Of a DNA stretch of 64,000 bases, positions 1 through 64,000 are shown piece after piece (the first letter of the stretch is position 1; the number at the start of each line of letters is the position of its first letter). The translations under genes and the position numbers were made by a program. This stretch comes from Candidatus Nitrosopumilus sp. GTDB taxonomy: Archaea > Thermoproteota > Nitrososphaeria > Nitrososphaerales > Nitrosopumilaceae. The notes beneath the pieces were generated by a model. The model saw nothing but the letters and a program-made list of their open reading frames with translations, searched no databases and had not been told where the DNA came from. Location of the stretch: positions 1-64,000 of the forward strand of contig JAGQHE010000029.1 in NCBI GenBank assembly GCA_020431995.1, written 5' to 3'.

Positions 1-42
1 ATGGCAACTTCATCTGGGACATGGGTCGATATTCAAACCTGA
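1..42 (+). CDS. possible 3' end of a gene cut by the window start
   Basis: The frame is open from base 1 and ends at TGA 40-42, giving the tail GTWVDIQT. Nothing more can be said without upstream sequence; it could equally be a chance open frame. Confidence 0.25.
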   Translation: MATSSGTWVDIQT

Positions 43-170
43 TTTTTACCGACAAATCTTACAATCAAATTCTTCCATGTTTAAAACGGGTATAAAAAAT
101 CATTTTGATTTATTTATGTTTAGTTTTTTTTGTTGAACACTTACAATTATAAATATTTTATAAAGTTTTA

Positions 171-176
171 TTTAAG
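171..176 (+). promoter_or_regulatory. box A for the RAM-domain genes
   Basis: TTTAAG lies about 27 nt before the ATG at 200 in an AT-rich stretch, the spacing expected for an archaeal TATA box serving a leaderless transcript. Confidence 0.5.
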
Positions 177-199
177 TATGTTTTTGGCATACCATCTTT

Positions 200-439
200 A
201 TGGAAACCGCTTATGTCTTAATTAATTGTGATCTTGGCACTGAACTGCCAATAATCAGTTCTCTGAAACAGATGAAATCCGTAAAAGAGATTCATGGCAT
301 ATTTGGAGCGTTTGACATAATTACCAAGCTGGAAAATCAGGACAAAGACGAGATCAGAAAAACGGTCATTGAAGACATAAGAAAGCTTGAGCATGTGCGC
401 TCCACTCTAACGCTAATGGGAGTAAAGGGGCAAAGCTAG
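200..439 (+). CDS. stand-alone Lrp/AsnC ligand-binding (RAM) domain protein
   Basis: This 79-residue protein is a single RAM (Lrp/AsnC C-terminal) alpha/beta module: TAYVLINCDLG first strand, a GxFGAFDII core and a terminal STLTL strand. It has no helix-turn-helix. In the Lrp family, RAM modules bind amino acids and set oligomeric state; stand-alone versions are abundant in Thaumarchaeota. The next gene follows after 8 nt and contains two more RAM modules, so the pair probably forms one operon and a hetero-oligomer (inference). The start is supported by the box A 27 nt upstream. Confidence 0.85.
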   Translation: METAYVLINCDLGTELPIISSLKQMKSVKEIHGIFGAFDIITKLENQDKDEIRKTVIEDIRKLEHVRSTLTLMGVKGQS

Positions 440-443
440 GAGG
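438..443 (+). promoter_or_regulatory. Shine-Dalgarno site of the second RAM gene
   Basis: AGGAGG sits 4 nt before the ATG at 448 and overlaps the stop region of the previous gene. It shows that this downstream operon gene is translated from a leadered site, unlike the first gene. Confidence 0.7.
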
Positions 444-447
444 AACA

Positions 448-975
448 ATGGCAAAAGCATATGTCATGATGAACTGTGATCTTGGCTCGGAAAAAGAAGT
501 GATCTTAGGATTGAAAAAAATCACCGGCGTAAAAGAAGCCCATGGGACATTTGGTCTTTATGACATAATTGCCCAAATAGAATCCGACTCTGAAGATGGA
601 ATCCAGGACATAGTTACCAAGTCCATTCGTAAAATCCCTAAAATCCATTCGACTGTGACTCTTACTCGCTCGGAATCCGAGGAACTGTTCAGGCCGTCTG
701 AAAAACTAATCGGACTGATGCTGGGGCAAAACAGTGCGCAAGCTTATGTCGTAATCCATTGTGACAAAGGCGAGGAATATCCGACACTGAGAAGCCTCAG
801 CCATATCCCTGAAGTAAAAGAGGCTGATGTTGTATTCGGATTTTATGATGTCATCTGCAAAGTGGAGACGGACAGCGATAAGGCGTTGGAGACCATAATT
901 ACAAAATCGATTAGAACCCTGCCTCATATCAAATCAAGCATGACATTAAACGTGATCAACGAGCAATCTGCTTGA
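448..975 (+). CDS. tandem double-RAM (Lrp ligand-binding) protein
   Basis: The 175-residue protein carries two RAM modules. Residues about 1-75 contain AYVMMNCDLG and TFGLYDIIA; residues about 96-172 contain AYVVIHCDKG and VFGFYDVIC. Both end in an S(T/S)xTL strand. There is no DNA-binding domain. It is co-transcribed with the preceding single-RAM gene, so three related modules are encoded in a row. The likely role is a small-molecule-sensing or regulatory accessory subunit; ligand and partner are unknown. Confidence 0.85.
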   Translation: MAKAYVMMNCDLGSEKEVILGLKKITGVKEAHGTFGLYDIIAQIESDSEDGIQDIVTKSIRKIPKIHSTVTLTRSESEELFRPSEKLIGLMLGQNSAQAYVVIHCDKGEEYPTLRSLSHIPEVKEADVVFGFYDVICKVETDSDKALETIITKSIRTLPHIKSSMTLNVINEQSA

Positions 976-1005
976 TCAGGATGTCTGAGATCCTCTGGCA
1001 TCATC

Positions 1006-1089
1006 CTAAGTAAAGTCTAGGACTTCGCCGTTCTCGATTTTTTTCCTGAATTCTTCTTTTTCCTTGATGCTGTCTTTTTTCTTATGCAT
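1006..1089 (-). CDS. possible 27-residue charged micro-protein
   Basis: The frame starts with MHKKKDSIKEKEEF and ends ENGEVLDFT. It is almost entirely charged and probably a helix. An AT-rich box (TTAAAT) lies roughly 30 nt upstream on the minus strand. Being short, it may be spurious. Confidence 0.35.
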   Translation of the reverse strand: MHKKKDSIKEKEEFRKKIENGEVLDFT

Positions 1090-1207
1090 GGTGGCAATGG
1101 GAATTCATTTGATTTAATGCCTTCATCTGAAACTCTTAAAACCTGTTTGAAATGTACAAGATTTTCAAACGATTCTGCCATGCCACAACTTGGAAAGCCA
1201 CAATATG

Positions 1208-1214
1208 CTTAAGT
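1208..1214 (+). promoter_or_regulatory. box A CTTAAGT
   Basis: The element lies about 27 nt before ATG 1238 and decides that start over the upstream in-frame ATG at 1190. Confidence 0.5.
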
Positions 1215-1237
1215 TTTGCATCATCTGGATAAAAGTC

Positions 1238-1378
1238 ATGGTAAGAATCTGTAAAAAATGCAACGTTGAAATGGACAGCAGAGATCCAAAAGCAAAAAGG
1301 CGAGGAAACGAGACGAAGAACATGCCTGCTGAGTATTACTGTCCAAAATGTGACCACTCCGAGCATGATCACTCTTAG
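1238..1378 (+). CDS. small zinc-ribbon protein
   Basis: The 46-residue product begins MVRICKKCNVEM and ends in YYCPKCDHSEHDHS. Two CxxC knuckles (CKKC and CPKC) and a His-rich tail indicate a zinc-binding ribbon. The linker contains a basic KAKRR patch. An upstream in-frame ATG at 1190 would add a non-Cys extension and lies before the box A, so I prefer 1238. The target is unknown; such micro-zinc proteins recur throughout this window. Confidence 0.65.
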   Translation: MVRICKKCNVEMDSRDPKAKRRGNETKNMPAEYYCPKCDHSEHDHS

Positions 1379-1428
1379 CATCTGGCATACGCCAATGTTA
1401 TTTAGGTTGCTTGCATCTCATCAGGCTT

Positions 1429-1638
1429 GTGAACTGCTTCGTATGCGGCAAAAAGAAAGAGGATTATCAGGTATGGACCAACAAAATTGTGATTGGAGCA
1501 ACATATGATTCCGTGTTTCAGGATCATGACATCATACGCAGCTTGCCTGACAAATCCGTAATCTGCCATGAATGCATCAAATCAATAGAAGAGACTGTCC
1601 AAAAGGAGACGGGATCAGACGGTACCAATGAGATTTAG
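1429..1638 (+). CDS. small four-Cys zinc protein
   Basis: The product (69 residues from GTG 1429; 75 from TTG 1411) has an N-terminal CFVCGKKK knuckle and a C-terminal CHECIKS knuckle about 44 residues later, with an acidic tail. GTG 1429 is favoured because an AT-rich box (TTATTTAG, 1398-1405) is about 27 nt upstream. The fold is probably a treble clef or split zinc ribbon. Function unknown. Confidence 0.6.
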   Translation: MNCFVCGKKKEDYQVWTNKIVIGATYDSVFQDHDIIRSLPDKSVICHECIKSIEETVQKETGSDGTNEI

Positions 1639-1642
1639 ATCT

Positions 1643-2329
1643 CTAGTTTCTTCTAGGCAAGAACGGAATCAATGCCCTGACAAACTCTGTAAAGTTCTTT
1701 GTCTGATAGTATACGGTTCCAGGACCTGTGATCTCTATCACCAGGGCCTCGCCTCCCAATATTGATGTCTTCAACCCTCCGTGTTTTGTCACCCTGTATC
1801 CGGCGCTTGCACTCATTGCAACTAGCTGATAGTTGTCAAGTATCATTCGCTCTCCCTCCGTAAGGTCCACAGACAAAATCCCTCCCCATGCATTTACAAA
1901 CATGTCTCCCTTGCCAAGTGTCTTTAGCATGAATAGATTGCTCCCAAAAATCCCCTTTGTAAATCCCTGCCACTGAGTGTCCAGTGTCAGATCCTCGGTT
2001 GACGCAACATACGCCCCTGACTGCACAATGAACTCTTCCTTTACGTTGATCACCGTAATGTCACCGAGCATATTTCCTGTAAGGCCCAGAGTACAGTTGT
2101 CTTCTTTTGCGATAAAATTGTTTACAAAAAACGACTCTCCGCCCAACGCGGCCGTCTTCAGCGTTTTTAGGAAACCGCCTTTCCTCATGGATGTCACGGT
2201 CTCGATGTCTCCTCTGATGAATACAAGCGAGCCTGCTTCGGCTGTTATTTTGTCCCCCCTGTTCATTGAGACATGGATGATCCCAAGCGGGTTTTTTAGG
2301 ATTTCATATTGCAATGAATAATTTCTCAA
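1643..2329 (-). CDS. AIM24 / TIGR00266-family protein
   Basis: At 228 residues it has the usual length of the TIGR00266/AIM24 beta-helical family. Visible hallmarks are the N-terminal YEILKNPLGIIHVSM strands, the GDKITAEAGSLV turn, a glycine-rich centre (FTKGIFGSNLFMLKTLGKGD) and the terminal GPGTVYYQTKN region. Family members are cytosolic and of unclear function; in yeast AIM24 affects mitochondrial inner-membrane organisation. It converges on the zinc-protein gene at 1429-1638 with 4 nt between stops. Confidence 0.85.
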   Translation of the reverse strand: MRNYSLQYEILKNPLGIIHVSMNRGDKITAEAGSLVFIRGDIETVTSMRKGGFLKTLKTAALGGESFFVNNFIAKEDNCTLGLTGNMLGDITVINVKEEFIVQSGAYVASTEDLTLDTQWQGFTKGIFGSNLFMLKTLGKGDMFVNAWGGILSVDLTEGERMILDNYQLVAMSASAGYRVTKHGGLKTSILGGEALVIEITGPGTVYYQTKNFTEFVRALIPFLPRRN

Positions 2330-2416
2330 CTACTTGGAATTAAGAGTTTTTCAATGCCGACTCAGTGCAACATCAAGGAATGCCGTATTTGCAGGCTCAA
2401 AACTGACTCGCACTGC

Positions 2417-5053
2417 TTATGAGAATAAAGAAAAAAACTCCATGGCGCCCTTTTTTGTCAGCTCCTTGTTTTTAGTCTGGCAGTAATTTGTGGTAAACGT
2501 GCATTTTGGACACCCTCCCCATACTTCTCCTTGCTCGACTGATTTTCTCTGTTTAGGGTCAGACGGGCATCCGCAGTCAGAAAGCAACGAATTGCATGTG
2601 ACAAGAATCTTTTCGAAGTCATCGAAGATTATCTTGCTGCACCCGTTGAACCCGTCTGAGGAGTTGTCATACAGGTATATCGTCCCGTTTTCATAATACG
2701 AGTCAATGTCATTTGACTCTGATTTTGTGATGATCTTTGCCGCGTTGATCAGCACATGCGCTATCGTATGAGTCCTGGAATCAGACGATAACTGATCAGA
2801 GCCGCCCGCCTTCAAAACAAACTCGGAAGGAATCACGATGCTCACTGCTGAATGCTTTGACTTCCAGTTAAAGTTCCTCCATGACGGAATGTTGGCACCA
2901 TTATGTGTCTCAAAGTTTTCAGATGACTCGTTATAGTTTCCCTTGAGGTATCCTGTAATCGTCCTGCTCAGTTCGATTACCCCGTAACGCAGCAATATTT
3001 TTCTGGACCCTGCGACGATTTCCCGCCGTACAGCATCCCTCTCTGATGCCTGAACTATCGATGTTGCGACTATCGGCATGGTTCTTTTCTGCCTTTCGCC
3101 TGATTTTTTCAGATATGCCCTTGCGCCGTTCTGAGACTTGATTATGGACGTGACCTCGTAATTTTCTTTATTGAAATGATACAGCGCGTTCTGGTGTAGC
3201 TGATAGTATCCTGTTGGGACCGCACGAGTGCCTATCTTCCTTGAGTTATAATATATGGAAATCTCGCCGGATGCTCCGCGCAGGTTTATGCTGTTTGCAA
3301 AATCAAAGAACTGTGACTTGTCGCTTGTCGCAACTGCCTCCTTTTCAACCTCTACTGACTCTGCATGCTTGTCTGATATGATGGGGTTCTTCTTGTTGAT
3401 TGGTATGATGTGATCTTGTGCCAGGTATCTGTCAATGTGCCTTGCAAAATAATGGCATGCCGCATCGTCTGGATCAAAGACACATATCGCATAGGATTTC
3501 TGGCCCATTCTTCCTGCCCTGCCTATTCTCTGCACGAAAGAGTCATACTCGTTTTTGAACGCGGAAATCACGACATCCACGTGCCCGATGTCAATCCCTA
3601 GTTCCAATGTGGGAGTACATGACAGGGCGTCTAACTCGCCTGCCTTCATCTGAGACTCGTGCAGTTTTCTGCTGCTCTGATCCAATCCTCCACGATGTAT
3701 TTGGATCCTTATCCCGTCGTTTGCCTCCTCCACGTTTGATGCAAGGAATTCTGCGTCATTGTGAGAATTGCTGAAGATCAGCTGCGTTGACTTGTTTTTG
3801 AAGCATATTGATGCGATCATCTCCATCGTGGTCCTTTGTCCGTACTTTCTTGGCATTACAAAAAACATGTGCATGTTGTGCTTTCGGCGTGTCTTGCTTT
3901 CGACGTATGAGAATGATTCCTCAGGCAAATCAAACATGCTTGAAAAGAATTCCTTGGAGTTGTCAAGTGTCGCAGATGCCCCCACATACTGGACGTCTCC
4001 CATGTACCTCTTCATTCTGTTTAGCACATGGTAGACATTGGACCCGTGGAAGCTGGTGTATGAATGGGCCTCATCCATCACAATTATTTTTGCATTCTTG
4101 AACAGTTCATTCCATTTTCTGTCTTGTAAAATCAAATGATAGTTGATAAAATCAAAATTTGTCGCAATGATTAATGCCTTCTTGCCTGAGTCTGCAATGA
4201 TCATGTCCTTGTATTCGGAGCTCTGCCCGCCATGAATAGAATACACCGAGACCTTGCCTCGCAACCCGCACCTGTCAACAAGATCAGAAATCTTGGACAC
4301 CTGATCATCGATTAACGCATTAAGCGGGTATACAAACAATGCAAATATCCCTGGAACCGCGTCCTGAGAAATTTTTTGCAGTATTGGAATGCTGAATGCC
4401 TCCGTCTTGCCAGAGCCTGTAGGGGCAGAAATGATGCAGTTGTCTCCACTGATGATGGAACGAATTGACTGCTCCTGAAACGGCAAGAATCCGGAGAAGC
4501 CATATCTCTTGACTCCGTTTAGGATGTTGTCTGACAGGACGTCATTGAGGGCGTCTATGGGTATTTTCTCCGGCTCTGAGGATCTGACGTTCTCATAGTG
4601 CACAATTCCCAGAGTCTCATCCTTGTGGCCTTGAACCAGTTCGCGTATTATCATGTCGTCATCAATCAGCGATTTTGGGATCTTGTCTATGTCAAAGAGG
4701 ATTTCCGCAGGCAGCTCAATCTTGGGCTCTGAAATGGCCGCACTTGGCTTTGAATGCTCTCTTGTCTGATCCGGAAAGTATTCGGTGCGTTCTGCCTGTT
4801 CGCACCTGTGAGGCTCGTCGGTTCTTGCATCAATCGGGATGAACTTCCCGCTATCTGATTTGAACGCATCATCCCAGTAAATCTGAGCCCCGCATCCTTT
4901 AGAGCATGACTTTGTTTTGCCCGAACAGTTCATTCCATAGGTGGGCCTTTTTGGCATTACTTTTTCGGGATGGCACTTTGGGCAAACCCACGGGCCTCCA
5001 ACATCGTCCATGTTCTGAGACAGTTTGGTGTCGCAGTCAAAGCAAAACTTCAT
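2417..5053 (-). CDS. DEAD/DEAH helicase with C-terminal Cys cluster (DUF1998, MrfA-like)
   Basis: The 878-residue SF2 helicase has two N-terminal Cys-rich patches (CFDCD/CPKCH and CSKGCGAQIYWDD), Walker A APTGSGKTE near residue 210, DEAH near 327, SAT motif GASATLDN, a LELGIDIGHVDVVI motif and QRIGRAGRMGQ. The C-terminus has a DUF1998-type cluster CGCPSD...CPKC...C. The architecture resembles bacterial MrfA/YprA, which unwinds DNA in mitomycin-lesion repair; the extra N-terminal zinc fingers are lineage-specific. No MrfB-type nuclease lies next to it. Role in DNA repair is inferred from the family. Confidence 0.85.
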   Translation of the reverse strand: MKFCFDCDTKLSQNMDDVGGPWVCPKCHPEKVMPKRPTYGMNCSGKTKSCSKGCGAQIYWDDAFKSDSGKFIPIDARTDEPHRCEQAERTEYFPDQTREHSKPSAAISEPKIELPAEILFDIDKIPKSLIDDDMIIRELVQGHKDETLGIVHYENVRSSEPEKIPIDALNDVLSDNILNGVKRYGFSGFLPFQEQSIRSIISGDNCIISAPTGSGKTEAFSIPILQKISQDAVPGIFALFVYPLNALIDDQVSKISDLVDRCGLRGKVSVYSIHGGQSSEYKDMIIADSGKKALIIATNFDFINYHLILQDRKWNELFKNAKIIVMDEAHSYTSFHGSNVYHVLNRMKRYMGDVQYVGASATLDNSKEFFSSMFDLPEESFSYVESKTRRKHNMHMFFVMPRKYGQRTTMEMIASICFKNKSTQLIFSNSHNDAEFLASNVEEANDGIRIQIHRGGLDQSSRKLHESQMKAGELDALSCTPTLELGIDIGHVDVVISAFKNEYDSFVQRIGRAGRMGQKSYAICVFDPDDAACHYFARHIDRYLAQDHIIPINKKNPIISDKHAESVEVEKEAVATSDKSQFFDFANSINLRGASGEISIYYNSRKIGTRAVPTGYYQLHQNALYHFNKENYEVTSIIKSQNGARAYLKKSGERQKRTMPIVATSIVQASERDAVRREIVAGSRKILLRYGVIELSRTITGYLKGNYNESSENFETHNGANIPSWRNFNWKSKHSAVSIVIPSEFVLKAGGSDQLSSDSRTHTIAHVLINAAKIITKSESNDIDSYYENGTIYLYDNSSDGFNGCSKIIFDDFEKILVTCNSLLSDCGCPSDPKQRKSVEQGEVWGGCPKCTFTTNYCQTKNKELTKKGAMEFFSLFS

Positions 5054-5341
5054 GACTGTCTTTGTGGCTGATTCACCATTAATGAATTAATCAAACAGAT
5101 GGTTGTCTTGAGATGAATTATTTTAGTAAAATGTGTGTTATCTGATACTGTTATTGTCATACCAAGTCTAATCACGTCCAAAAGAATCTGCAGATAAAAA
5201 AATACCCTGATTTGCTGATCGTACATTTGCTCCTGAATCAATTGACACTGATATGGTTCATCATTCTTTTTTATTACCGTGTCTCATAATTGACAACGTC
5301 AAAACGATTATAGTGCAAAAGATGGATGTTCAAACCTCGTT

Positions 5342-7339
5342 TTAACGAGCCCTCATGGCGTTTAGAATTACTGCCACATCTAGTACCTCTTGCAATAGCG
5401 CTCCGTATTCAGGCTCTATGTATCCAAAACTTGCAAAGCCCATGAGGACAAAGCTTGCACCCAACCCAAAAAAAATCCCCTGCTTGGCTATCTTTACTGT
5501 CCGCTTACTGATTTCAACCGCAGTCATGACTTTTGTGACATCGTCAACCATCAGCACGATGTCGGATGTTTCGGCAGAAATCGCCGTGCCTTTTGATCCC
5601 ATCCCGATCCCGGTTGTCGCAGTTGCCAAAGCCGGCGCATCGTTGATTCCGTCGCCAACCATGATTACGTTGCCAAAGACATCTTTGGTCTTTTTGACTA
5701 TGGATACCTTTTGCTCTGGTAAGAGATTTGCATGAACCGCCGATATTCCGGATTTTCGTGCTATGTTTTCCGCATTGTGCAAATTGTCTCCGGTCAGCAG
5801 AGCAGTCTGTCTTATTCCTAATTTTTTCAGTTTGCCAATCATTGCATCGACGCCAGGCCTTACCATGTCCACAAAAATGAGCACGCCTGAAAGGGCCCCG
5901 TCAACTGTTACAAATGCCAGCATTTTTCCATCCGAATCAATTTCGTTTTTGACGTCTCTGATGCGCTGTTTTAGCTTCATGTCCATATCTGCAAAAAGGA
6001 TTTCAGATCCAATCATGATGTGTTGCCTGTCTACATCTCCTTCCACGCCTGCCCCTGGCGTCTCATGAAAGTTTTCGGGGGTTGGAATGCTGCCAAATCT
6101 GCCTTCGGCCAAAGCCAGAACAGACTGAGCAGCAGGATGCGATGACATTTGCTCTACTGATGCAATTTTACGTAGAAGAGAATTGAAATTTACGTCATCT
6201 ATGGGCCTTAGCTCTTCCAGTCTTGGGGAGCCAAAGGTTATGGTCCCTGTTTTGTCAAAGAGTATTGCCTTTGCCTTTCCAAGCTGTTCTATTGCAGAGC
6301 CTGTTTTGATCACGATGTTGTTTTTGGCAGCCCGGTTGATCCCGCTAATTATTGCAGCAGGAGTGGCAAAAATCAGAGGACAGGGAGTCGCAACTACCAG
6401 TACTGCAAGAATTGTGGTCGTACTCTGCGTGATGGCCCAGCCTGCCAAACTCACTGCAATCACAATGGGTGTAAACCATACTGCATACCTGTCAGCTAAT
6501 CTCTGGAGTGGCGCCTTTTCCTGTTGGGCCTTTCTGACCATCTGAACTATTTTTGCGTACTGGCTCTCGCCGCTGGTTTTTTGCGCCTCCATCTCAAACG
6601 GGTTTCCGACATTCACAGTGCCACTAAAGACAAGATCGCCGTCATTTTTTGTCTTTGTGACTGGCTCTCCGGTCAATGCTGACTCGTCAACTTGGACCTG
6701 GTCGTTTCTTGTTATCCCGTCAACAGGTACGAGGTCGCCGGTCCGAACTAACAGCACATTGCCTGGCTTTACGTCGGTTACGTCTATTTTATCCAACATC
6801 CCATCCCTCTTTCTAATCGCAAACCTGGGAGCTCTTTTTGACAGCTCTTCCAAGGAGTCCTGAGCATGACGAAATGCATAGTCTTCAAGAGCCTTTCCAC
6901 CTGACTGCATTAGCACAATTATGACGCCCGGGAATGGATCATTTGTAATGACTGAAACCAAAATGGCAAGCATTGCAACAATATCTGCAGCAAACTTACG
7001 GCGAAGCATTCCCTTGATGGTGTCCCATACTATCGGCGCCCCTCCGGCAACTAAAATCGCCAACCATATGGAATGACCTGAATCAGGACTCCCAAGCAGC
7101 CAGTGAAAAATGCTCCCTATAAGTAGCCCGCAAAGTGCAAGAGACGGAATGGGGTATTGCCTAACCAGAAACATGGCTTTCTTGATCATTTGATGTGTCT
7201 GATTGCCCAAGCGACTAAATATGTGCATGCGGCTTGCATTCTCTTTGTTTCTTTGTACCATCCATGACATGGATTTACAAATCTTCAAGAAATCCATCAT
7301 GGCGCCCCAGGTGCCTGACAAAATAGACCTTGCTGGCAA
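5342..7339 (-). CDS. P1B-type metal-transporting ATPase with TPC motif
   Basis: Numbered from the upstream ATG (665 residues): TGEP at about 223, membrane motif TPCPL at 318, phosphorylation loop DKTGT at 362, the P1B-specific SHP at 400 and GDGINDAP at 562. It pumps transition-metal ions out of the cytosol. There is no N-terminal heavy-metal-associated CxxC domain, and the ion-binding motif is TPC rather than CPC, so substrate should not be assumed to be Cu+ or Zn2+. The first membrane helix starts after residue 50, so M51 (base 7189) is an alternative start. The stop codon lies in a small palindrome CTCGTTTTAACGAG (5336-5349). Confidence 0.9.
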   Translation of the reverse strand: MPARSILSGTWGAMMDFLKICKSMSWMVQRNKENASRMHIFSRLGNQTHQMIKKAMFLVRQYPIPSLALCGLLIGSIFHWLLGSPDSGHSIWLAILVAGGAPIVWDTIKGMLRRKFAADIVAMLAILVSVITNDPFPGVIIVLMQSGGKALEDYAFRHAQDSLEELSKRAPRFAIRKRDGMLDKIDVTDVKPGNVLLVRTGDLVPVDGITRNDQVQVDESALTGEPVTKTKNDGDLVFSGTVNVGNPFEMEAQKTSGESQYAKIVQMVRKAQQEKAPLQRLADRYAVWFTPIVIAVSLAGWAITQSTTTILAVLVVATPCPLIFATPAAIISGINRAAKNNIVIKTGSAIEQLGKAKAILFDKTGTITFGSPRLEELRPIDDVNFNSLLRKIASVEQMSSHPAAQSVLALAEGRFGSIPTPENFHETPGAGVEGDVDRQHIMIGSEILFADMDMKLKQRIRDVKNEIDSDGKMLAFVTVDGALSGVLIFVDMVRPGVDAMIGKLKKLGIRQTALLTGDNLHNAENIARKSGISAVHANLLPEQKVSIVKKTKDVFGNVIMVGDGINDAPALATATTGIGMGSKGTAISAETSDIVLMVDDVTKVMTAVEISKRTVKIAKQGIFFGLGASFVLMGFASFGYIEPEYGALLQEVLDVAVILNAMRAR

Positions 7340-7409
7340 AAATGTCTCTTAGGCGATTAATGTCTGCCTTTGATGAAAAGAAAACGTAGCGGGATTCCCA
7401 TGATGATTG

Positions 7410-7544
7410 CTACGGACTAGGAAGAATATACTGCACCAAATGAGCAATTCCGCTTTTAGAATGTGAAACAAAATCCAGCATGTCGGAGATGATCAAGAAA
7501 TCATTTTCGTTTTTCCAAATTATTTGAAAATCTGACTGTGACAT
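7410..7544 (-). CDS. possible 44-residue protein
   Basis: The frame begins MSQSDFQIIWKNENDFL and ends LVQYILPSP. The amphipathic composition is protein-like and the frame fills a gap between the ATPase and the accessory region. No family recognised and no clear promoter; could be chance. Confidence 0.35.
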   Translation of the reverse strand: MSQSDFQIIWKNENDFLIISDMLDFVSHSKSGIAHLVQYILPSP

Positions 7545-7670
7545 TTCTTGGATCAAAACTCATGAAAATGATTACAAGAGTTGTTCTAACTGCTTCTGAT
7601 GCGTAAAAGTTGACCCCGATATTGACAAAAGTTTTCAACTGCATGCGAGTTAATCCAAGGACTGCCTGTA

Positions 7671-8036
7671 TCATGACAGCAATACAAATGGCGCGATGTT
7701 TGGAACCCCTTCTGAGTTCACGACAAAAAGCATGTAGTATCCTGGAGGTGTCAGGCTCTTGTTTGCAGGCACTTGCACTGACAAAAGAATGCCTGACTTG
7801 CTCTCAAATTTCAGACCCACGTATCTCTGCTCAGGATTGAGGCAGTGGGTGGTGTTTGAAGGACGGATTATTGCGACAGATTTTATGGTGTCTGCATCTG
7901 CAACTTCGATGTCAAATTGCTTCCCGTATCTAATTTCATCAGGATGGCTTGCAATTCTTGGACGCTCTCCTTTGAAGAAATAATGCGGCCTGTAGATCTC
8001 GATTCTTTTCTCAAAACACTTTCTGGAGGGGTTGCT
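7671..8036 (-). pseudogene. C-terminal domain fragment of a galactose-oxidase/glyoxal-oxidase-like protein (DUF1929)
   Basis: Residues IEIYRPHYFFKGERPRI, then EIRYGKQFDIEV, TTHCLNPEQRYVGL and PPGYYMLFVVNSEGVPNIAPF form a nearly complete DUF1929 early-set Ig domain, the C-terminal domain of Kelch-type galactose oxidase relatives. The His in TTHCLNPEQR corresponds to a conserved family position. The catalytic Kelch propeller is missing: upstream the frame merely shadows the helical gene at 8011-8604, which ends in a different frame exactly where this homology begins. A frameshifted fusion or decayed gene is likely. Confidence 0.6.
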
Positions 8037-8604
8037 TCCCTTCATAAGGATTGTATGCAGAACCTTTTGGATTCTGTGCAGCTTTGAGATATGGTGATAC
8101 CAAATTGTAATTGGGTTGCTCGCTCTTGATTGGGTTTGAAGGACTGCTTCCATTAATTTTATCAAAGACTGAACGCCATGTTGCAGATGCCTTGCTTTCC
8201 TGACTGACTGCCTGTCTAGATGCAACGACACTAGCTGCATGACTCCTGCTTACCCTTTGCTGTTTTAATGTCTGTTCTGATATTGAGTATTTGTCATGGA
8301 TCTTTCTGATCTCTTGGGCTGATGCACCGCTTGACTTTGCCTGTGCGAGTTCTTGTAATCCCTGTTGTGCTCTGTCTTGATTGCCTTGTTGCTCTCTCAA
8401 GGCTTTTCTCTTTACTTCTGGATCTGCAAAGTTCTGTGAATTGATTGCGCCTATCGCCTGAGATGTATTAGATGCTATTTGTGCAAGTCTTTTCTCAGCT
8501 GCCAGTGCAGCTTGATGGGCTGAATACTCAGCTGCCGATGTTGCTACGTATCCTTTTGATCGAAACTTGTTAGGGTCGTTCTGTGGATTACGTGATGCTG
8601 GCAT
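8011..8604 (-). CDS. Q/A/S-rich helical protein, possibly frameshifted
   Basis: The 197-residue product is rich in Ala, Gln, Ser and Lys with long predicted helices (AAEYSAHQAALAAEKRLAQ; REQQGNQDRAQQGLQELAQ), probably coiled coil. No catalytic motif, signal or membrane segment. Its start overlaps the stop of the Cys-rich gene upstream (TGATG), suggesting translational coupling. Its end overlaps the DUF1929 fragment in another frame; a single frame change near 8020-8040 would fuse the two into a protein with helical N-terminus and beta C-terminus. No family recognised. Confidence 0.6.
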   Translation of the reverse strand: MPASRNPQNDPNKFRSKGYVATSAAEYSAHQAALAAEKRLAQIASNTSQAIGAINSQNFADPEVKRKALREQQGNQDRAQQGLQELAQAKSSGASAQEIRKIHDKYSISEQTLKQQRVSRSHAASVVASRQAVSQESKASATWRSVFDKINGSSPSNPIKSEQPNYNLVSPYLKAAQNPKGSAYNPYEGKQPLQKVF

Positions 8605-8735
8605 CAGGCTTCCCCATTCATCTTTGCAATCTTATGGCATTCGCATCCGCAAAAATCATTTTTGTTAGTGCATGCTTTGTGGTAAGTCCGATAACATTTG
8701 ATGGACTTTTTCTTTTCAACAAGGAATATACTCAT
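8604..8735 (-). CDS. 43-residue Cys-rich protein
   Basis: The frame starts MSIFLVEKKKS and contains CYRTYHKAC followed by CGCECHKIA, i.e. five Cys and two His in 30 residues, typical of a metal-binding micro-protein. Its TGA overlaps the ATG of the helical protein gene (TGATG), indicating an operon. The CxCxCHKI ending resembles the product at 12719-12850 (CYCKCHKII), suggesting a small paralogous family within this window. Confidence 0.6.
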   Translation of the reverse strand: MSIFLVEKKKSIKCYRTYHKACTNKNDFCGCECHKIAKMNGEA

Positions 8736-8807
8736 GCGTGATATTGCGCGATCTGATCAATAAGCTTTATTGTTTTTGAGATCTTATCAGGAGTTTACTT
8801 GGAACAA

Positions 8808-8834
8808 TATTAACGAAGTTGAAAGTTTTAGACC
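8808..8834 (+). repeat. left copy of a 27-bp imperfect direct repeat
   Basis: TATTAACGAAGTTGAAAG followed by TTTTAGACC. It matches 10542-10568 at 24 of 27 positions in the same orientation. The two copies bracket an AT-rich three-gene cassette. Confidence 0.7.
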
Positions 8835-8848
8835 CCTGTTGATGATTA

Positions 8849-9397
8849 TTAAGTAACAGAAATCTTCTTTAATTTTAATTTTATAGCATCTGACAATGGC
8901 AATGAATCAATTTTTCCATCTGGAGTAAAAAGTATCAAATATTTTGCTTTATTTAACGTGAATTTTTTATCTGAATGAATTTCTGTGATCTTTAATTTAG
9001 AAGAATAAGGCTCAGTTTCATATTTGTCTTTACTGTCTAATATTTTCCATAATTTCATGAATGCTTTCCAATGTAATCTATGAATGATATCTCCTGGTTT
9101 GGCCGATACTGGGTTGTGCTTTGTACAAAATACAGGTGTATGAAAAGAGGTAAAAAATGATACCACTGGTTTAGTTTCTTCTTTAACAAAATCTGTCCAA
9201 ATTATCAATCCATGATAATGAAATCTAGTAAATCCACATTCATCTTTCACTCCTACAGGTTCGTAATCATCTATTTTTTTAGGCCCATCAAAATCCCAAT
9301 AAAATGAGTGAATTTTTGAGCCAATTGCTAATGAATCCCCCTCATCAAAAACTTGTTGAGGTTTTGAACCTTTACTGATTTTTACTATTTCAGTCAT
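8849..9397 (-). CDS. unknown cassette protein A
   Basis: A 182-residue protein with no family I recognise. It is soluble, with aromatic and His-rich stretches (IHSFYWDFDG; RFHYHGLIIWTDF; HRLHWKAFMKLW) and a Lys-rich C-terminus. It overlaps the preceding minus-strand gene by 8 nt, so the two are an operon. The codon use is AT-rich compared with flanking genes, and the gene lies between direct repeats, which points to acquisition by transfer. Confidence 0.7.
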   Translation of the reverse strand: MTEIVKISKGSKPQQVFDEGDSLAIGSKIHSFYWDFDGPKKIDDYEPVGVKDECGFTRFHYHGLIIWTDFVKEETKPVVSFFTSFHTPVFCTKHNPVSAKPGDIIHRLHWKAFMKLWKILDSKDKYETEPYSSKLKITEIHSDKKFTLNKAKYLILFTPDGKIDSLPLSDAIKLKLKKISVT

Positions 9398-10028
9398 TAA
9401 TTGTAAAAATAGGTTTTCCGTCTATAACGTCAATTTGTTTTAATTCTGAATCTTGTAGTGGATCGATTCCTAATTCTTTGTAGTATTCATCTAATGATTG
9501 AACTTCATCGAGAATTTCTTTACATCTTTTAAATTTCAAAATCGCATCTTTTGGATTTGAACATTCTAGTGAGACGAAAATGTCTCTAAAGTACGTATCT
9601 AAAGTGGTTGCAATATCCATTAAATACGAATCATCTTTATTTTGAAGTTTAAATTTATTTAATGCGTCGATAGTTTCAAGCATTTGTTTATTATCAAATG
9701 TCTGATTCTTTACATCTAGAATATTCTGTGAAATTCTTGAAGATAATTCTGGCCATTTTTTTCTAGTAAGAATTTTGTATATGCTTGATGATTTTGAAAG
9801 ACGTTTTGGGTTAGATTTAGAAGATAGAATCTGTGTCGAAATACTGATGTTTTCTAAAGCATGACTCTTGTTTCCATTAGTTTTTCTGATCATATCCATT
9901 TTTGGGGTGGTAATTCCTTGTATTTCCATAACTTCAGAAATAAGATTTGATGGGTGTTTTGAACTATCTATTTTCGGTCGGAATGAATAATCTGTTACAC
10001 TAGAATTAGTAAATAATGTCATGGCCAT
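9390..10028 (-). CDS. unknown cassette protein B
   Basis: A 212-residue protein, unrecognised. The N-terminal 70 residues are Ser/Lys/Asn-rich and probably disordered; residues about 90-195 look helical (MLETIDALNKFKLQ; LKFKRCKEILDEVQSLDEY). The next gene starts inside its 3' end (8-nt overlap). A box A TTAATATTAA (10051-10060) lies about 27 nt before the ATG, supporting a leaderless start. Possibly a two-component partner of protein A. Confidence 0.7.
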   Translation of the reverse strand: MAMTLFTNSSVTDYSFRPKIDSSKHPSNLISEVMEIQGITTPKMDMIRKTNGNKSHALENISISTQILSSKSNPKRLSKSSSIYKILTRKKWPELSSRISQNILDVKNQTFDNKQMLETIDALNKFKLQNKDDSYLMDIATTLDTYFRDIFVSLECSNPKDAILKFKRCKEILDEVQSLDEYYKELGIDPLQDSELKQIDVIDGKPIFTIND

Positions 10029-10050
10029 ACTAATGAATCAAAGAATCTAC

Positions 10051-10086
10051 TTAATATTAATTCCCAATAAACATCTTTTTTAAATA
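10051..10086. promoter_or_regulatory. divergent promoter region of the cassette
   Basis: TTAATATTAA (10051-10060) is positioned for the minus-strand operon starting at 10028, and TTTAAATA (10079-10086) about 24 nt before the plus-strand ATG at 10106. The two directions share a 77-nt spacer. Confidence 0.5.
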
Positions 10087-10105
10087 GAAATTTTTACTAT
10101 CCTCA

Positions 10106-10480
10106 ATGGCTTCAAAGAAAACGCGCAATTCAGGGCCTAAAATTACCGTAACAAAGAGTGAAGACTATGAAGATATTTTTGTCAGCACTGTGTGGGGGGG
10201 GACAAGGCCTGGTCATATTGAGGCAGTAGTAGTTTCCGAAAGTATCGAAATGGATGAAGCATTAAAAGATTTGGCAATAAATACTGCTAAAGTAAACGCC
10301 CATCGAGAAATTCGCTGTAGGTTGATTTTTGAACCTCATTCATTCAAAGACATAGTTACATGGATGAATGAGAAACTTAAGGAATATGAATATGTTTATG
10401 GCCCAATCAAGACTATGAAAGAAGTTCAAGAAAAATACTCCGATTTTGCCAAGTCAAAATCTACGAATAATTTGGAATAA
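10106..10480 (+). CDS. cassette protein C, DUF3467-like
   Basis: A 124-residue protein with a basic N-terminus and a beta-rich centre (DIFVSTVWGGTRPGHIEAVVV), then CRLIFEPHSFKDIV and WMNEKLKEYEYVYGPI. The last part resembles the end of DUF3467, where a strand is followed by a helix and a YExxxGxI motif; this is a weak match by eye. Divergent from proteins A and B and inside the same repeat-bounded AT-rich cassette. Confidence 0.6.
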   Translation: MASKKTRNSGPKITVTKSEDYEDIFVSTVWGGTRPGHIEAVVVSESIEMDEALKDLAINTAKVNAHREIRCRLIFEPHSFKDIVTWMNEKLKEYEYVYGPIKTMKEVQEKYSDFAKSKSTNNLE

Positions 10481-10541
10481 TTACTAAGATCAATTCCCAC
10501 TTGTGTCAATAACATTTGCTAGATGCATATTTCATGCACAG

Positions 10542-10568
10542 TATTAACGGGGTTGAAAGTTTTAGGCC
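10542..10568 (+). repeat. right copy of the 27-bp imperfect direct repeat
   Basis: TATTAACGGGGTTGAAAG followed by TTTTAGGCC. It differs from 8808-8834 at three positions and sits upstream of the gene at 10629. Confidence 0.7.
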
Positions 10569-10628
10569 ATTTTTTAACTGTTAAAATGGCATTGAATAAT
10601 TATTAAACAAAAAACATCTCGTCTTGTT

Positions 10629-11033
10629 ATGCCATTGGACAAAATGCCTGATCCGGGACAGTTCATTCCGACTCACAAATCAGTTGTGCTGCACAGGAGA
10701 GGGGAGCCTGTCGCATGCATTGTTGATGGCTCGGATCCGTCTTTGTATGCCCCTCTTGAAAACGACCCTTCGCTGCAAGCGGCACTGACAGGTTTTCTAA
10801 ACAAAGACGAAGAGTTTGGGTTGCTGTTTGGATTTCAGCTAAAGATCAAAACGGACTCCGCCTTCTTACAGTTTACCGTGTATCCTGATGAGGAATTCGT
10901 GGACACTGTGATCTTTGATGAGAGGGTATACATCATCAGCAAAAGGATGGAACCAATCTTCACACTAAAGGTCGCGACGGATCAGTTCGTTATGGCAAAA
11001 TCAGAGTTTGACAAATTCAAAAAGATGGCGTGA
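10629..11033 (+). CDS. conserved-looking hypothetical protein
   Basis: A 134-residue acidic soluble protein without recognised family. The first half has PTHKSVVLHRRGEPVACIVD, the second a run of beta strands (FGLLFGFQLKIKT; FLQFTVYPDEEF; RVYIISKRMEPIFTLKV). A box A (ATTATTAAAC) lies about 27 nt before the ATG. Base composition returns here to that of the main chromosome. Confidence 0.65.
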   Translation: MPLDKMPDPGQFIPTHKSVVLHRRGEPVACIVDGSDPSLYAPLENDPSLQAALTGFLNKDEEFGLLFGFQLKIKTDSAFLQFTVYPDEEFVDTVIFDERVYIISKRMEPIFTLKVATDQFVMAKSEFDKFKKMA

Positions 11034-11074
11034 ACATCCAAGCATTTTATAGATGACTGTCTCTAGACCTCCTG

Positions 11075-11740
11075 ATGGCAAGCTTTGCCCAGATGCTAAA
11101 GGCGAGAGAGCCCGTCTTGCTTGACAGGGAGGACGGCCATTGGTATCAAACAAAGTTTGACAAAATTTATCCGTCCATCAGCACTGTCTTGTCAGCTACT
11201 GCGTCTGAGGAAAAGAAAAACGGCATCTCGCAATGGCAGGAAAACGAGCCTGCGCATGAGTACATCACTGCCCAGGCCCAGCATGTCGGAACCCAGTCCC
11301 ACAAAATAATCGAGGACTATCTGAACAATGCCCTGTCCTATGAGGGATACGACTTGCTTCCAATTGCCCATTTTAACAACCTCAGGCCGTTTCTTGAGAA
11401 CATCTCTGATGTCGTATGCATTGAGCAGCGAATGTATTCTGACAGGCTCAGGGTCGCAGGAACAAGTGACCTTATTGCAAAATACAATGGGGATCTGTCC
11501 ATAATCGATTACAAGACAAAAAGAAAGCCCCAGGTCGATGATTACATGTACGAGTACTATTTGCAAACTACGTGCTATGCCCAAATGTTTCACGAGGCAA
11601 CGGGCCAAAAAATCAACCAGGTCGTGATTCTGGTAAGCAGTGAGAAAAACACCCGGCAGGAATTCATAAAATCATGCGATGACTATGTTGAGCCAATCAG
11701 TAGGAGAGTCGAGCAATTCTATCTGAGCAGCCTGCTTTGA
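11075..11740 (+). CDS. PD-(D/E)XK exonuclease-like protein (MGME1/Cas4-like fold)
   Basis: The 221-residue protein has the core signature: HKIIEDYL (conserved Glu), GTSDLIAKY (catalytic Asp), IIDYKTKRK (D-Y-K) and YYLQTTCYAQM (QxxxY motif), the order found in PD-(D/E)XK nucleases of the MGME1 type. No Cas4-type C-terminal Cys cluster, so not Cas4 or AddB. Probable role is processing of single-strand ends in DNA repair or replication. Follows the previous gene by 41 nt on the same strand. Confidence 0.8.
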   Translation: MASFAQMLKAREPVLLDREDGHWYQTKFDKIYPSISTVLSATASEEKKNGISQWQENEPAHEYITAQAQHVGTQSHKIIEDYLNNALSYEGYDLLPIAHFNNLRPFLENISDVVCIEQRMYSDRLRVAGTSDLIAKYNGDLSIIDYKTKRKPQVDDYMYEYYLQTTCYAQMFHEATGQKINQVVILVSSEKNTRQEFIKSCDDYVEPISRRVEQFYLSSLL

Positions 11741-11783
11741 TCTGTCTGAACAGAAATAAATTGGATGGCGCATCTGATTGTTC

Positions 11784-12080
11784 ATGGCAGACAAAATCAC
11801 TGCAGAACAACTGAGATCACGGGCAACAGATTTTGTGATAATTGATGTCCGGGAGCCTGATGAGGTGGAGAGCGGGAAAATAGAGTCTTCTACCCACATG
11901 CCGCTTGGCCTGGCAATCAGAAATGCCAAGAAAAAACAGATTGAGGATCTCAGGGGGAAAAAGATATGCACATACTGCGGAACCGGTTACAGGGGCAACA
12001 TCGCAGCAGATGAGCTTGTAAAAGAAGGCTTTGACGCGGTGACTCTGGAAGGCGGATACCCGTCCTGGGCCCAATCTTAG
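11784..12080 (+). CDS. rhodanese-like sulfurtransferase
   Basis: A 98-residue single rhodanese domain from ATG 11784, 28 nt after an AATAAATT box. Signatures are VIIDVREPDEVESGKI, HMPLG and the active loop CTYCGTGYRGN ending in EGGYPSWAQ. The persulfide-carrying Cys should be the first one in CTYCGTGYR (the family loop CxxGxR); the insertion makes the loop one residue longer than usual. Likely a sulfur carrier or transferase in the cytosol. Confidence 0.85.
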   Translation: MADKITAEQLRSRATDFVIIDVREPDEVESGKIESSTHMPLGLAIRNAKKKQIEDLRGKKICTYCGTGYRGNIAADELVKEGFDAVTLEGGYPSWAQS

Positions 12081-12084
12081 TTTT

Positions 12085-12435
12085 TTACTCGTTCCATATT
12101 GGCTGCTTCTTGAGCCATGAAATCAGGTCCTTGTACAGGTGGCTCTTCTCCATGTTCAAAACCCCTATCTCAAGATTTGTAGATGACTTTACTGTCTTTG
12201 TGTATTTCGCGTGTACTGCAAAAATTATCTTGTCGAGAAACATCTCGTTTTGCATCTCCTTTTTTGCCAGCTCTTCTGACTCTGTCATTGCAAAACTTGC
12301 AAACAGGACTCCGTCAATCCAATATGCGTGAGCTGCCTCAAGAGAGGACATCATTCCTATCAGGTCGTCAAGGCTGAGCTTTATCATGTCACGAACATAG
12401 ATCCTGTCGTACGGTTTATGGACAAATTCGGTCAT
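12085..12435 (-). CDS. hypothetical protein
   Basis: A 116-residue soluble protein beginning MTEFVHKPYDRIYVRDMIK with a helix (LDDLIGMMSSLEAAHAYW) followed by strands. No family recognised. It converges on the rhodanese gene with 4 nt between stops. Confidence 0.65.
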   Translation of the reverse strand: MTEFVHKPYDRIYVRDMIKLSLDDLIGMMSSLEAAHAYWIDGVLFASFAMTESEELAKKEMQNEMFLDKIIFAVHAKYTKTVKSSTNLEIGVLNMEKSHLYKDLISWLKKQPIWNE

Positions 12436-12496
12436 GATGGTACCTTCGCGTAGAGTCTAATGAACATTTGGAAATTTTATATCAGGTTTTGTCCAA

Positions 12497-12733
12497 ATGG
12501 CTTTCATGGCAGAGGAATTGTCTGACTATGGCCTGTTTGTTACCGAATTCCCAAAAAGCGGTTACAGCCTGGTGGACTACCTTCAGGGCAGGGTCCACTT
12601 TGCACTGCTTGATCAAATGAAGCTGATGCATGCTTCTGGCATGACTCAAAACGAGATGAGGGAAGTGATCATGACAAGCATTGCTAGGATAGTTGATCAT
12701 TTTGAGCCTGAAAAAGAATCAGAAAGTTCTTGA
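12497..12733 (+). CDS. hypothetical small helical protein
   Basis: 78 residues (75 from ATG 12506), acidic, with helices LVDYLQGRVHFALLDQMKLM and EMREVIMTSIARIVDHF. No motif recognised. An AT-rich TTTTATAT box lies about 25 nt upstream. Its 3' end overlaps the next minus-strand gene by 15 nt. Confidence 0.6.
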   Translation: MAFMAEELSDYGLFVTEFPKSGYSLVDYLQGRVHFALLDQMKLMHASGMTQNEMREVIMTSIARIVDHFEPEKESESS

Positions 12734-12850
12734 TTCCAATCTTGCAGAGTCTGCCATGATTATCTTGTGGCATTTGCAGTAGCAGTTGTAATGAGGCATG
12801 TCGTTGTCCATTCGATACCTGCATTCTTTTGTGTGCTCCATCATTGACAT
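12719..12850 (-). CDS. 43-residue Cys/His-rich protein
   Basis: The frame begins MSMMEHTKECRYRMDND and contains HYNCYCKCHKIIM: four Cys and several His consistent with one metal site. The CYCKCHKI motif resembles CGCECHKI in the product at 8604-8735. The end overlaps the convergent gene at 12497-12733 antisense. Confidence 0.6.
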   Translation of the reverse strand: MSMMEHTKECRYRMDNDMPHYNCYCKCHKIIMADSARLESRTF

Positions 12851-12862
12851 TGCGGGTTGCTC

Positions 12863-13018
12863 CTAGGATGATCTCTTGCATTCAAAATAATCCCGTATTG
12901 ATTCGTTAAGATCCTTTATCATCTGCTCGTCTGAAAAATCTGCGTCCCTTAGCATGTCCCATTTTTTCTCAATGTCTTCTTTTAGAACATAAAGCATTCT
13001 CTTGTCGTCGCAGTGCAT
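12863..13018 (-). CDS. 51-residue acidic helical protein
   Basis: The frame begins MHCDDKRMLYVLKEDIEKKW and ends DYFECKRSS. Strongly helical with alternating charge; two Cys near the ends. It lies 12 nt upstream of the Cys-rich gene at 12719-12850 on the same strand, so the two are probably co-transcribed. No family recognised. Confidence 0.55.
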   Translation of the reverse strand: MHCDDKRMLYVLKEDIEKKWDMLRDADFSDEQMIKDLNESIRDYFECKRSS

Positions 13019-13048
13019 GGCAGGTTAACCGCACTGCAGGATTTATTG

Positions 13049-13171
13049 CTATTCATCAAAAAAGCACGTGTCAACAAAACCTATGCCCTGCGCAAGCGCC
13101 AAACCCGAATCGGTCATGTTTGAATCCACAAATCCAACAATGCATCTGATGGCAGCGTCATCGTCTTGCAT
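13049..13171 (-). CDS. 40-residue hypothetical protein
   Basis: The frame MQDDDAAIRCIVGFVDSN continues to GIGFVDTCFFDE. Acidic with two Cys. Same strand and close spacing (30 nt) to the gene at 12863-13018. Upstream lies another tiny frame; the four could be one transcript. Confidence 0.45.
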   Translation of the reverse strand: MQDDDAAIRCIVGFVDSNMTDSGLALAQGIGFVDTCFFDE

Positions 13172-13174
13172 GTC

Positions 13175-13258
13175 TCAAATATGTGGGATCACTGTCTGAC
13201 AAAGTGATTTGCAAGCATCACCATGTATGAATTGGTAGTAATTCTTTAAATCAAACAT
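13175..13258 (-). CDS. possible 27-residue peptide
   Basis: MFDLKNYYQFIHGDACKS to QTVIPHI, ending 3 nt before the next small gene. Weak support: only spacing and protein-like composition. Confidence 0.25.
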   Translation of the reverse strand: MFDLKNYYQFIHGDACKSLCQTVIPHI

Positions 13259-13328
13259 CGCCTATGACTGGTACCCGACCATACGTGGTGTGATTCAACA
13301 TTCAATGAGTTTTGAATCCCACCATTTT

Positions 13329-13796
13329 TCATTTCTGCACGTTTGCAGTTTTTTCATAATAGTACTCTTGTTTCTTGAGATCCTTCTCAGATATTATCCT
13401 GCATTTTCTCATGGGTACCAGTCTAGAAACCTGCTCATATGTTTTCATGTCCCTGACGTCTGCGGCATATGCTATTTGAAGAAGGGGGGATTTTTCCTCG
13501 ATCATCGGCTTTGCATTTTCATATCCGCCGCTTTGCCTCATTCCTGTCCGAAACAATCCCAGGGGAATCTTGCTTTTTGATATCTGCGGATCTTGGTAGC
13601 AGCAAATTGCAAACTCGCCGTTGTCTTTCTCGATGATTGTCATCCTGGTAAATTTGTCACTCCAATCTTCAACTTCTCTGGCTATGCGCGCAGCCTCTTT
13701 TTTGTCCTCAAAAACGGTCGACACCACCAGCCTGTCCTTCTCATATGCCCATGAAATCCCGTAAAAGTTCCTGCACCAATCAATCTCATAAGGCAT
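13329..13796 (-). CDS. hypothetical protein
   Basis: A 155-residue soluble protein with a first half resembling a small alpha/beta domain (YGISWAYEKDRLVVSTVF; EEVEDW-type helix; GEFAICCYQDP) and a basic C-terminus. No recognised family. Stands alone between small genes. Confidence 0.6.
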   Translation of the reverse strand: MPYEIDWCRNFYGISWAYEKDRLVVSTVFEDKKEAARIAREVEDWSDKFTRMTIIEKDNGEFAICCYQDPQISKSKIPLGLFRTGMRQSGGYENAKPMIEEKSPLLQIAYAADVRDMKTYEQVSRLVPMRKCRIISEKDLKKQEYYYEKTANVQK

Positions 13797-13924
13797 AGCA
13801 TGAATCTGAAAATTATCAAATTAATGCTTTCGAATCTGAATCGTAATCTGCCCGCAATGAAAAACCGTGCATGTGAGCTCGCATGGCTACAAAGCCAAGA
13901 ACATGTGCAACCGTGATCAAAAAA

Positions 13925-13956
13925 CATCAACTAATTCGCTTGGGAACTAGTTGATG
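13925..13956. repeat. 9-bp perfect inverted repeat with 14-nt loop
   Basis: CATCAACTA and TAGTTGATG flank a 14-nt spacer. The right arm contains the stop codon of the minus-strand Cys-rich gene at 13947-14075, so in RNA it would form a stem at its 3' end. It could be a termination or processing hairpin. Confidence 0.45.
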
Positions 13957-14075
13957 CCTCTTAGGCTGCAGCTGCATTTTTCTCTTTTGCCGCAATACGG
14001 GCAATTGCAATCACAGCAGAGCAGTGCTTGCCCGCACGGCTCGCACTTTGTGTATTCGGCAAAATCCTCCTTCAA
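13947..14075 (-). CDS. 42-residue nine-Cys protein
   Basis: From TTG 14075 the product starts MKEDFAEYTKCEPCGQ and continues with CCDCNCPYCGKREKCSC. Nine Cys in about 25 residues suggest one or two zinc sites or a metallothionein-like cluster. No ATG is available in frame. The 3' end is built into a 9-bp inverted repeat. Function unknown. Confidence 0.55.
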   Translation of the reverse strand: MKEDFAEYTKCEPCGQALLCCDCNCPYCGKREKCSCSLRGIN

Positions 14076-14268
14076 AACACATCACCTTTCATACATTAGT
14101 ATGCACGACAAAATTGATAAGTGGTTTGCCTGATCTCCTGAAAATTAGTTTTGTTTTTTTGCCTAGACTGTACAAACGTTTGAAGACACGGGACAGTTTC
14201 CGGATTCGAAAACATGGCATGCGTATTTGTCTGGGGCATGCTAGGAGCATTGAAAGATCGCAGATTTC

Positions 14269-14421
14269 CTATTGTGATCGTTTCTTCAACAATGCTTCCT
14301 GTGGAGTTTTTTCTTTGTTTGCTTCCCAATGCCAGCAGTGATGCTTTTTCCAATGCGTTTCCAATTCTTCCGTGGCGGGCTCCTTTCCCAAAGGGGTCCC
14401 GCATAACTTACACTGGATCAT
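14269..14421 (-). CDS. 50-residue zinc-finger-like protein
   Basis: The frame begins MIQCKLCGTPLGKEP and continues ETHWKKHHCWHWEANKEK. CxxC followed by H and HC gives a C2HC-type zinc finger. Its start overlaps the end of a 29-residue frame immediately upstream, suggesting coupling. Confidence 0.6.
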   Translation of the reverse strand: MIQCKLCGTPLGKEPATEELETHWKKHHCWHWEANKEKTPQEALLKKRSQ

Positions 14422-14497
14422 TTTTTTCTACGCTGTCTTTCTTTTTCTGCCTGGTGATTGGATGGCATTGAACCGGAAAGTTCTCGTCATCGACCAT
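14408..14497 (-). CDS. possible 29-residue peptide upstream of the zinc finger
   Basis: MVDDENFPVQCHPITRQ to EKNDPV. A CTCTTAATTTTG box about 28 nt before the ATG fits a leaderless promoter. The end overlaps the next start by 14 nt. Confidence 0.35.
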   Translation of the reverse strand: MVDDENFPVQCHPITRQKKKDSVEKNDPV

Positions 14498-14542
14498 GCT
14501 GTGCTTTGAACTGTGCAAAATTAAGAGTTTTGGTCAAAACGA

Positions 14543-14920
14543 TCATTTGCTTGAATTTGGGGTTCTGGCTGCCGTGTCTGGTTTGTTTTTTACGGGCTTG
14601 TCTTTCTTTTTGTTCTCTCGGAATTTCTCCTTTCTCCGTTTTCTTTCCAAGTTCATTATCGTGTAAATTTTCCCCGTCTCGCACAACTTCATGTCCCCTG
14701 TAACCTGATCATGAATGGAGTCCAGCGTGCCATCTGACAGTAGTTCCCCGACAATTCTCCATGCCATGCTTTCCGAAATGTCGAATTTGTAGGGGATCGT
14801 TGAAACTTTTGTAAAAAAACCGCTTCTTGAGTTTCTTAAAATAAACTGCATGACCTTCTGTTCTGTTGTCAGCGACGGCCCCTTCTTTGCAAACCGTCTG
14901 AATGGTTTTCTTTCTGACAT
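14543..14920 (-). CDS. winged-helix DNA-binding protein with basic tail
   Basis: 125 residues. The centre (residues about 18-95) reads as a winged helix: TEQKVMQFILRNSRSGFF, the recognition-helix region ISESMAWRIVGELLSDGTL and a wing DMKLCETGKIYTI. The last 30 residues are Lys/Arg-rich and probably disordered, ending with TPNSSK. Likely a small transcription factor or chromatin-associated protein; target unknown. Confidence 0.65.
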   Translation of the reverse strand: MSERKPFRRFAKKGPSLTTEQKVMQFILRNSRSGFFTKVSTIPYKFDISESMAWRIVGELLSDGTLDSIHDQVTGDMKLCETGKIYTIMNLERKRRKEKFRENKKKDKPVKNKPDTAARTPNSSK

Positions 14921-14954
14921 GCTCTTTTACAAGATTACTGCTATTTTAGGTGAG

Positions 14955-15545
14955 TCATTTGGCATTAATGGTGTCAGGATCATTGTTTCCTGGCATGTAT
15001 TTGTCACCAAGACTGTCTTTCATTTTCTCATCAAACTCTTCTTGCAATCTTGTAAGATAAATTTCGGCTTCGGTCTCATCATCCGGGATGCCAGTGTCTG
15101 CATCATAGTTGAAACCGGTGGCTAAATGATAAAACTCCTCAAAAAACTCCTTGCAATCAATCACATCTGCCTTGCCATCGATTGATGCCACAAGGCAGTT
15201 ATTGTCCATTCTGAAATTCATGCAGACTTCACCCTCGATCATCGTGTCTGCAATCACTGCCATGAGATATGGGACATACTCCTCGTCTAGCCTTCCTTGG
15301 CCTTTGTTTGCTATCCAGAGCTCATGTCCGTCAAGCAGATGATCAAAAGTTCTGACTATGACGTCACGTATATCTGAATCAGGGTATGCTGACTTTGACT
15401 TCCATGAATCCGTCTTGAAGAGATCAGGCTCCACAAAAACCATGTCAAACCTCAAGTTCTCATTGACCTGCTCGTATTCCCAAACCTGCTTGTTGGTCCA
15501 CATTGGCGAGAATTCCTCTATGATCTTTTTCGTTCGTTGATCCAA
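14955..15545 (-). CDS. hypothetical acidic protein
   Basis: Up to 225 residues if started at ATG 15632, but that start overlaps the upstream same-strand zinc gene by 62 nt. TTG 15545 (196 residues) removes the overlap, and ATG 15503 is a third option. The protein is acidic, with FDMVFVEPDLF, HELWIANKGQG and a helical C-terminus rich in Asp/Glu. No family recognised. Probably co-transcribed with the zinc gene at 15571-15792. Confidence 0.6.
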   Translation of the reverse strand: MDQRTKKIIEEFSPMWTNKQVWEYEQVNENLRFDMVFVEPDLFKTDSWKSKSAYPDSDIRDVIVRTFDHLLDGHELWIANKGQGRLDEEYVPYLMAVIADTMIEGEVCMNFRMDNNCLVASIDGKADVIDCKEFFEEFYHLATGFNYDADTGIPDDETEAEIYLTRLQEEFDEKMKDSLGDKYMPGNNDPDTINAK

Positions 15546-15570
15546 TGCCGTTAGATCCTGTCCCTGCTGT

Positions 15571-15792
15571 TTAACCCTTCTTGTATTGGTGACTGATCCC
15601 GGATTTAAGAAACGCGAGCGTACACTCGGCAAGTTCTTTGCTGGAGTGTTTTTTTAGATCATGCTTGCAGTTGGGACAATTTCCAAGATCCTCATCGGAA
15701 AACTCGGTTCCTACTTGTTTCATGCAGCACTCCATCAACTCATCCGTGGAATGTGATTCCATTGCAAGCTTGCATGTTGGGCATTCGGTCAA
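15571..15792 (-). CDS. duplicated CPxC zinc-finger protein
   Basis: The 73-residue protein contains two copies of one unit: CPTCKLAMESHSTDELMECC and CPNCKHDLKKHSSKELAEC. Each has a CPxC knuckle, a His and a distal Cys, so two small C2HC zinc sites formed by internal duplication. It is the first gene of a probable two-gene unit with the gene ending at 14955. Confidence 0.7.
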   Translation of the reverse strand: MTECPTCKLAMESHSTDELMECCMKQVGTEFSDEDLGNCPNCKHDLKKHSSKELAECTLAFLKSGISHQYKKG

Positions 15793-15821
15793 AATCAGAT
15801 GCGACTATAACATGATGTCGC

Positions 15822-15830
15822 TATAAATTA
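15822..15830 (+). promoter_or_regulatory. box A TATAAATTA
   Basis: Lies about 28-30 nt before GTG 15856 and supports that codon as a leaderless start. Confidence 0.45.
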
Positions 15831-15855
15831 TATTTGATCCTCCCAGACAATCCGC

Positions 15856-16107
15856 GTGAATCTGGATAGATTTCAAAACGAGATGGCCTGTACCTGCAAT
15901 AGACGTGTGACATTTGATGTCGTGGATGACATAGAATGTGATTGGGGATCCCATACCGTGATTCAATGTCCTGAATGCGAGGAACTCTTTTCAGTAGACA
16001 GGCAATGCCCTGCGTTCAGAAGCGTTGGGGACTTGCTGAAAGTTAACCGTGACTTGTATTCTCAAGAAGAACTGTCAGAGTACATGTCAAGCTCGCACAC
16101 TTGTTAA
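15856..16107 (+). CDS. small Cys-rich zinc protein
   Basis: 83 residues from GTG 15856 (74 from ATG 15883). Cys pattern CTC, then C in DIECDWGSH, then CPECEELF and a later C before the end (SSSHTC). The CPEC knuckle with preceding strand VTFDVV suggests a zinc ribbon. No function assignable. Confidence 0.6.
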   Translation: MNLDRFQNEMACTCNRRVTFDVVDDIECDWGSHTVIQCPECEELFSVDRQCPAFRSVGDLLKVNRDLYSQEELSEYMSSSHTC

Positions 16108-16200
16108 CATTTGCTGCATGCATCTTGTCTTAGACGTCCTGTTCCTGACGCAACATTCAAACCACAAATCATGCTGTCCTTGTAACTCTGAAACTACTGG

Positions 16201-16296
16201 CTATCCGAACAACAGTGCCAAGCCCGCAACTAGCGCTGCCACAGAGATTCCCATCCAGACATAGAACTTCTTTAGCATGCGGTTCTCTTGGTTCAC
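16201..16296 (-). CDS. 31-residue single-span membrane peptide
   Basis: From GTG 16296: MNQENRMLKKFYVWM then an uninterrupted hydrophobic stretch SVAALVAGLALLFG to the stop. N-terminal positive charge followed by one membrane helix is typical of a small membrane protein. ATG 16278 is an alternative start. Compare the similar 25-residue frame at 39757-39834. Confidence 0.45.
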   Translation of the reverse strand: MNQENRMLKKFYVWMGISVAALVAGLALLFG

Positions 16297-16400
16297 CTAA
16301 AATTAATAGGTTTGATCTCACGTCATTACTTTCAATTGATTTCATGGCGCACGTAATCAATTTTAATCGAATTATTTAACGAGCATCTTGCAGTGTTGCT

Positions 16401-16457
16401 ATGAGCAAGACCTCAAACAAAGCTAAAAAAAGAGCAAAGGGTACAGACAAAGAGTAA
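16401..16457 (+). CDS. possible 18-residue Lys-rich peptide
   Basis: MSKTSNKAKKRAKGTDKE preceded by ATTTAAC about 25 nt upstream, the right spacing for leaderless initiation. The length makes it uncertain. Confidence 0.3.
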   Translation: MSKTSNKAKKRAKGTDKE

Positions 16458-16795
16458 TTTGTTTACGGTGTGCTTTTTTTGAAATTAAGCATCCTATGAC
16501 GAAAGCAAGCAAGTTTGGCGTCTTATTTCATCGGCTCTTTGGGAGTTGCAGACAGATGCTAAACCCGCAATCATCTTGCTTTCGATCTTTCTAATGGTTG
16601 ACGTTTCTGAAAATTCTTAAAATGAGACATGTCTTGAATTTTAATCAAAAAGGGTTGAAAAACTGATCCGTTTTTGGATATGCCTTCCTGGAATCAGGCC
16701 TGATGATATCATGCGTATCTCATCCAGATATTCGGCACAGGATAACCCAAAACGTAACGCCAAAGCTTAAAACCAATTTCTGCAAATATAACGGG
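16458..16795. other. gap without convincing gene
   Basis: No protein-like frame stands out on either strand apart from the optional 31-residue upstream extension of the gene at 16796. No hairpin or repeat of note. Confidence 0.4.
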
Positions 16796-16993
16796 ATGAT
16801 CATATCGTGCAGAGGCATACAGAGAAACCACCATGTCACAGAATGCGCGTTTGTCTATGATGGCAATTGGGGTGATTCTGAACTAATCGAGCATGAAAAG
16901 TTTCACAAAGCGCTCCTAGACGAAACTGGTTTTTGGCTGGGCTTTGAGGCATCTCAGCCTTTTGGGATTGGCCGGGATGGAAAAATAGCCTGA
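16796..16993 (+). CDS. hypothetical small protein
   Basis: 65 residues from ATG 16796 (96 from ATG 16703). Sequence features: MIISCRGIQRNHHVTECAF, YDGNWGDSELIEHEKFHKALL and a Gly-rich end. No family recognised; the upstream extension repeats a similar MISC start, so the true start is open. Confidence 0.45.
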   Translation: MIISCRGIQRNHHVTECAFVYDGNWGDSELIEHEKFHKALLDETGFWLGFEASQPFGIGRDGKIA

Positions 16994-17084
16994 CAATCAA
17001 GTCCATGGCAGCTTGGAATAAAACAAAAAGACCGTTTATCCTCATGCCCAAATAATTTTATCCTCTTTGCAAGCATCCTTTGCT

Positions 17085-17621
17085 GTGAGCGATAACCATG
17101 TTTTGGAATGGGGCCGGGACTCTTTTCTAAGATGGTCTGATTTTGAGGCCGAGTCAAACCCTGCCGCATTTGAAGATGCTCACAGCACGATCAAATACCG
17201 ATTCACATGGGTGATAAGCTCTGACAACATTGGCGAGCAAATCGTATTTCTTATTGAGGACATCCGTATCTTTGTAGACTTTCACCCTCTTCTTTCATGG
17301 GTTCGACCTTCACAGTCCAGTGACAGATTGCTAAAGCACGAGCAAGGCATTTTTGATCTAGCCGAATTAGTCAAGCGCGAGAATCTCAAGGCATTGCGAG
17401 ATGTTTTTTACGGAAAACGATTTCCTACAAGGGGCAAAAACGAACAGCAACAAAAACAATTCGCAAAAGAAGACTCGGGCAAGATGATTGCACTGGAGGT
17501 GGAAAAGCTTGAAGGCATCTATAGAAAAAAATGTCAGGAATATGTTGAGCAGACCGATTTTGGGCAAAATCAAGAAAGGCAATCTGAGTATGATCTGATG
17601 TTTGAAAAACTAAGGCAGTGA
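17085..17621 (+). CDS. DUF922-like protein with altered metal motif
   Basis: 178 residues from GTG 17085, chosen because an AATTTTATCC box is about 30 nt upstream (TTG 17067 is the alternative). WGRDSFLRWSDF, YRFTWVI strands and the LLKHEQGIFDLAEL segment match the DUF922 putative zinc-protease pattern, including downstream TDFGQNQERQSEYD. In the family the motif is typically HEQGH; here the second His is Ile, so zinc hydrolysis as known would not be supported. Cytosolic, no signal peptide. Confidence 0.6.
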   Translation: MSDNHVLEWGRDSFLRWSDFEAESNPAAFEDAHSTIKYRFTWVISSDNIGEQIVFLIEDIRIFVDFHPLLSWVRPSQSSDRLLKHEQGIFDLAELVKRENLKALRDVFYGKRFPTRGKNEQQQKQFAKEDSGKMIALEVEKLEGIYRKKCQEYVEQTDFGQNQERQSEYDLMFEKLRQ

Positions 17622-17767
17622 TCTTAGCCTAACGCAGCGCATTTGCTACGTGATTGACGGCATCATTTTGTATGCTCTGATCCAAGTTGGGCAAACTGAA
17701 TTAATCTCGCGCATCATTGTGAACCTGCACACGAGAGTATGCTGAACTGCATTAATGCGGATTGGAG

Positions 17768-18037
17768 TTATTGTGATGGACTCCCAACAACCTTGTTCTC
17801 GGGAATTGAGTTGATGTAATTTACCAAGCTTCTGTAATATTTTAAATGAAAATTCAGGTCCTTGATTTCAGTCTGTTTTAATTCCTCAAGCTCTGGACCA
17901 AAGTTCCTCTTGTCCGTCTGAATGTGGTTCAGCGTGTTCTCATTGACTTCGATCATGTGAAAAAGGCTGTGAAGCACTTCGCCTTTTGTGAGGCTTTTCT
18001 CGCATGATTTTTTCAGCAGCACCTCTACCCATTCCAT
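17768..18037 (-). CDS. hypothetical helical protein
   Basis: 89 residues, mostly helical (MEWVEVLLKKSCEKSLTKGE; LEELKQTEIKDLNFHLKYY). No motif recognised; a four-helix or HEPN-like bundle is conceivable but no R-x4-6-H is present. Confidence 0.55.
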   Translation of the reverse strand: MEWVEVLLKKSCEKSLTKGEVLHSLFHMIEVNENTLNHIQTDKRNFGPELEELKQTEIKDLNFHLKYYRSLVNYINSIPENKVVGSPSQ

Positions 18038-18126
18038 AGTGATTCTGGATGCGATTGTTATATCCGCCCCTGAATCTGATAAATTCTGACATTTGCTCTA
18101 ATTTTTTTAGTCCGGCATGAGCAGAG

Positions 18127-18255
18127 CTATTTCTTTCCTGCCTTCTTTCTTTCCATTATCTCCTTGTTTCTTTCAATGTCTGAATGCACTTCGACATGGT
18201 CATACAGTTGCTCCTTGGACGCAAACAGCTGCTCGCAATAGTAACATTGGTGCAT
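18127..18255 (-). CDS. C2H2 zinc-finger micro-protein
   Basis: The 42-residue frame begins MHQCYYCEQLFASKEQL and contains one classical C-x2-C-x12-H-x4-H finger (CYYC ... YDHVEVH) followed by a basic helix KEIMERKKAGKK. A box (TAATTTATC) lies about 30 nt upstream. The single finger plus basic tail suggests nucleic-acid or protein binding. Confidence 0.75.
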   Translation of the reverse strand: MHQCYYCEQLFASKEQLYDHVEVHSDIERNKEIMERKKAGKK

Positions 18256-18393
18256 CCCTGTATTACGTCCACCTTAGATAAATTACTTTTGTACTTGAGA
18301 AAATCTGTTCTTAAAACACAGGATGTGGCACGTGCTCAAATCATGTCGTCTCTGTGCGTGCTGATAAAAGGGAATGGAGATAATCTCCTTGGA

Positions 18394-18633
18394 CTACCTG
18401 CCATTTTCTTCTTTGATTTTTTGTGCAAGGTCTCCGAAAGGATCCTCGTGCCATTTTTCTTTATTCAGACTGACCATGCCCGTGTCAGAAGAGAATGAAC
18501 CCTCCTCAGCTGCAGGTGCTAGTACTGCGTCTTCCGGTATGTAGCTTTGTTGGTTGTCTGTGGCATAAACTACGACGCCGGCCAACGCGGCAACACCTAT
18601 TGCTATACCTGCATAAATCATTGCATTTGACAT
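18394..18633 (-). CDS. single-span membrane protein
   Basis: 79 residues from ATG 18633: MSNAMIYAGIAIGVAALAG is one N-terminal membrane helix, followed by an extracellular acidic tail with EDPFGDLAQKIKEENGR at the end. ATG 18681 would add 16 residues before the helix. No family recognised. Confidence 0.6.
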   Translation of the reverse strand: MSNAMIYAGIAIGVAALAGVVVYATDNQQSYIPEDAVLAPAAEEGSFSSDTGMVSLNKEKWHEDPFGDLAQKIKEENGR

Positions 18634-18694
18634 GACGTCATTCTGAATTTTTGATATTAATCTGGTCAGTCCGCTCTGCAATGCAGTGCAATTT

Positions 18695-19012
18695 TTAATG
18701 AGTTTCTACCTTGATCTCAGAATTGCAGACCGGGGTTCTGCCTCTTTCTTTCCTGAATTCCTCGATTAGCTGCAACTGACGTTCTTTCTGGTTGTCTGTG
18801 AACTCTCTCTGGTAGAACTTGGTCTTTTGCTTGCATTCGCTTTCTGAAAATTCGGTGTCCACGTATTCTGTAAACGTTCTTTCCATGTTGTCTGTCTCCC
18901 CGATGAATATTGGCTCCTTGTTTCTGTCATACAACACATAGACTCCTGAATGGGGTTTGACAAACTTTGCACTATCCAGCCAAACCCTTAGCTTGTCTTC
19001 CAGCAGTTCCAT
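18695..19012 (-). CDS. GIY-YIG-like domain protein
   Basis: 105 residues from ATG 19012 (longer start at 19105 possible). The pattern SGVYVLYDRNKEPIFIGETD resembles the GIY-YIG signature (GVY...FIG), followed by helices LQLIEEFRKERGRTPVCN. The second half of the nuclease signature reads FIG instead of YIG, and the conserved catalytic Arg is not obvious (candidate in NMERTF). Nuclease activity is therefore uncertain. Confidence 0.6.
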   Translation of the reverse strand: MELLEDKLRVWLDSAKFVKPHSGVYVLYDRNKEPIFIGETDNMERTFTEYVDTEFSESECKQKTKFYQREFTDNQKERQLQLIEEFRKERGRTPVCNSEIKVETH

Positions 19013-19252
19013 GATCTTACATGTTCTACTAGATATTAAACAAGTTTCTCCTTCTCTATACTGAACATCATAAATCCTTATTAGGATAACATGAAGGCAA
19101 CTCAAAAATCAAGATCAATGACTCTGAGAATTCGTGCCAAAGGAGAGAATGACGTCTCGACGCACTTTTCTCTCACTTACACTAATCTAGTATGACGAAA
19201 TTTGTATTTAAGATCGTATCCATTTCACAATAACCAATACTTTTGGGCTCAA

Positions 19253-19441
19253 ATGAACATAGAAACCTCCTTGATTTGTAATATGCTTGGATGTAACAGC
19301 GAAGCCTTTGCTCAGGTAATGCATTATTATTTCGAGGAAGGCAAACACCCATTTGCCAAATGTATCATGAGATTCTGTAATACCCATGCAAAGATGATTT
19401 CAGAAGATGATTGTACCACAAGGGTTCAGGTGCAAAATTGA
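19253..19441 (+). CDS. small Cys/His zinc protein
   Basis: 62 residues from ATG 19253: ICNMLGCNSEAFAQVMHYYF, CIMRFCNTHAKMISEDD. Two C-x4-C type pairs (CNMLGC, CIMRFC) and His give a plausible zinc site. The stop overlaps the TTG start of the next gene (TTGA), so they are coupled. First of a run of six consecutive small genes on this strand. Confidence 0.6.
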   Translation: MNIETSLICNMLGCNSEAFAQVMHYYFEEGKHPFAKCIMRFCNTHAKMISEDDCTTRVQVQN

Positions 19442-19605
19442 GAAAAATAGAAGTCAATATTAAAGATAAAGACTATCTTGATTTCTTGTCTGTCTGTATT
19501 AATGAGAAATTATCAGTGGAGGAGAAACTGAAAAACATAATTCGATACCATGTCATTACATATCGTGATAGAAGAAAGATGAGAAATGTCAAGATATTTT
19601 CATAG
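19438..19605 (+). CDS. 55-residue basic protein
   Basis: From TTG 19438, overlapping the previous stop: MRKIEVNIKDKDYLDFLSVC then a Lys/Arg-rich helical C-terminus (YRDRRKMRNVKIFS). No zinc site. The strand-helix-helix pattern with EVNIKDKDYLDFLSVC could be a ribbon-helix-helix DNA-binding fold, which I infer only from appearance. Confidence 0.55.
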   Translation: MRKIEVNIKDKDYLDFLSVCINEKLSVEEKLKNIIRYHVITYRDRRKMRNVKIFS

Positions 19606-19606
19606 A

Positions 19607-19622
19607 CAATACGCTTAAGTTC
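19607..19622 (+). promoter_or_regulatory. 16-bp repeated promoter element, copy 1
   Basis: CAATACGCTTAAGTTC, identical to 19956-19971. The CTTAAG core is centred about 26 nt before ATG 19643, the box A position for a leaderless mRNA. Confidence 0.6.
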
Positions 19623-19642
19623 GTAATTCCTGTAGAAAACTC

Positions 19643-19819
19643 ATGACCGATGACGAGTATGAAACAGTGCCAATTGAGTCAAAAGTCAGAGAGGGGGTGT
19701 TTCACAAAGTTGTCAAAGACTTGAAAAGTGGAAAAGCTGTCTCCTGTTCTTGTAAATGCTGGAGTAGGGGGAAAAAGCCGTGCGTGGGCATGAGGGCTGT
19801 CGGCTATGAAAGTTTTTGA
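19643..19819 (+). CDS. 58-residue protein with CxCxCW motif
   Basis: MTDDEYETVPIESKVREG leads to VSCSCKCWSRGKKPCVGM. Four Cys clustered within 14 residues suggest metal binding. Its own box A (19607-19622) places the start. No known family. Confidence 0.65.
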   Translation: MTDDEYETVPIESKVREGVFHKVVKDLKSGKAVSCSCKCWSRGKKPCVGMRAVGYESF

Positions 19820-19833
19820 AAATATGCAGTAGT

Positions 19834-19839
19834 CTTAAG
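19834..19839 (+). promoter_or_regulatory. box A CTTAAG of the 34-residue gene
   Basis: Centred about 26 nt before ATG 19863; same core as the neighbouring 16-bp elements but without the extended match. Confidence 0.45.
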
Positions 19840-19862
19840 TTTGGAATCCTTGGGTTGCAATC

Positions 19863-19967
19863 ATGACACAAAAGAAAAAGGAATTAAAAAAACGAGAGAA
19901 TCTCCAGTGTCATTGGCATTGTCCGTGTGATGATTGCATGGCTGATGAAACCCAGCAATACGCTTAA
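19863..19967 (+). CDS. 34-residue Cys/His-rich peptide
   Basis: MTQKKKELKKRENLQ then CHWHCPCDDCMADE. A basic helix precedes four Cys and one His in ten residues. Own box A at the right spacing. Probably a minimal metal-binding peptide. Confidence 0.6.
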   Translation: MTQKKKELKKRENLQCHWHCPCDDCMADETQQYA

Positions 19968-19971
19968 GTTC
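19956..19971 (+). promoter_or_regulatory. 16-bp repeated promoter element, copy 2
   Basis: Identical to 19607-19622; CTTAAG core centred about 26 nt before ATG 19991. It overlaps the 3' end and stop of the preceding gene. Confidence 0.6.
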
Positions 19972-19990
19972 CTGCAAAATTCAGAAAGAC

Positions 19991-20149
19991 ATGATTCCAA
20001 AAGGGGACATACCTGGCATATGTGTGGATTGCGGGGAACGCATTACGTATTCTAAAAAGTCCATGCAAACTCATGCGGAATTGCTGAAAAAACATCGGTG
20101 TCCAAAGTGCGGGAATTTTGCACTGAGAACGCTGAGTACTGATTTGTAA
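19991..20149 (+). CDS. 52-residue zinc-ribbon protein
   Basis: MIPKGDIPGICVDCGERITY, a helix SKKSMQTHAELLKKH and RCPKCGNFALRTL. Two CxxCG knuckles 30 residues apart define a zinc ribbon or treble clef. Own box A (19956-19971). Confidence 0.75.
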   Translation: MIPKGDIPGICVDCGERITYSKKSMQTHAELLKKHRCPKCGNFALRTLSTDL

Positions 20150-20216
20150 TGGCTGCATGTTGATTGCAAACCATGATAATGTGCAGCATGCTTATCTTCA
20201 TAAATATTATTAGTGC

Positions 20217-20369
20217 ATGATGGAAAAAAAGAAAGTGATAAAAGAAAAATTCTGCATGGGTTGTAGATCAAAAGACAACTTACAAGCCAGCATCAACCTT
20301 CTTAGCGATCCAGCTTATCTTTGCAGCAAATGCATTTCAGATTATGATGATTGGAAAAAGAAAAAATAG
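20217..20369 (+). CDS. 50-residue four-Cys zinc protein
   Basis: From ATG 20217 (or 20220): basic MMEKKKVIKEKFCMGCRSKD, then LCSKCISDYDDWKKKK. Two CxxC pairs about 26 residues apart. It ends the run of plus-strand micro-genes before the helicase. Confidence 0.7.
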   Translation: MMEKKKVIKEKFCMGCRSKDNLQASINLLSDPAYLCSKCISDYDDWKKKK

Positions 20370-20554
20370 AAATCTTTCCGTACCTAGGTTGAAAAAGTTT
20401 GCCACTGTTTGGATTCTGATCTCTTTTCCCTGTTTTGAGAGAAACTGTGTGATCTGGTGTCAAAAAAGGAACCTGCGCATTGAACCGGCTTGCAAAAATT
20501 GCGATGTCACAAGAACCTCCATGCTTTTAATACTGATTACAAACAAGTGAAATC

Positions 20555-22234
20555 CTGTCTCTTTTAGAAAATTTTCCTGAGCAATTCACTCCGCGAGAAA
20601 TCCAAAAGGAGATCCTCTCTGAGATCGAGTCCAATCTGAAATCAGGCTTTAGAAAAATCATTCTTTGTGCACCTACTGGGGTAGGCAAGTCTCTTGTTGG
20701 TGCAACAGTCTCAAGATACTTTGACAGCTCCTTTACTGTCACTGCGTCAAAGCATCTGCAAGATCAGTATATCAAAGACATCCAATTTCTAAAACCCATC
20801 AAGGGAAAGCAGAACTTCCCATGCCCAAAACTCATGTCCTCAGAAAATGTCGGCAGCGCTGTCAGGGCAATGCGATGGGGACTGACATGTGACAAGGGAG
20901 TGTGCCAGGAAAGGGTGAATAAGAACGGCAAAGAGGTCTTCGAGGTATGCAAATTCAAGCCCACTATGAAGCAAGTGGAGGAAAACACGCAAGACCCGCA
21001 GTGCTGCCCCTACTATCTGCAGAAATACCAGGCACTTGCTTCAAAGCACTCGCTTTGGAATTACCATGCGTTTTTCACCATCATGAAATTCAACAAAAAG
21101 CTGTTTGAAGACTATCTTGACAGGAAGGTGACAGTCTTTGACGAGGCCCATAAAATTGAAGACCAGATAATCCAGTTTGTCGGATTTGACATCTTTAGCG
21201 GACAAGTAGACGAATGCAATCTTAATGCCAGCAAGTACAACCTTGCCGATCTGGATTCCGTGATTCAGCTAGCTGACGATATGGCATATTCGTATGCAAA
21301 CAAGATCAAAGACATCAGAGAGAGCGCTGCCTTTCAAAAGGAACCTGACTATGAATTGGTCGCAGGGCTAGAGCGGCGGCACAACAGGACTGCGCAAGCC
21401 AAGATTGACATACTTGCAGACAAGGATAACTTTGTCGTAAACGACCCTGTCAAAGATCTCAACGGGAACTTTAGAACCATCTCTGTAAAACCAATAGACG
21501 TCTCAAAATTTGCAAAATCGTTCTTTGAGACCGACTACCAGCTATTCATGTCTGCGACAATTGACAAGTCAAGCTTCTGCGAAAACATGGGCCTGGAAAA
21601 AGACGACGTTGCATTTGTGGACACTGCAAAATCCCCGTTCCCACTCAAACACAGAAGGATTGATCTCCTAAATGTGAGGCGGCTAAGCTATGGCTCGACT
21701 GAGGATGATGAGATTGAGGTGATCAAAACAATCGACAGGATCTTGGATGAGCACTCCGATGAGCGCGGACTGATACTGACGTCATCCATCCCAAGATGTC
21801 AGAAAATAGTCCGTTACCTGTCTCCTAAAAATGCAAAACGAATCAGGATCTGTCATAGCAAAAACAAAGACGGAAAAACGCAAGACGAGGTGATCACCGA
21901 GCATGCGTCCGATCCTACCGGGGTGCTGCTTTCTTCCTCGCTATGGGAAGGCGTGGACTTGAAGGACGGTCTGTCCAGGTTCCAGATCATAGCAAAGGTT
22001 CCGTACCCGAATTACACAGAAAAAAGGACCAGAGCAAAAATGAACAGATTTCCATTGTGGTATACGTCCCAAACCCTCACAAAATTACTGCAGGGATTTG
22101 GCCGCTCAATCAGGAGCGAAGAGGACTGGGCAAGAACATACGTGCTTGACACTGCTGCAAACAATGTCTTTTTCAAGGCACAGCAAATGATTCCGAAGGC
22201 ATACTATGATGTCTTGGGAATGGAAGTCATGTAG
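20555..22234 (+). CDS. XPD/Rad3/DinG-type Fe-S helicase with non-standard or damaged 5' end
   Basis: The frame is open from base 20537 and encodes a complete SF2 helicase of about 560 residues: FTPREIQKEIL, Walker A CAPTGVGKSL, four Fe-S cysteines (TCDKGVC, EVCKF, CC), FDEAHKIEDQ, LFMSATIDKS, SSSLWEGVDLKDGLSR and LLQGFGRSIRSEE. The only in-frame ATG/GTG/TTG before base 21000 is ATG 20834, which lies after Walker A and would give a dead enzyme. I set the start at CTG 20555, 26 nt after box A TTTTAATA (20525-20532). Alternatively one base is missing from the A run after GTG 20547. Probable DNA-repair helicase. Confidence 0.8.
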   Translation: MSLLENFPEQFTPREIQKEILSEIESNLKSGFRKIILCAPTGVGKSLVGATVSRYFDSSFTVTASKHLQDQYIKDIQFLKPIKGKQNFPCPKLMSSENVGSAVRAMRWGLTCDKGVCQERVNKNGKEVFEVCKFKPTMKQVEENTQDPQCCPYYLQKYQALASKHSLWNYHAFFTIMKFNKKLFEDYLDRKVTVFDEAHKIEDQIIQFVGFDIFSGQVDECNLNASKYNLADLDSVIQLADDMAYSYANKIKDIRESAAFQKEPDYELVAGLERRHNRTAQAKIDILADKDNFVVNDPVKDLNGNFRTISVKPIDVSKFAKSFFETDYQLFMSATIDKSSFCENMGLEKDDVAFVDTAKSPFPLKHRRIDLLNVRRLSYGSTEDDEIEVIKTIDRILDEHSDERGLILTSSIPRCQKIVRYLSPKNAKRIRICHSKNKDGKTQDEVITEHASDPTGVLLSSSLWEGVDLKDGLSRFQIIAKVPYPNYTEKRTRAKMNRFPLWYTSQTLTKLLQGFGRSIRSEEDWARTYVLDTAANNVFFKAQQMIPKAYYDVLGMEVM

Positions 22235-22379
22235 GCCATGCGGGAAAAAGACGCCTGAAGAACGTCTGCCTTTTGAATCTCTGCAATTACTGCATGCAAA
22301 AAAGCAATTCTTTTTCAAGCGGATCCGAAAGTCCAAAAGACGGTTCAATCCTTTCTGGAAATGTGATTGGCGTTTCTAA
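22206..22379 (+). CDS. possible 57-residue basic protein overlapping the helicase end
   Basis: MMSWEWKSCRPCGKKTPEE, then a Lys/Arg/Phe-rich helix and FWKCDWRF. CxxC and a distal Cys with strong positive charge could be a zinc finger. It overlaps the helicase 3' end by 29 nt in another frame and the convergent next gene by 4 nt; moderate chance of being spurious. Confidence 0.4.
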   Translation: MMSWEWKSCRPCGKKTPEERLPFESLQLLHAKKQFFFKRIRKSKRRFNPFWKCDWRF

Positions 22380-22948
22380 GACAGGCCAATCTGTTTCATG
22401 AACTCAAGATTGTCCCAGAACAGGTACTCTTCATCCATCACGCCATTATTCCAATGCCCCACAGTGGCCATTTTCAGCTTGAAAGCCTTTCCGGTTGGAG
22501 GGATTGCCGTGCCATCTGGAAGTGGCATTGGCTCTGTAAATGTGCCTTCCATAATGCCGATAACGCTTGTCCATTCACCGTGTGCTATCTTGACAGGATG
22601 TTCTTGAATTCTGGTGTCAGGAGCATAGACAAACATGAATTTCAGGTCTTCGATGTGCCTCTCAATTCCCTCTGTCTGGCTGCCGTCAGGCCAGTGGACC
22701 GTGATGTCTTCTGAATGGCTTTCTTTGAGCCTGTCCCACTTCTGGTTTGTAAAAACATCAAAATCCAACTCGTCAAATGTCTCAAGGTGCTGCGTTGCAA
22801 GACGTTCTGCCGTTTTGTATCTCTCCAATTCTGACTGTACGCTGTTGGTTGTCACGGATGACTGATATGACGTTTGAAAAATCCAATAGCACGTGCCAAA
22901 GCCTACTGCAAACATGGCAATTGTTATGACTGTCCATGCCTTTTGCAA
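22376..22948 (-). CDS. membrane-anchored SnoaL-like protein
   Basis: 190 residues. Residues 5-27 form a signal anchor (VITIAMFAVGFGTCYWIF), then a helical linker and a SnoaL/NTF2-like domain: WDRLKESHSEDITVHWPDG, GIERHIEDLKFMF, EWTSVIGIMEGTF and a terminal EEYLFWDNLEFMKQIGL. SnoaL relatives are ester cyclases or small-ligand binders; the domain here would face outside. Substrate unknown. Confidence 0.8.
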   Translation of the reverse strand: MQKAWTVITIAMFAVGFGTCYWIFQTSYQSSVTTNSVQSELERYKTAERLATQHLETFDELDFDVFTNQKWDRLKESHSEDITVHWPDGSQTEGIERHIEDLKFMFVYAPDTRIQEHPVKIAHGEWTSVIGIMEGTFTEPMPLPDGTAIPPTGKAFKLKMATVGHWNNGVMDEEYLFWDNLEFMKQIGLS

Positions 22949-23044
22949 TGAACATGGTATGATTCTGACACTATTAATTTTTCCTGAGATTCTTTTCTGA
23001 AAATCTTCAAAATCCTTAATTGATTACTGTGATATTGTCTGCTA

Positions 23045-23590
23045 ATGGATGCAAGACTCCCTGCAGGCGTCAAGAAGAAATGCTCTCCAAAGGTCCGGCT
23101 GTATTTCATAGACCAGGACAAGCATTATTTTCTAAATGACGGCCTTGTCAAAAACGGGTTTGGCTCTAAACTGACAATACTGAAAAACCGTGACAGTGTT
23201 TTGTCTGCATTCTCAAAAATGTCTTTTCTGTTTGATGAGATCATACGGTTAAGGATAGTAGGGCATTCCAATGGGAGTGACAGTGCGGAACTCCTTTACC
23301 TGTTAAACCTGGTCCCTGTCAACAGAAAGATTAGGACCTTTCTGGACTGGAAGATCTTCGGGCCTGAATTTACAAGAGTGATGTCAAGGCTCTTTGAAGT
23401 AAGAAATGACACTGTTCACTGCATATCATTAGACGAGGTAACATACAATCCTGAAAACAAAATTTCGCTGGCAACCGCGGCAGGATTCAAGAGATTCTCT
23501 GCAGATTTTCAAAAAGCGTGGGCAGAGCTGCTGGAAATATACCTGAAACAGCAAGAGAAAATCAACATGGATGACCTTGAAGGGGTTTGA
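23045..23590 (+). CDS. hypothetical protein with R-x4-H motif
   Basis: 181 residues, helical, soluble. Notable is FEVRNDTVHCISL, an RN-x3-H arrangement as in HEPN-type RNases, in a helix-turn context preceded by LYLLNLVPVNRKIRTFLDW. HEPN membership is only a guess. It converges on ilvD with 14 nt between stops. No toxin partner is adjacent. Confidence 0.55.
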   Translation: MDARLPAGVKKKCSPKVRLYFIDQDKHYFLNDGLVKNGFGSKLTILKNRDSVLSAFSKMSFLFDEIIRLRIVGHSNGSDSAELLYLLNLVPVNRKIRTFLDWKIFGPEFTRVMSRLFEVRNDTVHCISLDEVTYNPENKISLATAAGFKRFSADFQKAWAELLEIYLKQQEKINMDDLEGV

Positions 23591-23604
23591 CCGCCTTGGG
23601 CAGG

Positions 23605-25278
23605 TTACAAGACGGGCGTCGTGACAGCGCCTTGTGCTGCAGAGCCCACCAGTGACGCATATTTTGCAAGTGCGCCAGTGGTGTAATTTGGCTTTGGCTT
23701 GCGCCATTGCTTTCTTCTAGATTCCAACTCGTCTTCTGACACATGCAGATCAATGACGTTTGTCTCCGTGTCTATCGTAATCTCGTCATCGTCCTTTACC
23801 AGGGCGATTGGGCCTCCGACATAGGCCTCTGGCGCGACATGGCCGACCATAAACCCGCGCGTTCCTCCGGAAAATCTTCCGTCAGTAACCATCGCCACTT
23901 TTTTCCCTAATCCCTGTCCTACAAGCGCCGCAGTAGTAGCTAGCATCTCCCTCATTCCAGGGCCTCCTTTTGGCCCCTCGTATCGGATAACCACTACGTG
24001 GCCCTCGTCTATCTCGCCTTTTGCAACGGCATCAAACGCATACTCTTCTCTGTCAAACACGCGTGCCTTTCCGGTGAACCTTGTCATCTCTACTCCTGCA
24101 GTCTTGATCACTGCCCCTTCCGGAGCAAGACTTCCTTTTAGAATGACGGCGGTTCCTACTTGGTGAAGAGGGTTTTCTACTGATCTCACAATATGCTGTT
24201 CGACATCTTGTATCTTTACTGCCATGAGGTTCTCTTTGATTGTCTTTCCTGTGACCGTCATGCAGTCTTCGTTCAGCAGGCCTTTCTCAAGTAACTTCTT
24301 TAATACAAATGGTATCCCTCCAATCTTGTCAAGCGAATTCATCACGTAGCTTCCACCTGGCTTCATGTCTGCCAAGTGAGGCGTCTTCTTCCTGATTCTT
24401 TCAAAATCATCATAACTCAGATCTATGTTTACCTCGTTTGCAAGCGCAAGAAGATGCAAAATCCCATTGGTCGAGCCTCCTACGGAATTCAACATGGTGA
24501 TTGCATTTTCAAATGCCTCAAAGCTCAGAATCTCTCTGGGCCTGATGTTCATCTCCAGTAGCTTGGCACATGCAACCCCTGTATCGTATACCATCTTGTC
24601 TCGCCTGTCGTCTTCTGCTGGGGGGCTTGCGCTTCCCGGCAATGCAAGTCCTATGGCCTCAGAGATTGATGCCATCGTGTTTGCAGTGAACATCCCACCG
24701 CAAGAACCTGAGCTTGGGCATGCTGTATTCTCAATGTTCTTTAGCGATTCAAGTGATAGCTGACCAGAGTCATACGCCCCTACTGCCTCATACACGTCCA
24801 CGATTGTCAACTCCTGCCCGTCCAGCATTCCCGGCATGATGGTCCCGCCATAGACAAACACTGATGGGACATTGAGCCTTGCCATTGCCATCATGGTTCC
24901 AGGCAAACTCTTGTCGCATCCTGCAATGCCTACCAGCGCATCATACTGGTGCGCCCTGACCATCAGTTCTATCGAGTCTGCAATGACCTCGCGAGACACC
25001 AGTGATGACTTCATCCCCTCGTGCCCCATCGCAATCCCGTCACTTACTGCTATCGTTGAAAATTCCCTTGGCGTGGCGCCTGCGTCTGACACCCCCTGCT
25101 TGGCTTTGAGGGCCAGTCTTGGCAGATGAATGTTGCATGGCGTTGCCTCATTTCCAGTATGGCATACGCCGATAAATTGTTTAGACAAATCACTGTCATC
25201 AAGTCCCATAGCTTTGTACATTGCTCTCTGCGGCGCTCGTGATGTTCCTTCGATAACATTCTTGCTAGAAATCTCCAT
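23605..25278 (-). CDS. ilvD: dihydroxy-acid dehydratase
   Basis: The 557-residue enzyme converts 2,3-dihydroxy-isovalerate or -methylvalerate to the 2-keto acid in valine/isoleucine synthesis. Fe-S cysteines are visible in [19 protein letters not shown] and [16 protein letters not shown], and the family ends with [20 protein letters not shown]. Length fits IlvD. Start ATG 25278 gives [20 protein letters not shown], the standard N-terminus. Other ilv genes are not in the window. Confidence 0.97.
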
Positions 25279-25491
25279 GACACGTAAATTCCAGATTGGT
25301 ATAATTTAGACTTTGTTGAGAATCCGCAATTTTTGTTTGGCAGTTGATTGCCAAGTCTCTCAAACACAGTTCAATCATGCGTTCATCAAGGGAAACACAC
25401 AATGGTTTGTAGGATCCAAAATAACAAAAACAAGTTACAGACCAAGATGGAACAAAGCGTTACAGTGCAAAAAAGAAGCGATTGCAAAATA

Positions 25492-27105
25492 CTAGTTTAC
25501 TCTGATCATCCCCTGGCTTGCCAAAAACTCGATCCCCTTGACGAAGTCTCTTTCTGGAATCAAATCGTCTGCCCACCATCTGGCGTTGTTCTTAACCCAG
25601 TCAGGGATCTTGCTGTCATGATTGGCTGCATTTTGCTCTGTGATTGGTATCTCTATCAGACCTTCCTGTATTAGGAACTGAATACCTTTGATGAACGAGC
25701 TGTCATCTATCTGGCCGTCTGCCCACCATTTTGCGTTGTTTTTTATCCATGCTGGAACCGTGACTCTTTCCTCATGTGTTGCTGATTGTGACACGATGTC
25801 AAGGTCAGATACGGATGTCAGAAACTTTTCAAAGTTTTTAGAATCATGTCCTGTCAAGATCATCTTGAACTGGAATCTTCCGTCATTTGGAATCGGAATG
25901 CTCTCAGTGACAACTCCGTTTGGGGCTAAAATGCCAATATGTGTTTCAGCGGTGCCGACGTTTGACCAAACCTCCTTTCCAGAGGAATCGGTGACACTGT
26001 ATGCAAACAGCACGTTCTTTGCTGGATTGCTGTCTGCATCAAGGAACGAGAAGGTAAATGGTATCTTCTTGCCTGTCATTAGATTTGAATCCCACAGTAT
26101 TTTTGCAGTAAAGCCGTTCTCAAACATAAAATCAATCTGGCCGAACTCTATCTTTTCTCCAGAAAGAATCTCGACGCTTATCGTGTCTTTGTTTTCTGAA
26201 ACCAGTTTGCTTTCTATTGACGCAAGCTCGTCATGCGGAATGTATACCCTGATGACGTTCTTGTCAGGGGCGGAAGTGTCAAATTCAAACGAGCTGTCTT
26301 GCAGCTTTACTCCTTCAGCAAACACGTCTATGCCATATCCCTGTCTGAACGATGAGATCTCTTTTGGCACTGAGATTATCTGGTTGCTGCCAAAATCACG
26401 CTGCTGGCCATGTCCATGATCATACTGTATGTCATATGCGATTTTCTTTGATGACTCGTCGTAGATGAAATTGGAAATTTTGCTGTGAGACTTTATGGAT
26501 ATTGGGAACTCTTGGGCGTCTGCTGTTTTGATCAGAAATGTCTCTCTTTGAGGTATGTGTAAGAAAGTCTCAAAAAGCAAGTCCTTGCTGGTCATCGTCT
26601 TTGGGTTTGTTGCGCCGACAATTGACACCTTGACATTGTATTCGCCGCTCTTGTTGAAAACAGGCCCCTGGATCACTGGGACTGAGTCGCCTCTCGCGTA
26701 ATAAGCGCCAGCTATGGCATGCTTCTCGCCAAAGTATTTCGTGCACTTCCAAAGGCTCTCCTCCTTGCATTCGGAAGTGGGTCTGATTTCCAAATCCAGT
26801 TTTCCGTCGTCATCAAAAAAGTATTCGTTGGCAACCAGATTGTCTGCCTGGAAGATTTGAACACGGTATGTGACGCTTTTTATGTTGACGTTGGTATCGC
26901 TGTCAAAAACCCTGATTGAAAGAGTTGCCTTCTTTGCCTCATCGTAGTTAAAGTCCTCTGGGAACAGTATGGCGCTTAGTGACACTCTTAGCCCGTCCAG
27001 ATCAATCGGCGGTGCAAGTGCCCCTGAGTGGTGCTGCGCATATGAAGGTGAGAATGAAACTGCAAACATCACTGCAAATACTATCAGCACCGGTTTTGGA
27101 ATCAT
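25492..27105 (-). CDS. secreted multi-domain surface protein with WxKNNAxWW repeats
   Basis: 537 residues from ATG 27105 (10 more from 27135). Signal peptide MIPKPVLIVFAVMFAVSF to a cleavage site near SYAQ. The middle is beta-rich (several Ig-like or carbohydrate-binding-like domains). The C-terminus has two 30-residue units beginning WIKNNAKWWADGQ and WVKNNARWWADD, a repeat common on thaumarchaeal exported proteins. No PEFG tail or membrane anchor, so it is released or attached through the repeats. Function unknown. Confidence 0.8.
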   Translation of the reverse strand: MIPKPVLIVFAVMFAVSFSPSYAQHHSGALAPPIDLDGLRVSLSAILFPEDFNYDEAKKATLSIRVFDSDTNVNIKSVTYRVQIFQADNLVANEYFFDDDGKLDLEIRPTSECKEESLWKCTKYFGEKHAIAGAYYARGDSVPVIQGPVFNKSGEYNVKVSIVGATNPKTMTSKDLLFETFLHIPQRETFLIKTADAQEFPISIKSHSKISNFIYDESSKKIAYDIQYDHGHGQQRDFGSNQIISVPKEISSFRQGYGIDVFAEGVKLQDSSFEFDTSAPDKNVIRVYIPHDELASIESKLVSENKDTISVEILSGEKIEFGQIDFMFENGFTAKILWDSNLMTGKKIPFTFSFLDADSNPAKNVLFAYSVTDSSGKEVWSNVGTAETHIGILAPNGVVTESIPIPNDGRFQFKMILTGHDSKNFEKFLTSVSDLDIVSQSATHEERVTVPAWIKNNAKWWADGQIDDSSFIKGIQFLIQEGLIEIPITEQNAANHDSKIPDWVKNNARWWADDLIPERDFVKGIEFLASQGMIRVN

Positions 27106-27208
27106 GACTCGATATTCTGAAGACGTTGAACACATTGAAGTTATTATGGGTTGTCAATGCTGTCTTGGAAACCGTAATCGTAGCGCATGGCAAGCTGGCG
27201 ATGTGGAA

Positions 27209-27544
27209 CTACTCCAGAGTCTGCCGCAGCGATATGATTGATCGCAGGACTAGGCCGGAGATCCCAAGATTGGATTTGAGAAATTCACTTGCCCTCAGAA
27301 GATGCCCCTCTCCCCTAAACCCCTCGTCATAAATCATCTCGACAGAGCCCCTGTTGGTATCGACAAATGACGTGATCAGCGAGTACTGGCCAAGCCTCTC
27401 ATCGACTCTTTCAAGATACAGACGCAGTTCTACCTTGGATATCACAAAATCATCCTGGACAAAGTTTCCTGACGAGAACAAGACTTGGATGTCGTCAGGA
27501 GTTCTTGCGACTCTGGTAGGATCATGAAGATCAACTTTGTGCAT
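27209..27544 (-). CDS. hypothetical protein
   Basis: 111 residues, soluble alpha/beta: DDIQVLFSSGNFVQDDFVI, strands LITSFVDTNRGSVEMIY and a helical end. No family recognised. Divergent from the deoxyhypusine-synthase-like gene across 59 nt. Confidence 0.55.
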   Translation of the reverse strand: MHKVDLHDPTRVARTPDDIQVLFSSGNFVQDDFVISKVELRLYLERVDERLGQYSLITSFVDTNRGSVEMIYDEGFRGEGHLLRASEFLKSNLGISGLVLRSIISLRQTLE

Positions 27545-27603
27545 CAGATGACATTTGCTCCGTTGCTAATTAAGTAATGTTTGACTGAAAACTTTCTGTC
27601 ACA

Positions 27604-28755
27604 ATGCAAATCAAAGGAGTGTATGCGATAGTATTATTTACCGTGAAAAATCGTTTTGTAAATGTGGATCCGCACAAATTTCATGGCAAAGACATACCTC
27701 ACATAAAACTAGACCCCAAGATGACAATAGAGGATCTGGTGGACGTGTTTGCAAGTTCAGGATACAATGGAAGACAGCTTGGTGATGCAGCTAAGCTTTA
27801 TGCCAAAATGATTGAAGACGATGCAACCATCTGTCTTACCGTCTCTGGGGCGATGACCCCTGTAGGGTTTGGAGGGATAATCAAGACATTAATCGAACGG
27901 GGGTTTGTGGACTGGATTGTAACCACTGGTGCCAACGTGTATCATGAGGATCATTTTGCATGGGGACTGCCTGTCAAGCAGGGAAGCTTTGACGTAGACG
28001 ACATGAAGCTGTATGAAAACGAGATTGTCCGAATCAGGGACGTCTACATCAAGTTCAAGGAAACATTGGAGGCAGAGGACATGCTGATTCAAAACATGTT
28101 TGAAGAATTTCCGGACAGGCCATTTACGACGGCAGAATTCTGCAATATGATGGGAAAGAACAGCAAAGAAAAGGCCAAGCATCCGGAAAAAAGTTTCATT
28201 ACCACAGCATACGAGTATGACGTCCCAGTATACATCTCGACAATAAAAGACTCGTCACTTGCGCTAAACCTTGCTGTCCATAGGCTGAAAGGCAAGGTAT
28301 ACAGTCTTGACTTTGTCAGGGAGATAATCGAGCAGGCAGCGATTCTTTATGGCTCTAAAAAATCAGGCATATTGGAACTTGGAGGCGGAGTCCCAAAGAA
28401 CACGGCTCAGCAAACAGGCCCCATGCTGGATCAGATCCTAAAAAGAAATGACGGGGGACAGGACTATGTCATCCAAATCACGGACGCGCGACCTGATACA
28501 GGAGGACTGTCAGGTGCGACATTGCAGGAAGGCAAGAGCTGGGGCAAAGTACAAGACGCGCATCACGGGATGGTGACGGTCTATGCTGATGCCACAATCG
28601 CCTTTCCAATTCTTGCACTGTATGTTCTGAGCAACCAAAAGAAGAGAAAGCCAAAGCGGCTCTACAAGCAGCTAGGCAAGCTGTATGAAAAACTCAGCGA
28701 CGACTATTTCAAAAGCCCTGTAAACAAAGCAAGCAGATTGAAAAAGAAAAGCTAA
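27604..28755 (+). CDS. deoxyhypusine synthase-like protein
   Basis: 383 residues. DHS transfers an aminobutyl group from spermidine to a lysine of aIF5A using NAD. Family features: CLTVSGAMTPVGFGG, VDWIVTTGANVYHEDHF, the catalytic-lysine loop LGGGVPKNTAQQTGP and DARPDTGGLSGATLQEGKSWGK. Archaea carry several DHS paralogues, some acting on other substrates, so substrate is not certain. GTG 27643 is a possible later start. A TAATTAAG box is about 32 nt before ATG 27604. Confidence 0.85.
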   Translation: MQIKGVYAIVLFTVKNRFVNVDPHKFHGKDIPHIKLDPKMTIEDLVDVFASSGYNGRQLGDAAKLYAKMIEDDATICLTVSGAMTPVGFGGIIKTLIERGFVDWIVTTGANVYHEDHFAWGLPVKQGSFDVDDMKLYENEIVRIRDVYIKFKETLEAEDMLIQNMFEEFPDRPFTTAEFCNMMGKNSKEKAKHPEKSFITTAYEYDVPVYISTIKDSSLALNLAVHRLKGKVYSLDFVREIIEQAAILYGSKKSGILELGGGVPKNTAQQTGPMLDQILKRNDGGQDYVIQITDARPDTGGLSGATLQEGKSWGKVQDAHHGMVTVYADATIAFPILALYVLSNQKKRKPKRLYKQLGKLYEKLSDDYFKSPVNKASRLKKKS

Positions 28756-28964
28756 AACTTGTCAAATCTTGCACGCTCTAGGTCTCTGTCGTCCTTGGAT
28801 TCTTTTTTCCATTCCTTGTAATGTTCTTTGCAAAGAACGGTCTTTTTGCCAGCAGAGCTTACGCGCAGTCCTGCGTTTTCAACTTTGGTTGTGTTAAGAG
28901 AGCGTGCACCGTCATGGTCGCATCCCTCTACATTACATTTTGCACCCTTTGATACAATGCCCAT
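28752..28964 (-). CDS. small C2C/H zinc protein
   Basis: 70 residues: CNVEGCDHDGARSL near the N-terminus and LCKEHYKEWKKE later, a CxxxxC plus CxxH treble-clef-like site, then a charged C-terminus. Stop overlaps the DHS-like gene stop by 4 nt. Divergent from rps25e. Confidence 0.7.
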   Translation of the reverse strand: MGIVSKGAKCNVEGCDHDGARSLNTTKVENAGLRVSSAGKKTVLCKEHYKEWKKESKDDRDLERARFDKF

Positions 28965-29081
28965 ACAACATGGTGATCAAGATGTTATTTATACTTGAAA
29001 ATATTTTGCGGTTTCTCATTGGCCGGAACAGTACATCAGATGTGTTCATCGTTTATAAGAGGAATATTTTTTTCCTAAGCT

Positions 29082-29393
29082 ATGGGCGGAGCAAAGAAAA
29101 CGACAACAGCAACCAAGGACAAGTCTACAGCACCCAAGGACACCAAAAAAGGCAAGAAGGACAAGGGAGAAAGCGGGCCAAGAAAAGCCGAAATCACAGT
29201 TATGGTAAATGAGCAACAAGCAATGAAAATTATTCAAGGTTCCAAGGTAGTCACGGTCCAGGATCTTGCCAGGCAAACAGGGGTCAAAATCTCTGCTGCA
29301 AACAAGTTTCTAAAAGAATCTGCCATCAAGGGAACTGTAAAAAGAGTTGGCGGCTATTCTGGACATTATCTGTATCAGGCAGCATCCTCATAG
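29082..29393 (+). CDS. rps25e: ribosomal protein S25e
   Basis: 103 residues: Lys-rich unfolded N-terminus (about 35 residues) then the winged-helix S25e core MKIIQGSKVVTVQDLARQTG, ISAANKFLKESAIKG and GGYSGHYLYQ. Component of the archaeal/eukaryotic small subunit head. A TTTATAAG box lies about 27 nt before the start, so the mRNA is probably leaderless. Confidence 0.95.
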   Translation: MGGAKKTTTATKDKSTAPKDTKKGKKDKGESGPRKAEITVMVNEQQAMKIIQGSKVVTVQDLARQTGVKISAANKFLKESAIKGTVKRVGGYSGHYLYQAASS

Positions 29394-29761
29394 ATGCAAA
29401 AAACATCCCCTGGCTTGACATCTTTTAGCGCATCAGCGTTCTCACCCAGCCTTCCAATGGGAGTCATGGTTTTTCCTGACGCAAGGTCGCCAGCAAAAAA
29501 ACAGATGCTGCCAGTAGAAGGCAAAAATGCGACATCGCCTTTTTTGAATTCGGATCTTGACCTTTCAATTCCAGAATCGATGCTTGTCTCAAAATAAAAA
29601 ATGCTGCTTCCCAGCTGATGAGCATGGCCTTCCAATGGAAGTGATCTCAAAATTATTCCGACAGTTCTTGGTGAGAGATGGCGTTTAAGATCACATGAAA
29701 TTTTTGCCTTTCCTCGAATTTCCAAAACGAGTCGTTTCTTTGATACTGAGGATGTGCTCAT
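29375..29761 (-). CDS. cyclophilin-like fold protein (TM1367 / PF04126 type)
   Basis: 128 residues with the small cyclophilin-like barrel: KISCDLKRHLSPRTVGIILR, LPLEGHAHQLGSSIFYFET, FKKGDVAFLPSTGSICFF and SGKTMTPIGRLG. The family lacks the cyclophilin isomerase residues and has no established function. It overlaps the rps25e stop by 19 nt. Confidence 0.8.
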   Translation of the reverse strand: MSTSSVSKKRLVLEIRGKAKISCDLKRHLSPRTVGIILRSLPLEGHAHQLGSSIFYFETSIDSGIERSRSEFKKGDVAFLPSTGSICFFAGDLASGKTMTPIGRLGENADALKDVKPGDVFCIYEDAA

Positions 29762-29784
29762 TTCGTACGTTAAACTGATTAGAT

Positions 29785-29791
29785 TATATAA
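29785..29791 (+). promoter_or_regulatory. box A of rpo6
   Basis: TATATAA about 26 nt before TTG 29814; it identifies that TTG as a leaderless start rather than the upstream frame extension at 29754, which lies before the box. Confidence 0.6.
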
Positions 29792-29813
29792 CGTTTTAAG
29801 AAAAATTTGTTAC

Positions 29814-30308
29814 TTGTCTGATGCTGAAGAAGTTGAAGTGTTAGAGGCACCTGAATCTGAAGAACTTCTGGATATAGAACCTGAAGAGAACGCAGGACTC
29901 AACAAAGCGCTTGATACCTATCGAAAACTAATTGAGAAAAACGATGGCGTAGAACCGCTAAGCGAAAAAGAACAGAGCAACCTTGAGAAAAGAATCAAAG
30001 AGATTGAGGAAAGAGAAGTTGTTGATAAAATCGAAGAGCATGAGCCGGTGGAAATCCCATGCGAGAACAAAAAGATTACAATCGGCCCTCCGACGCTAAC
30101 GAGGTTTGAGAAGGCAAGAATAATGGGCGCAAGAGCATTGCAGCTGTCATTAGGAGCGCCGCCATTCATTCCGATTCCAAAGAATGCAAGAATATCATTG
30201 GACATCTCGATGGAGGAGCTGGAACAGAGAGTCATTCCAATTACAATCAGAAGGGTGTTGCCAAATGGTGATTATCAAAACATCCCAATTGACTATTTTG
30301 ACAGATGA
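29814..30308 (+). CDS. rpo6: RNA polymerase subunit Rpo6 (RpoK, omega homologue)
   Basis: 164 residues from TTG 29814. The N-terminal 95 residues are very acidic and variable; the C-terminal 65 are the Rpo6 core: ITIGPPTLTRFEKARIMGAR, QLSLGAPPFIPI, ELEQRVIPITIRR. It stabilises the largest polymerase subunit. The acidic extension is longer than in crenarchaea and typical of this phylum. Followed by alba. Confidence 0.92.
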   Translation: MSDAEEVEVLEAPESEELLDIEPEENAGLNKALDTYRKLIEKNDGVEPLSEKEQSNLEKRIKEIEEREVVDKIEEHEPVEIPCENKKITIGPPTLTRFEKARIMGARALQLSLGAPPFIPIPKNARISLDISMEELEQRVIPITIRRVLPNGDYQNIPIDYFDR

Positions 30309-30359
30309 ACCAATCGTCGATAAAACTTAAAAGAACATAAAATTTCTGGTTATTGAACA

Positions 30360-30677
30360 ATGCTCATGGAAGAACCAATTGAACCGTATGGTCAAGAGCA
30401 GACCGCAAAGTCTGAAGATGCCATAATTAACATAGGAAACGATCCCGTGATGCAGTCAGCCGTTGACATTTTGTCAATCCTAGGAAAAAAAAACAGGGTG
30501 ATCCTAAAGTCTAGGGGGAACTCCATCCCAAACGCAGTTGCAGTGGCCAACATCATAACTGAAAAGATGCTGTGCGGAAACTCAAAAATTGAAAAAATCA
30601 ATCTGGACACGGTATCTGCCGCAGGAATTGGCAGCATGACATCTACAATTGAGATTATTCTGGTTAAAACTCAGTAG
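30360..30677 (+). CDS. Alba-type chromatin protein
   Basis: 105 residues (ATG 30360 or 30366). The Alba fold is visible: VMQSAVDILSILGKKNRVIL, KSRGNSIPNAVAVANIITEK and the terminal STIEIILVKTQ. The basic loop that contacts nucleic acid includes K-S-R-G-N. Alba compacts DNA and binds RNA. A CTTAAAAG box is about 31 nt upstream. Converges on an HTH gene (7-nt overlap). Confidence 0.9.
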   Translation: MLMEEPIEPYGQEQTAKSEDAIINIGNDPVMQSAVDILSILGKKNRVILKSRGNSIPNAVAVANIITEKMLCGNSKIEKINLDTVSAAGIGSMTSTIEIILVKTQ

Positions 30678-31087
30678 ACGTTTCCAGGACCTTTCAGAAG
30701 CATGTTTTCGCATTCCTTGCATACCTGCTCGTCTATGTTTGACTCCAGGTTGTGATGTATCTCGCATATCAGCAAGCTTGACTTTATGTAGTTGCACAAC
30801 CCGATGAACTTTGAGAGGCTTGACGGGGTGTATGCCATGTCTGATGAAAGGCTGTCGCTTAGCTCGTCAATCATGACTGCCACTTGCTTTTCTGCCAACA
30901 GCTTTGCAATGAGAGACGGATCGCCCCTTGTTCCCCTGATGTAGTTGCTGATTGCCGCCTGTGTGACGCCAAGCATCTTGGAAATCTCATCCTCTCTTAT
31001 GCTGTGCTCTTCTGCAAGCTTCTTGGCCAAGATGGCTCGCAATGCCGGGATCAGAGTTTTGGACTCTATCTCGGCGGGAAGCAACAT
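30671..31087 (-). CDS. XRE-type HTH regulator with Cys-rich end
   Basis: 138 residues from ATG 31087 (159 from 31150). MLLPAEIESKTLIPALRAIL, then a helix-turn-helix DEISKMLGVTQAAISNYI, a helical dimer region and a C-terminal C/H cluster CEIHH...CKECENM that may bind zinc. This is a recurrent archaeal regulator architecture. Divergent from the asparagine-synthase-like gene, which it may control (inference). Confidence 0.8.
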   Translation of the reverse strand: MLLPAEIESKTLIPALRAILAKKLAEEHSIREDEISKMLGVTQAAISNYIRGTRGDPSLIAKLLAEKQVAVMIDELSDSLSSDMAYTPSSLSKFIGLCNYIKSSLLICEIHHNLESNIDEQVCKECENMLLKGPGNVY

Positions 31088-31188
31088 CAATCTCAGGAAC
31101 CCTGTAAAGAATTTAAAGCTTCCAACGTGCAACACCGTTCGCACTTGCAATAGGGCATACCTATTTTAATTTCAGAAATGTTTGGAAT

Positions 31189-32136
31189 ATGTTGGATGAT
31201 CTTTCCAAGAATCTTTACAAGACTCTGGAGGAGTCGTGCAACTCATGCAAGTCAAATCTGATTGCGCTTTCTGGGGGACTGGACAGTACAATAATTGCGC
31301 ATTTTCTAAGGCATAGAAAGCCAAAGGCTGTCGCGGTAATCGCGGAGGACTTCGTGTCAACTGACCTGACCTACTGCCAGATGGTCTCAAAAGAGATGGG
31401 CCTGGATCTGTCAATATTCAACGTGACGACAGAAGCCATTCTGGGAGCGGTGGAGGAGACGATAAAGATCCTGAAAAATTTCAACGACATAGAGATTCGC
31501 AACAACGTCGTGATGTGCCTTGCGATAAAATGGGCAAAGGATAACGGAATAAGATCAATGATCACAGGTGACGGGGCCGACGAACTGTTTGCAGGATACA
31601 GCTTTCTGATCAACAGGCCGGAAAAAGAAATTGAGGAGGAGATAAGGAGGATATGCTCCATAATGCACTTTCCAACACATGAGATTGGGAAAGAGATGGG
31701 GGTAAGCATAGAGTCGCCTTTTCTGGACGAGTCTGTAGTGAGACTTGCCAGCGAGATTCCTGCCGGCCTCAAGGTAAGGGAAGAGAATGGAAAGAGGCAT
31801 GGCAAGTGGATCCTGCGCAAGACCTTCGAGCAGTACATCCCAAGGCAGGTTGCATGGAGGGACAAGTCGCCCATGCAGGACGGCTCCGGAACGGCAGGGC
31901 TGACAAACCTGTTTGAGTCAGTGATCAGCGAGGAGCGGTTTGTCGAAAAGAAACTGGCCGTGGAGAAAGCAGACGGAGTGGTTATCAGAAGTAGGGAGTC
32001 GATGTATTACTATGAGATCTTCAGGAAGCTGTTTGGGTCTCCTGCAGACAGTCAGTCAGATGAGGCATGTCCGTACTGCAAGCACCATGTAGGCAAGTCA
32101 AGGTTCTGCAGAATGTGCGGATCCTTTCCAATCTAG
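31189..32136 (+). CDS. asparagine-synthase-domain protein without glutaminase, with zinc ribbon
   Basis: 315 residues. PP-loop SGGLDSTIIAHFL near residue 28, ITGDGADELFAGYSFLI, SIESPFLDESVVRLA and GKWILRKTFEQYIP mark an Asn-synthase ATP-PPase domain. There is no N-terminal glutamine amidotransferase domain; instead the protein ends in a CPYCKHH...FCRMCG zinc ribbon. Ammonia or a sulfur/nitrogen carrier must be the nucleophile donor, so substrate may be a small molecule or tRNA rather than aspartate. Confidence 0.85.
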   Translation: MLDDLSKNLYKTLEESCNSCKSNLIALSGGLDSTIIAHFLRHRKPKAVAVIAEDFVSTDLTYCQMVSKEMGLDLSIFNVTTEAILGAVEETIKILKNFNDIEIRNNVVMCLAIKWAKDNGIRSMITGDGADELFAGYSFLINRPEKEIEEEIRRICSIMHFPTHEIGKEMGVSIESPFLDESVVRLASEIPAGLKVREENGKRHGKWILRKTFEQYIPRQVAWRDKSPMQDGSGTAGLTNLFESVISEERFVEKKLAVEKADGVVIRSRESMYYYEIFRKLFGSPADSQSDEACPYCKHHVGKSRFCRMCGSFPI

Positions 32137-32279
32137 CTTTTCACTTTGTACTTTCTGGGCTTTTTGATAAAAATCCGCCTGCACCCGTTGCAGCAGAAAT
32201 AAAGCTTCTTCCCGTCATGATCATGAATCAGCGCCAGTTCTTCGTCAAGCTCAATTCCGCAGACAGGATCTACCGGCAT
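32133..32279 (-). CDS. YHS/TRASH-type metal-binding micro-protein
   Basis: 48 residues: MPVDPVCGIELDEELALIHD, then KKLYFCCNGCRRIFIKKP. This is the YHS pattern (DPVCGxxL ... YFCCxGC), as found at the ends of copper ATPases and as metal sensors. The three-Cys site probably binds Cu or Zn. Its stop overlaps that of the convergent asparagine-synthase-like gene. Confidence 0.8.
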   Translation of the reverse strand: MPVDPVCGIELDEELALIHDHDGKKLYFCCNGCRRIFIKKPRKYKVKS

Positions 32280-32453
32280 GGGTTTTCCACCGTTAAATTC
32301 TATTTATACATTCAGTACGCTGTTTGGATTCCGTCTGTCTGTCTTGAGTTGCATGCCGTCATCTGATTCATTGCAAAACAATCTGTGGCATGATCATTGC
32401 AGTTCCTTGAAACGCGTTGATCTGGAATGTCAGAATTTTGAAACGGAATCTGA

Positions 32454-32819
32454 TCATTGGCAGACTATCTCAAGAATCTTCTTGGGCAAAGCGGCATAAT
32501 CGCTATCAGGCTCTGCCACCACATACAGGATGTCGTCATTTATTGGGACGCTTATTGCAAGTGCGCGCTCACGAGATGCAAGTGCAAAATTTACCAGTCC
32601 GAGCTGCTTGTCAAACTCCTTTCTCATCTTTACGCGCATTGCAAGCTCCATGAATATCATTTCGTCGTCTTTCTCGCTTTCTAGCGGCTCCACGTTCTCC
32701 CTCATTCCGCCTGCCACAAGACGCCCGCGCTCATTAATCACGCCGGAGAATCTGATTTTAGGATCAATACCCAATACGGAATTGCATATCTTTGTATAAT
32801 CATAAATCTTCGAAGACAT
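32454..32819 (-). CDS. thaumarchaeal DUF6659-like protein
   Basis: 121 residues: YDYTKICNSVLGIDPKIRFS, GVINERGRLVAGGM, FMELAMRVKMRKEFD, VPINDDILYVVAEP. I recognise this as a widespread thaumarchaeal family (DUF6659 by memory), roadblock/profilin-like in appearance, multiple copies per genome, function unknown. Confidence 0.75.
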   Translation of the reverse strand: MSSKIYDYTKICNSVLGIDPKIRFSGVINERGRLVAGGMRENVEPLESEKDDEMIFMELAMRVKMRKEFDKQLGLVNFALASRERALAISVPINDDILYVVAEPDSDYAALPKKILEIVCQ

Positions 32820-32885
32820 TTCCGACTCTTGCTAAATGGCCCTTACTTATAATATGTATTGGTAAATTTGAGACTCGCAAAATGA

Positions 32886-33986
32886 TTATGATGTAAGTCT
32901 CTTTACCAGTGCAAGAAATTCGTCCTCGCTCATCGGGGGGATTTTCATAATCCCCATATTCTCTGAAACATGTTCTGGAGACTTTTGACCTACCAGAGGC
33001 GCAAGCACGCCAGGTGACGAGCGAATAAACTGCAAGGCCCGCATTGGCGGCTTCATGTTGTTAAAATCTGGCATGACCCCTGAAGATAGCAGCCTGCCTT
33101 GCATGAAAGGCACGCTGGTAAAAACGCCTATTCCTAACCTTGCTGCTGATTCCAAAATGGAGACATTACTGCCCTCGACATACTGGTGCTTTGCCAAAAG
33201 GGCCTGATCATAATGCATGTTGTATGGTAACTGAATAAACCTGAACCCGTGATGCTCGCCGCCAACCTTCCTTGCCATGCTTACCGTGTCTTCCAGTGAG
33301 AGATACTGGGGACTGTCCTTTGGTACTCTGAAGCACTCCCAGGTAGCCATGCCATAGAACCTGATCTTTCCCTCATCTCGTTTTTGCTCGTAGAGCTCAA
33401 ACGCCGACTGCAGGTTCTCCATAAACTGGTCTTTTGAAACGTCCTTTATCTGGCCCTCCACTGCGTTGTGAAGATACATCAAATCAAGGCATTCTATTCC
33501 AAGATTCTTCAGGCTGCGCTCAAGCTGATCAGAAAGATACGACCTGGTCATGCAATGATACCCTGAAGTGACATCGCCTTCCTTTATCACGCCTTTCTGG
33601 GAGTATTCCTCTTTGACATATTCCCAAAACCCAAGGCTGATGTCGGCATCGTTTGTCACATATCCGTTCTTGGAGCTGAGAAACACCTCGTCACGTGAAA
33701 TCTTTTTCTCCTCTACTAGCTCTGAAATCGCTTTCCCTACTGAGCGTTCGGCCTTTTGCGACCTGTAGTTGATTGCAGTATCAATCACGTTGACTCCTGA
33801 CATGACGGACTGCTTTACTGCGCTTGTCACCATCTGATCAGTTCTTGCATCCGCATCACCAAGGTAGGTGCCTACTCCGACATTTGAAAGCAGCAAGTTC
33901 TGAAATTCCCTGAAATTGGCTCTGTCTACGCCGGAATTCTGGGCAAACTTTTTGGTCCCATCCGAAGTCGCAAATCCAGAGATCAT
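32886..33986 (-). CDS. aldo/keto reductase
   Basis: 366 residues, TIM barrel. Active-site tetrad is visible: Asp and Tyr in NVIDTAINYRSQKAERSVG, Lys in VFLSSKNGYV, His in CLDLMYLHNA. NADPH-dependent carbonyl reductase of unknown substrate. The insert between SSKNGYV and the strand LDLMYLHN is longer than in the shortest members. Probably co-transcribed with the UbiA gene 36 nt upstream. Confidence 0.88.
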   Translation of the reverse strand: MISGFATSDGTKKFAQNSGVDRANFREFQNLLLSNVGVGTYLGDADARTDQMVTSAVKQSVMSGVNVIDTAINYRSQKAERSVGKAISELVEEKKISRDEVFLSSKNGYVTNDADISLGFWEYVKEEYSQKGVIKEGDVTSGYHCMTRSYLSDQLERSLKNLGIECLDLMYLHNAVEGQIKDVSKDQFMENLQSAFELYEQKRDEGKIRFYGMATWECFRVPKDSPQYLSLEDTVSMARKVGGEHHGFRFIQLPYNMHYDQALLAKHQYVEGSNVSILESAARLGIGVFTSVPFMQGRLLSSGVMPDFNNMKPPMRALQFIRSSPGVLAPLVGQKSPEHVSENMGIMKIPPMSEDEFLALVKRLTS

Positions 33987-34022
33987 GTGTTTCCAAGTCT
34001 CTTGTTAAATTTATGTCTAGAG

Positions 34023-34907
34023 TCAGAACCTGATCAGAAAACCTGCAACAAACAGCGCGCCAGTGATTCTTCCAAACATCAGCGTGGAGGACATGTATGG
34101 GATAAGGTTCTCTACTGAGTCATAGTTTTTCTGCAACCCGATCCCCGACTTTATCATCAGCGGGACGCCAAGAAAACTGATCATGGACGTCAGAGGAAAC
34201 AGGCCTGATGATATGCCAAGGGCTATTGCCGCATATGACACAAACGGAAAAACCCAAAACAGCTTGGCGGCCTTCTCTTTTCCTACCGCGATGACCAGGG
34301 TCTTTCGGCCCTTGGACTTGTCTGCGTCATGATCAGGAAACGACGCGATGAAGAGAACCAGGGATGAAAGGGATCCTACCGCGACTCCTGCAAGGACTGA
34401 CTCTGGGGATATCTGCCCTGACTGGATATAGATGGTCCCGATTACGATCATGGATCCTTTTACCGCGACAAAAAACTCGCCTAGGCCGGAATCTACTATC
34501 TTGGTAGAGTAAAAGTAAATGGATATGATTGCAAACCCCAGAATCGTCGCAATGATTATGCCGTCAGTGAGCACAAAGTATCCTCCAATCACTGACCCGA
34601 TTATCAGAAATATCATGCCGGCACGGTACACTGATGACGGTTTGAGCAGCCCTTCTGGCAGCACGCCGGTCCCGCCGCTCATCTTTGTCCTGGTGGTCCT
34701 TGCATCAATACCCCTTTTGAAATCCCAAAAGTCGTTTAGCAAATCAACGCTTGCATGCAGCGCCATCACTCCTGCAAATGTCAGTGCCGCATCAAGCCAG
34801 CTTACCGAGGAGTCCTGCCACCAGCTCAGGGAAAGCCCCACTGACACTGCGATTACGGACGCAAGAAGGAACCTCACCCTGATCACCCTAAACCAAACGG
34901 AGAGCAT
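34023..34907 (-). CDS. UbiA/MenA-type prenyltransferase
   Basis: 294 residues, about eight to nine membrane helices. The two Asp motifs are LLNDFWDFKRGID and FPDHDADKSKGRKTLV, with TKMSGGTGVLPEGLL between, matching MenA-like members that prenylate 1,4-dihydroxy-2-naphthoate or related acceptors. Likely quinone or other prenyl lipid synthesis in the membrane; exact acceptor is not decidable here. Confidence 0.85.
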   Translation of the reverse strand: MLSVWFRVIRVRFLLASVIAVSVGLSLSWWQDSSVSWLDAALTFAGVMALHASVDLLNDFWDFKRGIDARTTRTKMSGGTGVLPEGLLKPSSVYRAGMIFLIIGSVIGGYFVLTDGIIIATILGFAIISIYFYSTKIVDSGLGEFFVAVKGSMIVIGTIYIQSGQISPESVLAGVAVGSLSSLVLFIASFPDHDADKSKGRKTLVIAVGKEKAAKLFWVFPFVSYAAIALGISSGLFPLTSMISFLGVPLMIKSGIGLQKNYDSVENLIPYMSSTLMFGRITGALFVAGFLIRF

Positions 34908-34983
34908 GCAGATACCGGCAGCCTCTCAATATAATATTCATGAGTTTTAATACTGCGTGCAGCAAGTCCGGTTGGATCAAACC

Positions 34984-35190
34984 ATGATAATTGGCAGAGT
35001 GCTGGAAAACGAGAAGAGAGTAAAATTCAACGCTGAGATCAAATGCACTGGCTGCGGGACGCATGTCCCGGGAGGGCTGCAGACGGGAGAGTCATACTAT
35101 CAGACAGACGATTTTAAAAAAGAACTGGATGAGTTTTTGCGGATCTATCTCTGCGGGCGATGCAGGGACAAAAAACGGGTCGGAAAATAA
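34984..35190 (+). CDS. small zinc protein
   Basis: 68 residues from ATG 34984 (GTG 34957 is too close to the TTTTAATA box at 34945-34952). MIIGRVLENEKRVKFNAEIK, CTGCGTHVPGG, then YLCGRCRDKKRVGK. Two CxxC pairs about 38 residues apart. Function unknown. Confidence 0.65.
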   Translation: MIIGRVLENEKRVKFNAEIKCTGCGTHVPGGLQTGESYYQTDDFKKELDEFLRIYLCGRCRDKKRVGK

Positions 35191-35652
35191 AAAACACTGC
35201 ATCGAAGCTGAACTGGCAGGATTAAAACTGTTTTAGTAATTATTTTGGTACAATTTAGGCTTGTACACCAAGATACTTTACTGAATTACCCCCTGATTTG
35301 TTGGATTGAGAAAATTCATCCATGGTTGATCAGATTTATGGCATGTTGTGTCCATTTGGTTTTTCTTTTGTTACGCAACAAAATTCTACAGCATGGGCAC
35401 TTGACTCCATCACAATCCAAGTAAATATTACAACAAGTACATCACTTTGTACTAACTCCATATCGCTGTGTCCCAGAACGAAATCTTTCACATTTCCTCT
35501 ACAAGCCAAGCTAATTCAAAAACCCTCTACATAACGAACATTTGTCATGGATCTTTGCTAAGGGATAAGCAGTGTATGTCATTCCACATTGACAAATTTT
35601 CAGGTATGTTATTTTACTCATTTTTGATATTGGGGTTTTTCTTGAAGTGAAT
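35191..35652. other. AT-rich gap at the left edge of an accessory island
   Basis: No convincing gene. Two plus-strand frames are open but lack protein-like composition or any recognisable motif; the last one contains a hydrophobic 24-residue end (GMLFYSFLILGFFLK). Base composition becomes markedly more AT-rich here than in the preceding core genes. Confidence 0.4.
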
Positions 35653-35961
35653 TCAAGGAGCAAACTTTGAGATAGTTATATGAATATCATCGATCTTACT
35701 TTGATAAAATCGGATTATTTTTCCATCATGATTAAAGTCTCTCTGTGCCTCAAAAATCAATGAGGCTTCAAGTAATGTCTGAATCTTTTTGTATGTAGTA
35801 CTAACAGGTATCTTTTGCTCTTGTGAAATCTGCTTTGCAGTTTTTGGTATTTTTATAATTGAGAACAGAATGTGTCTTGATTCCAAATCTGTAAGGTGAT
35901 TTAGAACTTTATTTGCTATGTCATATTTTTCAATTAGGATAGGAGTGAGTTTGACTACCAC
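35653..35961 (-). CDS. ArsR/MarR-like winged-helix regulator
   Basis: 102 residues: SRHILFSIIKIPKTAKQISQ, recognition region EQKIPVSTTYKKIQTLLEAS and wing FEAQRDFNHDGKIIRFY. Small transcriptional regulator without obvious effector domain. First gene of the AT-rich island; may control its neighbours. Confidence 0.75.
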   Translation of the reverse strand: MVVKLTPILIEKYDIANKVLNHLTDLESRHILFSIIKIPKTAKQISQEQKIPVSTTYKKIQTLLEASLIFEAQRDFNHDGKIIRFYQSKIDDIHITISKFAP

Positions 35962-36044
35962 ACTGGTTTTTAGACATTACTGAAATTTAAAAAAAACAAT
36001 TATTTCAAAAAGATGTTCTAAAAAATTGGAAAAATTCGGTTTTG

Positions 36045-36347
36045 TCATTTGGATAATACAGACAATATAGGCATTGCATCCCACTGATGCAAGTAGAAAT
36101 TTAAGATTCCAGAGCAGATATTCTCATATTTTTTGAAAAAATCTTTCGCTTCTTGCTCTGTTGCTTCAAACACTGCCATTGAAGACTGTTCATTGTCAAA
36201 TGCACCAGACCACATAATTCTTCCAGACGATTGCCATTCATCTACAAGTTCTGTTATCTTTGGAACAATCATCTGCAAATCAATAGGTTTTGTATCTTCT
36301 CCAATGCTGCTCACAAGTACCCATGGTTTTGTTTCTTGTTGTGACAT
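36045..36347 (-). CDS. YCII/ABM-like dimeric alpha-beta protein
   Basis: 100 residues: KPWVLVSSIGEDTK, a helix LQMIVPKITELVDEWQSSG, SGAFDNEQSSMAVFEATEQ and EAKDFFKKYENICSGILNFY. This is a ferredoxin-like alpha+beta barrel of the YCII/muconolactone-isomerase sort. Enzymatic activity unknown. Confidence 0.65.
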   Translation of the reverse strand: MSQQETKPWVLVSSIGEDTKPIDLQMIVPKITELVDEWQSSGRIMWSGAFDNEQSSMAVFEATEQEAKDFFKKYENICSGILNFYLHQWDAMPILSVLSK

Positions 36348-36754
36348 GTTTTGTAATGTGTAAATTCAAAATTAAACATGATGATGAGTTTATTGACTTG
36401 TTACAGCTTTGTATAACAAAAAGACAGATCACGTCTTTCTCATCATCATAGAATATCTTTGTAAAATTGTAGACATCTATAATTAATTAAGAAAGATATG
36501 CTTATTGGTCTTGCAAACTGGTCTGACATATCCTATACAAGCCTGCATGACAGGGTTGTTGGAATTGGCAACATGCTAGTTATTCATCCTAACAGGCCAT
36601 GGGGTGTTACTATTGGCATGTTTTACTCAAAGCCAATCCGATAACTCTTTTTATCATAACTGATTATCATTTTTTCCAATTTTCATCGCGAAAATAATCT
36701 AAAATCCAATAAAATACATCAAAAACTCATTTTAGATATTAAGAGAAAGAAAGA
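36348..36754. other. AT-rich gap with one weak frame
   Basis: Contains a 48-residue plus-strand frame (36498-36644, MLIGLANWSDISYTSL to FYSKPIR) that is protein-like but has its AT-rich box too close to the start for a leaderless promoter. Otherwise nothing recognised. Confidence 0.35.
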
Positions 36755-37609
36755 CTATTGAAATAGAGACCTTGCTTTTCCAAGTTCGCTTTTTATGGAA
36801 TTGATTTTGACATCGATGTTGTCAGCCGTATCGCCATTGTTTATCATGGAACGAAGATCCACTCTCAGCATCAATTCGATCTTTTCCATCAATGGTCGAT
36901 CTTTTTGTGCTATGGCACCTTCAATGTATTCGTAATTTTCCAAGTATGCGTTTGTTGCAAGTGAGAATGCATTATTTTTGTCACCGCTTCTATAATTCGA
37001 AGAGACTTGATTCAAAATACTTTCAATGCTGTTTATTGTAGCAATGACATCACTCTGTTTTGTAATTGGCGTGCCCATCATCATGTGACCTCCCATCATG
37101 TTGTTTCCCATCATTCCTTGGTTCATCCAGTCTGAACCCATCATGTTGTTCCAGTTTGTACTGTTGCTCATCCATGGACCCATCCAGTTTTGTTGGAATT
37201 GAGGATCCATCATCATGCCATGCATGAACTGTTGATTGTTCATCATAGAGTTCATCATCTGTTGGTTCATTTGTTGGTTGTTCATCATGTATCTCATCAT
37301 GTCTGTCCCCATCATAGATGCCATTGTTTGCATGTGTTGAGGATCATTCATCATAGAGTTGTGCATTTGTTGCATGAACTGTTGATCATTCATCATGGTG
37401 CCCATCCACTGATTCATTGCTTGTGGGTTCTGCATCATAGTTTGATGCCATCGGTTCATCATGTCAGGATCATTCATCATTTGTTGCATCTGCTGTTGAG
37501 TCATCATTGGAGTTGCTGGTACCGTAGACTGCAATGCTGCATAGCCTATGCCCAGTCCTGCAAAAAATACGCCTATGGCAATTCCAATCATAATGCTCTG
37601 GCTTACCAT
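36755..37609 (-). CDS. exported Met/Gln/Asn-rich protein with helical C-terminal domain
   Basis: 284 residues from ATG 37609. Signal anchor SIMIGIAIGVFFAGLGIG, then about 145 residues dominated by Met, Gln and Asn in repeated short units (MMNDP, MMNNQQ), and a C-terminal helical domain (SDVIATINSIESILNQVSS, LATNAYLENYEYIEGAI, LMLRVDLRSMI) resembling the periplasmic helical domain attached to FTR1-type iron permeases. Met-rich exported segments commonly bind Cu(I). It is divergent from a CDF transporter gene, so a copper or iron handling role is likely (inference). Confidence 0.75.
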   Translation of the reverse strand: MVSQSIMIGIAIGVFFAGLGIGYAALQSTVPATPMMTQQQMQQMMNDPDMMNRWHQTMMQNPQAMNQWMGTMMNDQQFMQQMHNSMMNDPQHMQTMASMMGTDMMRYMMNNQQMNQQMMNSMMNNQQFMHGMMMDPQFQQNWMGPWMSNSTNWNNMMGSDWMNQGMMGNNMMGGHMMMGTPITKQSDVIATINSIESILNQVSSNYRSGDKNNAFSLATNAYLENYEYIEGAIAQKDRPLMEKIELMLRVDLRSMINNGDTADNIDVKINSIKSELGKARSLFQ

Positions 37610-37722
37610 GATGCAAATACGCGCAGGTGATATAATATGATTTATCCAATTCTCGTTGATGATTCTCACAATATGTTTTCAGAACAGGATCTCAAAATCA
37701 CTGGGTTTATTGCTAATTTCCT

Positions 37723-38358
37723 ATGAGTGAAATAAAAATGCCAGACGATGATGACTTGCCAAAAGATCCTGACCATATCTCTTCTGCATATCGTAGGGCA
37801 TTATGGATAGTTGTTTTACTCAATGTAGGTTATGGAATATCTGAGATGATTGGAGGGTTCATTGCAGATTCTCAGGCACTCAAAGCTGACGCACTTGATT
37901 TTCTTGGCGATGGTTCAATCACATTTCTTGGACTGATTGCAATAGGTTGGAATCTCAGACTTCGTGCCAGTTCTGCATTAATGCAAGGAATATTCCTTTC
38001 TGCAATGGGAATCTCAGTTCTAGCTTACACAATTTACCGTACACAAGTTCTACAGACACCAGAAGCTGGGTTAATGGGGGTTTTTGGCATTGTTGCACTC
38101 GTGGTAAACGTCATAGCTGTGGTTGTTCTACTTCCACACAGAAAAGGGGATGCCAACGTCCGTGCAGTATGGCTGTTAAGTCGCAATGATGCGCTTGGAA
38201 ACATTTTGGTCGTAGTTACAGCTGGTTTTGTTTTTTTGACAGACACATCATGGCCTGATCTCATAGCAGCTGGTATCATCGCAGTCATATTTCTTCACTC
38301 GTCTAGGTCTATCATCAGAGATGCTAGAAACGAGTTAAAAAATAAAGAACAGGATTAA
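37723..38358 (+). CDS. reduced cation diffusion facilitator
   Basis: 211 residues with about six membrane helices, ending without the usual cytosolic C-terminal domain. The CDF signature is SQALKADALDFLGDGSITFLG in helix 2 and SRNDALGNILVVV in helix 5. The canonical HxxxD of helices 2 and 5 appear as DxxxD and NxxxN-like (RNDALGN), so metal preference may differ from Zn. Divergent from the Met-rich protein across about 110 nt. Confidence 0.75.
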   Translation: MSEIKMPDDDDLPKDPDHISSAYRRALWIVVLLNVGYGISEMIGGFIADSQALKADALDFLGDGSITFLGLIAIGWNLRLRASSALMQGIFLSAMGISVLAYTIYRTQVLQTPEAGLMGVFGIVALVVNVIAVVVLLPHRKGDANVRAVWLLSRNDALGNILVVVTAGFVFLTDTSWPDLIAAGIIAVIFLHSSRSIIRDARNELKNKEQD

Positions 38359-38379
38359 GACAAATAATCACATGTTCTG

Positions 38380-38583
38380 TATTGCAATGAAACCTGCACG
38401 CACGAACCCTCAAAGAACTATCTCATTTCCATTTTGTTGTTCTTTCTAGCTGGTCTCTGTGAGATTGGTGGAGGGTATCTTGCATGGCTTTGGTTGGTTG
38501 CATTGATGTCTTTTTTTGCAAGAGCAGTGAATGATGCATCTAGATCTCTTATCTTCCTTGATTTTTGTGATTCCTACAGATAA
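38380..38583 (+). pseudogene. UPF0060 (YnfA) membrane protein remnant
   Basis: In the frame of 38380, LISILLFFLAGLCEIGGGYL followed by AWLWL is an unmistakable UPF0060 N-terminus. After that the sequence departs from the family and stops at 38581 without the remaining three helices. No good start codon precedes it. A truncated relic of an SMR-like four-helix protein. Confidence 0.65.
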
Positions 38584-38708
38584 TCCTCGATGATATTGTT
38601 TGGAATTAGACTCAAGAACATTTTGAGATCTCCTGCATACGTTCTTTTGGTTCCAGAGATTCTCATTGACTCTGCAAAGTTATCCTGGACACTCTCTAGA
38701 GTTTTCAA
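38574..38708 (-). pseudogene. tyrosine recombinase N-terminal fragment
   Basis: From TTG 38708, NFAESMRISGTKRTYAGDL and KMFLSLIPNNIIEDYL resemble the SAM-like core-binding domain that begins tyrosine integrases (GTxxTY..DL..FL). It stops after 44 residues with no catalytic domain. It overlaps the UPF0060 remnant and marks the right edge of the AT-rich island. Confidence 0.5.
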
Positions 38709-38817
38709 TCTCCATCATACCTGTATTGGGGAGTGGTACTATCTGAATCACTAAAATGTGATGGGATCGGTATGCCAGTAAAACAACTGCCATCAAGAGT
38801 CTTCAAAAACGAGCCCT

Positions 38818-39291
38818 TCAGACCAGGGACTCGTCACTTACCTCGATTGGCTTTCTGCCCATGAAGCCCGAGTCTTTCTCATGCCAGAACTTGATTTCGG
38901 TCTCGCCATACTTCCAGCAAAGCCAGACCTCCTCGTCGAATCGCTTTGAGGGGAAATCAAGCAGCCCATTCTCTATGCTCTTGACTGCCACTCCCGTGCT
39001 TTCCAGGATCTCGACAGACTCGTAGAACCTGGTGATTGCGGAATTCAGCTTCTGCTTGATTGGGATGTATTCCTCAAAAGAGTTCGTGCCAGATATGCTC
39101 ATCTCAAGCTCCCGCTCTAATTTTTTGACCTCGTTTTGCTTAGCCAGCGCGTACTCGAATTTCTTTATCACGTCAGGAAGGGCCTCGTTTGCTTCGTTTG
39201 TGGTAAAATATGAGAACACGTTACTTGTCAGAAAACCTTGATTAAAAATCTTAGTAGCATGATCCGCATCTCTGGACAAGATAGATGCCAA
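38818..39291 (-). CDS. DUF2203 family protein
   Basis: 157 residues: FTTNEANEALPDVIKKFEYA at the N-terminus, a long helical middle and the family ending GLLDFPSKRFDEEVWLCWKY then GETEIKFWHEKDSGFMGRKP. DUF2203 proteins are of unknown function. Cytosolic. Confidence 0.85.
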   Translation of the reverse strand: MASILSRDADHATKIFNQGFLTSNVFSYFTTNEANEALPDVIKKFEYALAKQNEVKKLERELEMSISGTNSFEEYIPIKQKLNSAITRFYESVEILESTGVAVKSIENGLLDFPSKRFDEEVWLCWKYGETEIKFWHEKDSGFMGRKPIEVSDESLV

Positions 39292-39399
39292 AAAATCCTG
39301 GCATGAAAAGTCACCGTTCTAGGGCGCAATATTACGCAAATGGGTATCAAAAATTAACTTCAAACACTCTTTAATCTCTGACATGCCAACTAATAACAC

Positions 39400-39714
39400 A
39401 TGCAACTCACTGCCGAAGATCAAAAAGAGCTTGAGACGATACTGAGCATCGTGATCAACCAAATCCCGTCTTACACCAACATGGTAAATGCTTCAATAGG
39501 AAGCTGGGATGTAAACGCAGACGACTGCATCTTCGGAATGGTCTATCATTCTTTTATCGCAAAATCCACGGAATACCTGCAAAACAAACTGACAGACATC
39601 GAGCAGGAGACAAATGCCGAGTCAATATTTGAAATCATGAATATGGTATCAGATGTGTTTAACGGCAAGGTCGCCGAAATCAAGCAGAAAACAGTCGCAT
39701 CTTCATTAGGGTAA
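39400..39714 (+). CDS. small helical protein, paralogue of the gene at 39999
   Basis: 104 residues: LETILSIVINQIPSYTNMVN, DDCIFGMVYHSFIAKSTEYL. The NQIPSYTNMV...DCIFGMVYHSF layout parallels ATIPSYLEEI...EFVYGVVLGMA in the product at 39999, so the two come from a duplication. Function unknown. A TTTAAT box lies about 30 nt upstream. Confidence 0.7.
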   Translation: MQLTAEDQKELETILSIVINQIPSYTNMVNASIGSWDVNADDCIFGMVYHSFIAKSTEYLQNKLTDIEQETNAESIFEIMNMVSDVFNGKVAEIKQKTVASSLG

Positions 39715-39756
39715 GCACTCAAGTCAATTTTGCACACAAGTATGCATTGCCATGTC

Positions 39757-39834
39757 TTACAGCAGCAAGGCTCCAAGGGCTTGCGCAAGAATTGCCAGGA
39801 TGCCGATTATTACGATTTTCTTGCCAAGACTCAC
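39757..39834 (-). CDS. possible 25-residue membrane peptide
   Basis: From GTG 39834: MSLGKKIVIIGILAILAQAL then GALLL. One hydrophobic helix after a Lys pair. A TTATA box sits about 28 nt before the start. Similar design to the peptide at 16201-16296. Confidence 0.4.
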   Translation of the reverse strand: MSLGKKIVIIGILAILAQALGALLL

Positions 39835-39998
39835 ATGATGCGATTGGTAATTGCAATGTATAAGCAGTTCGGAAATTCTCTGGCATGGAGTACAGGAAAA
39901 GTTCATCAGGAGGAACAGAGTTTACATAAAAATCAGACATGTTCGCTGGATCTTTTCACAACCGTCAGTGATTGGTCAGGGTGCAAATTTATTAAGAA

Positions 39999-40295
39999 AT
40001 GCCAGAGAAGAAACCCATGAGCGAGGATCAGATAGAGGAAATAATAATTCAAGTAATCAACGGGGCTGTGGCAACAATCCCGTCATATTTGGAAGAGATC
40101 AAGGAAAACAAAGAAACACTCAAGGTCGAGAACCCGCAGGAATTCGTCTATGGGGTAGTGCTTGGCATGGCCCTTGGAATGGGCGGCGCAATACTGAGCT
40201 CCCAAAAGGAAGTGCCGACAGCGGAGGACCAGATAAAGGTAAGGGACATCGTCTACAAGCACATACCAGACATAAGAGAACGGATCTTCACTTGA
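39999..40295 (+). CDS. small helical protein, paralogue of the gene at 39400
   Basis: 98 residues: MSEDQIEEIIIQVINGAVAT then IPSYLEEIKENK and a Gly/Ala-rich VYGVVLGMALGMGGAIL. Its TGA overlaps the TTG of the next gene (TTGA), so it is translated together with the flavoprotein. Confidence 0.7.
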   Translation: MPEKKPMSEDQIEEIIIQVINGAVATIPSYLEEIKENKETLKVENPQEFVYGVVLGMALGMGGAILSSQKEVPTAEDQIKVRDIVYKHIPDIRERIFT

Positions 40296-40690
40296 AAAAA
40301 CTCGACCAGAAGGAAACAGCATTTCTAGAGTCTCTAGAAGAGGCAAGAATCGCAACATCTCATGATGACATCCCTCACGTCAAGCCTGTGTCATTCGTGC
40401 TTAACGATGGCGCCATCATAGTTGCGACAGACTACAAAACAAGGACGTACGCCAACATCAAATCCAACCCGAATGTCGGGATTACAATCGATGTATACAA
40501 GTCAGGGGGACACAAGGCAGTATGCATCCAGGGAAGAGCTGACATTGTCGAGGAAGGCCCGGAGTTTAGGAGGCTCTATGACATCTTTCACAAGAGGTTT
40601 GAGTGGGTAAGAAAAGACCCTTGGAAGGAAAACGAGGCGCCCTTTCTGAAGATCATCCCGAGAAGCAAAGCAAGCTGGGGCCTTAAGTAA
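40292..40690 (+). CDS. pyridoxamine 5'-phosphate oxidase-like flavoprotein
   Basis: 132 residues from TTG 40292. Split-barrel FMN-binding fold: LESLEEARIATSHDDIPHVK, PVSFVLNDGAIIVATDYKTRT, NPNVGITIDVY, VCIQGRADIVEEG, FLKIIPRSKASWGLK. The family includes PNPOx, F420- and haem-linked oxidoreductases; the substrate cannot be read. Coupled to the preceding gene by TTGA. Confidence 0.85.
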   Translation: MKKLDQKETAFLESLEEARIATSHDDIPHVKPVSFVLNDGAIIVATDYKTRTYANIKSNPNVGITIDVYKSGGHKAVCIQGRADIVEEGPEFRRLYDIFHKRFEWVRKDPWKENEAPFLKIIPRSKASWGLK

Positions 40691-40774
40691 ATCCAGCAAA
40701 GTCAAGAACCGTCTGACCGTTTTTCAATTGAACCATCATAAAATAATTAAGTGGATTCTGGTTAGCTAGAAAGC

Positions 40775-41554
40775 ATGCCATCCCCCAAAGACAAGCCAAA
40801 CAGCATAATAGACATGCTTTTGGGAAAGACTGAAAGCAAGACGGTGGACTCTGAAACCCTGATACAGGACGTCCAGAGGCGCATACGCGATTCCCTGAAA
40901 AACGGCTACAGGTACTCAAGAATTGCCGACGCTTCCGAGGAGTTTCTGAGAAAGCACGTCTACGAGCAGGTCGAGATGGCCATCATTTACGTTGATCTTG
41001 TCGGCTCGACCAAGCTGAGCCTGAGGCTTCCTCCTGAGAATCTTTCCGTCGTGATAAGCTCCTTTGTCCAGGAGATGTCCTATGTCATAAGCCAGTGCGG
41101 CGGGTTTGTGCTAAAGTTTTCTGGCGATGCCGTGATAGGATATTTTGTGGGGAAGGGAAGCTCGCTGCAGGCAGCTGACGACGCTGCAGGATGCGCCGAA
41201 TCGATGCTGATGGTTGTAAGGGACGGAATAAACAAGATCCTGAGCAAGGAGGATGCGGAGCTGCCCGAGCTTGAGATAAAAATCGGGATTGATTTTGGCG
41301 CAAACACGGTAGTGCAGTACGGCTCAGACGAGAAAAGATCCCTGGTTGATCTGATAGGACCGTCGATGAACATGGCAGCAAAGATTCAGGGGCTTGCAAA
41401 ACCAAACCAGATTGTCATTGGGAAGAGCGTGTTTGACAGGCTGCATCCAAAGGTCCAGGAAGTGTTTGCTGACATCACAGACAATGTGAATGACTGGACA
41501 TATACCTCAAAGGATTCTAATGATCTATACCGTGTATTTGCATACAAGAAATAG
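40775..41554 (+). CDS. class III adenylate/guanylate cyclase
   Basis: 259 residues: about 60 residues of N-terminal helix then one cyclase domain. Metal aspartates are in IIYVDLVGSTKLS (about residue 74) and KFSGDAVIGYF (about 118); the transition-state Asn is in IGPSMNMAAKIQGLAKPNQI. The adenine-specifying positions were not resolved, so ATP versus GTP is open. Soluble, no receiver domain. Upstream of HtrA, no obvious operon. Confidence 0.88.
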   Translation: MPSPKDKPNSIIDMLLGKTESKTVDSETLIQDVQRRIRDSLKNGYRYSRIADASEEFLRKHVYEQVEMAIIYVDLVGSTKLSLRLPPENLSVVISSFVQEMSYVISQCGGFVLKFSGDAVIGYFVGKGSSLQAADDAAGCAESMLMVVRDGINKILSKEDAELPELEIKIGIDFGANTVVQYGSDEKRSLVDLIGPSMNMAAKIQGLAKPNQIVIGKSVFDRLHPKVQEVFADITDNVNDWTYTSKDSNDLYRVFAYKK

Positions 41555-41897
41555 CGCAGCCAGAACAGAAAGCACTGTCGATTATTTGTCGCAACGGTGC
41601 AATCAGATCATTCCATGCTGCCATACTTTTCCTGATGGTTTTTTGCAGTGATGCGTGCATCGTACACAAAAGACCTCCCCATGTCATACGTCGATGATCC
41701 TGTTGTGCAATTTCAGGATATTTTGAATTTATGAAAGACGCAGCATGGCCTGCATGTGCTGTCAAGAAAAGATCATGCCGTATCTGGGACGGGCCTGGAG
41801 CCTCAATTAACATTGTTAATCAATATTCAATAGCATCAACTGCCTCTTCACTCTTGAAAAAGATTGAAAAACAGCATCATGCTTTGAGGTGTAAAAA
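41555..41897. other. gap between cyclase and htrA
   Basis: Contains one 56-residue plus-strand frame (41731-41901, MKDAAWPACAVKKRSCRIW to HALRCKK) whose stop overlaps the HtrA ATG (ATGA) but which has no recognisable motif. A GAGGTG ribosome-binding site lies 7 nt before the HtrA start, so htrA has a leader. Nothing else seen. Confidence 0.4.
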
Positions 41898-43085
41898 ATG
41901 AAATCCAGGGAAAAACTCCAGATAACAACAATTGCAGTTCTTTCGTTGGCCATAGCGTCACTGCTAATCTATCTGCCTAGTCCTGAATCGCAGGATCTGG
42001 CGCAAACCAAATCCGCAGATGAGAACCTGCTAAGCGGGGCACTGGCGGCCAACACGCAAGACGTCTCCAAGCCTTTCAAACAGTATGATGACACCTACAC
42101 CAGGATTTACAACCAGGTAAATGACTCGATTGTGCAAATCACAAGCACCAGGACAACCACCAATACCAGCATCATCATAAACGGCAGTCCACTGGATCAG
42201 AATGCCGTCGGGCTGGGCTCCGGGTTTGTATATGATAATTCCGGGCACATCGTGACAAACAACCATGTCGTGGAAGGTGCAGACAGCGTAGAGGTGGCAT
42301 TTAACAGCGGAAACTCTTATCCTGCCAAGGTGATTGGGACTGATGCATACAACGACATTGCAGTGCTGGAAATAACAAGTCTTGATGAGGCCGCAAGGCC
42401 CCTTGAGCTTGCAGACTCGTCTGCCCTGATGATCGGCGAGCCGGCAATTGCAATCGGTAACCCCTTCGGACTAAGCAACACAATGACGACCGGAATAATA
42501 AGCCAGACTGGACGCCTCTTGCCGACCCAGAACAATGGAGGCTTCTCAATACCTGACATAATCCAGACTGATGCTGCAATAAACCCTGGAAACTCTGGCG
42601 GCCCACTGCTTGACATCAACGGCCAGGTGATTGGAATGAACACTGCCATACAGACAAAGACAGGCGAGTTCTCCGGGATAGGGTTTGCAGTACCGTCAAA
42701 CACAATCAGCAGGATAGTCCCTGCCCTGATTAAAAACGGGGCATACGAGCACCCGTGGCTTGGGATATCCGGAATGGACGTGACATCCAAGATTACAGAC
42801 GCGCTGGGGCTGCCTAAAAACTTCAAGGGAGTTGCAATAGTGAGCACCATAGAGGACGGGCCTGCAAAGAAGGCAGGGCTGCATGAGGCAGCATACAACA
42901 ACAGGCAGGAGATTCAAAGTGCAGACATCATAACTGCAGTGGACGGGCAGCCTGTAAGGTCGATGAGCGACATAATATACCACATCTCGACAAAGAACGT
43001 CGGGGACAAGATGCTGCTTACCGTAAACAGGGATGGCAAGGCAATCGACCTGTACGTCACGCTGCAGAGCAGGCCGAATGCTTGA
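41898..43085 (+). CDS. htrA: HtrA/DegP-type serine protease
   Basis: 395 residues. Signal anchor LQITTIAVLSLAIASLLIYL, trypsin-like domain with His123 (TNNHVVEG), Asp153 (YNDIAVLEI) and Ser233 (NPGNSGGPLLD), then one PDZ domain (residues about 285-390; GVAIVSTIEDGPAKKAGLHE). A membrane-tethered quality-control protease facing the pseudoperiplasm. Length and layout are normal for the family. Preceded by GAGGTG. Confidence 0.93.
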   Translation: MKSREKLQITTIAVLSLAIASLLIYLPSPESQDLAQTKSADENLLSGALAANTQDVSKPFKQYDDTYTRIYNQVNDSIVQITSTRTTTNTSIIINGSPLDQNAVGLGSGFVYDNSGHIVTNNHVVEGADSVEVAFNSGNSYPAKVIGTDAYNDIAVLEITSLDEAARPLELADSSALMIGEPAIAIGNPFGLSNTMTTGIISQTGRLLPTQNNGGFSIPDIIQTDAAINPGNSGGPLLDINGQVIGMNTAIQTKTGEFSGIGFAVPSNTISRIVPALIKNGAYEHPWLGISGMDVTSKITDALGLPKNFKGVAIVSTIEDGPAKKAGLHEAAYNNRQEIQSADIITAVDGQPVRSMSDIIYHISTKNVGDKMLLTVNRDGKAIDLYVTLQSRPNA

Positions 43086-43111
43086 ACTGATTCTGAGAAA
43101 ATGTTGCAAAG

Positions 43112-43432
43112 ATGAATGCAAACTTTAATGCCAGATACGATTACAAGAATAACAAACAGTATTCATATAAAATTATCTTGCAAGATACTTTGCAACAGTT
43201 TGCGAATTTTATTGTAGATAAAAAGAAAGAACTGGAGTTTGCCATCCCAAAGATCCATCCCAGTAACAAAAACACCACATTACTGAGTAACAAAATTCTT
43301 GGCATCACTCCACACCAGAGAAAACAGATGGGAATAAGCAAGTCAACCCTGCATTATCTGAAAAATAACATCATTCAGGGAAAACAGACAAGGGCCTATT
43401 CCAAGACACTGGATAAGATACAACGGCTGTAA
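43112..43432 (+). pseudogene. C-terminal fragment of a Cas1/casposase-family integrase
   Basis: 106 residues. DTLQQFANFIVDKKKELEF, then HQRKQMGISKSTLHYLKNNI and a short tail. This pattern (helical VxxLADFITGKKKxLDF, an IxxMxYxxRKKMGISKGTLHYMKKN end) is that of the C-terminal lobe of archaeal Cas1 and of casposase Cas1. The N-terminal beta domain and catalytic residues are missing, and no cas2, cas4 or repeats are nearby. I read it as a relic of a casposon or CRISPR locus. Confidence 0.55.
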
Positions 43433-43752
43433 CGTTATTGAGAATACTTTTTGTTTCAAATAACATTACTGACAAAAAACAGAATCTTGATCAGATGTTG
43501 TTATTTGTGCCCAGAGTAACAAAACGAGCCGTTATTGTAACACTGTCAGGCACAAAAAATAACGTTATGATATCGTTATCACGCATGATTTTTCAGGAGA
43601 ATAGGGTAATGTTACATGGAAAAATATTATTGTAAAATAAAAAATACAATCTGTAAAATATTGTAACAGTATGAAAATAAAAAAAGGCTCTATCTAGAGC
43701 ACATAAAACAATTCGTCATGATGTTATTTGTTTGACAGATACGTTTAGAATA
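43430..43752. repeat. palindrome-rich AT stretch after the Cas1 fragment
   Basis: A perfect 10-bp palindrome ATAACGTTAT at 43559-43568 and a nine-of-ten copy TAACGTTATT at 43430-43439, plus several GTTATTGT/ACGTTAT variants (about 43529, 43571, 43612). No protein-like frame. It may be a decayed end of a mobile element or a regulator-binding region. Confidence 0.4.
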
Positions 43753-45870
43753 TTATTTTACAATGATTTTCCCAACTTTCCAGGGATGAACCATGCAAAA
43801 ATAATGAATCACTCCTGCTTTGTCAGGAACATATTCGAATGAATTTCCTGGCATAAGCAAACCTGTATCAAATTCGCCACTCGGACCGCCTTCTGCTGTT
43901 TCTGCTGTAAATGTGTGTGCCACAGTATCAGTGTTCAAAAATACTATCTTTTGTCCTTTTTTTATGATTAATGTCTGTGGATCTAGATATTTTCCATCGT
44001 CTCTAGGAGCTCCAGAACCATTGAGAGGTCTTACGATATTAGATGATTGAATTGTTTTTCCTCCCAACTGACTCCCAATTATTTCTATTTCTGTCGTATT
44101 CTCTGGAAATTCAATAGATAATGTTCTATGATCGTCAAATCGTCTTTCATCAATTAACGTTTCATCACCATCGGCCAATACAATAAACTCCTCATCCTGA
44201 GAGTTTCTCTTTGAATCAATCAATGATCTAGGTAATGTCACAAATAACTCTCCTCTTGAAATTGCAGATATTTTGAAGATTAGGGAATTAGAATCGTGAT
44301 CTGGCAGAATATTTTTCAGATCGCCTCCATTAATTAGATAAGATAAATCGTAACTTTCATCATCTAGTTGTATTATATTGGATAATAATTTTGAAACATT
44401 TTTCTTTATGAAGGTGATTTTTACGCTTTGTTGATTTTTAGCATTTCCACAAGTTGCTAAGATCGTATAATTCTCAGAATGATTCCAAAGAGGGCCTTCT
44501 GGTGTGTGTTCTGCTTTAAAATCCCACGAAGTGTCAACATCTACTTGGAAAATAGCAACAGCTTGGTTTTTTGAATTGACTATTCTTAATGATACTGGCA
44601 CATTTGGAAGTCTTGGATTAACATTTCCGGTAATGATTATGGGTGTATTTTCATCATAAGTTGTTTTGTTTGTAAAAAGCTTTATTGTAGTTAGTTCATC
44701 AAGATGTTTGATTTGAGAAATTTGTTTGTATGCATCTTTGATCATAGTTGTAACATAATCCACCTCATTGGACGTAGGATTGTATTTAGTATGCACAATT
44801 TTATTTCGAATGCCACGAATTCTTGTTAATTCTCCTACATTATTAGGATCTAAGATTCCATTTTGAGCAGCCGTTTTGACTAGATATGAAAATGAGCGGT
44901 TTAATCTGTTCTCTTCTATTCCATAATTTCTCAATGCATCTCGTAATGTATCTTCAAATTCTGAAAATGCGTTAACTATTTTACCTGTTTGAATGTCATA
45001 GTTTTCCCCTGAGCCAAGGAATTCAGTATCTTTTTGGATATGCTCTTTTGTAGGTAATTCCGCATAATCTGTGTCTCTAATTGAAACATAATCTTGAATC
45101 TGACAAAGAAATTCTAATAATACTTTCTCTCTTGTCGTATCTTTCGTTTTTAGATTAATAACAATAAGATCGTCGTTTTCATATTCGTTTATTTTCTTTT
45201 CATCAGCATCAAATAATACTATATATCCTTTATTCATAAAATCCCTAAGCTGTTTTTTAAGAATATGACGCAGTTGTTGAAAATGAGAGTCACTCAAACT
45301 ATATCCAATAAACAAAGGTGTTTTTGTTGAAAGCCATGCTGCAAGATTTGTAGCTAATACAGGATGCCTATCTAGGAAATTTTCATAATCTTCTTGTGTT
45401 ATAACAATGTCTCTATGATGTGTGAAATCACCATGAATTTTTATGATGTTTGTATGAGTAGACGGCGAATATTTTCCAATATGTTCATCACCTGCGATCA
45501 CATGGATTGGTTTTTTATTGAAAAAAGCATCCTCTAACAATGATTCAAAGTTTGTAGTTACAATTGTATCAAATGCAACTATTGTAGTTAATTTACAATG
45601 AACTTTTCCTGGTTTTGCGGCATATACATGTAGAAGTTCAGATAATTTTCGTATGAGTTCATTCGTACCAAATTCTTTTGCATAATTTGATGCAGCAATT
45701 AATGGTTCATTCGATTTTTCTCTCAGATCTTTTGACAATCCTATTGCCAATTCATTCCAACTAGGCATTGTTAACCCATTTGGCATTTCAGCATTTTTGG
45801 AAAATCCTGCACCTATGAATAACAAACAACGTTTTGCTTGAATTGCTTTAAGAAGAGGGTCTGGTATCAT
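43753..45870 (-). CDS. SIR2-HEPN-like-Ig-cupredoxin fusion protein
   Basis: 705 residues in one uninterrupted frame. Residues 1-260: SIR2-like domain with GAGFSKNA (20-27), TTNFESLLEDA (105-115), KIHGD (144-148) and FIGYSLSD (188-195), all NADase motifs present. Residues 295-390: helical segment with RNKIVH (355-360), an Rx4H HEPN-type motif. Residues about 393-490: Ig-like domain and 501-600: beta domain with FVTLPRSLID, both typical of exported thaumarchaeal proteins. Residues 626-705: cupredoxin with His652, Cys692, His695 (FCMVHPWK); the axial Met position is Lys. No signal peptide or membrane helix. The gene is AT-rich and stands alone beside a Cas1-like relic; likely an undescribed defence or stress effector. 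Confidence 0.85.
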   Translation of the reverse strand: MIPDPLLKAIQAKRCLLFIGAGFSKNAEMPNGLTMPSWNELAIGLSKDLREKSNEPLIAASNYAKEFGTNELIRKLSELLHVYAAKPGKVHCKLTTIVAFDTIVTTNFESLLEDAFFNKKPIHVIAGDEHIGKYSPSTHTNIIKIHGDFTHHRDIVITQEDYENFLDRHPVLATNLAAWLSTKTPLFIGYSLSDSHFQQLRHILKKQLRDFMNKGYIVLFDADEKKINEYENDDLIVINLKTKDTTREKVLLEFLCQIQDYVSIRDTDYAELPTKEHIQKDTEFLGSGENYDIQTGKIVNAFSEFEDTLRDALRNYGIEENRLNRSFSYLVKTAAQNGILDPNNVGELTRIRGIRNKIVHTKYNPTSNEVDYVTTMIKDAYKQISQIKHLDELTTIKLFTNKTTYDENTPIIITGNVNPRLPNVPVSLRIVNSKNQAVAIFQVDVDTSWDFKAEHTPEGPLWNHSENYTILATCGNAKNQQSVKITFIKKNVSKLLSNIIQLDDESYDLSYLINGGDLKNILPDHDSNSLIFKISAISRGELFVTLPRSLIDSKRNSQDEEFIVLADGDETLIDERRFDDHRTLSIEFPENTTEIEIIGSQLGGKTIQSSNIVRPLNGSGAPRDDGKYLDPQTLIIKKGQKIVFLNTDTVAHTFTAETAEGGPSGEFDTGLLMPGNSFEYVPDKAGVIHYFCMVHPWKVGKIIVK

Positions 45871-46285
45871 TAGTTATTGTCCTGTGAACTCAATGTCTTT
45901 TGGATACAATGTTTGTTCTAGTGTGGTTCCTTGTAAGAACACTAAAATTTTCTGCTATTCCAATCACCAAAAACCTGTCGCAATTCTTGATTGTTTTAGG
46001 CATGAAATTTAATGTAACATGTATGGCTCTAGATATGTCCAAAAAAATCATTTTCCTACTTTACACCTGAGAAAAGTTAGTGCAAAATCTTTTGTTCTAA
46101 CTATATCCCCATACACGTTGTGCTCCCAGTATAATTTGAACTCCCATAAAAAACTGAAATCAGTTGTTTCTTGATTTTTATTGGAAGTTGAACCGGAAAA
46201 TTTGCTAACCTACAGTTTGAATCTGATTGTCATTCTAAAAGACGTTAAACGGCAGTTATTTCCTATCGAACAATGCATCTGCCGG
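45871..46285. other. AT-rich gap upstream of the fusion gene
   Basis: No gene seen on either strand. It must contain the promoter of the fusion gene (reading leftward) but no canonical box stands out at the expected distance. Confidence 0.4.
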
Positions 46286-46447
46286 CTATTGTAATGAACA
46301 ATGAATGTCACAAAATAATACTATCCCGTTTGGTAACGTCTTGGCCGATATGGAATGACCCTCCTCTAGCCCCTTTCCGCAGATATAGCATTCGACCCTG
46401 CTTACCGAAGTAGGCATGTTCTGTGCAAGTACCTGCGTATTGTGCAT
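46286..46447 (-). CDS. small zinc protein divergent from trpE
   Basis: 53 residues from ATG 46447 (43 from ATG 46417). ECYICGKGLEEGHSISAK then VLFCDIHCSLQ: a CxxC and a CxxHC pair form a zinc site. It is divergent from trpE, with a TACCGTA direct repeat between. Confidence 0.6.
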   Translation of the reverse strand: MHNTQVLAQNMPTSVSRVECYICGKGLEEGHSISAKTLPNGIVLFCDIHCSLQ

Positions 46448-46502
46448 GATCTTCTGTTTTGTCCCTCGCATGATGCTGATGCGATCAACTGTCCTATAAA
46501 GG

Positions 46503-46519
46503 TACCGTACTATACCGTA
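46503..46519 (+). promoter_or_regulatory. TACCGTA direct repeat between the zinc gene and trpE
   Basis: TACCGTA-CTA-TACCGTA. Ten-bp periodicity (one helical turn) places both heptamers on the same DNA face, as in many operators. It is about 100 nt upstream of the trpE start. Possible regulator site for either gene. Confidence 0.4.
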
Positions 46520-46584
46520 ACCCTCCTATGCCTGACAAATCGGCAGTTTTTAACAAATAAAATTGCGCAAACCCAGATAATCAG

Positions 46585-46590
46585 TTTAAA
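46585..46590 (+). promoter_or_regulatory. box A of the trp operon
   Basis: TTTAAA about 31 nt before GTG 46619; favours that start with a leader of a few nucleotides. Confidence 0.45.
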
Positions 46591-46618
46591 TAATAAACCG
46601 TCAGAACCATCCTTATGG

Positions 46619-47968
46619 GTGGACACCTTTGGAAAGACTCAGGCAAAAATAGTTTCCCTAGACTTGTCTGAAAACCAGTTTCAAATTTACAATAAAATCT
46701 CAAGAAATTACTCTCATTCCTTTCTCTTCGAGTCCCTTACCGGCCCCGAGGTCCTCTCTGAGACGTCCGTGATGGGCTTTGATCCAAAGACAATCTTCAA
46801 GGGATTCTCAGACAGGGTGGAAATAACGCGGGACGGCAGCAAGGAGATCCTCTTTACTGACAATCCTTTTGAGGAACTAAAGAGACTGCTTGGAAAGTCC
46901 GATGATCAGAGATACAGGTATCTTGGCGGCGCGGTAGGGATTGTAAACTATGACGCAATAAGGCTCGTCGAGGACATTGGTGACTCGCACGGCTCGCCCC
47001 AGACGCTGATGGAGTTTGGAATCTATGACGACGGCATACTGTATGACAACCTGCACAAAAAGCTGTTTTATTTCTACCATGATGAAAACAGGTTTGACCG
47101 TCTTGTCATGGGGGATGGCTCGTTTGGGAAATTCGTCTCCAGCGATGCAAGGCCAAACATGGACGAAAAAGAATATTCTGAAATCGTAAACAAGGCAAAA
47201 AAATACATCCGTGACGGGGATGTCTTCCAGGTCGTCCTGTCCCGGAAATTTGCATTTGATACAAGCGGCGACTCGCTGACACTGTACAAAACGCTAAGGA
47301 GTTTGAACCCGTCACCTTACATGTATCACCTGAAGCAGGACTCCAAAACAATCATTGGCGCATCCCCTGAAATGCTGGTCAGGATAACCGGCGACAAGGT
47401 GGAGACATTCCCGATTGCGGGAACCAGGAAAGTCACTGATGATGAGGAGAAGAACAGGCAGCTGTCAGAGGAGCTAATCCGTGACGAGAAGGAGCTGGCA
47501 GAGCACACGATGCTTGTGGACCTTGGCAGAAATGACATCGGCCGTGTATGCAAGTACGGGACGGTCCACTTAGAATCCCTGATGGAGATAAAACGATTCA
47601 GTCACGTCCAGCACATTGTCAGCCATGTCGTAGGCAGGCTGGCGCCTGAAAACGACATGTTTGATGCGTTTCAAGCAGTATTCCCGGCAGGGACGGTCTC
47701 TGGCGCCCCGAAGGTCAGGGCAATGGAGATCATAGACGAGCTGGAGACGGAAGCAAGGGGGCCATATGCAGGGGCAGTAGGCTATTTCTCTTACAACGGA
47801 TGCTGCGACTTTGCAATTGCAATCAGGAGCATATTCATCGAAGGCGGTGCAGGGTTTGTGCAGTCAGGTGCTGGCATTGTTTCAGACTCTGTGGCAGAAA
47901 ACGAGTTCAAGGAGACAGAGCACAAGGCAGGGGCAATGCTCCAGGCATTAAGGGAGGCATCAGATTGA
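46619..47968 (+). CDS. trpE: anthranilate synthase component I
   Basis: 449 residues from GTG 46619. Converts chorismate with ammonia to anthranilate. Chorismate-domain motifs: DVFQVVLSRKF, AGTRKVTDDEEKNRQ, LVDLGRNDIGRVCKYGTV, FPAGTVSGAPKVRAMEIID and YAGAVGYFSYNG. An upstream open frame to 46442 lacks homology and precedes the box A. First gene of the operon; its TGA overlaps the TTG start of trpG. Confidence 0.95.
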   Translation: MDTFGKTQAKIVSLDLSENQFQIYNKISRNYSHSFLFESLTGPEVLSETSVMGFDPKTIFKGFSDRVEITRDGSKEILFTDNPFEELKRLLGKSDDQRYRYLGGAVGIVNYDAIRLVEDIGDSHGSPQTLMEFGIYDDGILYDNLHKKLFYFYHDENRFDRLVMGDGSFGKFVSSDARPNMDEKEYSEIVNKAKKYIRDGDVFQVVLSRKFAFDTSGDSLTLYKTLRSLNPSPYMYHLKQDSKTIIGASPEMLVRITGDKVETFPIAGTRKVTDDEEKNRQLSEELIRDEKELAEHTMLVDLGRNDIGRVCKYGTVHLESLMEIKRFSHVQHIVSHVVGRLAPENDMFDAFQAVFPAGTVSGAPKVRAMEIIDELETEARGPYAGAVGYFSYNGCCDFAIAIRSIFIEGGAGFVQSGAGIVSDSVAENEFKETEHKAGAMLQALREASD

Positions 47969-48561
47969 AATTCCTAATCATTGACAATTATGACTCGTTT
48001 GTGTACAACATTGCCCAGTATCTCGGGGAGCTTGGCGTGGAGTGCGACGTGATCAGAAATGACAAGATAACGCTTGACGAAATCAGAAAAAGAAGATATG
48101 ACGCGATAATAATATCCCCTGGCCCCGGCACCCCTGAGGACAGGAAATACTTTGGGGTCTGCAGTGACGTGATAAAGGAACTGGGATCCCAGACGCCAAT
48201 ACTGGGAGTATGCCTTGGACACCAGGGAATAATTGACGCGTTTGGCGGCAAGGTCACAAATGCCGGCTGCGTGCGGCATGGCAAGACAAGCCCCGTTGAT
48301 CATGCGGATTCGGAGCTGTTCAAGGGCGTAAGAAACCCTTTCAGGGCCACCAGATATCACAGCCTGGTCGGAGACAAGACGGTGATACCTGACGTCCTGC
48401 AGGTGACTGCGACGGCAGCAGACGACGGGGAGGTGATGGCAGTACAGCATAAGGAGCACCTCATCCAAGGGGTGCAGTTCCATCCGGAGTCGATAATGAC
48501 CGAGGACGGCAAAAAGATTCTTGGGAACTTTGTCAGGCAGGTAAGGGAGAAAAGGAAATGA
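47965..48561 (+). CDS. trpG: anthranilate synthase component II (glutamine amidotransferase)
   Basis: 198 residues from TTG 47965 (TTGA overlap with trpE). Class I GATase: IIDNYDSFVYNIAQYLGELG, IIISPGPGTPED, nucleophile Cys in LGVCLGHQGI, and VQFHPESIMTEDG with catalytic His/Glu. Supplies ammonia to TrpE. The 3' end overlaps trpD by ATGA. Confidence 0.96.
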   Translation: MKFLIIDNYDSFVYNIAQYLGELGVECDVIRNDKITLDEIRKRRYDAIIISPGPGTPEDRKYFGVCSDVIKELGSQTPILGVCLGHQGIIDAFGGKVTNAGCVRHGKTSPVDHADSELFKGVRNPFRATRYHSLVGDKTVIPDVLQVTATAADDGEVMAVQHKEHLIQGVQFHPESIMTEDGKKILGNFVRQVREKRK

Positions 48562-49604
48562 TCTCAGAGTTGATTCTGGCACTGAAGGAAGGGACGGATC
48601 TTACATACGAGCAGATGAGCCAGGCAATGGCAGATGTCCTGTCGGGCAGGACAAGCGACTCGCAAAATGCCGACTTTTTGTCATACCTGGCAGACAAGGG
48701 GGAGACAGACGACGAGTTGCTTGGGATGCTGGACAAAATGCAGGAATTCTCACTTAAAGTTAAGCCCAGAAACAAGGGGACCATAATTGACATGTGCGGG
48801 ACCGGGGGAGACCGCCTTCATACATTTAACATATCTACTGCCGCGTCATTTGTCGTGGCAGCAGCTGGCGGGACTGTTGCAAAGCACGGGAACCGCTCAA
48901 GCTCGGGAGTCTCTGGCAGCGCGGACGTCTTTGAGCATTTCGGATATGACCTGGATATGGAGCCTGCAAGCATTGCAGACATTCTGCAAAAGCACGGCAT
49001 CTGCTTCATGTTTGCACAAAAGTTCCATCCCGCGATGAGACACGTGTCTGCGGCAAGAAAGACGCTTGGGAGAAGAACTGCCTTTAACCTTCTGGGCCCG
49101 CTGTCAAATCCTGCCGGCGTGACAAGCCAGCTGGTCGGCGTGTCCTCTGCAGAGTATCTGGACAGGCTGCCGCTTATTCTGAAGAGGAGGGGGGCAGAAA
49201 ACATCATGACAGTCCGTTCAGATGACGGCATGGATGAGTTCTCTACAAGCTCAGTCAACCGAGTATGTGTCCTAAAGGACGGCAAGGTGCTGATGAACGC
49301 AATTGATCCTGAGGTGCTGGGCTTGCACAAGTCATCGCTGAAGGACATACAGGTCAGCTCCAGAGACGGCGCAATCAGGTCGTTTGTAGGGGTGCTAAAC
49401 GGCACTGCAAACCGGCCCATGATGGAGACTGTCGCGCTTAATGCGGCTGGCGGACTGATTGTCGCAAACGTCTGCAAAAACTTTGAGGAGGCAATACAGG
49501 TTGCACTGGAGACGATGGACAGCGGCAAGGCGTTTGCACTGCTGAAGAGGTTTGTCCAGGACACTGGCGACATATCAAAGCTAAAGGAGGTTGCAGATGG
49601 CTGA
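48558..49604 (+). CDS. trpD: anthranilate phosphoribosyltransferase
   Basis: 348 residues. PRPP-binding glycine loop MCGTGGDRLHTFNISTAASF, KHGNRSSSGVSGSADVFEHF and FAQKFHPAMRHVSAARKTLG with NLLGPLSNPAG. Adds phosphoribose to anthranilate. ATGA overlap with trpG indicates coupled translation. Confidence 0.96.
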   Translation: MISELILALKEGTDLTYEQMSQAMADVLSGRTSDSQNADFLSYLADKGETDDELLGMLDKMQEFSLKVKPRNKGTIIDMCGTGGDRLHTFNISTAASFVVAAAGGTVAKHGNRSSSGVSGSADVFEHFGYDLDMEPASIADILQKHGICFMFAQKFHPAMRHVSAARKTLGRRTAFNLLGPLSNPAGVTSQLVGVSSAEYLDRLPLILKRRGAENIMTVRSDDGMDEFSTSSVNRVCVLKDGKVLMNAIDPEVLGLHKSSLKDIQVSSRDGAIRSFVGVLNGTANRPMMETVALNAAGGLIVANVCKNFEEAIQVALETMDSGKAFALLKRFVQDTGDISKLKEVADG

Positions 49605-50373
49605 GAACATCCTGAGGAAGCTTGTTAACAACTCCCAGATGGCAATCGATGAAGGCGTCTATGAGATAGACGCGAATCTGAAAAAGTCGGCTCAGGATTT
49701 CAAGCAGATCATCAGCACGAACCCGCATCCGACACTGCTGACTGAGATCAAGTTCTCATCCCCATCATTGGGCAAGATCAGGACGCTGGCAGATCCGGTG
49801 AGCATCGCGCACCAGATGATTGCCGGAGGATCAAAGGCCCTTTCGGTGCTGACCCAGCCGCACCTGTTCAACGGCTCACCAGAGTACTTCATGAAGGTAA
49901 GGCAGGCAGTGGACGTCCCGATGCTGATGAAGGACATAATGATTGACAAAGTCCAGATTGACGCTGCAAAAAAGATAGGGGCAGACTATATGCTTCTCAT
50001 CCAGTCCCTTTTTGATCAGAAGTTCCTCTCAGACATTGACGAGATCATAGGCTACGGGCACAGGCAGGGACTGAGCATCCTGCTTGAGGTCCACACAAAG
50101 CAGGAGCTCCAAAACGCGCTTAACACTGATGCGGACCTGATCGGAATCAACAACAGAAACCTTGACACGCTTGAAATTGATCTGAGGACAACGGAGAGAA
50201 TCCTTTCGGGATCCGAAAGGACAGGGCTGATTCTCTCTGAAAGCGGCATTGACACTCCTGAGGACATTAGATATCTAAAAAAGTGCGGTGCTGACGCATT
50301 CTTGATAGGATCAAGCATAATGAAAAATGACAATATTGAAGAGCAGGTAAGAAGGCTGGTGAATGCGTATTGA
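49597..50373 (+). CDS. trpC: indole-3-glycerol phosphate synthase
   Basis: 258 residues from ATG 49597, inside the 3' end of trpD. TIM barrel: [67 protein letters not shown] and [10 protein letters not shown]. Monofunctional: no fused TrpF barrel. Confidence 0.95.
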
Positions 50374-51560
50374 AGTATCCTAAAGACGGCCGGTTCGGGG
50401 AGTTTGGTGGGAAGTACATACCAGAGACGCTGGTTCCCGCAATCGAGGAGCTGGAGGAAAATTATCTCAAGTTCAAAAATGACAGCAGCTTCAAAAAGGA
50501 GCTTGACTACTATCTCAGGGTATATGCTGGAAGGCCGACGCCGCTGTACTATGCAAAGAACCTCTCAGAAAAAATCGGCGGGGCAAAAATCTATCTCAAA
50601 AGAGAGGACCTGCTGCACGGGGGGGCCCACAAAATCAACAACACTCTGGGCCAGGCAATCCTTGCAAAAAGAATGAACAAGAAAAGAATCATCGCTGAGA
50701 CCGGGGCAGGGCAGCACGGGGTCGCTACTGCCATGGCATGCGCGTCACTTGGAATGAAGTCCGAGGTGTATATGGGCTACAAGGACACGATAAGGCAGAA
50801 GCTAAACGTGTACAGGATGAATATGCTTGGCTCCAAGGTGCATCCTGTAAAATCAGGGTCCATGACGCTAAAGGACGCAATCAACGACGCGATAAGGGAC
50901 TGGATTACCAACGTGGAGACGACATACTATCTCCTCGGCTCTGCAGTGGGGCCGCACCCGTATCCAGTAATGGTAAGGGACTTTCAAAGCGTGATTGGCA
51001 AGGAAATCAAGGCGCAGATGAAGAAGATAAACAACAAGGCACCTGACTGCGTCATAGCATGTGTGGGCGGCGGCTCCAACGCAATCGGAACGTTCTATCC
51101 GCTTGTCGACACCAGCGCAGAAATCATCGGCGTGGAGGCCGCAGGGCACGGGCTGAAATCAAAGATGCACTCTGCGACGCTGTCTGCCGGAAGCAAGGGC
51201 GTACTGCATGGGATGATGACATATCTGCTCCAGGACAAGGAGGGCCAGATTACAGAGACACACAGCATCTCGGCAGGACTTGATTACCCTGGAGTAGGCC
51301 CTGAGCACTCATACTATAAGGACACAAAGCGCATCAAATACCACTCAGCTACTGACAAGGAGGTGATTGAGGCATTTCTGACACTGACAAGGACAGAGGG
51401 AATAATCCCTGCGCTTGAATCGTCTCATGCCATTGCCGAAGCGATGAAGGTTGCAAGAAAAGGAAAGAAATCAGAGTCAATCGTGGTCACGCTGTCTGGC
51501 AGAGGGGACAAGGACGTCGAAGAGGTACAGAACTATCTGGATGGGCATGTCAAGGATTAA
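50370..51560 (+). CDS. trpB: tryptophan synthase beta chain
   Basis: 396 residues from TTG 50370, TTGA overlap with trpC. PLP lysine in [35 protein letters not shown] and the phosphate loop [12 protein letters not shown], and the family-typical [16 protein letters not shown]. Class TrpB1 (N-terminus [13 protein letters not shown]), which pairs with TrpA. Confidence 0.97.
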
Positions 51561-52347
51561 AGAAAAGTTTGCAGACCTTGCTGCAAAGAACCAGAGGGCT
51601 CTGATATCGTACATCATGGTAGGGTTTCCAAACGAGAAGGCAACGATTGCAGCCGTGCAGGGACTGGTAGACGGCGGGGCAGACATCATAGAGCTTGGGT
51701 TCCCGTTTTCAGATCCGCTGGCTGACGGCCCTGTCATCCAGAACGCAAGCACCGTATCGCTTGAGAACGGGACAACCATTTCAAAGTATTTTGAGATTGT
51801 CAAGAAGATAAGAAAAGTGACTGACATCCCGCTTGTAATGATGACGTATACGAACATACTGTATCATGCGGGATATACGAGATTTATCGCAGATGCAAAA
51901 AAGGCGGGAATTGACGGGTTCATACTCCCTGACATGTCAGTAGAGGAATCAAGAGAGTACATCCAGGCTGCAAAGGACAGCACGGACACCATTTTTCTGA
52001 TATCGCCAAACACCAGCAAGGACAGGATACAAAAAATCTCCGAGGCATCCACAGGGTTTCTGTACCTTGTCGCGGTATTTGGTACGACAGGGGCAAAGGC
52101 AGGAATCAAGAGTTACACGCTAGACGCAATCAGGAACGTGAAAAGGCAGACAAGAGGCAAGATCCCTGTAGGGATAGGGTTTGGTGTCTCGACGCCAGAA
52201 GACGTCAGGACATACGTGAAGGCAGGCGCTGACGCGGTAATAGTTGGCAGCGCATACCTGAAGCTAATCGAGAAGACACCGAAGGACAGGCTGCGGTCAA
52301 AAATTGCAGAGTTTACCAGAAGCCTCAAAAAGCAGACAGTCCTGTGA
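51541..52347 (+). CDS. trpA: tryptophan synthase alpha chain
   Basis: 268 residues from ATG 51541 (266 from ATG 51547), overlapping the trpB end by 20 nt. Catalytic Glu in [16 protein letters not shown] and Asp in [13 protein letters not shown], plus [10 protein letters not shown] and [12 protein letters not shown]. Cleaves indole-glycerol phosphate and passes indole to TrpB. Last gene of the cluster. Downstream a 7-bp inverted repeat GGCAGTC/GACTGCC (52362-52415). Confidence 0.96.
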
Positions 52348-52527
52348 GCCGTCAAGAGTGTGGCAGTCGGACACAAACTGGCTGAGGGGATTGTTAATTT
52401 TCAGTTCTGACTGCCATACCTGATGTTCTCGGCATATCTTGCACAAAGAAAAATAAAAAAACTGCGGTACAGGACGCAAAAATTTATTGAAAAAAGACGG
52501 CTTTTCCGTACACTTGTAAGGTGACAG

Positions 52528-53367
52528 TCATCTGGACAAAGAAAGTTTCGAGCGGGCCAAAAACAGCGCAGAGAACAGGCCAATGCTTAACACGCCCATT
52601 GCAAGGAACCCGAACTCCGGGATTACCCTGGTGCCGATGATTTTGACTTCTTTGGAATGCGGCTCTATCGGGATTGTCATCTTTATTCCGTCTGACGTGT
52701 CTTCGATTGCAAAGTCCACCATGCTGCCATCTATCATGACAGTGTTCGGGTTGTCAATTAGTTCTGAAGGCAGAATCAGCGTAACCTGATCACTTAGGGT
52801 ATCGCCAGAAATTACAAATGTAAGCGTACTATCCTTGGGGTCCACACGGACCTCGTTTTGGATGTTTGTGTCCAGGACATATTTGACCCTGAACCCTAGC
52901 CCGTCACTGCTGTATCCTGAGGCTACTCCGTCAATTGTCCTGACGCTTCCGGGATCCTTTACCACGTGGACTACCCCGTTCATGTAAGGGTGTATGCTGC
53001 AAAAATAATAGAAATCACCAATGTCATCAAACTGCCTGGTGTAATGCTTTCCTGCGGTGAAAAAGCCGCTGTCAAAGAACCCGTCGACCTGCCCGTCTTT
53101 GGTAACTGATGTGATGGTATGAAACGCGGTATCCGAGTTGCTCCATGTGACAGAATCGCCAGGATGTATGGTAATCTCGCCCGTAGTAACGCCGGTTGAT
53201 TTCTCAGACCAGAAATAAGGGGCGTTAGGATCTGCCGCGCCGGAGGGGATCTTGATATCATATGTCTCGGCAAAGGCTAGACTGCCAAACCCGATAACGG
53301 ACACTGCAAATAATGACAAAACCAAAAGCACTCTCACAGTATCATTGGATATGATCCGGTATTTCAA
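52528..53367 (-). CDS. PEFG-anchored cupredoxin surface protein
   Basis: 279 residues. Signal peptide (LLVLSLFAVSVIGFGSLAFA), plastocyanin-like domain with the ligands His (TAFHTITS), Cys, His and Met (YYFCSIHPYMNG), a second beta domain (LILPSELIDNPNTVMIDG) and the PEFG sorting tail VIPEFGFLAMGVLSIGLFS. Type 1 copper proteins of this sort are thought to carry electrons to or from the ammonia-oxidation respiratory chain. All four copper ligands are present. Confidence 0.9.
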   Translation of the reverse strand: MKYRIISNDTVRVLLVLSLFAVSVIGFGSLAFAETYDIKIPSGAADPNAPYFWSEKSTGVTTGEITIHPGDSVTWSNSDTAFHTITSVTKDGQVDGFFDSGFFTAGKHYTRQFDDIGDFYYFCSIHPYMNGVVHVVKDPGSVRTIDGVASGYSSDGLGFRVKYVLDTNIQNEVRVDPKDSTLTFVISGDTLSDQVTLILPSELIDNPNTVMIDGSMVDFAIEDTSDGIKMTIPIEPHSKEVKIIGTRVIPEFGFLAMGVLSIGLFSALFLARSKLSLSR

Positions 53368-53417
53368 TCATTCAAGATCGACAAAACATACAAAAACCAG
53401 ATGCTTGTTTCACCGAT

Positions 53418-55019
53418 GTGCAGACGAAGTTTATCTTTGTGACGGGGGGTGTGATGTCAGGACTTGGAAAAGGAGTGACTACCTCCTCAATTGCAAAACT
53501 GCTGCAGCTGGCGGATCAAAAAGTATCCTGCGTCAAAATAGATCCGTATCTTAACTATGATGCAGGGACGATGAATCCGGTGGCCCATGGCGAGGTCTTT
53601 GTCACTGAGGACGGAGGAGAATGCGACATGGACATTGGAAACTATGAGAGGTTTCTAAACCAGAATATCCTGAAGAGCCACAACATCACGACGGCCCAAG
53701 TCTACTCTTCTGTGATTGAGGCGGAAAGGAAAGGGGAGTATCTGGGGGCATGCGTCCAGATCATCCCGCATGTGACTGACGAGATAAAGAACAGGATTAG
53801 AAAGATTGCAGAGGATGAGAAATTAGACTTTTTGATTGTAGAATGCGGTGGCACTGTAGGTGACATCGAATCATTGCCGTTTCTTGAGGCACTCAGGCAG
53901 ATGAGGGTTGAGGAAGGCCCGCAAGGCGTGATCTTTGTCCATGTGACGCTGGCGCCATCGCTTGACGTGGTTGGGGAACAAAAGACAAAGCCTACCCAGC
54001 ACAGCGTCCAGGAGCTCAGAAGGATAGGAATACAGCCGGACTTTCTGGCAGTAAGATGCACTCTCCCGCTGGAAGAGAAAACCAAGAAAAAGATTGCGAT
54101 GTTTACAAATGTCACGCCAAAAGACGTCCTGTCATGCCATGACGCAAAGTCGATTTTCAAGGTCCCGCAGATGCTCTATGATCAGGGCATCATGGACTCG
54201 ATATTTACAAAGTTTGGAAAGATTGGCATGGTAAACACGTCGGCCAAGTGGGACCAATGGAACAGGATCGTGGAGAGCATGGTAAACCATGAGGACAAGA
54301 AGACAAGGATTGCGATGGTTGGAAAATATGTCACACTTGCAGACAGCTACGTCAGCGTAAACCATGCGTTAAGGCATGCAGGGGCAAAAATAGGCAGATC
54401 AATTGACATCGATTGGATAGACTCAGAGTCAATCGAAGACTATGGCATCTTGTCAGAGTATGACGGCATCCTGGTTCCTGGAGGGTTTGGCACAAGAGGA
54501 TCAGAGGGAATCATCTGGACTGCGAACTTTGCACGTGAGAAAAACATACCCTACCTTGGAATATGCTTCGGGTTTCAGCTGGCAGCAATAGCGTTTGGAA
54601 GGAATGTGCTCGGACTGGACGATGCGAACTCCACTGAGATCAAAGCCGATGCAATGAACCCTGTCGTCGACCTGCTTCCGGAACAAAAAAGCGTTTCAGA
54701 TTTGGGCGGGTCACTCAGACTGGGGGCAAATGAGATACTAATCAAAGACAACACAAACGCGCATAAGATTTACCGCAAGGCCATAATCAGCAAGCGCCAC
54801 AGGCACAGATACGAGATCAACAAAAAATACATCCCGGAGTTTGAAAAAAACGGGCTGATATTCTCGGCTGAAAGCGACGGGGGAAAAAGAATGGAGATGC
54901 TTGAAATACCGTCACACAAATTTTATCTGGGTGTCCAGTTTCATCCTGAGTTCAACAGCAGGCCTGGATTTCCAGAGGAAGTCTTTGAGGCATTCGTAAA
55001 AGCATCAGCAGAAAAATAA
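53418..55019 (+). CDS. pyrG: CTP synthase
   Basis: 533 residues from GTG 53418. Amidoligase domain with TGGVMSGLGKGVTTSSIAKL and ATP/UTP sites (GTMNPVAHGEVFVTEDGGE), then GATase domain with PGGFGTRGSEG, nucleophile in LGICFGFQLAAIAFGRN and VQFHPEFNSRPG. Converts UTP to CTP using glutamine. Confidence 0.97.
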   Translation: MQTKFIFVTGGVMSGLGKGVTTSSIAKLLQLADQKVSCVKIDPYLNYDAGTMNPVAHGEVFVTEDGGECDMDIGNYERFLNQNILKSHNITTAQVYSSVIEAERKGEYLGACVQIIPHVTDEIKNRIRKIAEDEKLDFLIVECGGTVGDIESLPFLEALRQMRVEEGPQGVIFVHVTLAPSLDVVGEQKTKPTQHSVQELRRIGIQPDFLAVRCTLPLEEKTKKKIAMFTNVTPKDVLSCHDAKSIFKVPQMLYDQGIMDSIFTKFGKIGMVNTSAKWDQWNRIVESMVNHEDKKTRIAMVGKYVTLADSYVSVNHALRHAGAKIGRSIDIDWIDSESIEDYGILSEYDGILVPGGFGTRGSEGIIWTANFAREKNIPYLGICFGFQLAAIAFGRNVLGLDDANSTEIKADAMNPVVDLLPEQKSVSDLGGSLRLGANEILIKDNTNAHKIYRKAIISKRHRHRYEINKKYIPEFEKNGLIFSAESDGGKRMEMLEIPSHKFYLGVQFHPEFNSRPGFPEEVFEAFVKASAEK

Positions 55020-55085
55020 ACTGCATACTGATAGTTCTGATGGCTGGTATTCCTGTCTGAATTATCTGCAATGAATCAAAAGGGA

Positions 55086-56099
55086 TCATTCTATTTTTGA
55101 TATCTCGTAAATTTTTTGCCTGGCATCCCTGATCGATATCTTCTTCTTCACGTATCCTTTTTTCAGCAAGTGGCTCAGGGCCAGTCTGACAGTCCTGTCA
55201 GGAAGCAGCGTCTTGTTTGCCAGGTCCTTCTGGGTAAGCGCGCCCTCGTACTCCAGTGTCTTCAGCAGCAGCTTTGAGCTTGGAGGCATGCTGAGCAGCT
55301 CTTCTGCCAGATGCACTTTCTTTGCCAGTGCCGAAATCGCAGTAGAGTCCTTCTTGAGTCTGATGATCTTTGCGGGCGGAAAGAACTGGGAGCATTCGAC
55401 GATTTTGGTCACCTTGTACCTGTCAAGGCCGTCAAGAATGGCCTCGCAGTGCAATCTTGCATATATGTCGTCAATCTCGATTGAGCTCTTGTTGGAAACG
55501 ATAATCGGCCTTCTTGTGACGTCAAGCGAGTTTACGGAAATAATCTCAAATACCGCAGAATCCTGGAACAGCACCGGCCCGCCTGCAGACATGGAGTATG
55601 CCGAGGATCCAATCGGCGTAGATACGATTATGCCGTCGCTGTTGTCGTGCCATACTTCGTCACCGTTCACTCGAAGCGTATGCTCCATCAGCATCGCACT
55701 CTTTGATGAGAACACTGCGACATCGTTTAGTACAGGGTACACGTTTTTTCCGTCAATCTTCACTCCGAGCCGAGGAACCTCCTCTATGGCATAGTTTTGT
55801 TTTTTTAGGATGTTGACATATGCGGAAAACTCCCTGAGTTCGACCTGGGCCAAGAACCCGCTTGCCTCTCCCTCGCTTATCCCTAGTACTGGGGAGACGG
55901 AATCAAACGTCCTGTGAAAATAATTTCTGACCCCCTTGTCGCCGCCCAAGACGATGACGCAGTCAGACTCCCTGTTCTTGGATTTGCCAATCGGAAACGA
56001 CTTGATTCCAGAGTCGTCAAGAATCTTCCTTACCGTCTTTGCTGCAGACTCGGCAGTCCCCGAGCCGTAAATTCCTATTTGCACAGAAGAATGAATCAA
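55086..56099 (-). CDS. NAD kinase with C-terminal winged-helix domain
   Basis: 337 residues. Kinase core: IVLGGDKGVRNYF (the GGDG motif reads GGDKG), ISEGEASGFLAQ, LNDVAVFSSK (family NE motif reads ND), SDGIIVSTPIGSSAYSMSAG GPVL-type region. From about residue 265 it continues as a winged helix: KLLLKTLEYEGALTQKDLAN, LPDRTVRLALSHLLKKGYV. Phosphorylates NAD to NADP; the DNA-binding-like tail suggests a regulatory or substrate-sensing addition. Divergence of the GGDG loop may alter phosphate donor use. Confidence 0.82.
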   Translation of the reverse strand: MIHSSVQIGIYGSGTAESAAKTVRKILDDSGIKSFPIGKSKNRESDCVIVLGGDKGVRNYFHRTFDSVSPVLGISEGEASGFLAQVELREFSAYVNILKKQNYAIEEVPRLGVKIDGKNVYPVLNDVAVFSSKSAMLMEHTLRVNGDEVWHDNSDGIIVSTPIGSSAYSMSAGGPVLFQDSAVFEIISVNSLDVTRRPIIVSNKSSIEIDDIYARLHCEAILDGLDRYKVTKIVECSQFFPPAKIIRLKKDSTAISALAKKVHLAEELLSMPPSSKLLLKTLEYEGALTQKDLANKTLLPDRTVRLALSHLLKKGYVKKKISIRDARQKIYEISKIE

Positions 56100-56123
56100 T
56101 CCGGTCCAATAAAAGAATGGTGC

Positions 56124-56993
56124 TTACAGGTCCCGGAACTTCACCAGGTTGTAGAAATATGATGCGTTTGTCTGAACAGTCCCTCTTGAGGGAATTTTTT
56201 GCAGGCCCACGTTCCCTGAGTCAAGTGCGGCCTGGGCTGCGCCTCCTGCAAAACACAATGCCCACAAAAAGTCTTTTTCTTTGAGCATCGTGCAGGTAAA
56301 TGTCGCGCAAAAGATGTCGCCTATGCCGGTCGTGTCATGGATTTGCTTGTTTGGAAGTACTATGGAGTATACCTTGTCTTTCACCAGGAGGGAGACGTTT
56401 TCTTTGTCTGTCAGCAAAACATACTTTGCGCCTTTCTTCTGTAATGCCATCATCATCTCATCATGCGTGCCGCTGACAATCTGCCTGGACTCTTCAGGGT
56501 TGACCTTGATTGCATCGACGCCGGACAGATCAAGGTCGGTCTTTTCCAAAAAGACATTGTTCTGCAGGTCCTTTCTTCTCAGAAATCCCTGCGGGTCTAT
56601 GAAAAGAAAGCTCGAGTCGTTTTTTATTTTTCTAAAAATGTCGTCTGTTATCTCGTGGTATATGGGACTGACAAGGTGGCCGTCAGCATCAGTGCCGGAA
56701 TAATCGATTGGCTCGCACTCATTTTCAAGTTTCAGGACCCTGTCGGAACCCGCAATTGAGATGTTGAACCTGGTAGTGTTCTTTTTGGATTCGGCATTTG
56801 CAAAGTTTATCCTGTTCTGAGTAAGGTACTGTTTTGGAAAATCCGGGCCCATCTTTGTGAACAAGTCCACGTCAAACTTGAATTCGTGCGCAGTCAGTCC
56901 GCAGTAACATGCTGCGCCTCCAATCTGCTCATATGTCTGATCCTCAAGGCATATGGAGTCTATGGCACAGTGGGAAAAAACAGCCAGTCTCAT
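56124..56993 (-). CDS. PfkB-family carbohydrate/nucleoside kinase
   Basis: 289 residues. N-terminal IGGAACYCGLTAHEFKF sugar-binding region and the anion-hole/catalytic-base motif DTTGIGDIFCATF near the C-terminus. The sequence VFSHCAIDSICLED at the N-terminus replaces the usual GE/GN start. Substrate cannot be read (ribose, nucleoside or inositol kinases share this fold). Follows the NAD kinase by 24 nt on the same strand. Confidence 0.85.
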   Translation of the reverse strand: MRLAVFSHCAIDSICLEDQTYEQIGGAACYCGLTAHEFKFDVDLFTKMGPDFPKQYLTQNRINFANAESKKNTTRFNISIAGSDRVLKLENECEPIDYSGTDADGHLVSPIYHEITDDIFRKIKNDSSFLFIDPQGFLRRKDLQNNVFLEKTDLDLSGVDAIKVNPEESRQIVSGTHDEMMMALQKKGAKYVLLTDKENVSLLVKDKVYSIVLPNKQIHDTTGIGDIFCATFTCTMLKEKDFLWALCFAGGAAQAALDSGNVGLQKIPSRGTVQTNASYFYNLVKFRDL

Positions 56994-57018
56994 CTCATCT
57001 GATCTGCCCTGTTATGAT

Positions 57019-57126
57019 TTAGTTTTTTGCATTGCTTTCCTCAATGCAGTCTTTGCAGAGAGTTGTGCCCTTGATCACTTCGATTTCAACTCCCGATGAA
57101 AAACAATGATGACACAGGCCTCGCAT
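57019..57126 (-). CDS. 35-residue zinc-ribbon peptide
   Basis: MRGLCHHCFSSGVEIEVIK then TLCKDCIEESNAKN. Two CxxC pairs 20 residues apart. Located just upstream of the kinase on the same strand. Confidence 0.65.
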   Translation of the reverse strand: MRGLCHHCFSSGVEIEVIKGTTLCKDCIEESNAKN

Positions 57127-57252
57127 CTTATATGTGAAATAGCCCGATCTCAGATTAAAAGATATGGTAAATTTTGGCCCATTTCAGGCATAAACTGACA
57201 ATTATTTGCTGACATCCTACAAGAATATAAGTAGGCAAATTTGTTCAGGTTC

Positions 57253-57540
57253 ATGCCACTTAAGCGTGCAAGCAGGGGTCGTACAAAAGGAGGAAAGGGT
57301 TCCTCCGGTACAGTGCAATGTACAAACTGCGGACAGACGGTTCCAAAGGACAAGGCAAAAAAAGTCACATCAAGACTGAACCTTGTCGAGCACACATTGG
57401 CAAAGGAGCTCCGTGCACAGGGCGCATACATCGCATCCCCGACAGTACTGAAGCATTACTGCATCTCATGTGCGATTCATTTCAAAATTCTGAAGATCAG
57501 ATCAGAAGACAGCAGAAGAAAGCGTGGAAAACTGCGTTAG
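57253..57540 (+). CDS. rps26e: ribosomal protein S26e
   Basis: 95 residues from ATG 57253. Basic N-terminus MPLKRASRGRTKGGKGSSG, first zinc pair VQCTNCGQTVPKDKAKK and second pair YCISCAIHFKILKI. Small-subunit protein near the mRNA exit channel. ATG 57253 gives the conserved N-terminus; an upstream TTG would add MFRF. Confidence 0.92.
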   Translation: MPLKRASRGRTKGGKGSSGTVQCTNCGQTVPKDKAKKVTSRLNLVEHTLAKELRAQGAYIASPTVLKHYCISCAIHFKILKIRSEDSRRKRGKLR

Positions 57541-58115
57541 TCTTTTTCTTTAATGCTTTTCGTCGTGACGACCATTCTCTGAATCAACGTAATGCCTGCA
57601 ATTATCACAACTATGATCACCGCATATTCCATAAACCCTGCAATCCCTATTATTGCAATTGCCAGCAGTCTCTCTGCCCGCTCGCCAATCCCGATTCCCT
57701 GAAGCCTTATGTTTATTGCGTCTGATTTTGCTCGCGCATAGCTTACCAGCAAGGACAAGGTTATTGCCAGCATCACAAGGTATGGCTCTGCATAGCCTCC
57801 GACCAAGATTCCAAGGAATATCGCTACCTCTGCAATCTTGTCAAACATCGAATCAAGGTATGATCCCTTGGCTGAGGTCTTGCCTGTGACCCGTGCAACC
57901 TGGCCGTCAACCATGTCAAAGAACCCTGAAACAAGTAACAAAATACCGCCAATGACTAATCCGTATTCCATTCCCAGCCCGTAGACTACTGCAGAGACCA
58001 TGGCAAACGCAAGGCCGACAAAGGTCCAAAAGTTAGGCGACAGCCCTGTCGATGCAAATCCCCTGCCGACCTTCTCAAGTGCGGGCCGAAGCAAATCCCT
58101 CAGATTGTTTAGCAT
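57537..58115 (-). CDS. CDP-alcohol phosphatidyltransferase (archaetidylinositol-phosphate synthase type)
   Basis: 192 residues from ATG 58115 (220 from 58199). Membrane protein with the CDP-OH-P signature DMVDGQVARVTGKTSAKGSYLDSMFDK-type block (D-x2-D-G-x2-A-R-x8-G-x3-D-x3-D), in helix 2-3. Transfers an alcohol phosphate to CDP-archaeol; most archaeal members of this size make archaetidylinositol phosphate. Converges on rps26e with 4-nt overlap. Confidence 0.85.
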   Translation of the reverse strand: MLNNLRDLLRPALEKVGRGFASTGLSPNFWTFVGLAFAMVSAVVYGLGMEYGLVIGGILLLVSGFFDMVDGQVARVTGKTSAKGSYLDSMFDKIAEVAIFLGILVGGYAEPYLVMLAITLSLLVSYARAKSDAINIRLQGIGIGERAERLLAIAIIGIAGFMEYAVIIVVIIAGITLIQRMVVTTKSIKEKD

Positions 58116-58324
58116 GTGATATCTCAAATTTTCCCATCTAATAAAGTGATGAGGATGAATTCGTGGGAAAGCAGAGTCAAAACCTGCAAGATCAGGCACA
58201 TGTTAGCAGAACTAATATGAAAAAAGTTTCTAATGAAAATATGATGTTATGTAAATCTTTTAGACTTGCATGTCCGCAGAAAACCTGGCGGCAGGAACAG
58301 GACACATGCAATCCGAATGCGCAG

Positions 58325-59197
58325 TCATTGCCTGGACAGGTTTATGGCAATAAGGGTGGAAATTATCTTTGCAGCCAGGGACGCGGTAGCGCCATTATCG
58401 TGATACGGATTCAGCTCCACGATGTCTGCGCCGGTGACCTTTGTTTCCCTGAACACGTGGATCATGTCAAATAGCTCCCTTGATGTAATGCCTGCAGCTT
58501 CTGGATTGCCTACACCGGGGGCATATGCCGGATCTAACACGTCAAGATCAAAGCTGGAATAAACTGTGTCGAACGTTGACACGTAGTCTTTCAGAAGACG
58601 CGGCCCGTCCCCGTCCCTGACCTGCCTGTCTGTGATGGTCTTGATGTTGTTTTCTTTGAGGAACTCCAGCTCTTCCCTGACAAATGCCCTGGCACCGACA
58701 TGCAGGATATTCTCAGCTCCCCTCTCTTCCACGACCCTTCGAAGGTATGATGCATGGCTCAGCCTGATGTCTGCAAACTCGTCTCGAAGGTCATAATGGG
58801 CGTCAAACACGACGTATCCTGTCTCTTTTGGAAAGCTGGTATAAGTCCCGTACGTGATGGAATGCTCGCCGCCCAAGATGAACATCTGTCTTTTTCTTGA
58901 GACAAGTTCTGCGGTGATCTTTTTTACCATGTCAATCATTTCCGATGCCACGACAGTATGCCTTGTGTTTCCCAAATCCTCTATGTTGACCGTCTCCAAA
59001 TCTACCTGAAGATCAGGATGAAATATCTCAATGTTGTTAAACGAGTCACGAATCGCGTCCGGACCGAACCTGCAGCCAGGCTTGTAAGAGTGGGTCGCAT
59101 CAAACGGGACTCCTAAGATGGTCGCAACCGGCTCAGAATCGTCGTCTGATGCCGTGATCAGCGGGTTCCTGTTCATGTATAGGTCCAGAAAGCTCAT
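58325..59197 (-). CDS. ureohydrolase (agmatinase/arginase family)
   Basis: 290 residues. Manganese motifs FILGGEHSITYG, VVFDAHYDLRD and SFDLDVLDPAYAPGVGNPE. Family members hydrolyse agmatine, arginine or formimidoylglutamate; in thaumarchaea agmatinase supplying putrescine/spermidine is most likely, which would connect to the DHS-like gene. Adjacent (1 nt) to thrS on the same strand. Confidence 0.9.
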   Translation of the reverse strand: MSFLDLYMNRNPLITASDDDSEPVATILGVPFDATHSYKPGCRFGPDAIRDSFNNIEIFHPDLQVDLETVNIEDLGNTRHTVVASEMIDMVKKITAELVSRKRQMFILGGEHSITYGTYTSFPKETGYVVFDAHYDLRDEFADIRLSHASYLRRVVEERGAENILHVGARAFVREELEFLKENNIKTITDRQVRDGDGPRLLKDYVSTFDTVYSSFDLDVLDPAYAPGVGNPEAAGITSRELFDMIHVFRETKVTGADIVELNPYHDNGATASLAAKIISTLIAINLSRQ

Positions 59198-59198
59198 T

Positions 59199-61067
59199 TT
59201 ACACCATCAATTGGGGTCTCTTTGATAGATGTTTCGGCAAGTTCAAACCTGTAAATGGCTTTCCTTGAGTCTGCTCTTTGATCTCGCTTAGGAAATCGTC
59301 AAAAGATATCTCTCTGACATCGCCTGTATTCCTGTCACGTATGCTAAGGTTCTGCGAGCCTGCTTCCTTCTCGCCGATTACCAAAATGTACCTGATCCAT
59401 TCTTTTTCTGCCTCGCGGATTCTCTTCCCGACGCTCTCGTTTCTGTCATCCATGTCAGCGCGTATGCTGTTTGATGAGATTCTGTCAACAAGACCCTCGC
59501 AAAATTCATTGAATTCTTCCTTTAACGGAATCACCCTGACCTGCGTAGGTGCCAGCCATAACGGGAACTGCGGCTTCTTCCCCTCTTTGATCTCTTTTGC
59601 CGCTTTTTCCAATAATGCGTAAATTATTCTCTCTATTGCACCGCTTGGGGAATTGTGCAGGATTATCGGGTTTTGCTTCTGGTTGTGCTCGTCCACAAAA
59701 TCAATATCGTACCTGCTGCCGTTTTCAACGTCAATCTGGTCCGTGGACAGGGCGGATGCCTTTCCAAGGTTATCAATAAAGTTGAACTCCCACTTCAAAA
59801 CAAAATAAAAGAACTTCTCCTTCCACATTTCTACAAGCACCGGCCTGCCGTGCTTCTTCACTATCTCCTCTATTGCGGATTTGTTCTCGTTGTAAAAGTC
59901 CTCGGTAAAACGGATTGCCATGTCATAGTCTGAGCGCTCAATTCCAAGCTCATGAAGGACGCTTTGCGACAAATCAAACCTTGTCTTGATCTCCTCCACT
60001 GCCTGATCAATGTCCTTGCAAAACGCATGACAGTCAGGCATTGTGAACGCCCTTAACCGTCTCAGGCCCACTAGCTCGCCGGACTGCTCGCGTCTGAAGC
60101 TGTACCTTGTAAGCTCGTATAGCCTGTATGGCAGGTTCTTGTATGATAACTGGTATTGGTTTGCCATCAGGAACTGGCCAAAGCATGCTGCAAATCTTAA
60201 GAATAGCTTTTTTCCTTCCGAATCGATGTTGTATTGTCGTGCAGGAAACCTGTTGAAATAACTGACCATGCTTGGGTGCTCTGAATCATACATGATTGGA
60301 GTCTCCACCTCGTATCCCCCATATGCCTTGACCCTGTCAGTGACGTATCTCTCAATTAGTGATTTTATCAAGCGGCCGTTGGGATAAAACCTCATGTTGC
60401 CCGAGTCTGATGCGGGCTCATAATCTGCTATGCCCATCTTCTTCATCAGTGCAACGTGTGGCGGCGGCTCATCAACACGTCGTTGCTTTGCCGCCTCATA
60501 CTTTGCCAGAATTTCCAGATTCCTGTTTTTTGAAAAATCAAAGTCGCCGATATTTGTCATTGTCCCATCAGGAGTCATGATCTTCCAAATTGAGCGTATC
60601 TTGGATTCGCCTTTCAGGGCCTCAGACGTGATCTCGCCGTCGTCTTTTGAGCCCGTAGAATCCTTTGTGATTACCTTGGAACTCTCAGCTAGTGGATGTC
60701 CTTTCACTTGTAACTTGTATGACTTGGTCCATCCGAACGGCGAATGGGATACTTCAAGATCCGATGCGCTGTCTTCCATCTCCTTAAGCAATGCCCGGGC
60801 AGTAGAAGGCTTTGCCAAGTTGGAACTGAGGTGGGCGTATGGGTATAGTAGTAATTTTTTGCAGCCGATTTTTGACATGGAGTTTTTTATCTGAGCAACC
60901 GCATTCTGTGCAACAGAGGAATCATCGCCTTCCTCTATTGCCACAAAAACGACAACGATCTCCTTGAGGCTTTGCGTCTGAGGGTTCTCGATGTCCTCAG
61001 CTGACTTTATCTCCTTTTTTGTAGGGGTGTATTCTATGCTGTCACAATGCAGCTGCAGTATGCGCAT
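59199..61067 (-). CDS. thrS: threonyl-tRNA synthetase, archaeal type
   Basis: 622 residues from ATG 61067. N-terminal archaeal editing domain (MRILQLHCDSIEYTPTKKEI; LLYPYAHLSSNLAKP), then class II catalytic core: motif 2 GLRRLRAFTMPDCHAFC, zinc/ATP region, and anticodon domain PTQVRVIPLKEEFNEF. The D-amino-acid-deacylase-like editing module distinguishes it from bacterial ThrRS. A TTAAAC box is about 30 nt before the start. Confidence 0.96.
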   Translation of the reverse strand: MRILQLHCDSIEYTPTKKEIKSAEDIENPQTQSLKEIVVVFVAIEEGDDSSVAQNAVAQIKNSMSKIGCKKLLLYPYAHLSSNLAKPSTARALLKEMEDSASDLEVSHSPFGWTKSYKLQVKGHPLAESSKVITKDSTGSKDDGEITSEALKGESKIRSIWKIMTPDGTMTNIGDFDFSKNRNLEILAKYEAAKQRRVDEPPPHVALMKKMGIADYEPASDSGNMRFYPNGRLIKSLIERYVTDRVKAYGGYEVETPIMYDSEHPSMVSYFNRFPARQYNIDSEGKKLFLRFAACFGQFLMANQYQLSYKNLPYRLYELTRYSFRREQSGELVGLRRLRAFTMPDCHAFCKDIDQAVEEIKTRFDLSQSVLHELGIERSDYDMAIRFTEDFYNENKSAIEEIVKKHGRPVLVEMWKEKFFYFVLKWEFNFIDNLGKASALSTDQIDVENGSRYDIDFVDEHNQKQNPIILHNSPSGAIERIIYALLEKAAKEIKEGKKPQFPLWLAPTQVRVIPLKEEFNEFCEGLVDRISSNSIRADMDDRNESVGKRIREAEKEWIRYILVIGEKEAGSQNLSIRDRNTGDVREISFDDFLSEIKEQTQGKPFTGLNLPKHLSKRPQLMV

Positions 61068-61355
61068 ACACTCACACTCCAAAGTTTAAGTTTAATACTT
61101 TGTCACCGCGCAAAGGCATGCGTGTCAAACTTGAACATTCACAAAACTTATCCATAATAATAACCACTTCAAAAAATGAGTGAATACAGGCGGGATATAA
61201 AGTAGCCTTAATCCTGAAAACTGCCGCGCAGAAAAACTGGCAAAACAGATAACATCTGGCATACAGATGACATGACGGATTTCAGTTTTTTGTATCGCTT
61301 GGCTGTTGGGATGTCTTGCATGTTCTCCGTCTGATGCGGCTTTGGATGGACTGCT

Positions 61356-61772
61356 CTACAGCATTTTCTCAGCACGTTTCAACTCAATCCCGCATGTCTT
61401 CATATCTGAATTGAACGGTGTGCTGTGACTCTCAAGTGTTGTTTTGCCTGCATGTGTCTCAATAAGGATTCCGTCTCTTGACAGGTTTTCTTCGTTTTTA
61501 TCGTTTAATACCAAATGTATCTCCAGTCTGTAATCTTCATCTAGCTTGTTCTCTACGCTGAATTGGAATTCCACAATGTCTGATTTTATTGCACATCTGA
61601 TTGGAGTAATCTCAAAATCTTCTGGATAGTTGCTTAAGACAAGTATGGGTGGGGGTGATTCTGAGTGTTGTGATGCCGTTCCTGCAAATTCGTTGACGGG
61701 AATGAAAAACAATCCAATCAATACTGCCGCACCTATTGCCACGCCAATAACAAGTTGCGATTTAAAAAACAC
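61356..61772 (-). CDS. membrane-anchored beta-domain protein
   Basis: 138 residues. N-terminal helix QLVIGVAIGAAVLIGLFFI, then an exposed beta-rich domain (IVEFQFSVENKLDEDYRLEI; LVLNDKNEEN) with two Cys (PIRCAIK and KTCGIEL) that could form a disulfide. Unknown family. Confidence 0.6.
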   Translation of the reverse strand: MFFKSQLVIGVAIGAAVLIGLFFIPVNEFAGTASQHSESPPPILVLSNYPEDFEITPIRCAIKSDIVEFQFSVENKLDEDYRLEIHLVLNDKNEENLSRDGILIETHAGKTTLESHSTPFNSDMKTCGIELKRAEKML

Positions 61773-61967
61773 AAAAAAGGCAAACCAAACTCAGTAAAAA
61801 ATCCTTTCCAGATTTATAGCATCAACAATATCCGAATGACACAATCCAACCACGTCTGATCTCAGTATCATGTCTCGGCAAACCCTGTCATACGCGCGAT
61901 AATCTGTCATTTCATGATTGAAAATCACACTCAGTCTTTAAATTCAAAAAATTTGGCAGTACTGTGA

Positions 61968-62786
61968 TTGAGGAAACTAGTCTGGACTGTAATCGCCTTT
62001 GCGGCCATGGCCACGTCACTGTCTTTTGCATTTGCAGAGTCAACATATGACATTAACATCCCCTCTGGTTCTGCTGACATGTCGGCCCCGTTTCATTGGT
62101 CAAGCGAAAAGGACGGTGACACATCAGGGTTCATCGAGATTATAGTCAATGACACAATTTTTTGGAAAAACGCTGACACTGTTGCACATACCGTGACTTC
62201 TGGAACCTCTGGACTTGGCCCTGATGGGATCTTTGACAGTGGCAAGATTGGCCCTGGAAAGTTCTTCATGAAACAATTTACCGAGATAGGGGAATTCCCA
62301 TACTACTGCACCATTCATCCTTGGAGGACAGGTCTTGTGAGTGTGGGCAGCGGTTACAGCGTTCTGCCACAAGTTGGCTCTGATTTCGGGGATGGCACCA
62401 ATACGTTTGATTTGGAATACAAGTTCAACCGACTGGTAAACCACGCCAGCATTGACGAAAGCAAAAAGTCAATCACGCTTGAATTAAAGGGAAACACGAT
62501 AAACGATGACAATACGCTGACCATATCGCTGCCAACTGCGTTGATCAGCGGAATCTCATCAGTATCTGTTGACGGTGTCATGACAGAAGGGTTTTCACAG
62601 GAATCTGAAAGCAAAGCAACCGTTCTGGTGATCAACGATATTCCTTCTCATGCAAAATCAATCACCATAAGTGGGACTACGATAGTGCCGGAATTTGGAG
62701 GACTGGTGGCAATTACCTTGATCTTGTCATTGTCTGCGATAGTCTGGATGACACGAAAGCAGTCCTTCTTGAGACTTGGCGCATGA
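61968..62786 (+). CDS. PEFG-anchored cupredoxin surface protein 2
   Basis: 272 residues from TTG 61968. Signal peptide MRKLVWTVIAFAAMATSLSF, cupredoxin with His (TVAHTVTSG), Cys and His (PYYCTIHPWRTG), beta domain (LTISLPTALISGISSVSVDG) and PEFG tail IVPEFGGLVAITLILSLSA. The axial Met seen in the paralogue at 52528 is replaced by Arg here, so copper site properties should differ or be lost. Same overall architecture, so the two are paralogues. Confidence 0.9.
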   Translation: MRKLVWTVIAFAAMATSLSFAFAESTYDINIPSGSADMSAPFHWSSEKDGDTSGFIEIIVNDTIFWKNADTVAHTVTSGTSGLGPDGIFDSGKIGPGKFFMKQFTEIGEFPYYCTIHPWRTGLVSVGSGYSVLPQVGSDFGDGTNTFDLEYKFNRLVNHASIDESKKSITLELKGNTINDDNTLTISLPTALISGISSVSVDGVMTEGFSQESESKATVLVINDIPSHAKSITISGTTIVPEFGGLVAITLILSLSAIVWMTRKQSFLRLGA

Positions 62787-62866
62787 GATTTACAAAACTT
62801 GAATTCTTGAATATGTCTGATTAATCTTCAGTTATGAAATTGCATACCCGAATCCTCATTGTTTAA

Positions 62867-63088
62867 ATGGCAATTTCTTTCACATGTGTCGTGGAGCAAA
62901 AATCACTTGAATGCCCGGTGTGCAAAAGCAACAAGGCTGAGATTGCAGGGAAGAACGTAAAGCTAAGCGGCAGGTTTGAAGACAAGGAGTTTCTTACTAC
63001 CGATCTGACCGTCCTCAAGTGCACTAGATGTGGCTACTATATGCTGTTTGACAAGATGGCCCAATTTACCACAAAGGAAGAAACCTGA
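62867..63088 (+). CDS. small zinc-ribbon protein
   Basis: 73 residues: SLECPVCKSNKAEIAGKN, LKCTRCGYYMLFDKM. Two CPxC/CTRC knuckles 32 residues apart; the Pro-rich first knuckle and CGYYMLF are frequent in archaeal nucleic-acid zinc ribbons. Function unknown. Confidence 0.75.
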   Translation: MAISFTCVVEQKSLECPVCKSNKAEIAGKNVKLSGRFEDKEFLTTDLTVLKCTRCGYYMLFDKMAQFTTKEET

Positions 63089-63093
63089 AAGTT

Positions 63094-63690
63094 CTATCTG
63101 ATGATCTCTTGGTTGTCCAATTCCAGCAGCTGTGATTGCAGCTCTTCTGGAGTCTCAGTCCCGTATGAAATCAGAACCCTGTCGTCATCCTGTATCTCAT
63201 AGTCTCTGATGTCCGGAACCTGCTTGCCGTTTACGTAAAACACCAGTGAGTATTCGTCATTTGTACAGAAACTTCTGCCGTCTTGGAATACGAAGCACTG
63301 ATCATCAAGGCCTATCTTTAACGTGTCAAAGAGATACCCCAAGGTGACACCTGTGGCATGCTTGTGTATCGTAGAGCCGTCCCTTCCCTCAAAATGGATC
63401 CAAGGTGACTTTATCTGGTATGCTGGGGCTGAAAAATCAAACTTGTCTCCGAATATCTTTACCAGCAGTGCCGCATGCGAGTGCTCGCTGCCCAAGGCTT
63501 CGGCGTTTTCTGGGCCGCCTGGAGCGCTGTCAGACATGTTGACAAACATCCATACTGCATAGCCTACAATTACTGCAATGCCTGCCAAAACACCTATGGC
63601 AATTACGGTCTCTTTTCTTTTTGCTGCAGAGCGTTTAGTGGCATAATTCTCACGTTTTTCTTCGCGCTCTCTTCTCTCTTTTCGACCCAT
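63094..63690 (-). CDS. single-span protein with exposed domain
   Basis: 198 residues from ATG 63690 (204 from 63708). Very basic cytosolic N-terminus MGRKERREREEKRENYATK, one membrane helix (TVIAIGVLAGIAVIVGYAV), then an exposed alpha/beta domain with SHAALLVKIFGDKFDF, ATGVTLGYLFDTLKIG, and two Cys (DQCFVF, SFCTNDE) likely disulfide-bonded. I recognise no named family. Confidence 0.7.
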   Translation of the reverse strand: MGRKERREREEKRENYATKRSAAKRKETVIAIGVLAGIAVIVGYAVWMFVNMSDSAPGGPENAEALGSEHSHAALLVKIFGDKFDFSAPAYQIKSPWIHFEGRDGSTIHKHATGVTLGYLFDTLKIGLDDQCFVFQDGRSFCTNDEYSLVFYVNGKQVPDIRDYEIQDDDRVLISYGTETPEELQSQLLELDNQEIIR

Positions 63691-63800
63691 CGGATAGTCA
63701 GAGTCCAAAATTTACCCTAATTAACCATTCGACAGTCTGGTTCGTTTTTTCACAACTTGCTCCGTAAAATAATAAATAAAATCAGAAATCATTGCCATGT

Positions 63801-64000
63801 ATGGGCTGTATCTTCTGTGACATTCTGAGTGGGAAAAGAGACGGACATTTTCTTTATGAGGACGAGCGCCATGTAGCTTTTCTGGACAAGTATCCAATAG
63901 ACGTGGGCCACAGCTTGGTCGTTCCAAGAGAGCACCATGAAAGAATCACTGACATGGATTCAGTCGATGTCGGGAATGTCTTCTCAATTGTGCCAAAAAT
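63801..64000 (+). CDS. HIT-family nucleotide-binding protein (partial)
   Basis: The first 66 residues are visible before the window ends. MGCIFCDILSGKRDGHFLYE, AFLDKYPIDVGHSLVVPREH match the N-terminal half of HIT proteins (zinc-type CxFCD start and GHSLVVP). The HxHxH triad would be beyond the window. Family members hydrolyse or transfer nucleotides. Confidence 0.9.
   Translation, partial: MGCIFCDILSGKRDGHFLYEDERHVAFLDKYPIDVGHSLVVPREHHERITDMDSVDVGNVFSIVPK

Follow-up and report, generated by a model that had tools for sequence, protein, structure and literature searches.

A foreign-looking three-gene block between two direct repeats beside a conserved gene in a Candidatus Nitrosopumilus genome

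The window, that is the whole stretch of DNA analysed here, comprises 64,000 nucleotides of a Candidatus Nitrosopumilus contig (JAGQHE010000029.1, positions 1 to 64,000). Between the gene for a DEAD/DEAH-type helicase and a conserved gene termed D it contains a small, foreign-looking block of three genes between two direct repeats (Table 1), and this block is real. A first-pass annotation made from the letters and their open reading frames had described a two-gene operon with an 8-nt overlap and a divergent gene, bracketed by a 27-bp repeat with 24 matches in the same orientation (8808-8834 and 10542-10568). The gene arrangement was confirmed from the frames, and the repeat was found as described and extends to 31 nt. 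The genes of the operon are termed A and B, the divergent gene C.

Table 1. Features of the locus and of its flanks (window coordinates)
Feature	Position	Strand	Remarks
DEAD/DEAH-type helicase gene	2417..5053	-	conserved; bounds the hot spot on the left
Galactose-oxidase-like protein, C-terminal remnant	7671..8240	-	intact 528-aa relative in G015
Left neighbour gene	8011..8604	-	similar to a 1050-aa protein of the G007 integrated element, within the N-terminal part of that protein only
Left direct-repeat copy	8804..8834	+	31 nt
Gene B	8849..9397	-	182 aa
Gene A	9390..10028	-	212 aa; 8-nt overlap with B
A/C intergenic region	10029..10105	.	77 bp; presumed two-way promoter
Gene C	10106..10480	+	124 aa; divergent from A-B
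Right direct-repeat copy	10538..10568	+	31 nt; 27/31 identical to the left copy, same orientation
Conserved A/T-rich motif AATAATTATTAA	10590..10602	+	upstream of D; right repeat outside the motif
Gene D	10629..11033	+	conserved flank
PD-(D/E)XK exonuclease gene	11075-11740		conserved flank, beyond D

The 1.7 kb enclosed by the repeats have a G+C content of 31.0%, compared to 43.0% and 45.8% on the two sides, in agreement with the earlier description of the cassette as AT-rich and unlike its surroundings; the whole window has 44%. The regions sampled from seven congener genomes have about 32-37% G+C. Consequently, the cassette looks foreign to its own genome and not to the genus, and its simplest source would be transfer from a low-G+C congener. 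Neither an integrase, another recombinase nor a transposase is encoded by A, B or C, and no tRNA is situated at the cassette; the tyrosine-recombinase/integrase genes of the genome are found on other contigs only. A search of Rfam gave matches at chance level only.

At all four mismatches between the repeat copies the left copy has an A and the right copy a G, a pattern which the decay of an exact duplication would give. Repeat pairs with at least 27/31 identity within 3 kb were counted in the window and in 30 locally dinucleotide-shuffled windows. Exactly one such pair was present in the real window and none in the shuffled ones. The repeat core, allowing up to three mismatches, matched twice in the window, compared to an expectation of 0.01. 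Short repeats in two copies are frequent where DNA is AT-rich, and many weaker ones occur in the window, so the pair might be thought a chance likeness of two AT-rich stretches; in view of these counts that explanation is effectively refuted and we give it next to no credence.

In the whole 1.73-Mb genome the repeat occurs in two places only. Among 94 other congeners one poor match with three mismatches was obtained, not above the reversed control, and the core had no match in IMG/VR. The position of the copies, both just outside coding regions, with the right one preceding D by 60 bp, would suit a regulatory sequence (promoter or terminator) common to the neighbouring genes, and the first-pass annotation had itself considered promoter sequence shared by many genes. 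We regard this as very improbable, given a copy number of two and the orientation of the copies: both are on the forward strand, but the left one lies upstream of the leftward gene 8011-8604 and the right one upstream of the rightward gene D, so that they stand in opposite senses relative to these genes. Furthermore, the conserved motif upstream of D starts near 10590, outside the repeat.

Terminal inverted repeats are absent from the ends of the cassette. An insertion sequence or MITE was rejected for this reason and because the end repeat is found in only two places of the genome; a casposon was rejected as neither Cas1 nor terminal inverted repeats are present. A hairpin beside the right copy (GCCATTTT..AAAATGGC) was not above shuffles (z -1.24), and there is none beside the left copy.

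Gene D and the PD-(D/E)XK exonuclease gene are kept in about 30 congeners. The similarity to the congeners upstream of D begins at about 10592, at AATAATTATTAA, which is perhaps a TATA element. On the other side of the cassette the two gene fragments are followed, further left, by a heavy-metal P-type ATPase gene and then by the helicase gene. The gap between helicase and D is 5.6 kb here (5054-10628), about 240 bp in G007, G027, G004 and G036, where the two neighbours are divergent, about 0.9 kb in G009 and G035, and 2.2 kb in G031. As it varies among the congeners, the helicase-D gap is an insertion hot spot and the cassette only its right end. The lineage-specific insertion is therefore larger (5.6 kb) than the bracketed 1.7 kb and includes two broken genes. 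According to the first-pass annotation, the same three genes in the same place in relatives would argue against an insertion; no relative searched has them there.

In the short helicase-D junctions of the congeners neither repeat copy is recognisable; the genus thus does not conserve the repeat as a target sequence. Since the region upstream of D is without it in the congeners, the repeat would have arrived with lineage-specific DNA. This brings up an alternative history, namely that A, B and C are the right-hand remnant of a larger decayed integrated element (roughly 5054-10590) which included the left neighbours, the 31-nt repeats being either internal to this element or the scar of a deletion inside it. 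In line with such a history, the entire 5.6 kb are missing at the congener junction, the left neighbours are broken, one of them matching part of an integrated-element protein, and the conserved region upstream of D lacks the repeat. The G+C content, however, steps close to the repeats: the left neighbours have about 43-44%, which is host-like, and the bracketed DNA has 31%. This difference favours separate arrivals of the cassette and the left fragments, and we retain the larger decayed element as a tentative second choice.

The integrated element of G007 (L071, 3822-12240) carries a tyrosine recombinase, a D5-type primase and the 1050-aa protein, in which a near-threshold collagen-like repeat was found. 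As read by eye, the element adjoins a putative dihydroxy-acid dehydratase gene, and this gene is among the known thaumarchaeal integration targets (PMC6563490). At the DNA level the left flank of the cassette and the G007 element have no significant similarity around the repeat. In G053 (L035, 5672-9629) helicase and D are situated in tandem on one strand and not divergently; one of the two is therefore inverted relative to other congeners.

As to whether A and B occur together elsewhere, a point raised in the first-pass annotation, both genes were found adjacent and overlapping in two other Nitrosopumilus-group genomes, G009 and G055, at loci unrelated to the present one. In single-sequence searches of 200 relatives the only other genome with a match to A was G009, and the only ones with a match to B were G009 and G055; among 400 genomes drawn from the class, B was found in its own genome and in G055 only. 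The overlap of 8 nt compares with 14 nt in G009 and 4 nt in G055 (frames as listed), where A was identified from its position and length, the sequence similarity being slight (18%). In G009 the frame of B is broken, and the pair lies about 150 kb from the D locus of that genome, which is without A-B. Just upstream of the G009 pair (L030, 7100-7520) the sequence resembles by eye the C-terminus of an insertion-sequence transposase. In G055 the pair lies in a stretch of about 50-52% G+C within a contig of about 60%. A two-row alignment of B searched against the genome contigs returned the known G009 locus only; B had no matches in IMG/VR, phages or plasmids, and A had none in IMG/VR. Neither protein has a credible match in Pfam, PHROGs or NCBIfam. 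The earlier statement that the genes belong to no recognisable family thus stands for A and B, which form a rare family of two genes that no database model covers, and is not fully accurate for C (see below).

Taken together, the composition, the patchy occurrence of A-B at unrelated loci and the congener junctions that are empty at the gene level argue for inserted accessory DNA, and the insertion of foreign accessory DNA is well supported. As to its history, we favour, with moderate confidence, a horizontally acquired accessory islet with a 31-bp duplication left by recombination, the copies of which have since diverged. Accordingly worded, the operon A-B and the divergent C, with the low G+C content typical of the genus, would have been acquired horizontally by a Nitrosopumilus-group genome of 44% G+C and would have settled at the right end of the 5.6-kb hot spot. 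Recombination on entry would have produced the direct duplication. A tyrosine recombinase supplied in trans by a different element would account for it, as would a repeat-mediated exchange between mobile elements; four A/G transitions would later have separated the copies. Target-site duplications are usually shorter than 31 bp, which counts against this explanation.

Thaumarchaeal integrated elements are flanked by direct repeats, most of them shorter than 26 bp (median 17 bp), and 15 of 68 elements are situated in intergenic regions (PMC6563490). Like these integrated and cryptic integrated elements, the cassette has flanking direct repeats, an intergenic position and patchy ORFan content, and it comes from the same archaeal group. 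Unlike them it measures 1.7 kb only and is without an integrase or a replication gene, and its repeat is longer than most of theirs. Because the direct repeats left by thaumarchaeal elements are typically short and some of the elements, a minority, are intergenic, the anatomy fits an integrated element. An attachment-site duplication is plausible. Of the earlier proposal of an inserted element or attachment-site duplication, the accessory insertion is thus supported; a base-level empty site with one repeat copy in the relatives searched, an integrase in the cassette and a repeat at the congener helicase-D junctions were not found.

The proteins were compared with known families. B has the conserved motifs D-[YW]-E-P, R-[FY]-H-Y and K-P-[VI]..F....H-T-P. 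A profile of B found a relative in G080 (7.5e-6), which is membrane-anchored by eye, as well as a Vps62 domain in a protein of G072 (E 0.0016). In profile comparisons B and the G080 relative matched with 95.7% probability. Against five archaeal Vps62 domains B reached 23% (hhalign), and 47% when the G080 relative was included, compared to at most 0.12% for the unrelated controls A, C and the exonuclease; the G080 relative by itself, however, failed to match (0.2%). In the alignment of B the D-x-E and KPVVSF...HTP of B stand against the D-x-E and HPVVYV...SHA of Vps62, so that B shares the ordered pattern D-x-E ... [HK]-P-V ... H with Vps62 (PF06101). No Pfam match of B lies above the Vps62 cut-off, and with about 180 aa B differs from the archaeal Vps62 proteins in being without their membrane parts. 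The resemblance is weak and ordered, and we take it as a lead and not as membership of the family. The D-x-E region may also resemble necrosis-inducing (NLP) proteins. The structure prediction of B (pLDDT 34) was too poor for a structural search. The prediction for A begins with a disordered N-terminus, followed by a four-helix bundle of high confidence and a short C-terminal hairpin, and the structure search returned generic four-helix bundles only, none with E <= 0.001.

C has a sub-threshold match to DUF3467 (1.1e-4; 22.6 bits compared to a gathering cut-off of 25) and a match to phrog_7919 (3.2e-5). With DUF3467 (PF11950) C and its homologues share the C-terminal pattern R-x(3)-C-x-L ... 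P ... K ... YE ... G-x-I; the match of C covers no more of the model than its C-terminal part. Homologues were found in G055, G080 and G054, and C had no matches in IMG/VR. In G055 the C homologue and A-B are on different contigs; in G054 the homologue is near a transposase-like gene (by eye). Since G009 has A-B but gave no match to C, the three genes are no fixed unit, and C seems to travel independently of A-B.

The first-pass annotation had regarded the cassette as a possible defence unit. This was not borne out by PADLOC, which gave no credible match for A, B or C. A DrmE match for B (0.0046) and a Cas1e match for the A protein of G009 (0.0074) were rejected, since each stands alone, is partial and does not recur among homologues. 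We nevertheless considered that A-B could act in conflict, as a toxin-antitoxin or abortive-infection system, and that its spread would explain the patchiness; this would be compatible with either history of the cassette. A-B has one trait of toxin-antitoxin systems, the small overlapping two-gene operon, and it is found in unrelated places of three genomes. In an AT-rich stretch of G055 (L044, 8100-9179) the C homologue is divergent from two small adjacent genes, a pair which looks toxin-antitoxin-like by eye. On the other hand, neither A and B nor their homologues have a credible match in PADLOC, Pfam or NCBIfam, the G055 pair itself is without a Pfam or PADLOC match, and the closest wider relative of B appears membrane-anchored. 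A conflict system is therefore doubtful. One may speculate that A, a helical bundle, and B, with a Vps62-like domain of metal- or lipid-binding type, are a translationally coupled cytosolic pair; the data point weakly, and likewise speculatively, to an accessory stress or conflict role of A-B, with C separate. It would be more far-reaching to propose a minimal non-autonomous integrative cassette of the Nitrosopumilus group, moved in trans by the tyrosine recombinase of a different element via the 31-bp sites and carrying an undescribed A-B conflict module, and we think this improbable.

Islets of such size are one of the routes along which accessory genes spread among marine archaea of the Nitrosopumilus group. 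If the repeats functioned as recombination sites, the cassette would represent a mobile unit of very small size that has no integrase, in contrast to the larger, multigene elements known from the phylum. On present evidence the cassette is an islet of a variable region, documented but of an ordinary and familiar kind.

Two further AT-rich stretches were observed in the window. At 35501-36750 the G+C content is 31-32%, and long open frames are mostly absent. A second AT-rich island at 43-46 kb, of about 32% G+C and with no bracketing repeat, contains the gene of a 705-aa SIR2_2 protein (43753-45870 on the reverse strand, with 43112-43432 on the forward strand). From its matches to Pfam (1.3e-26) and to ThsA in PADLOC (1.7e-27), this is likely a defence gene.
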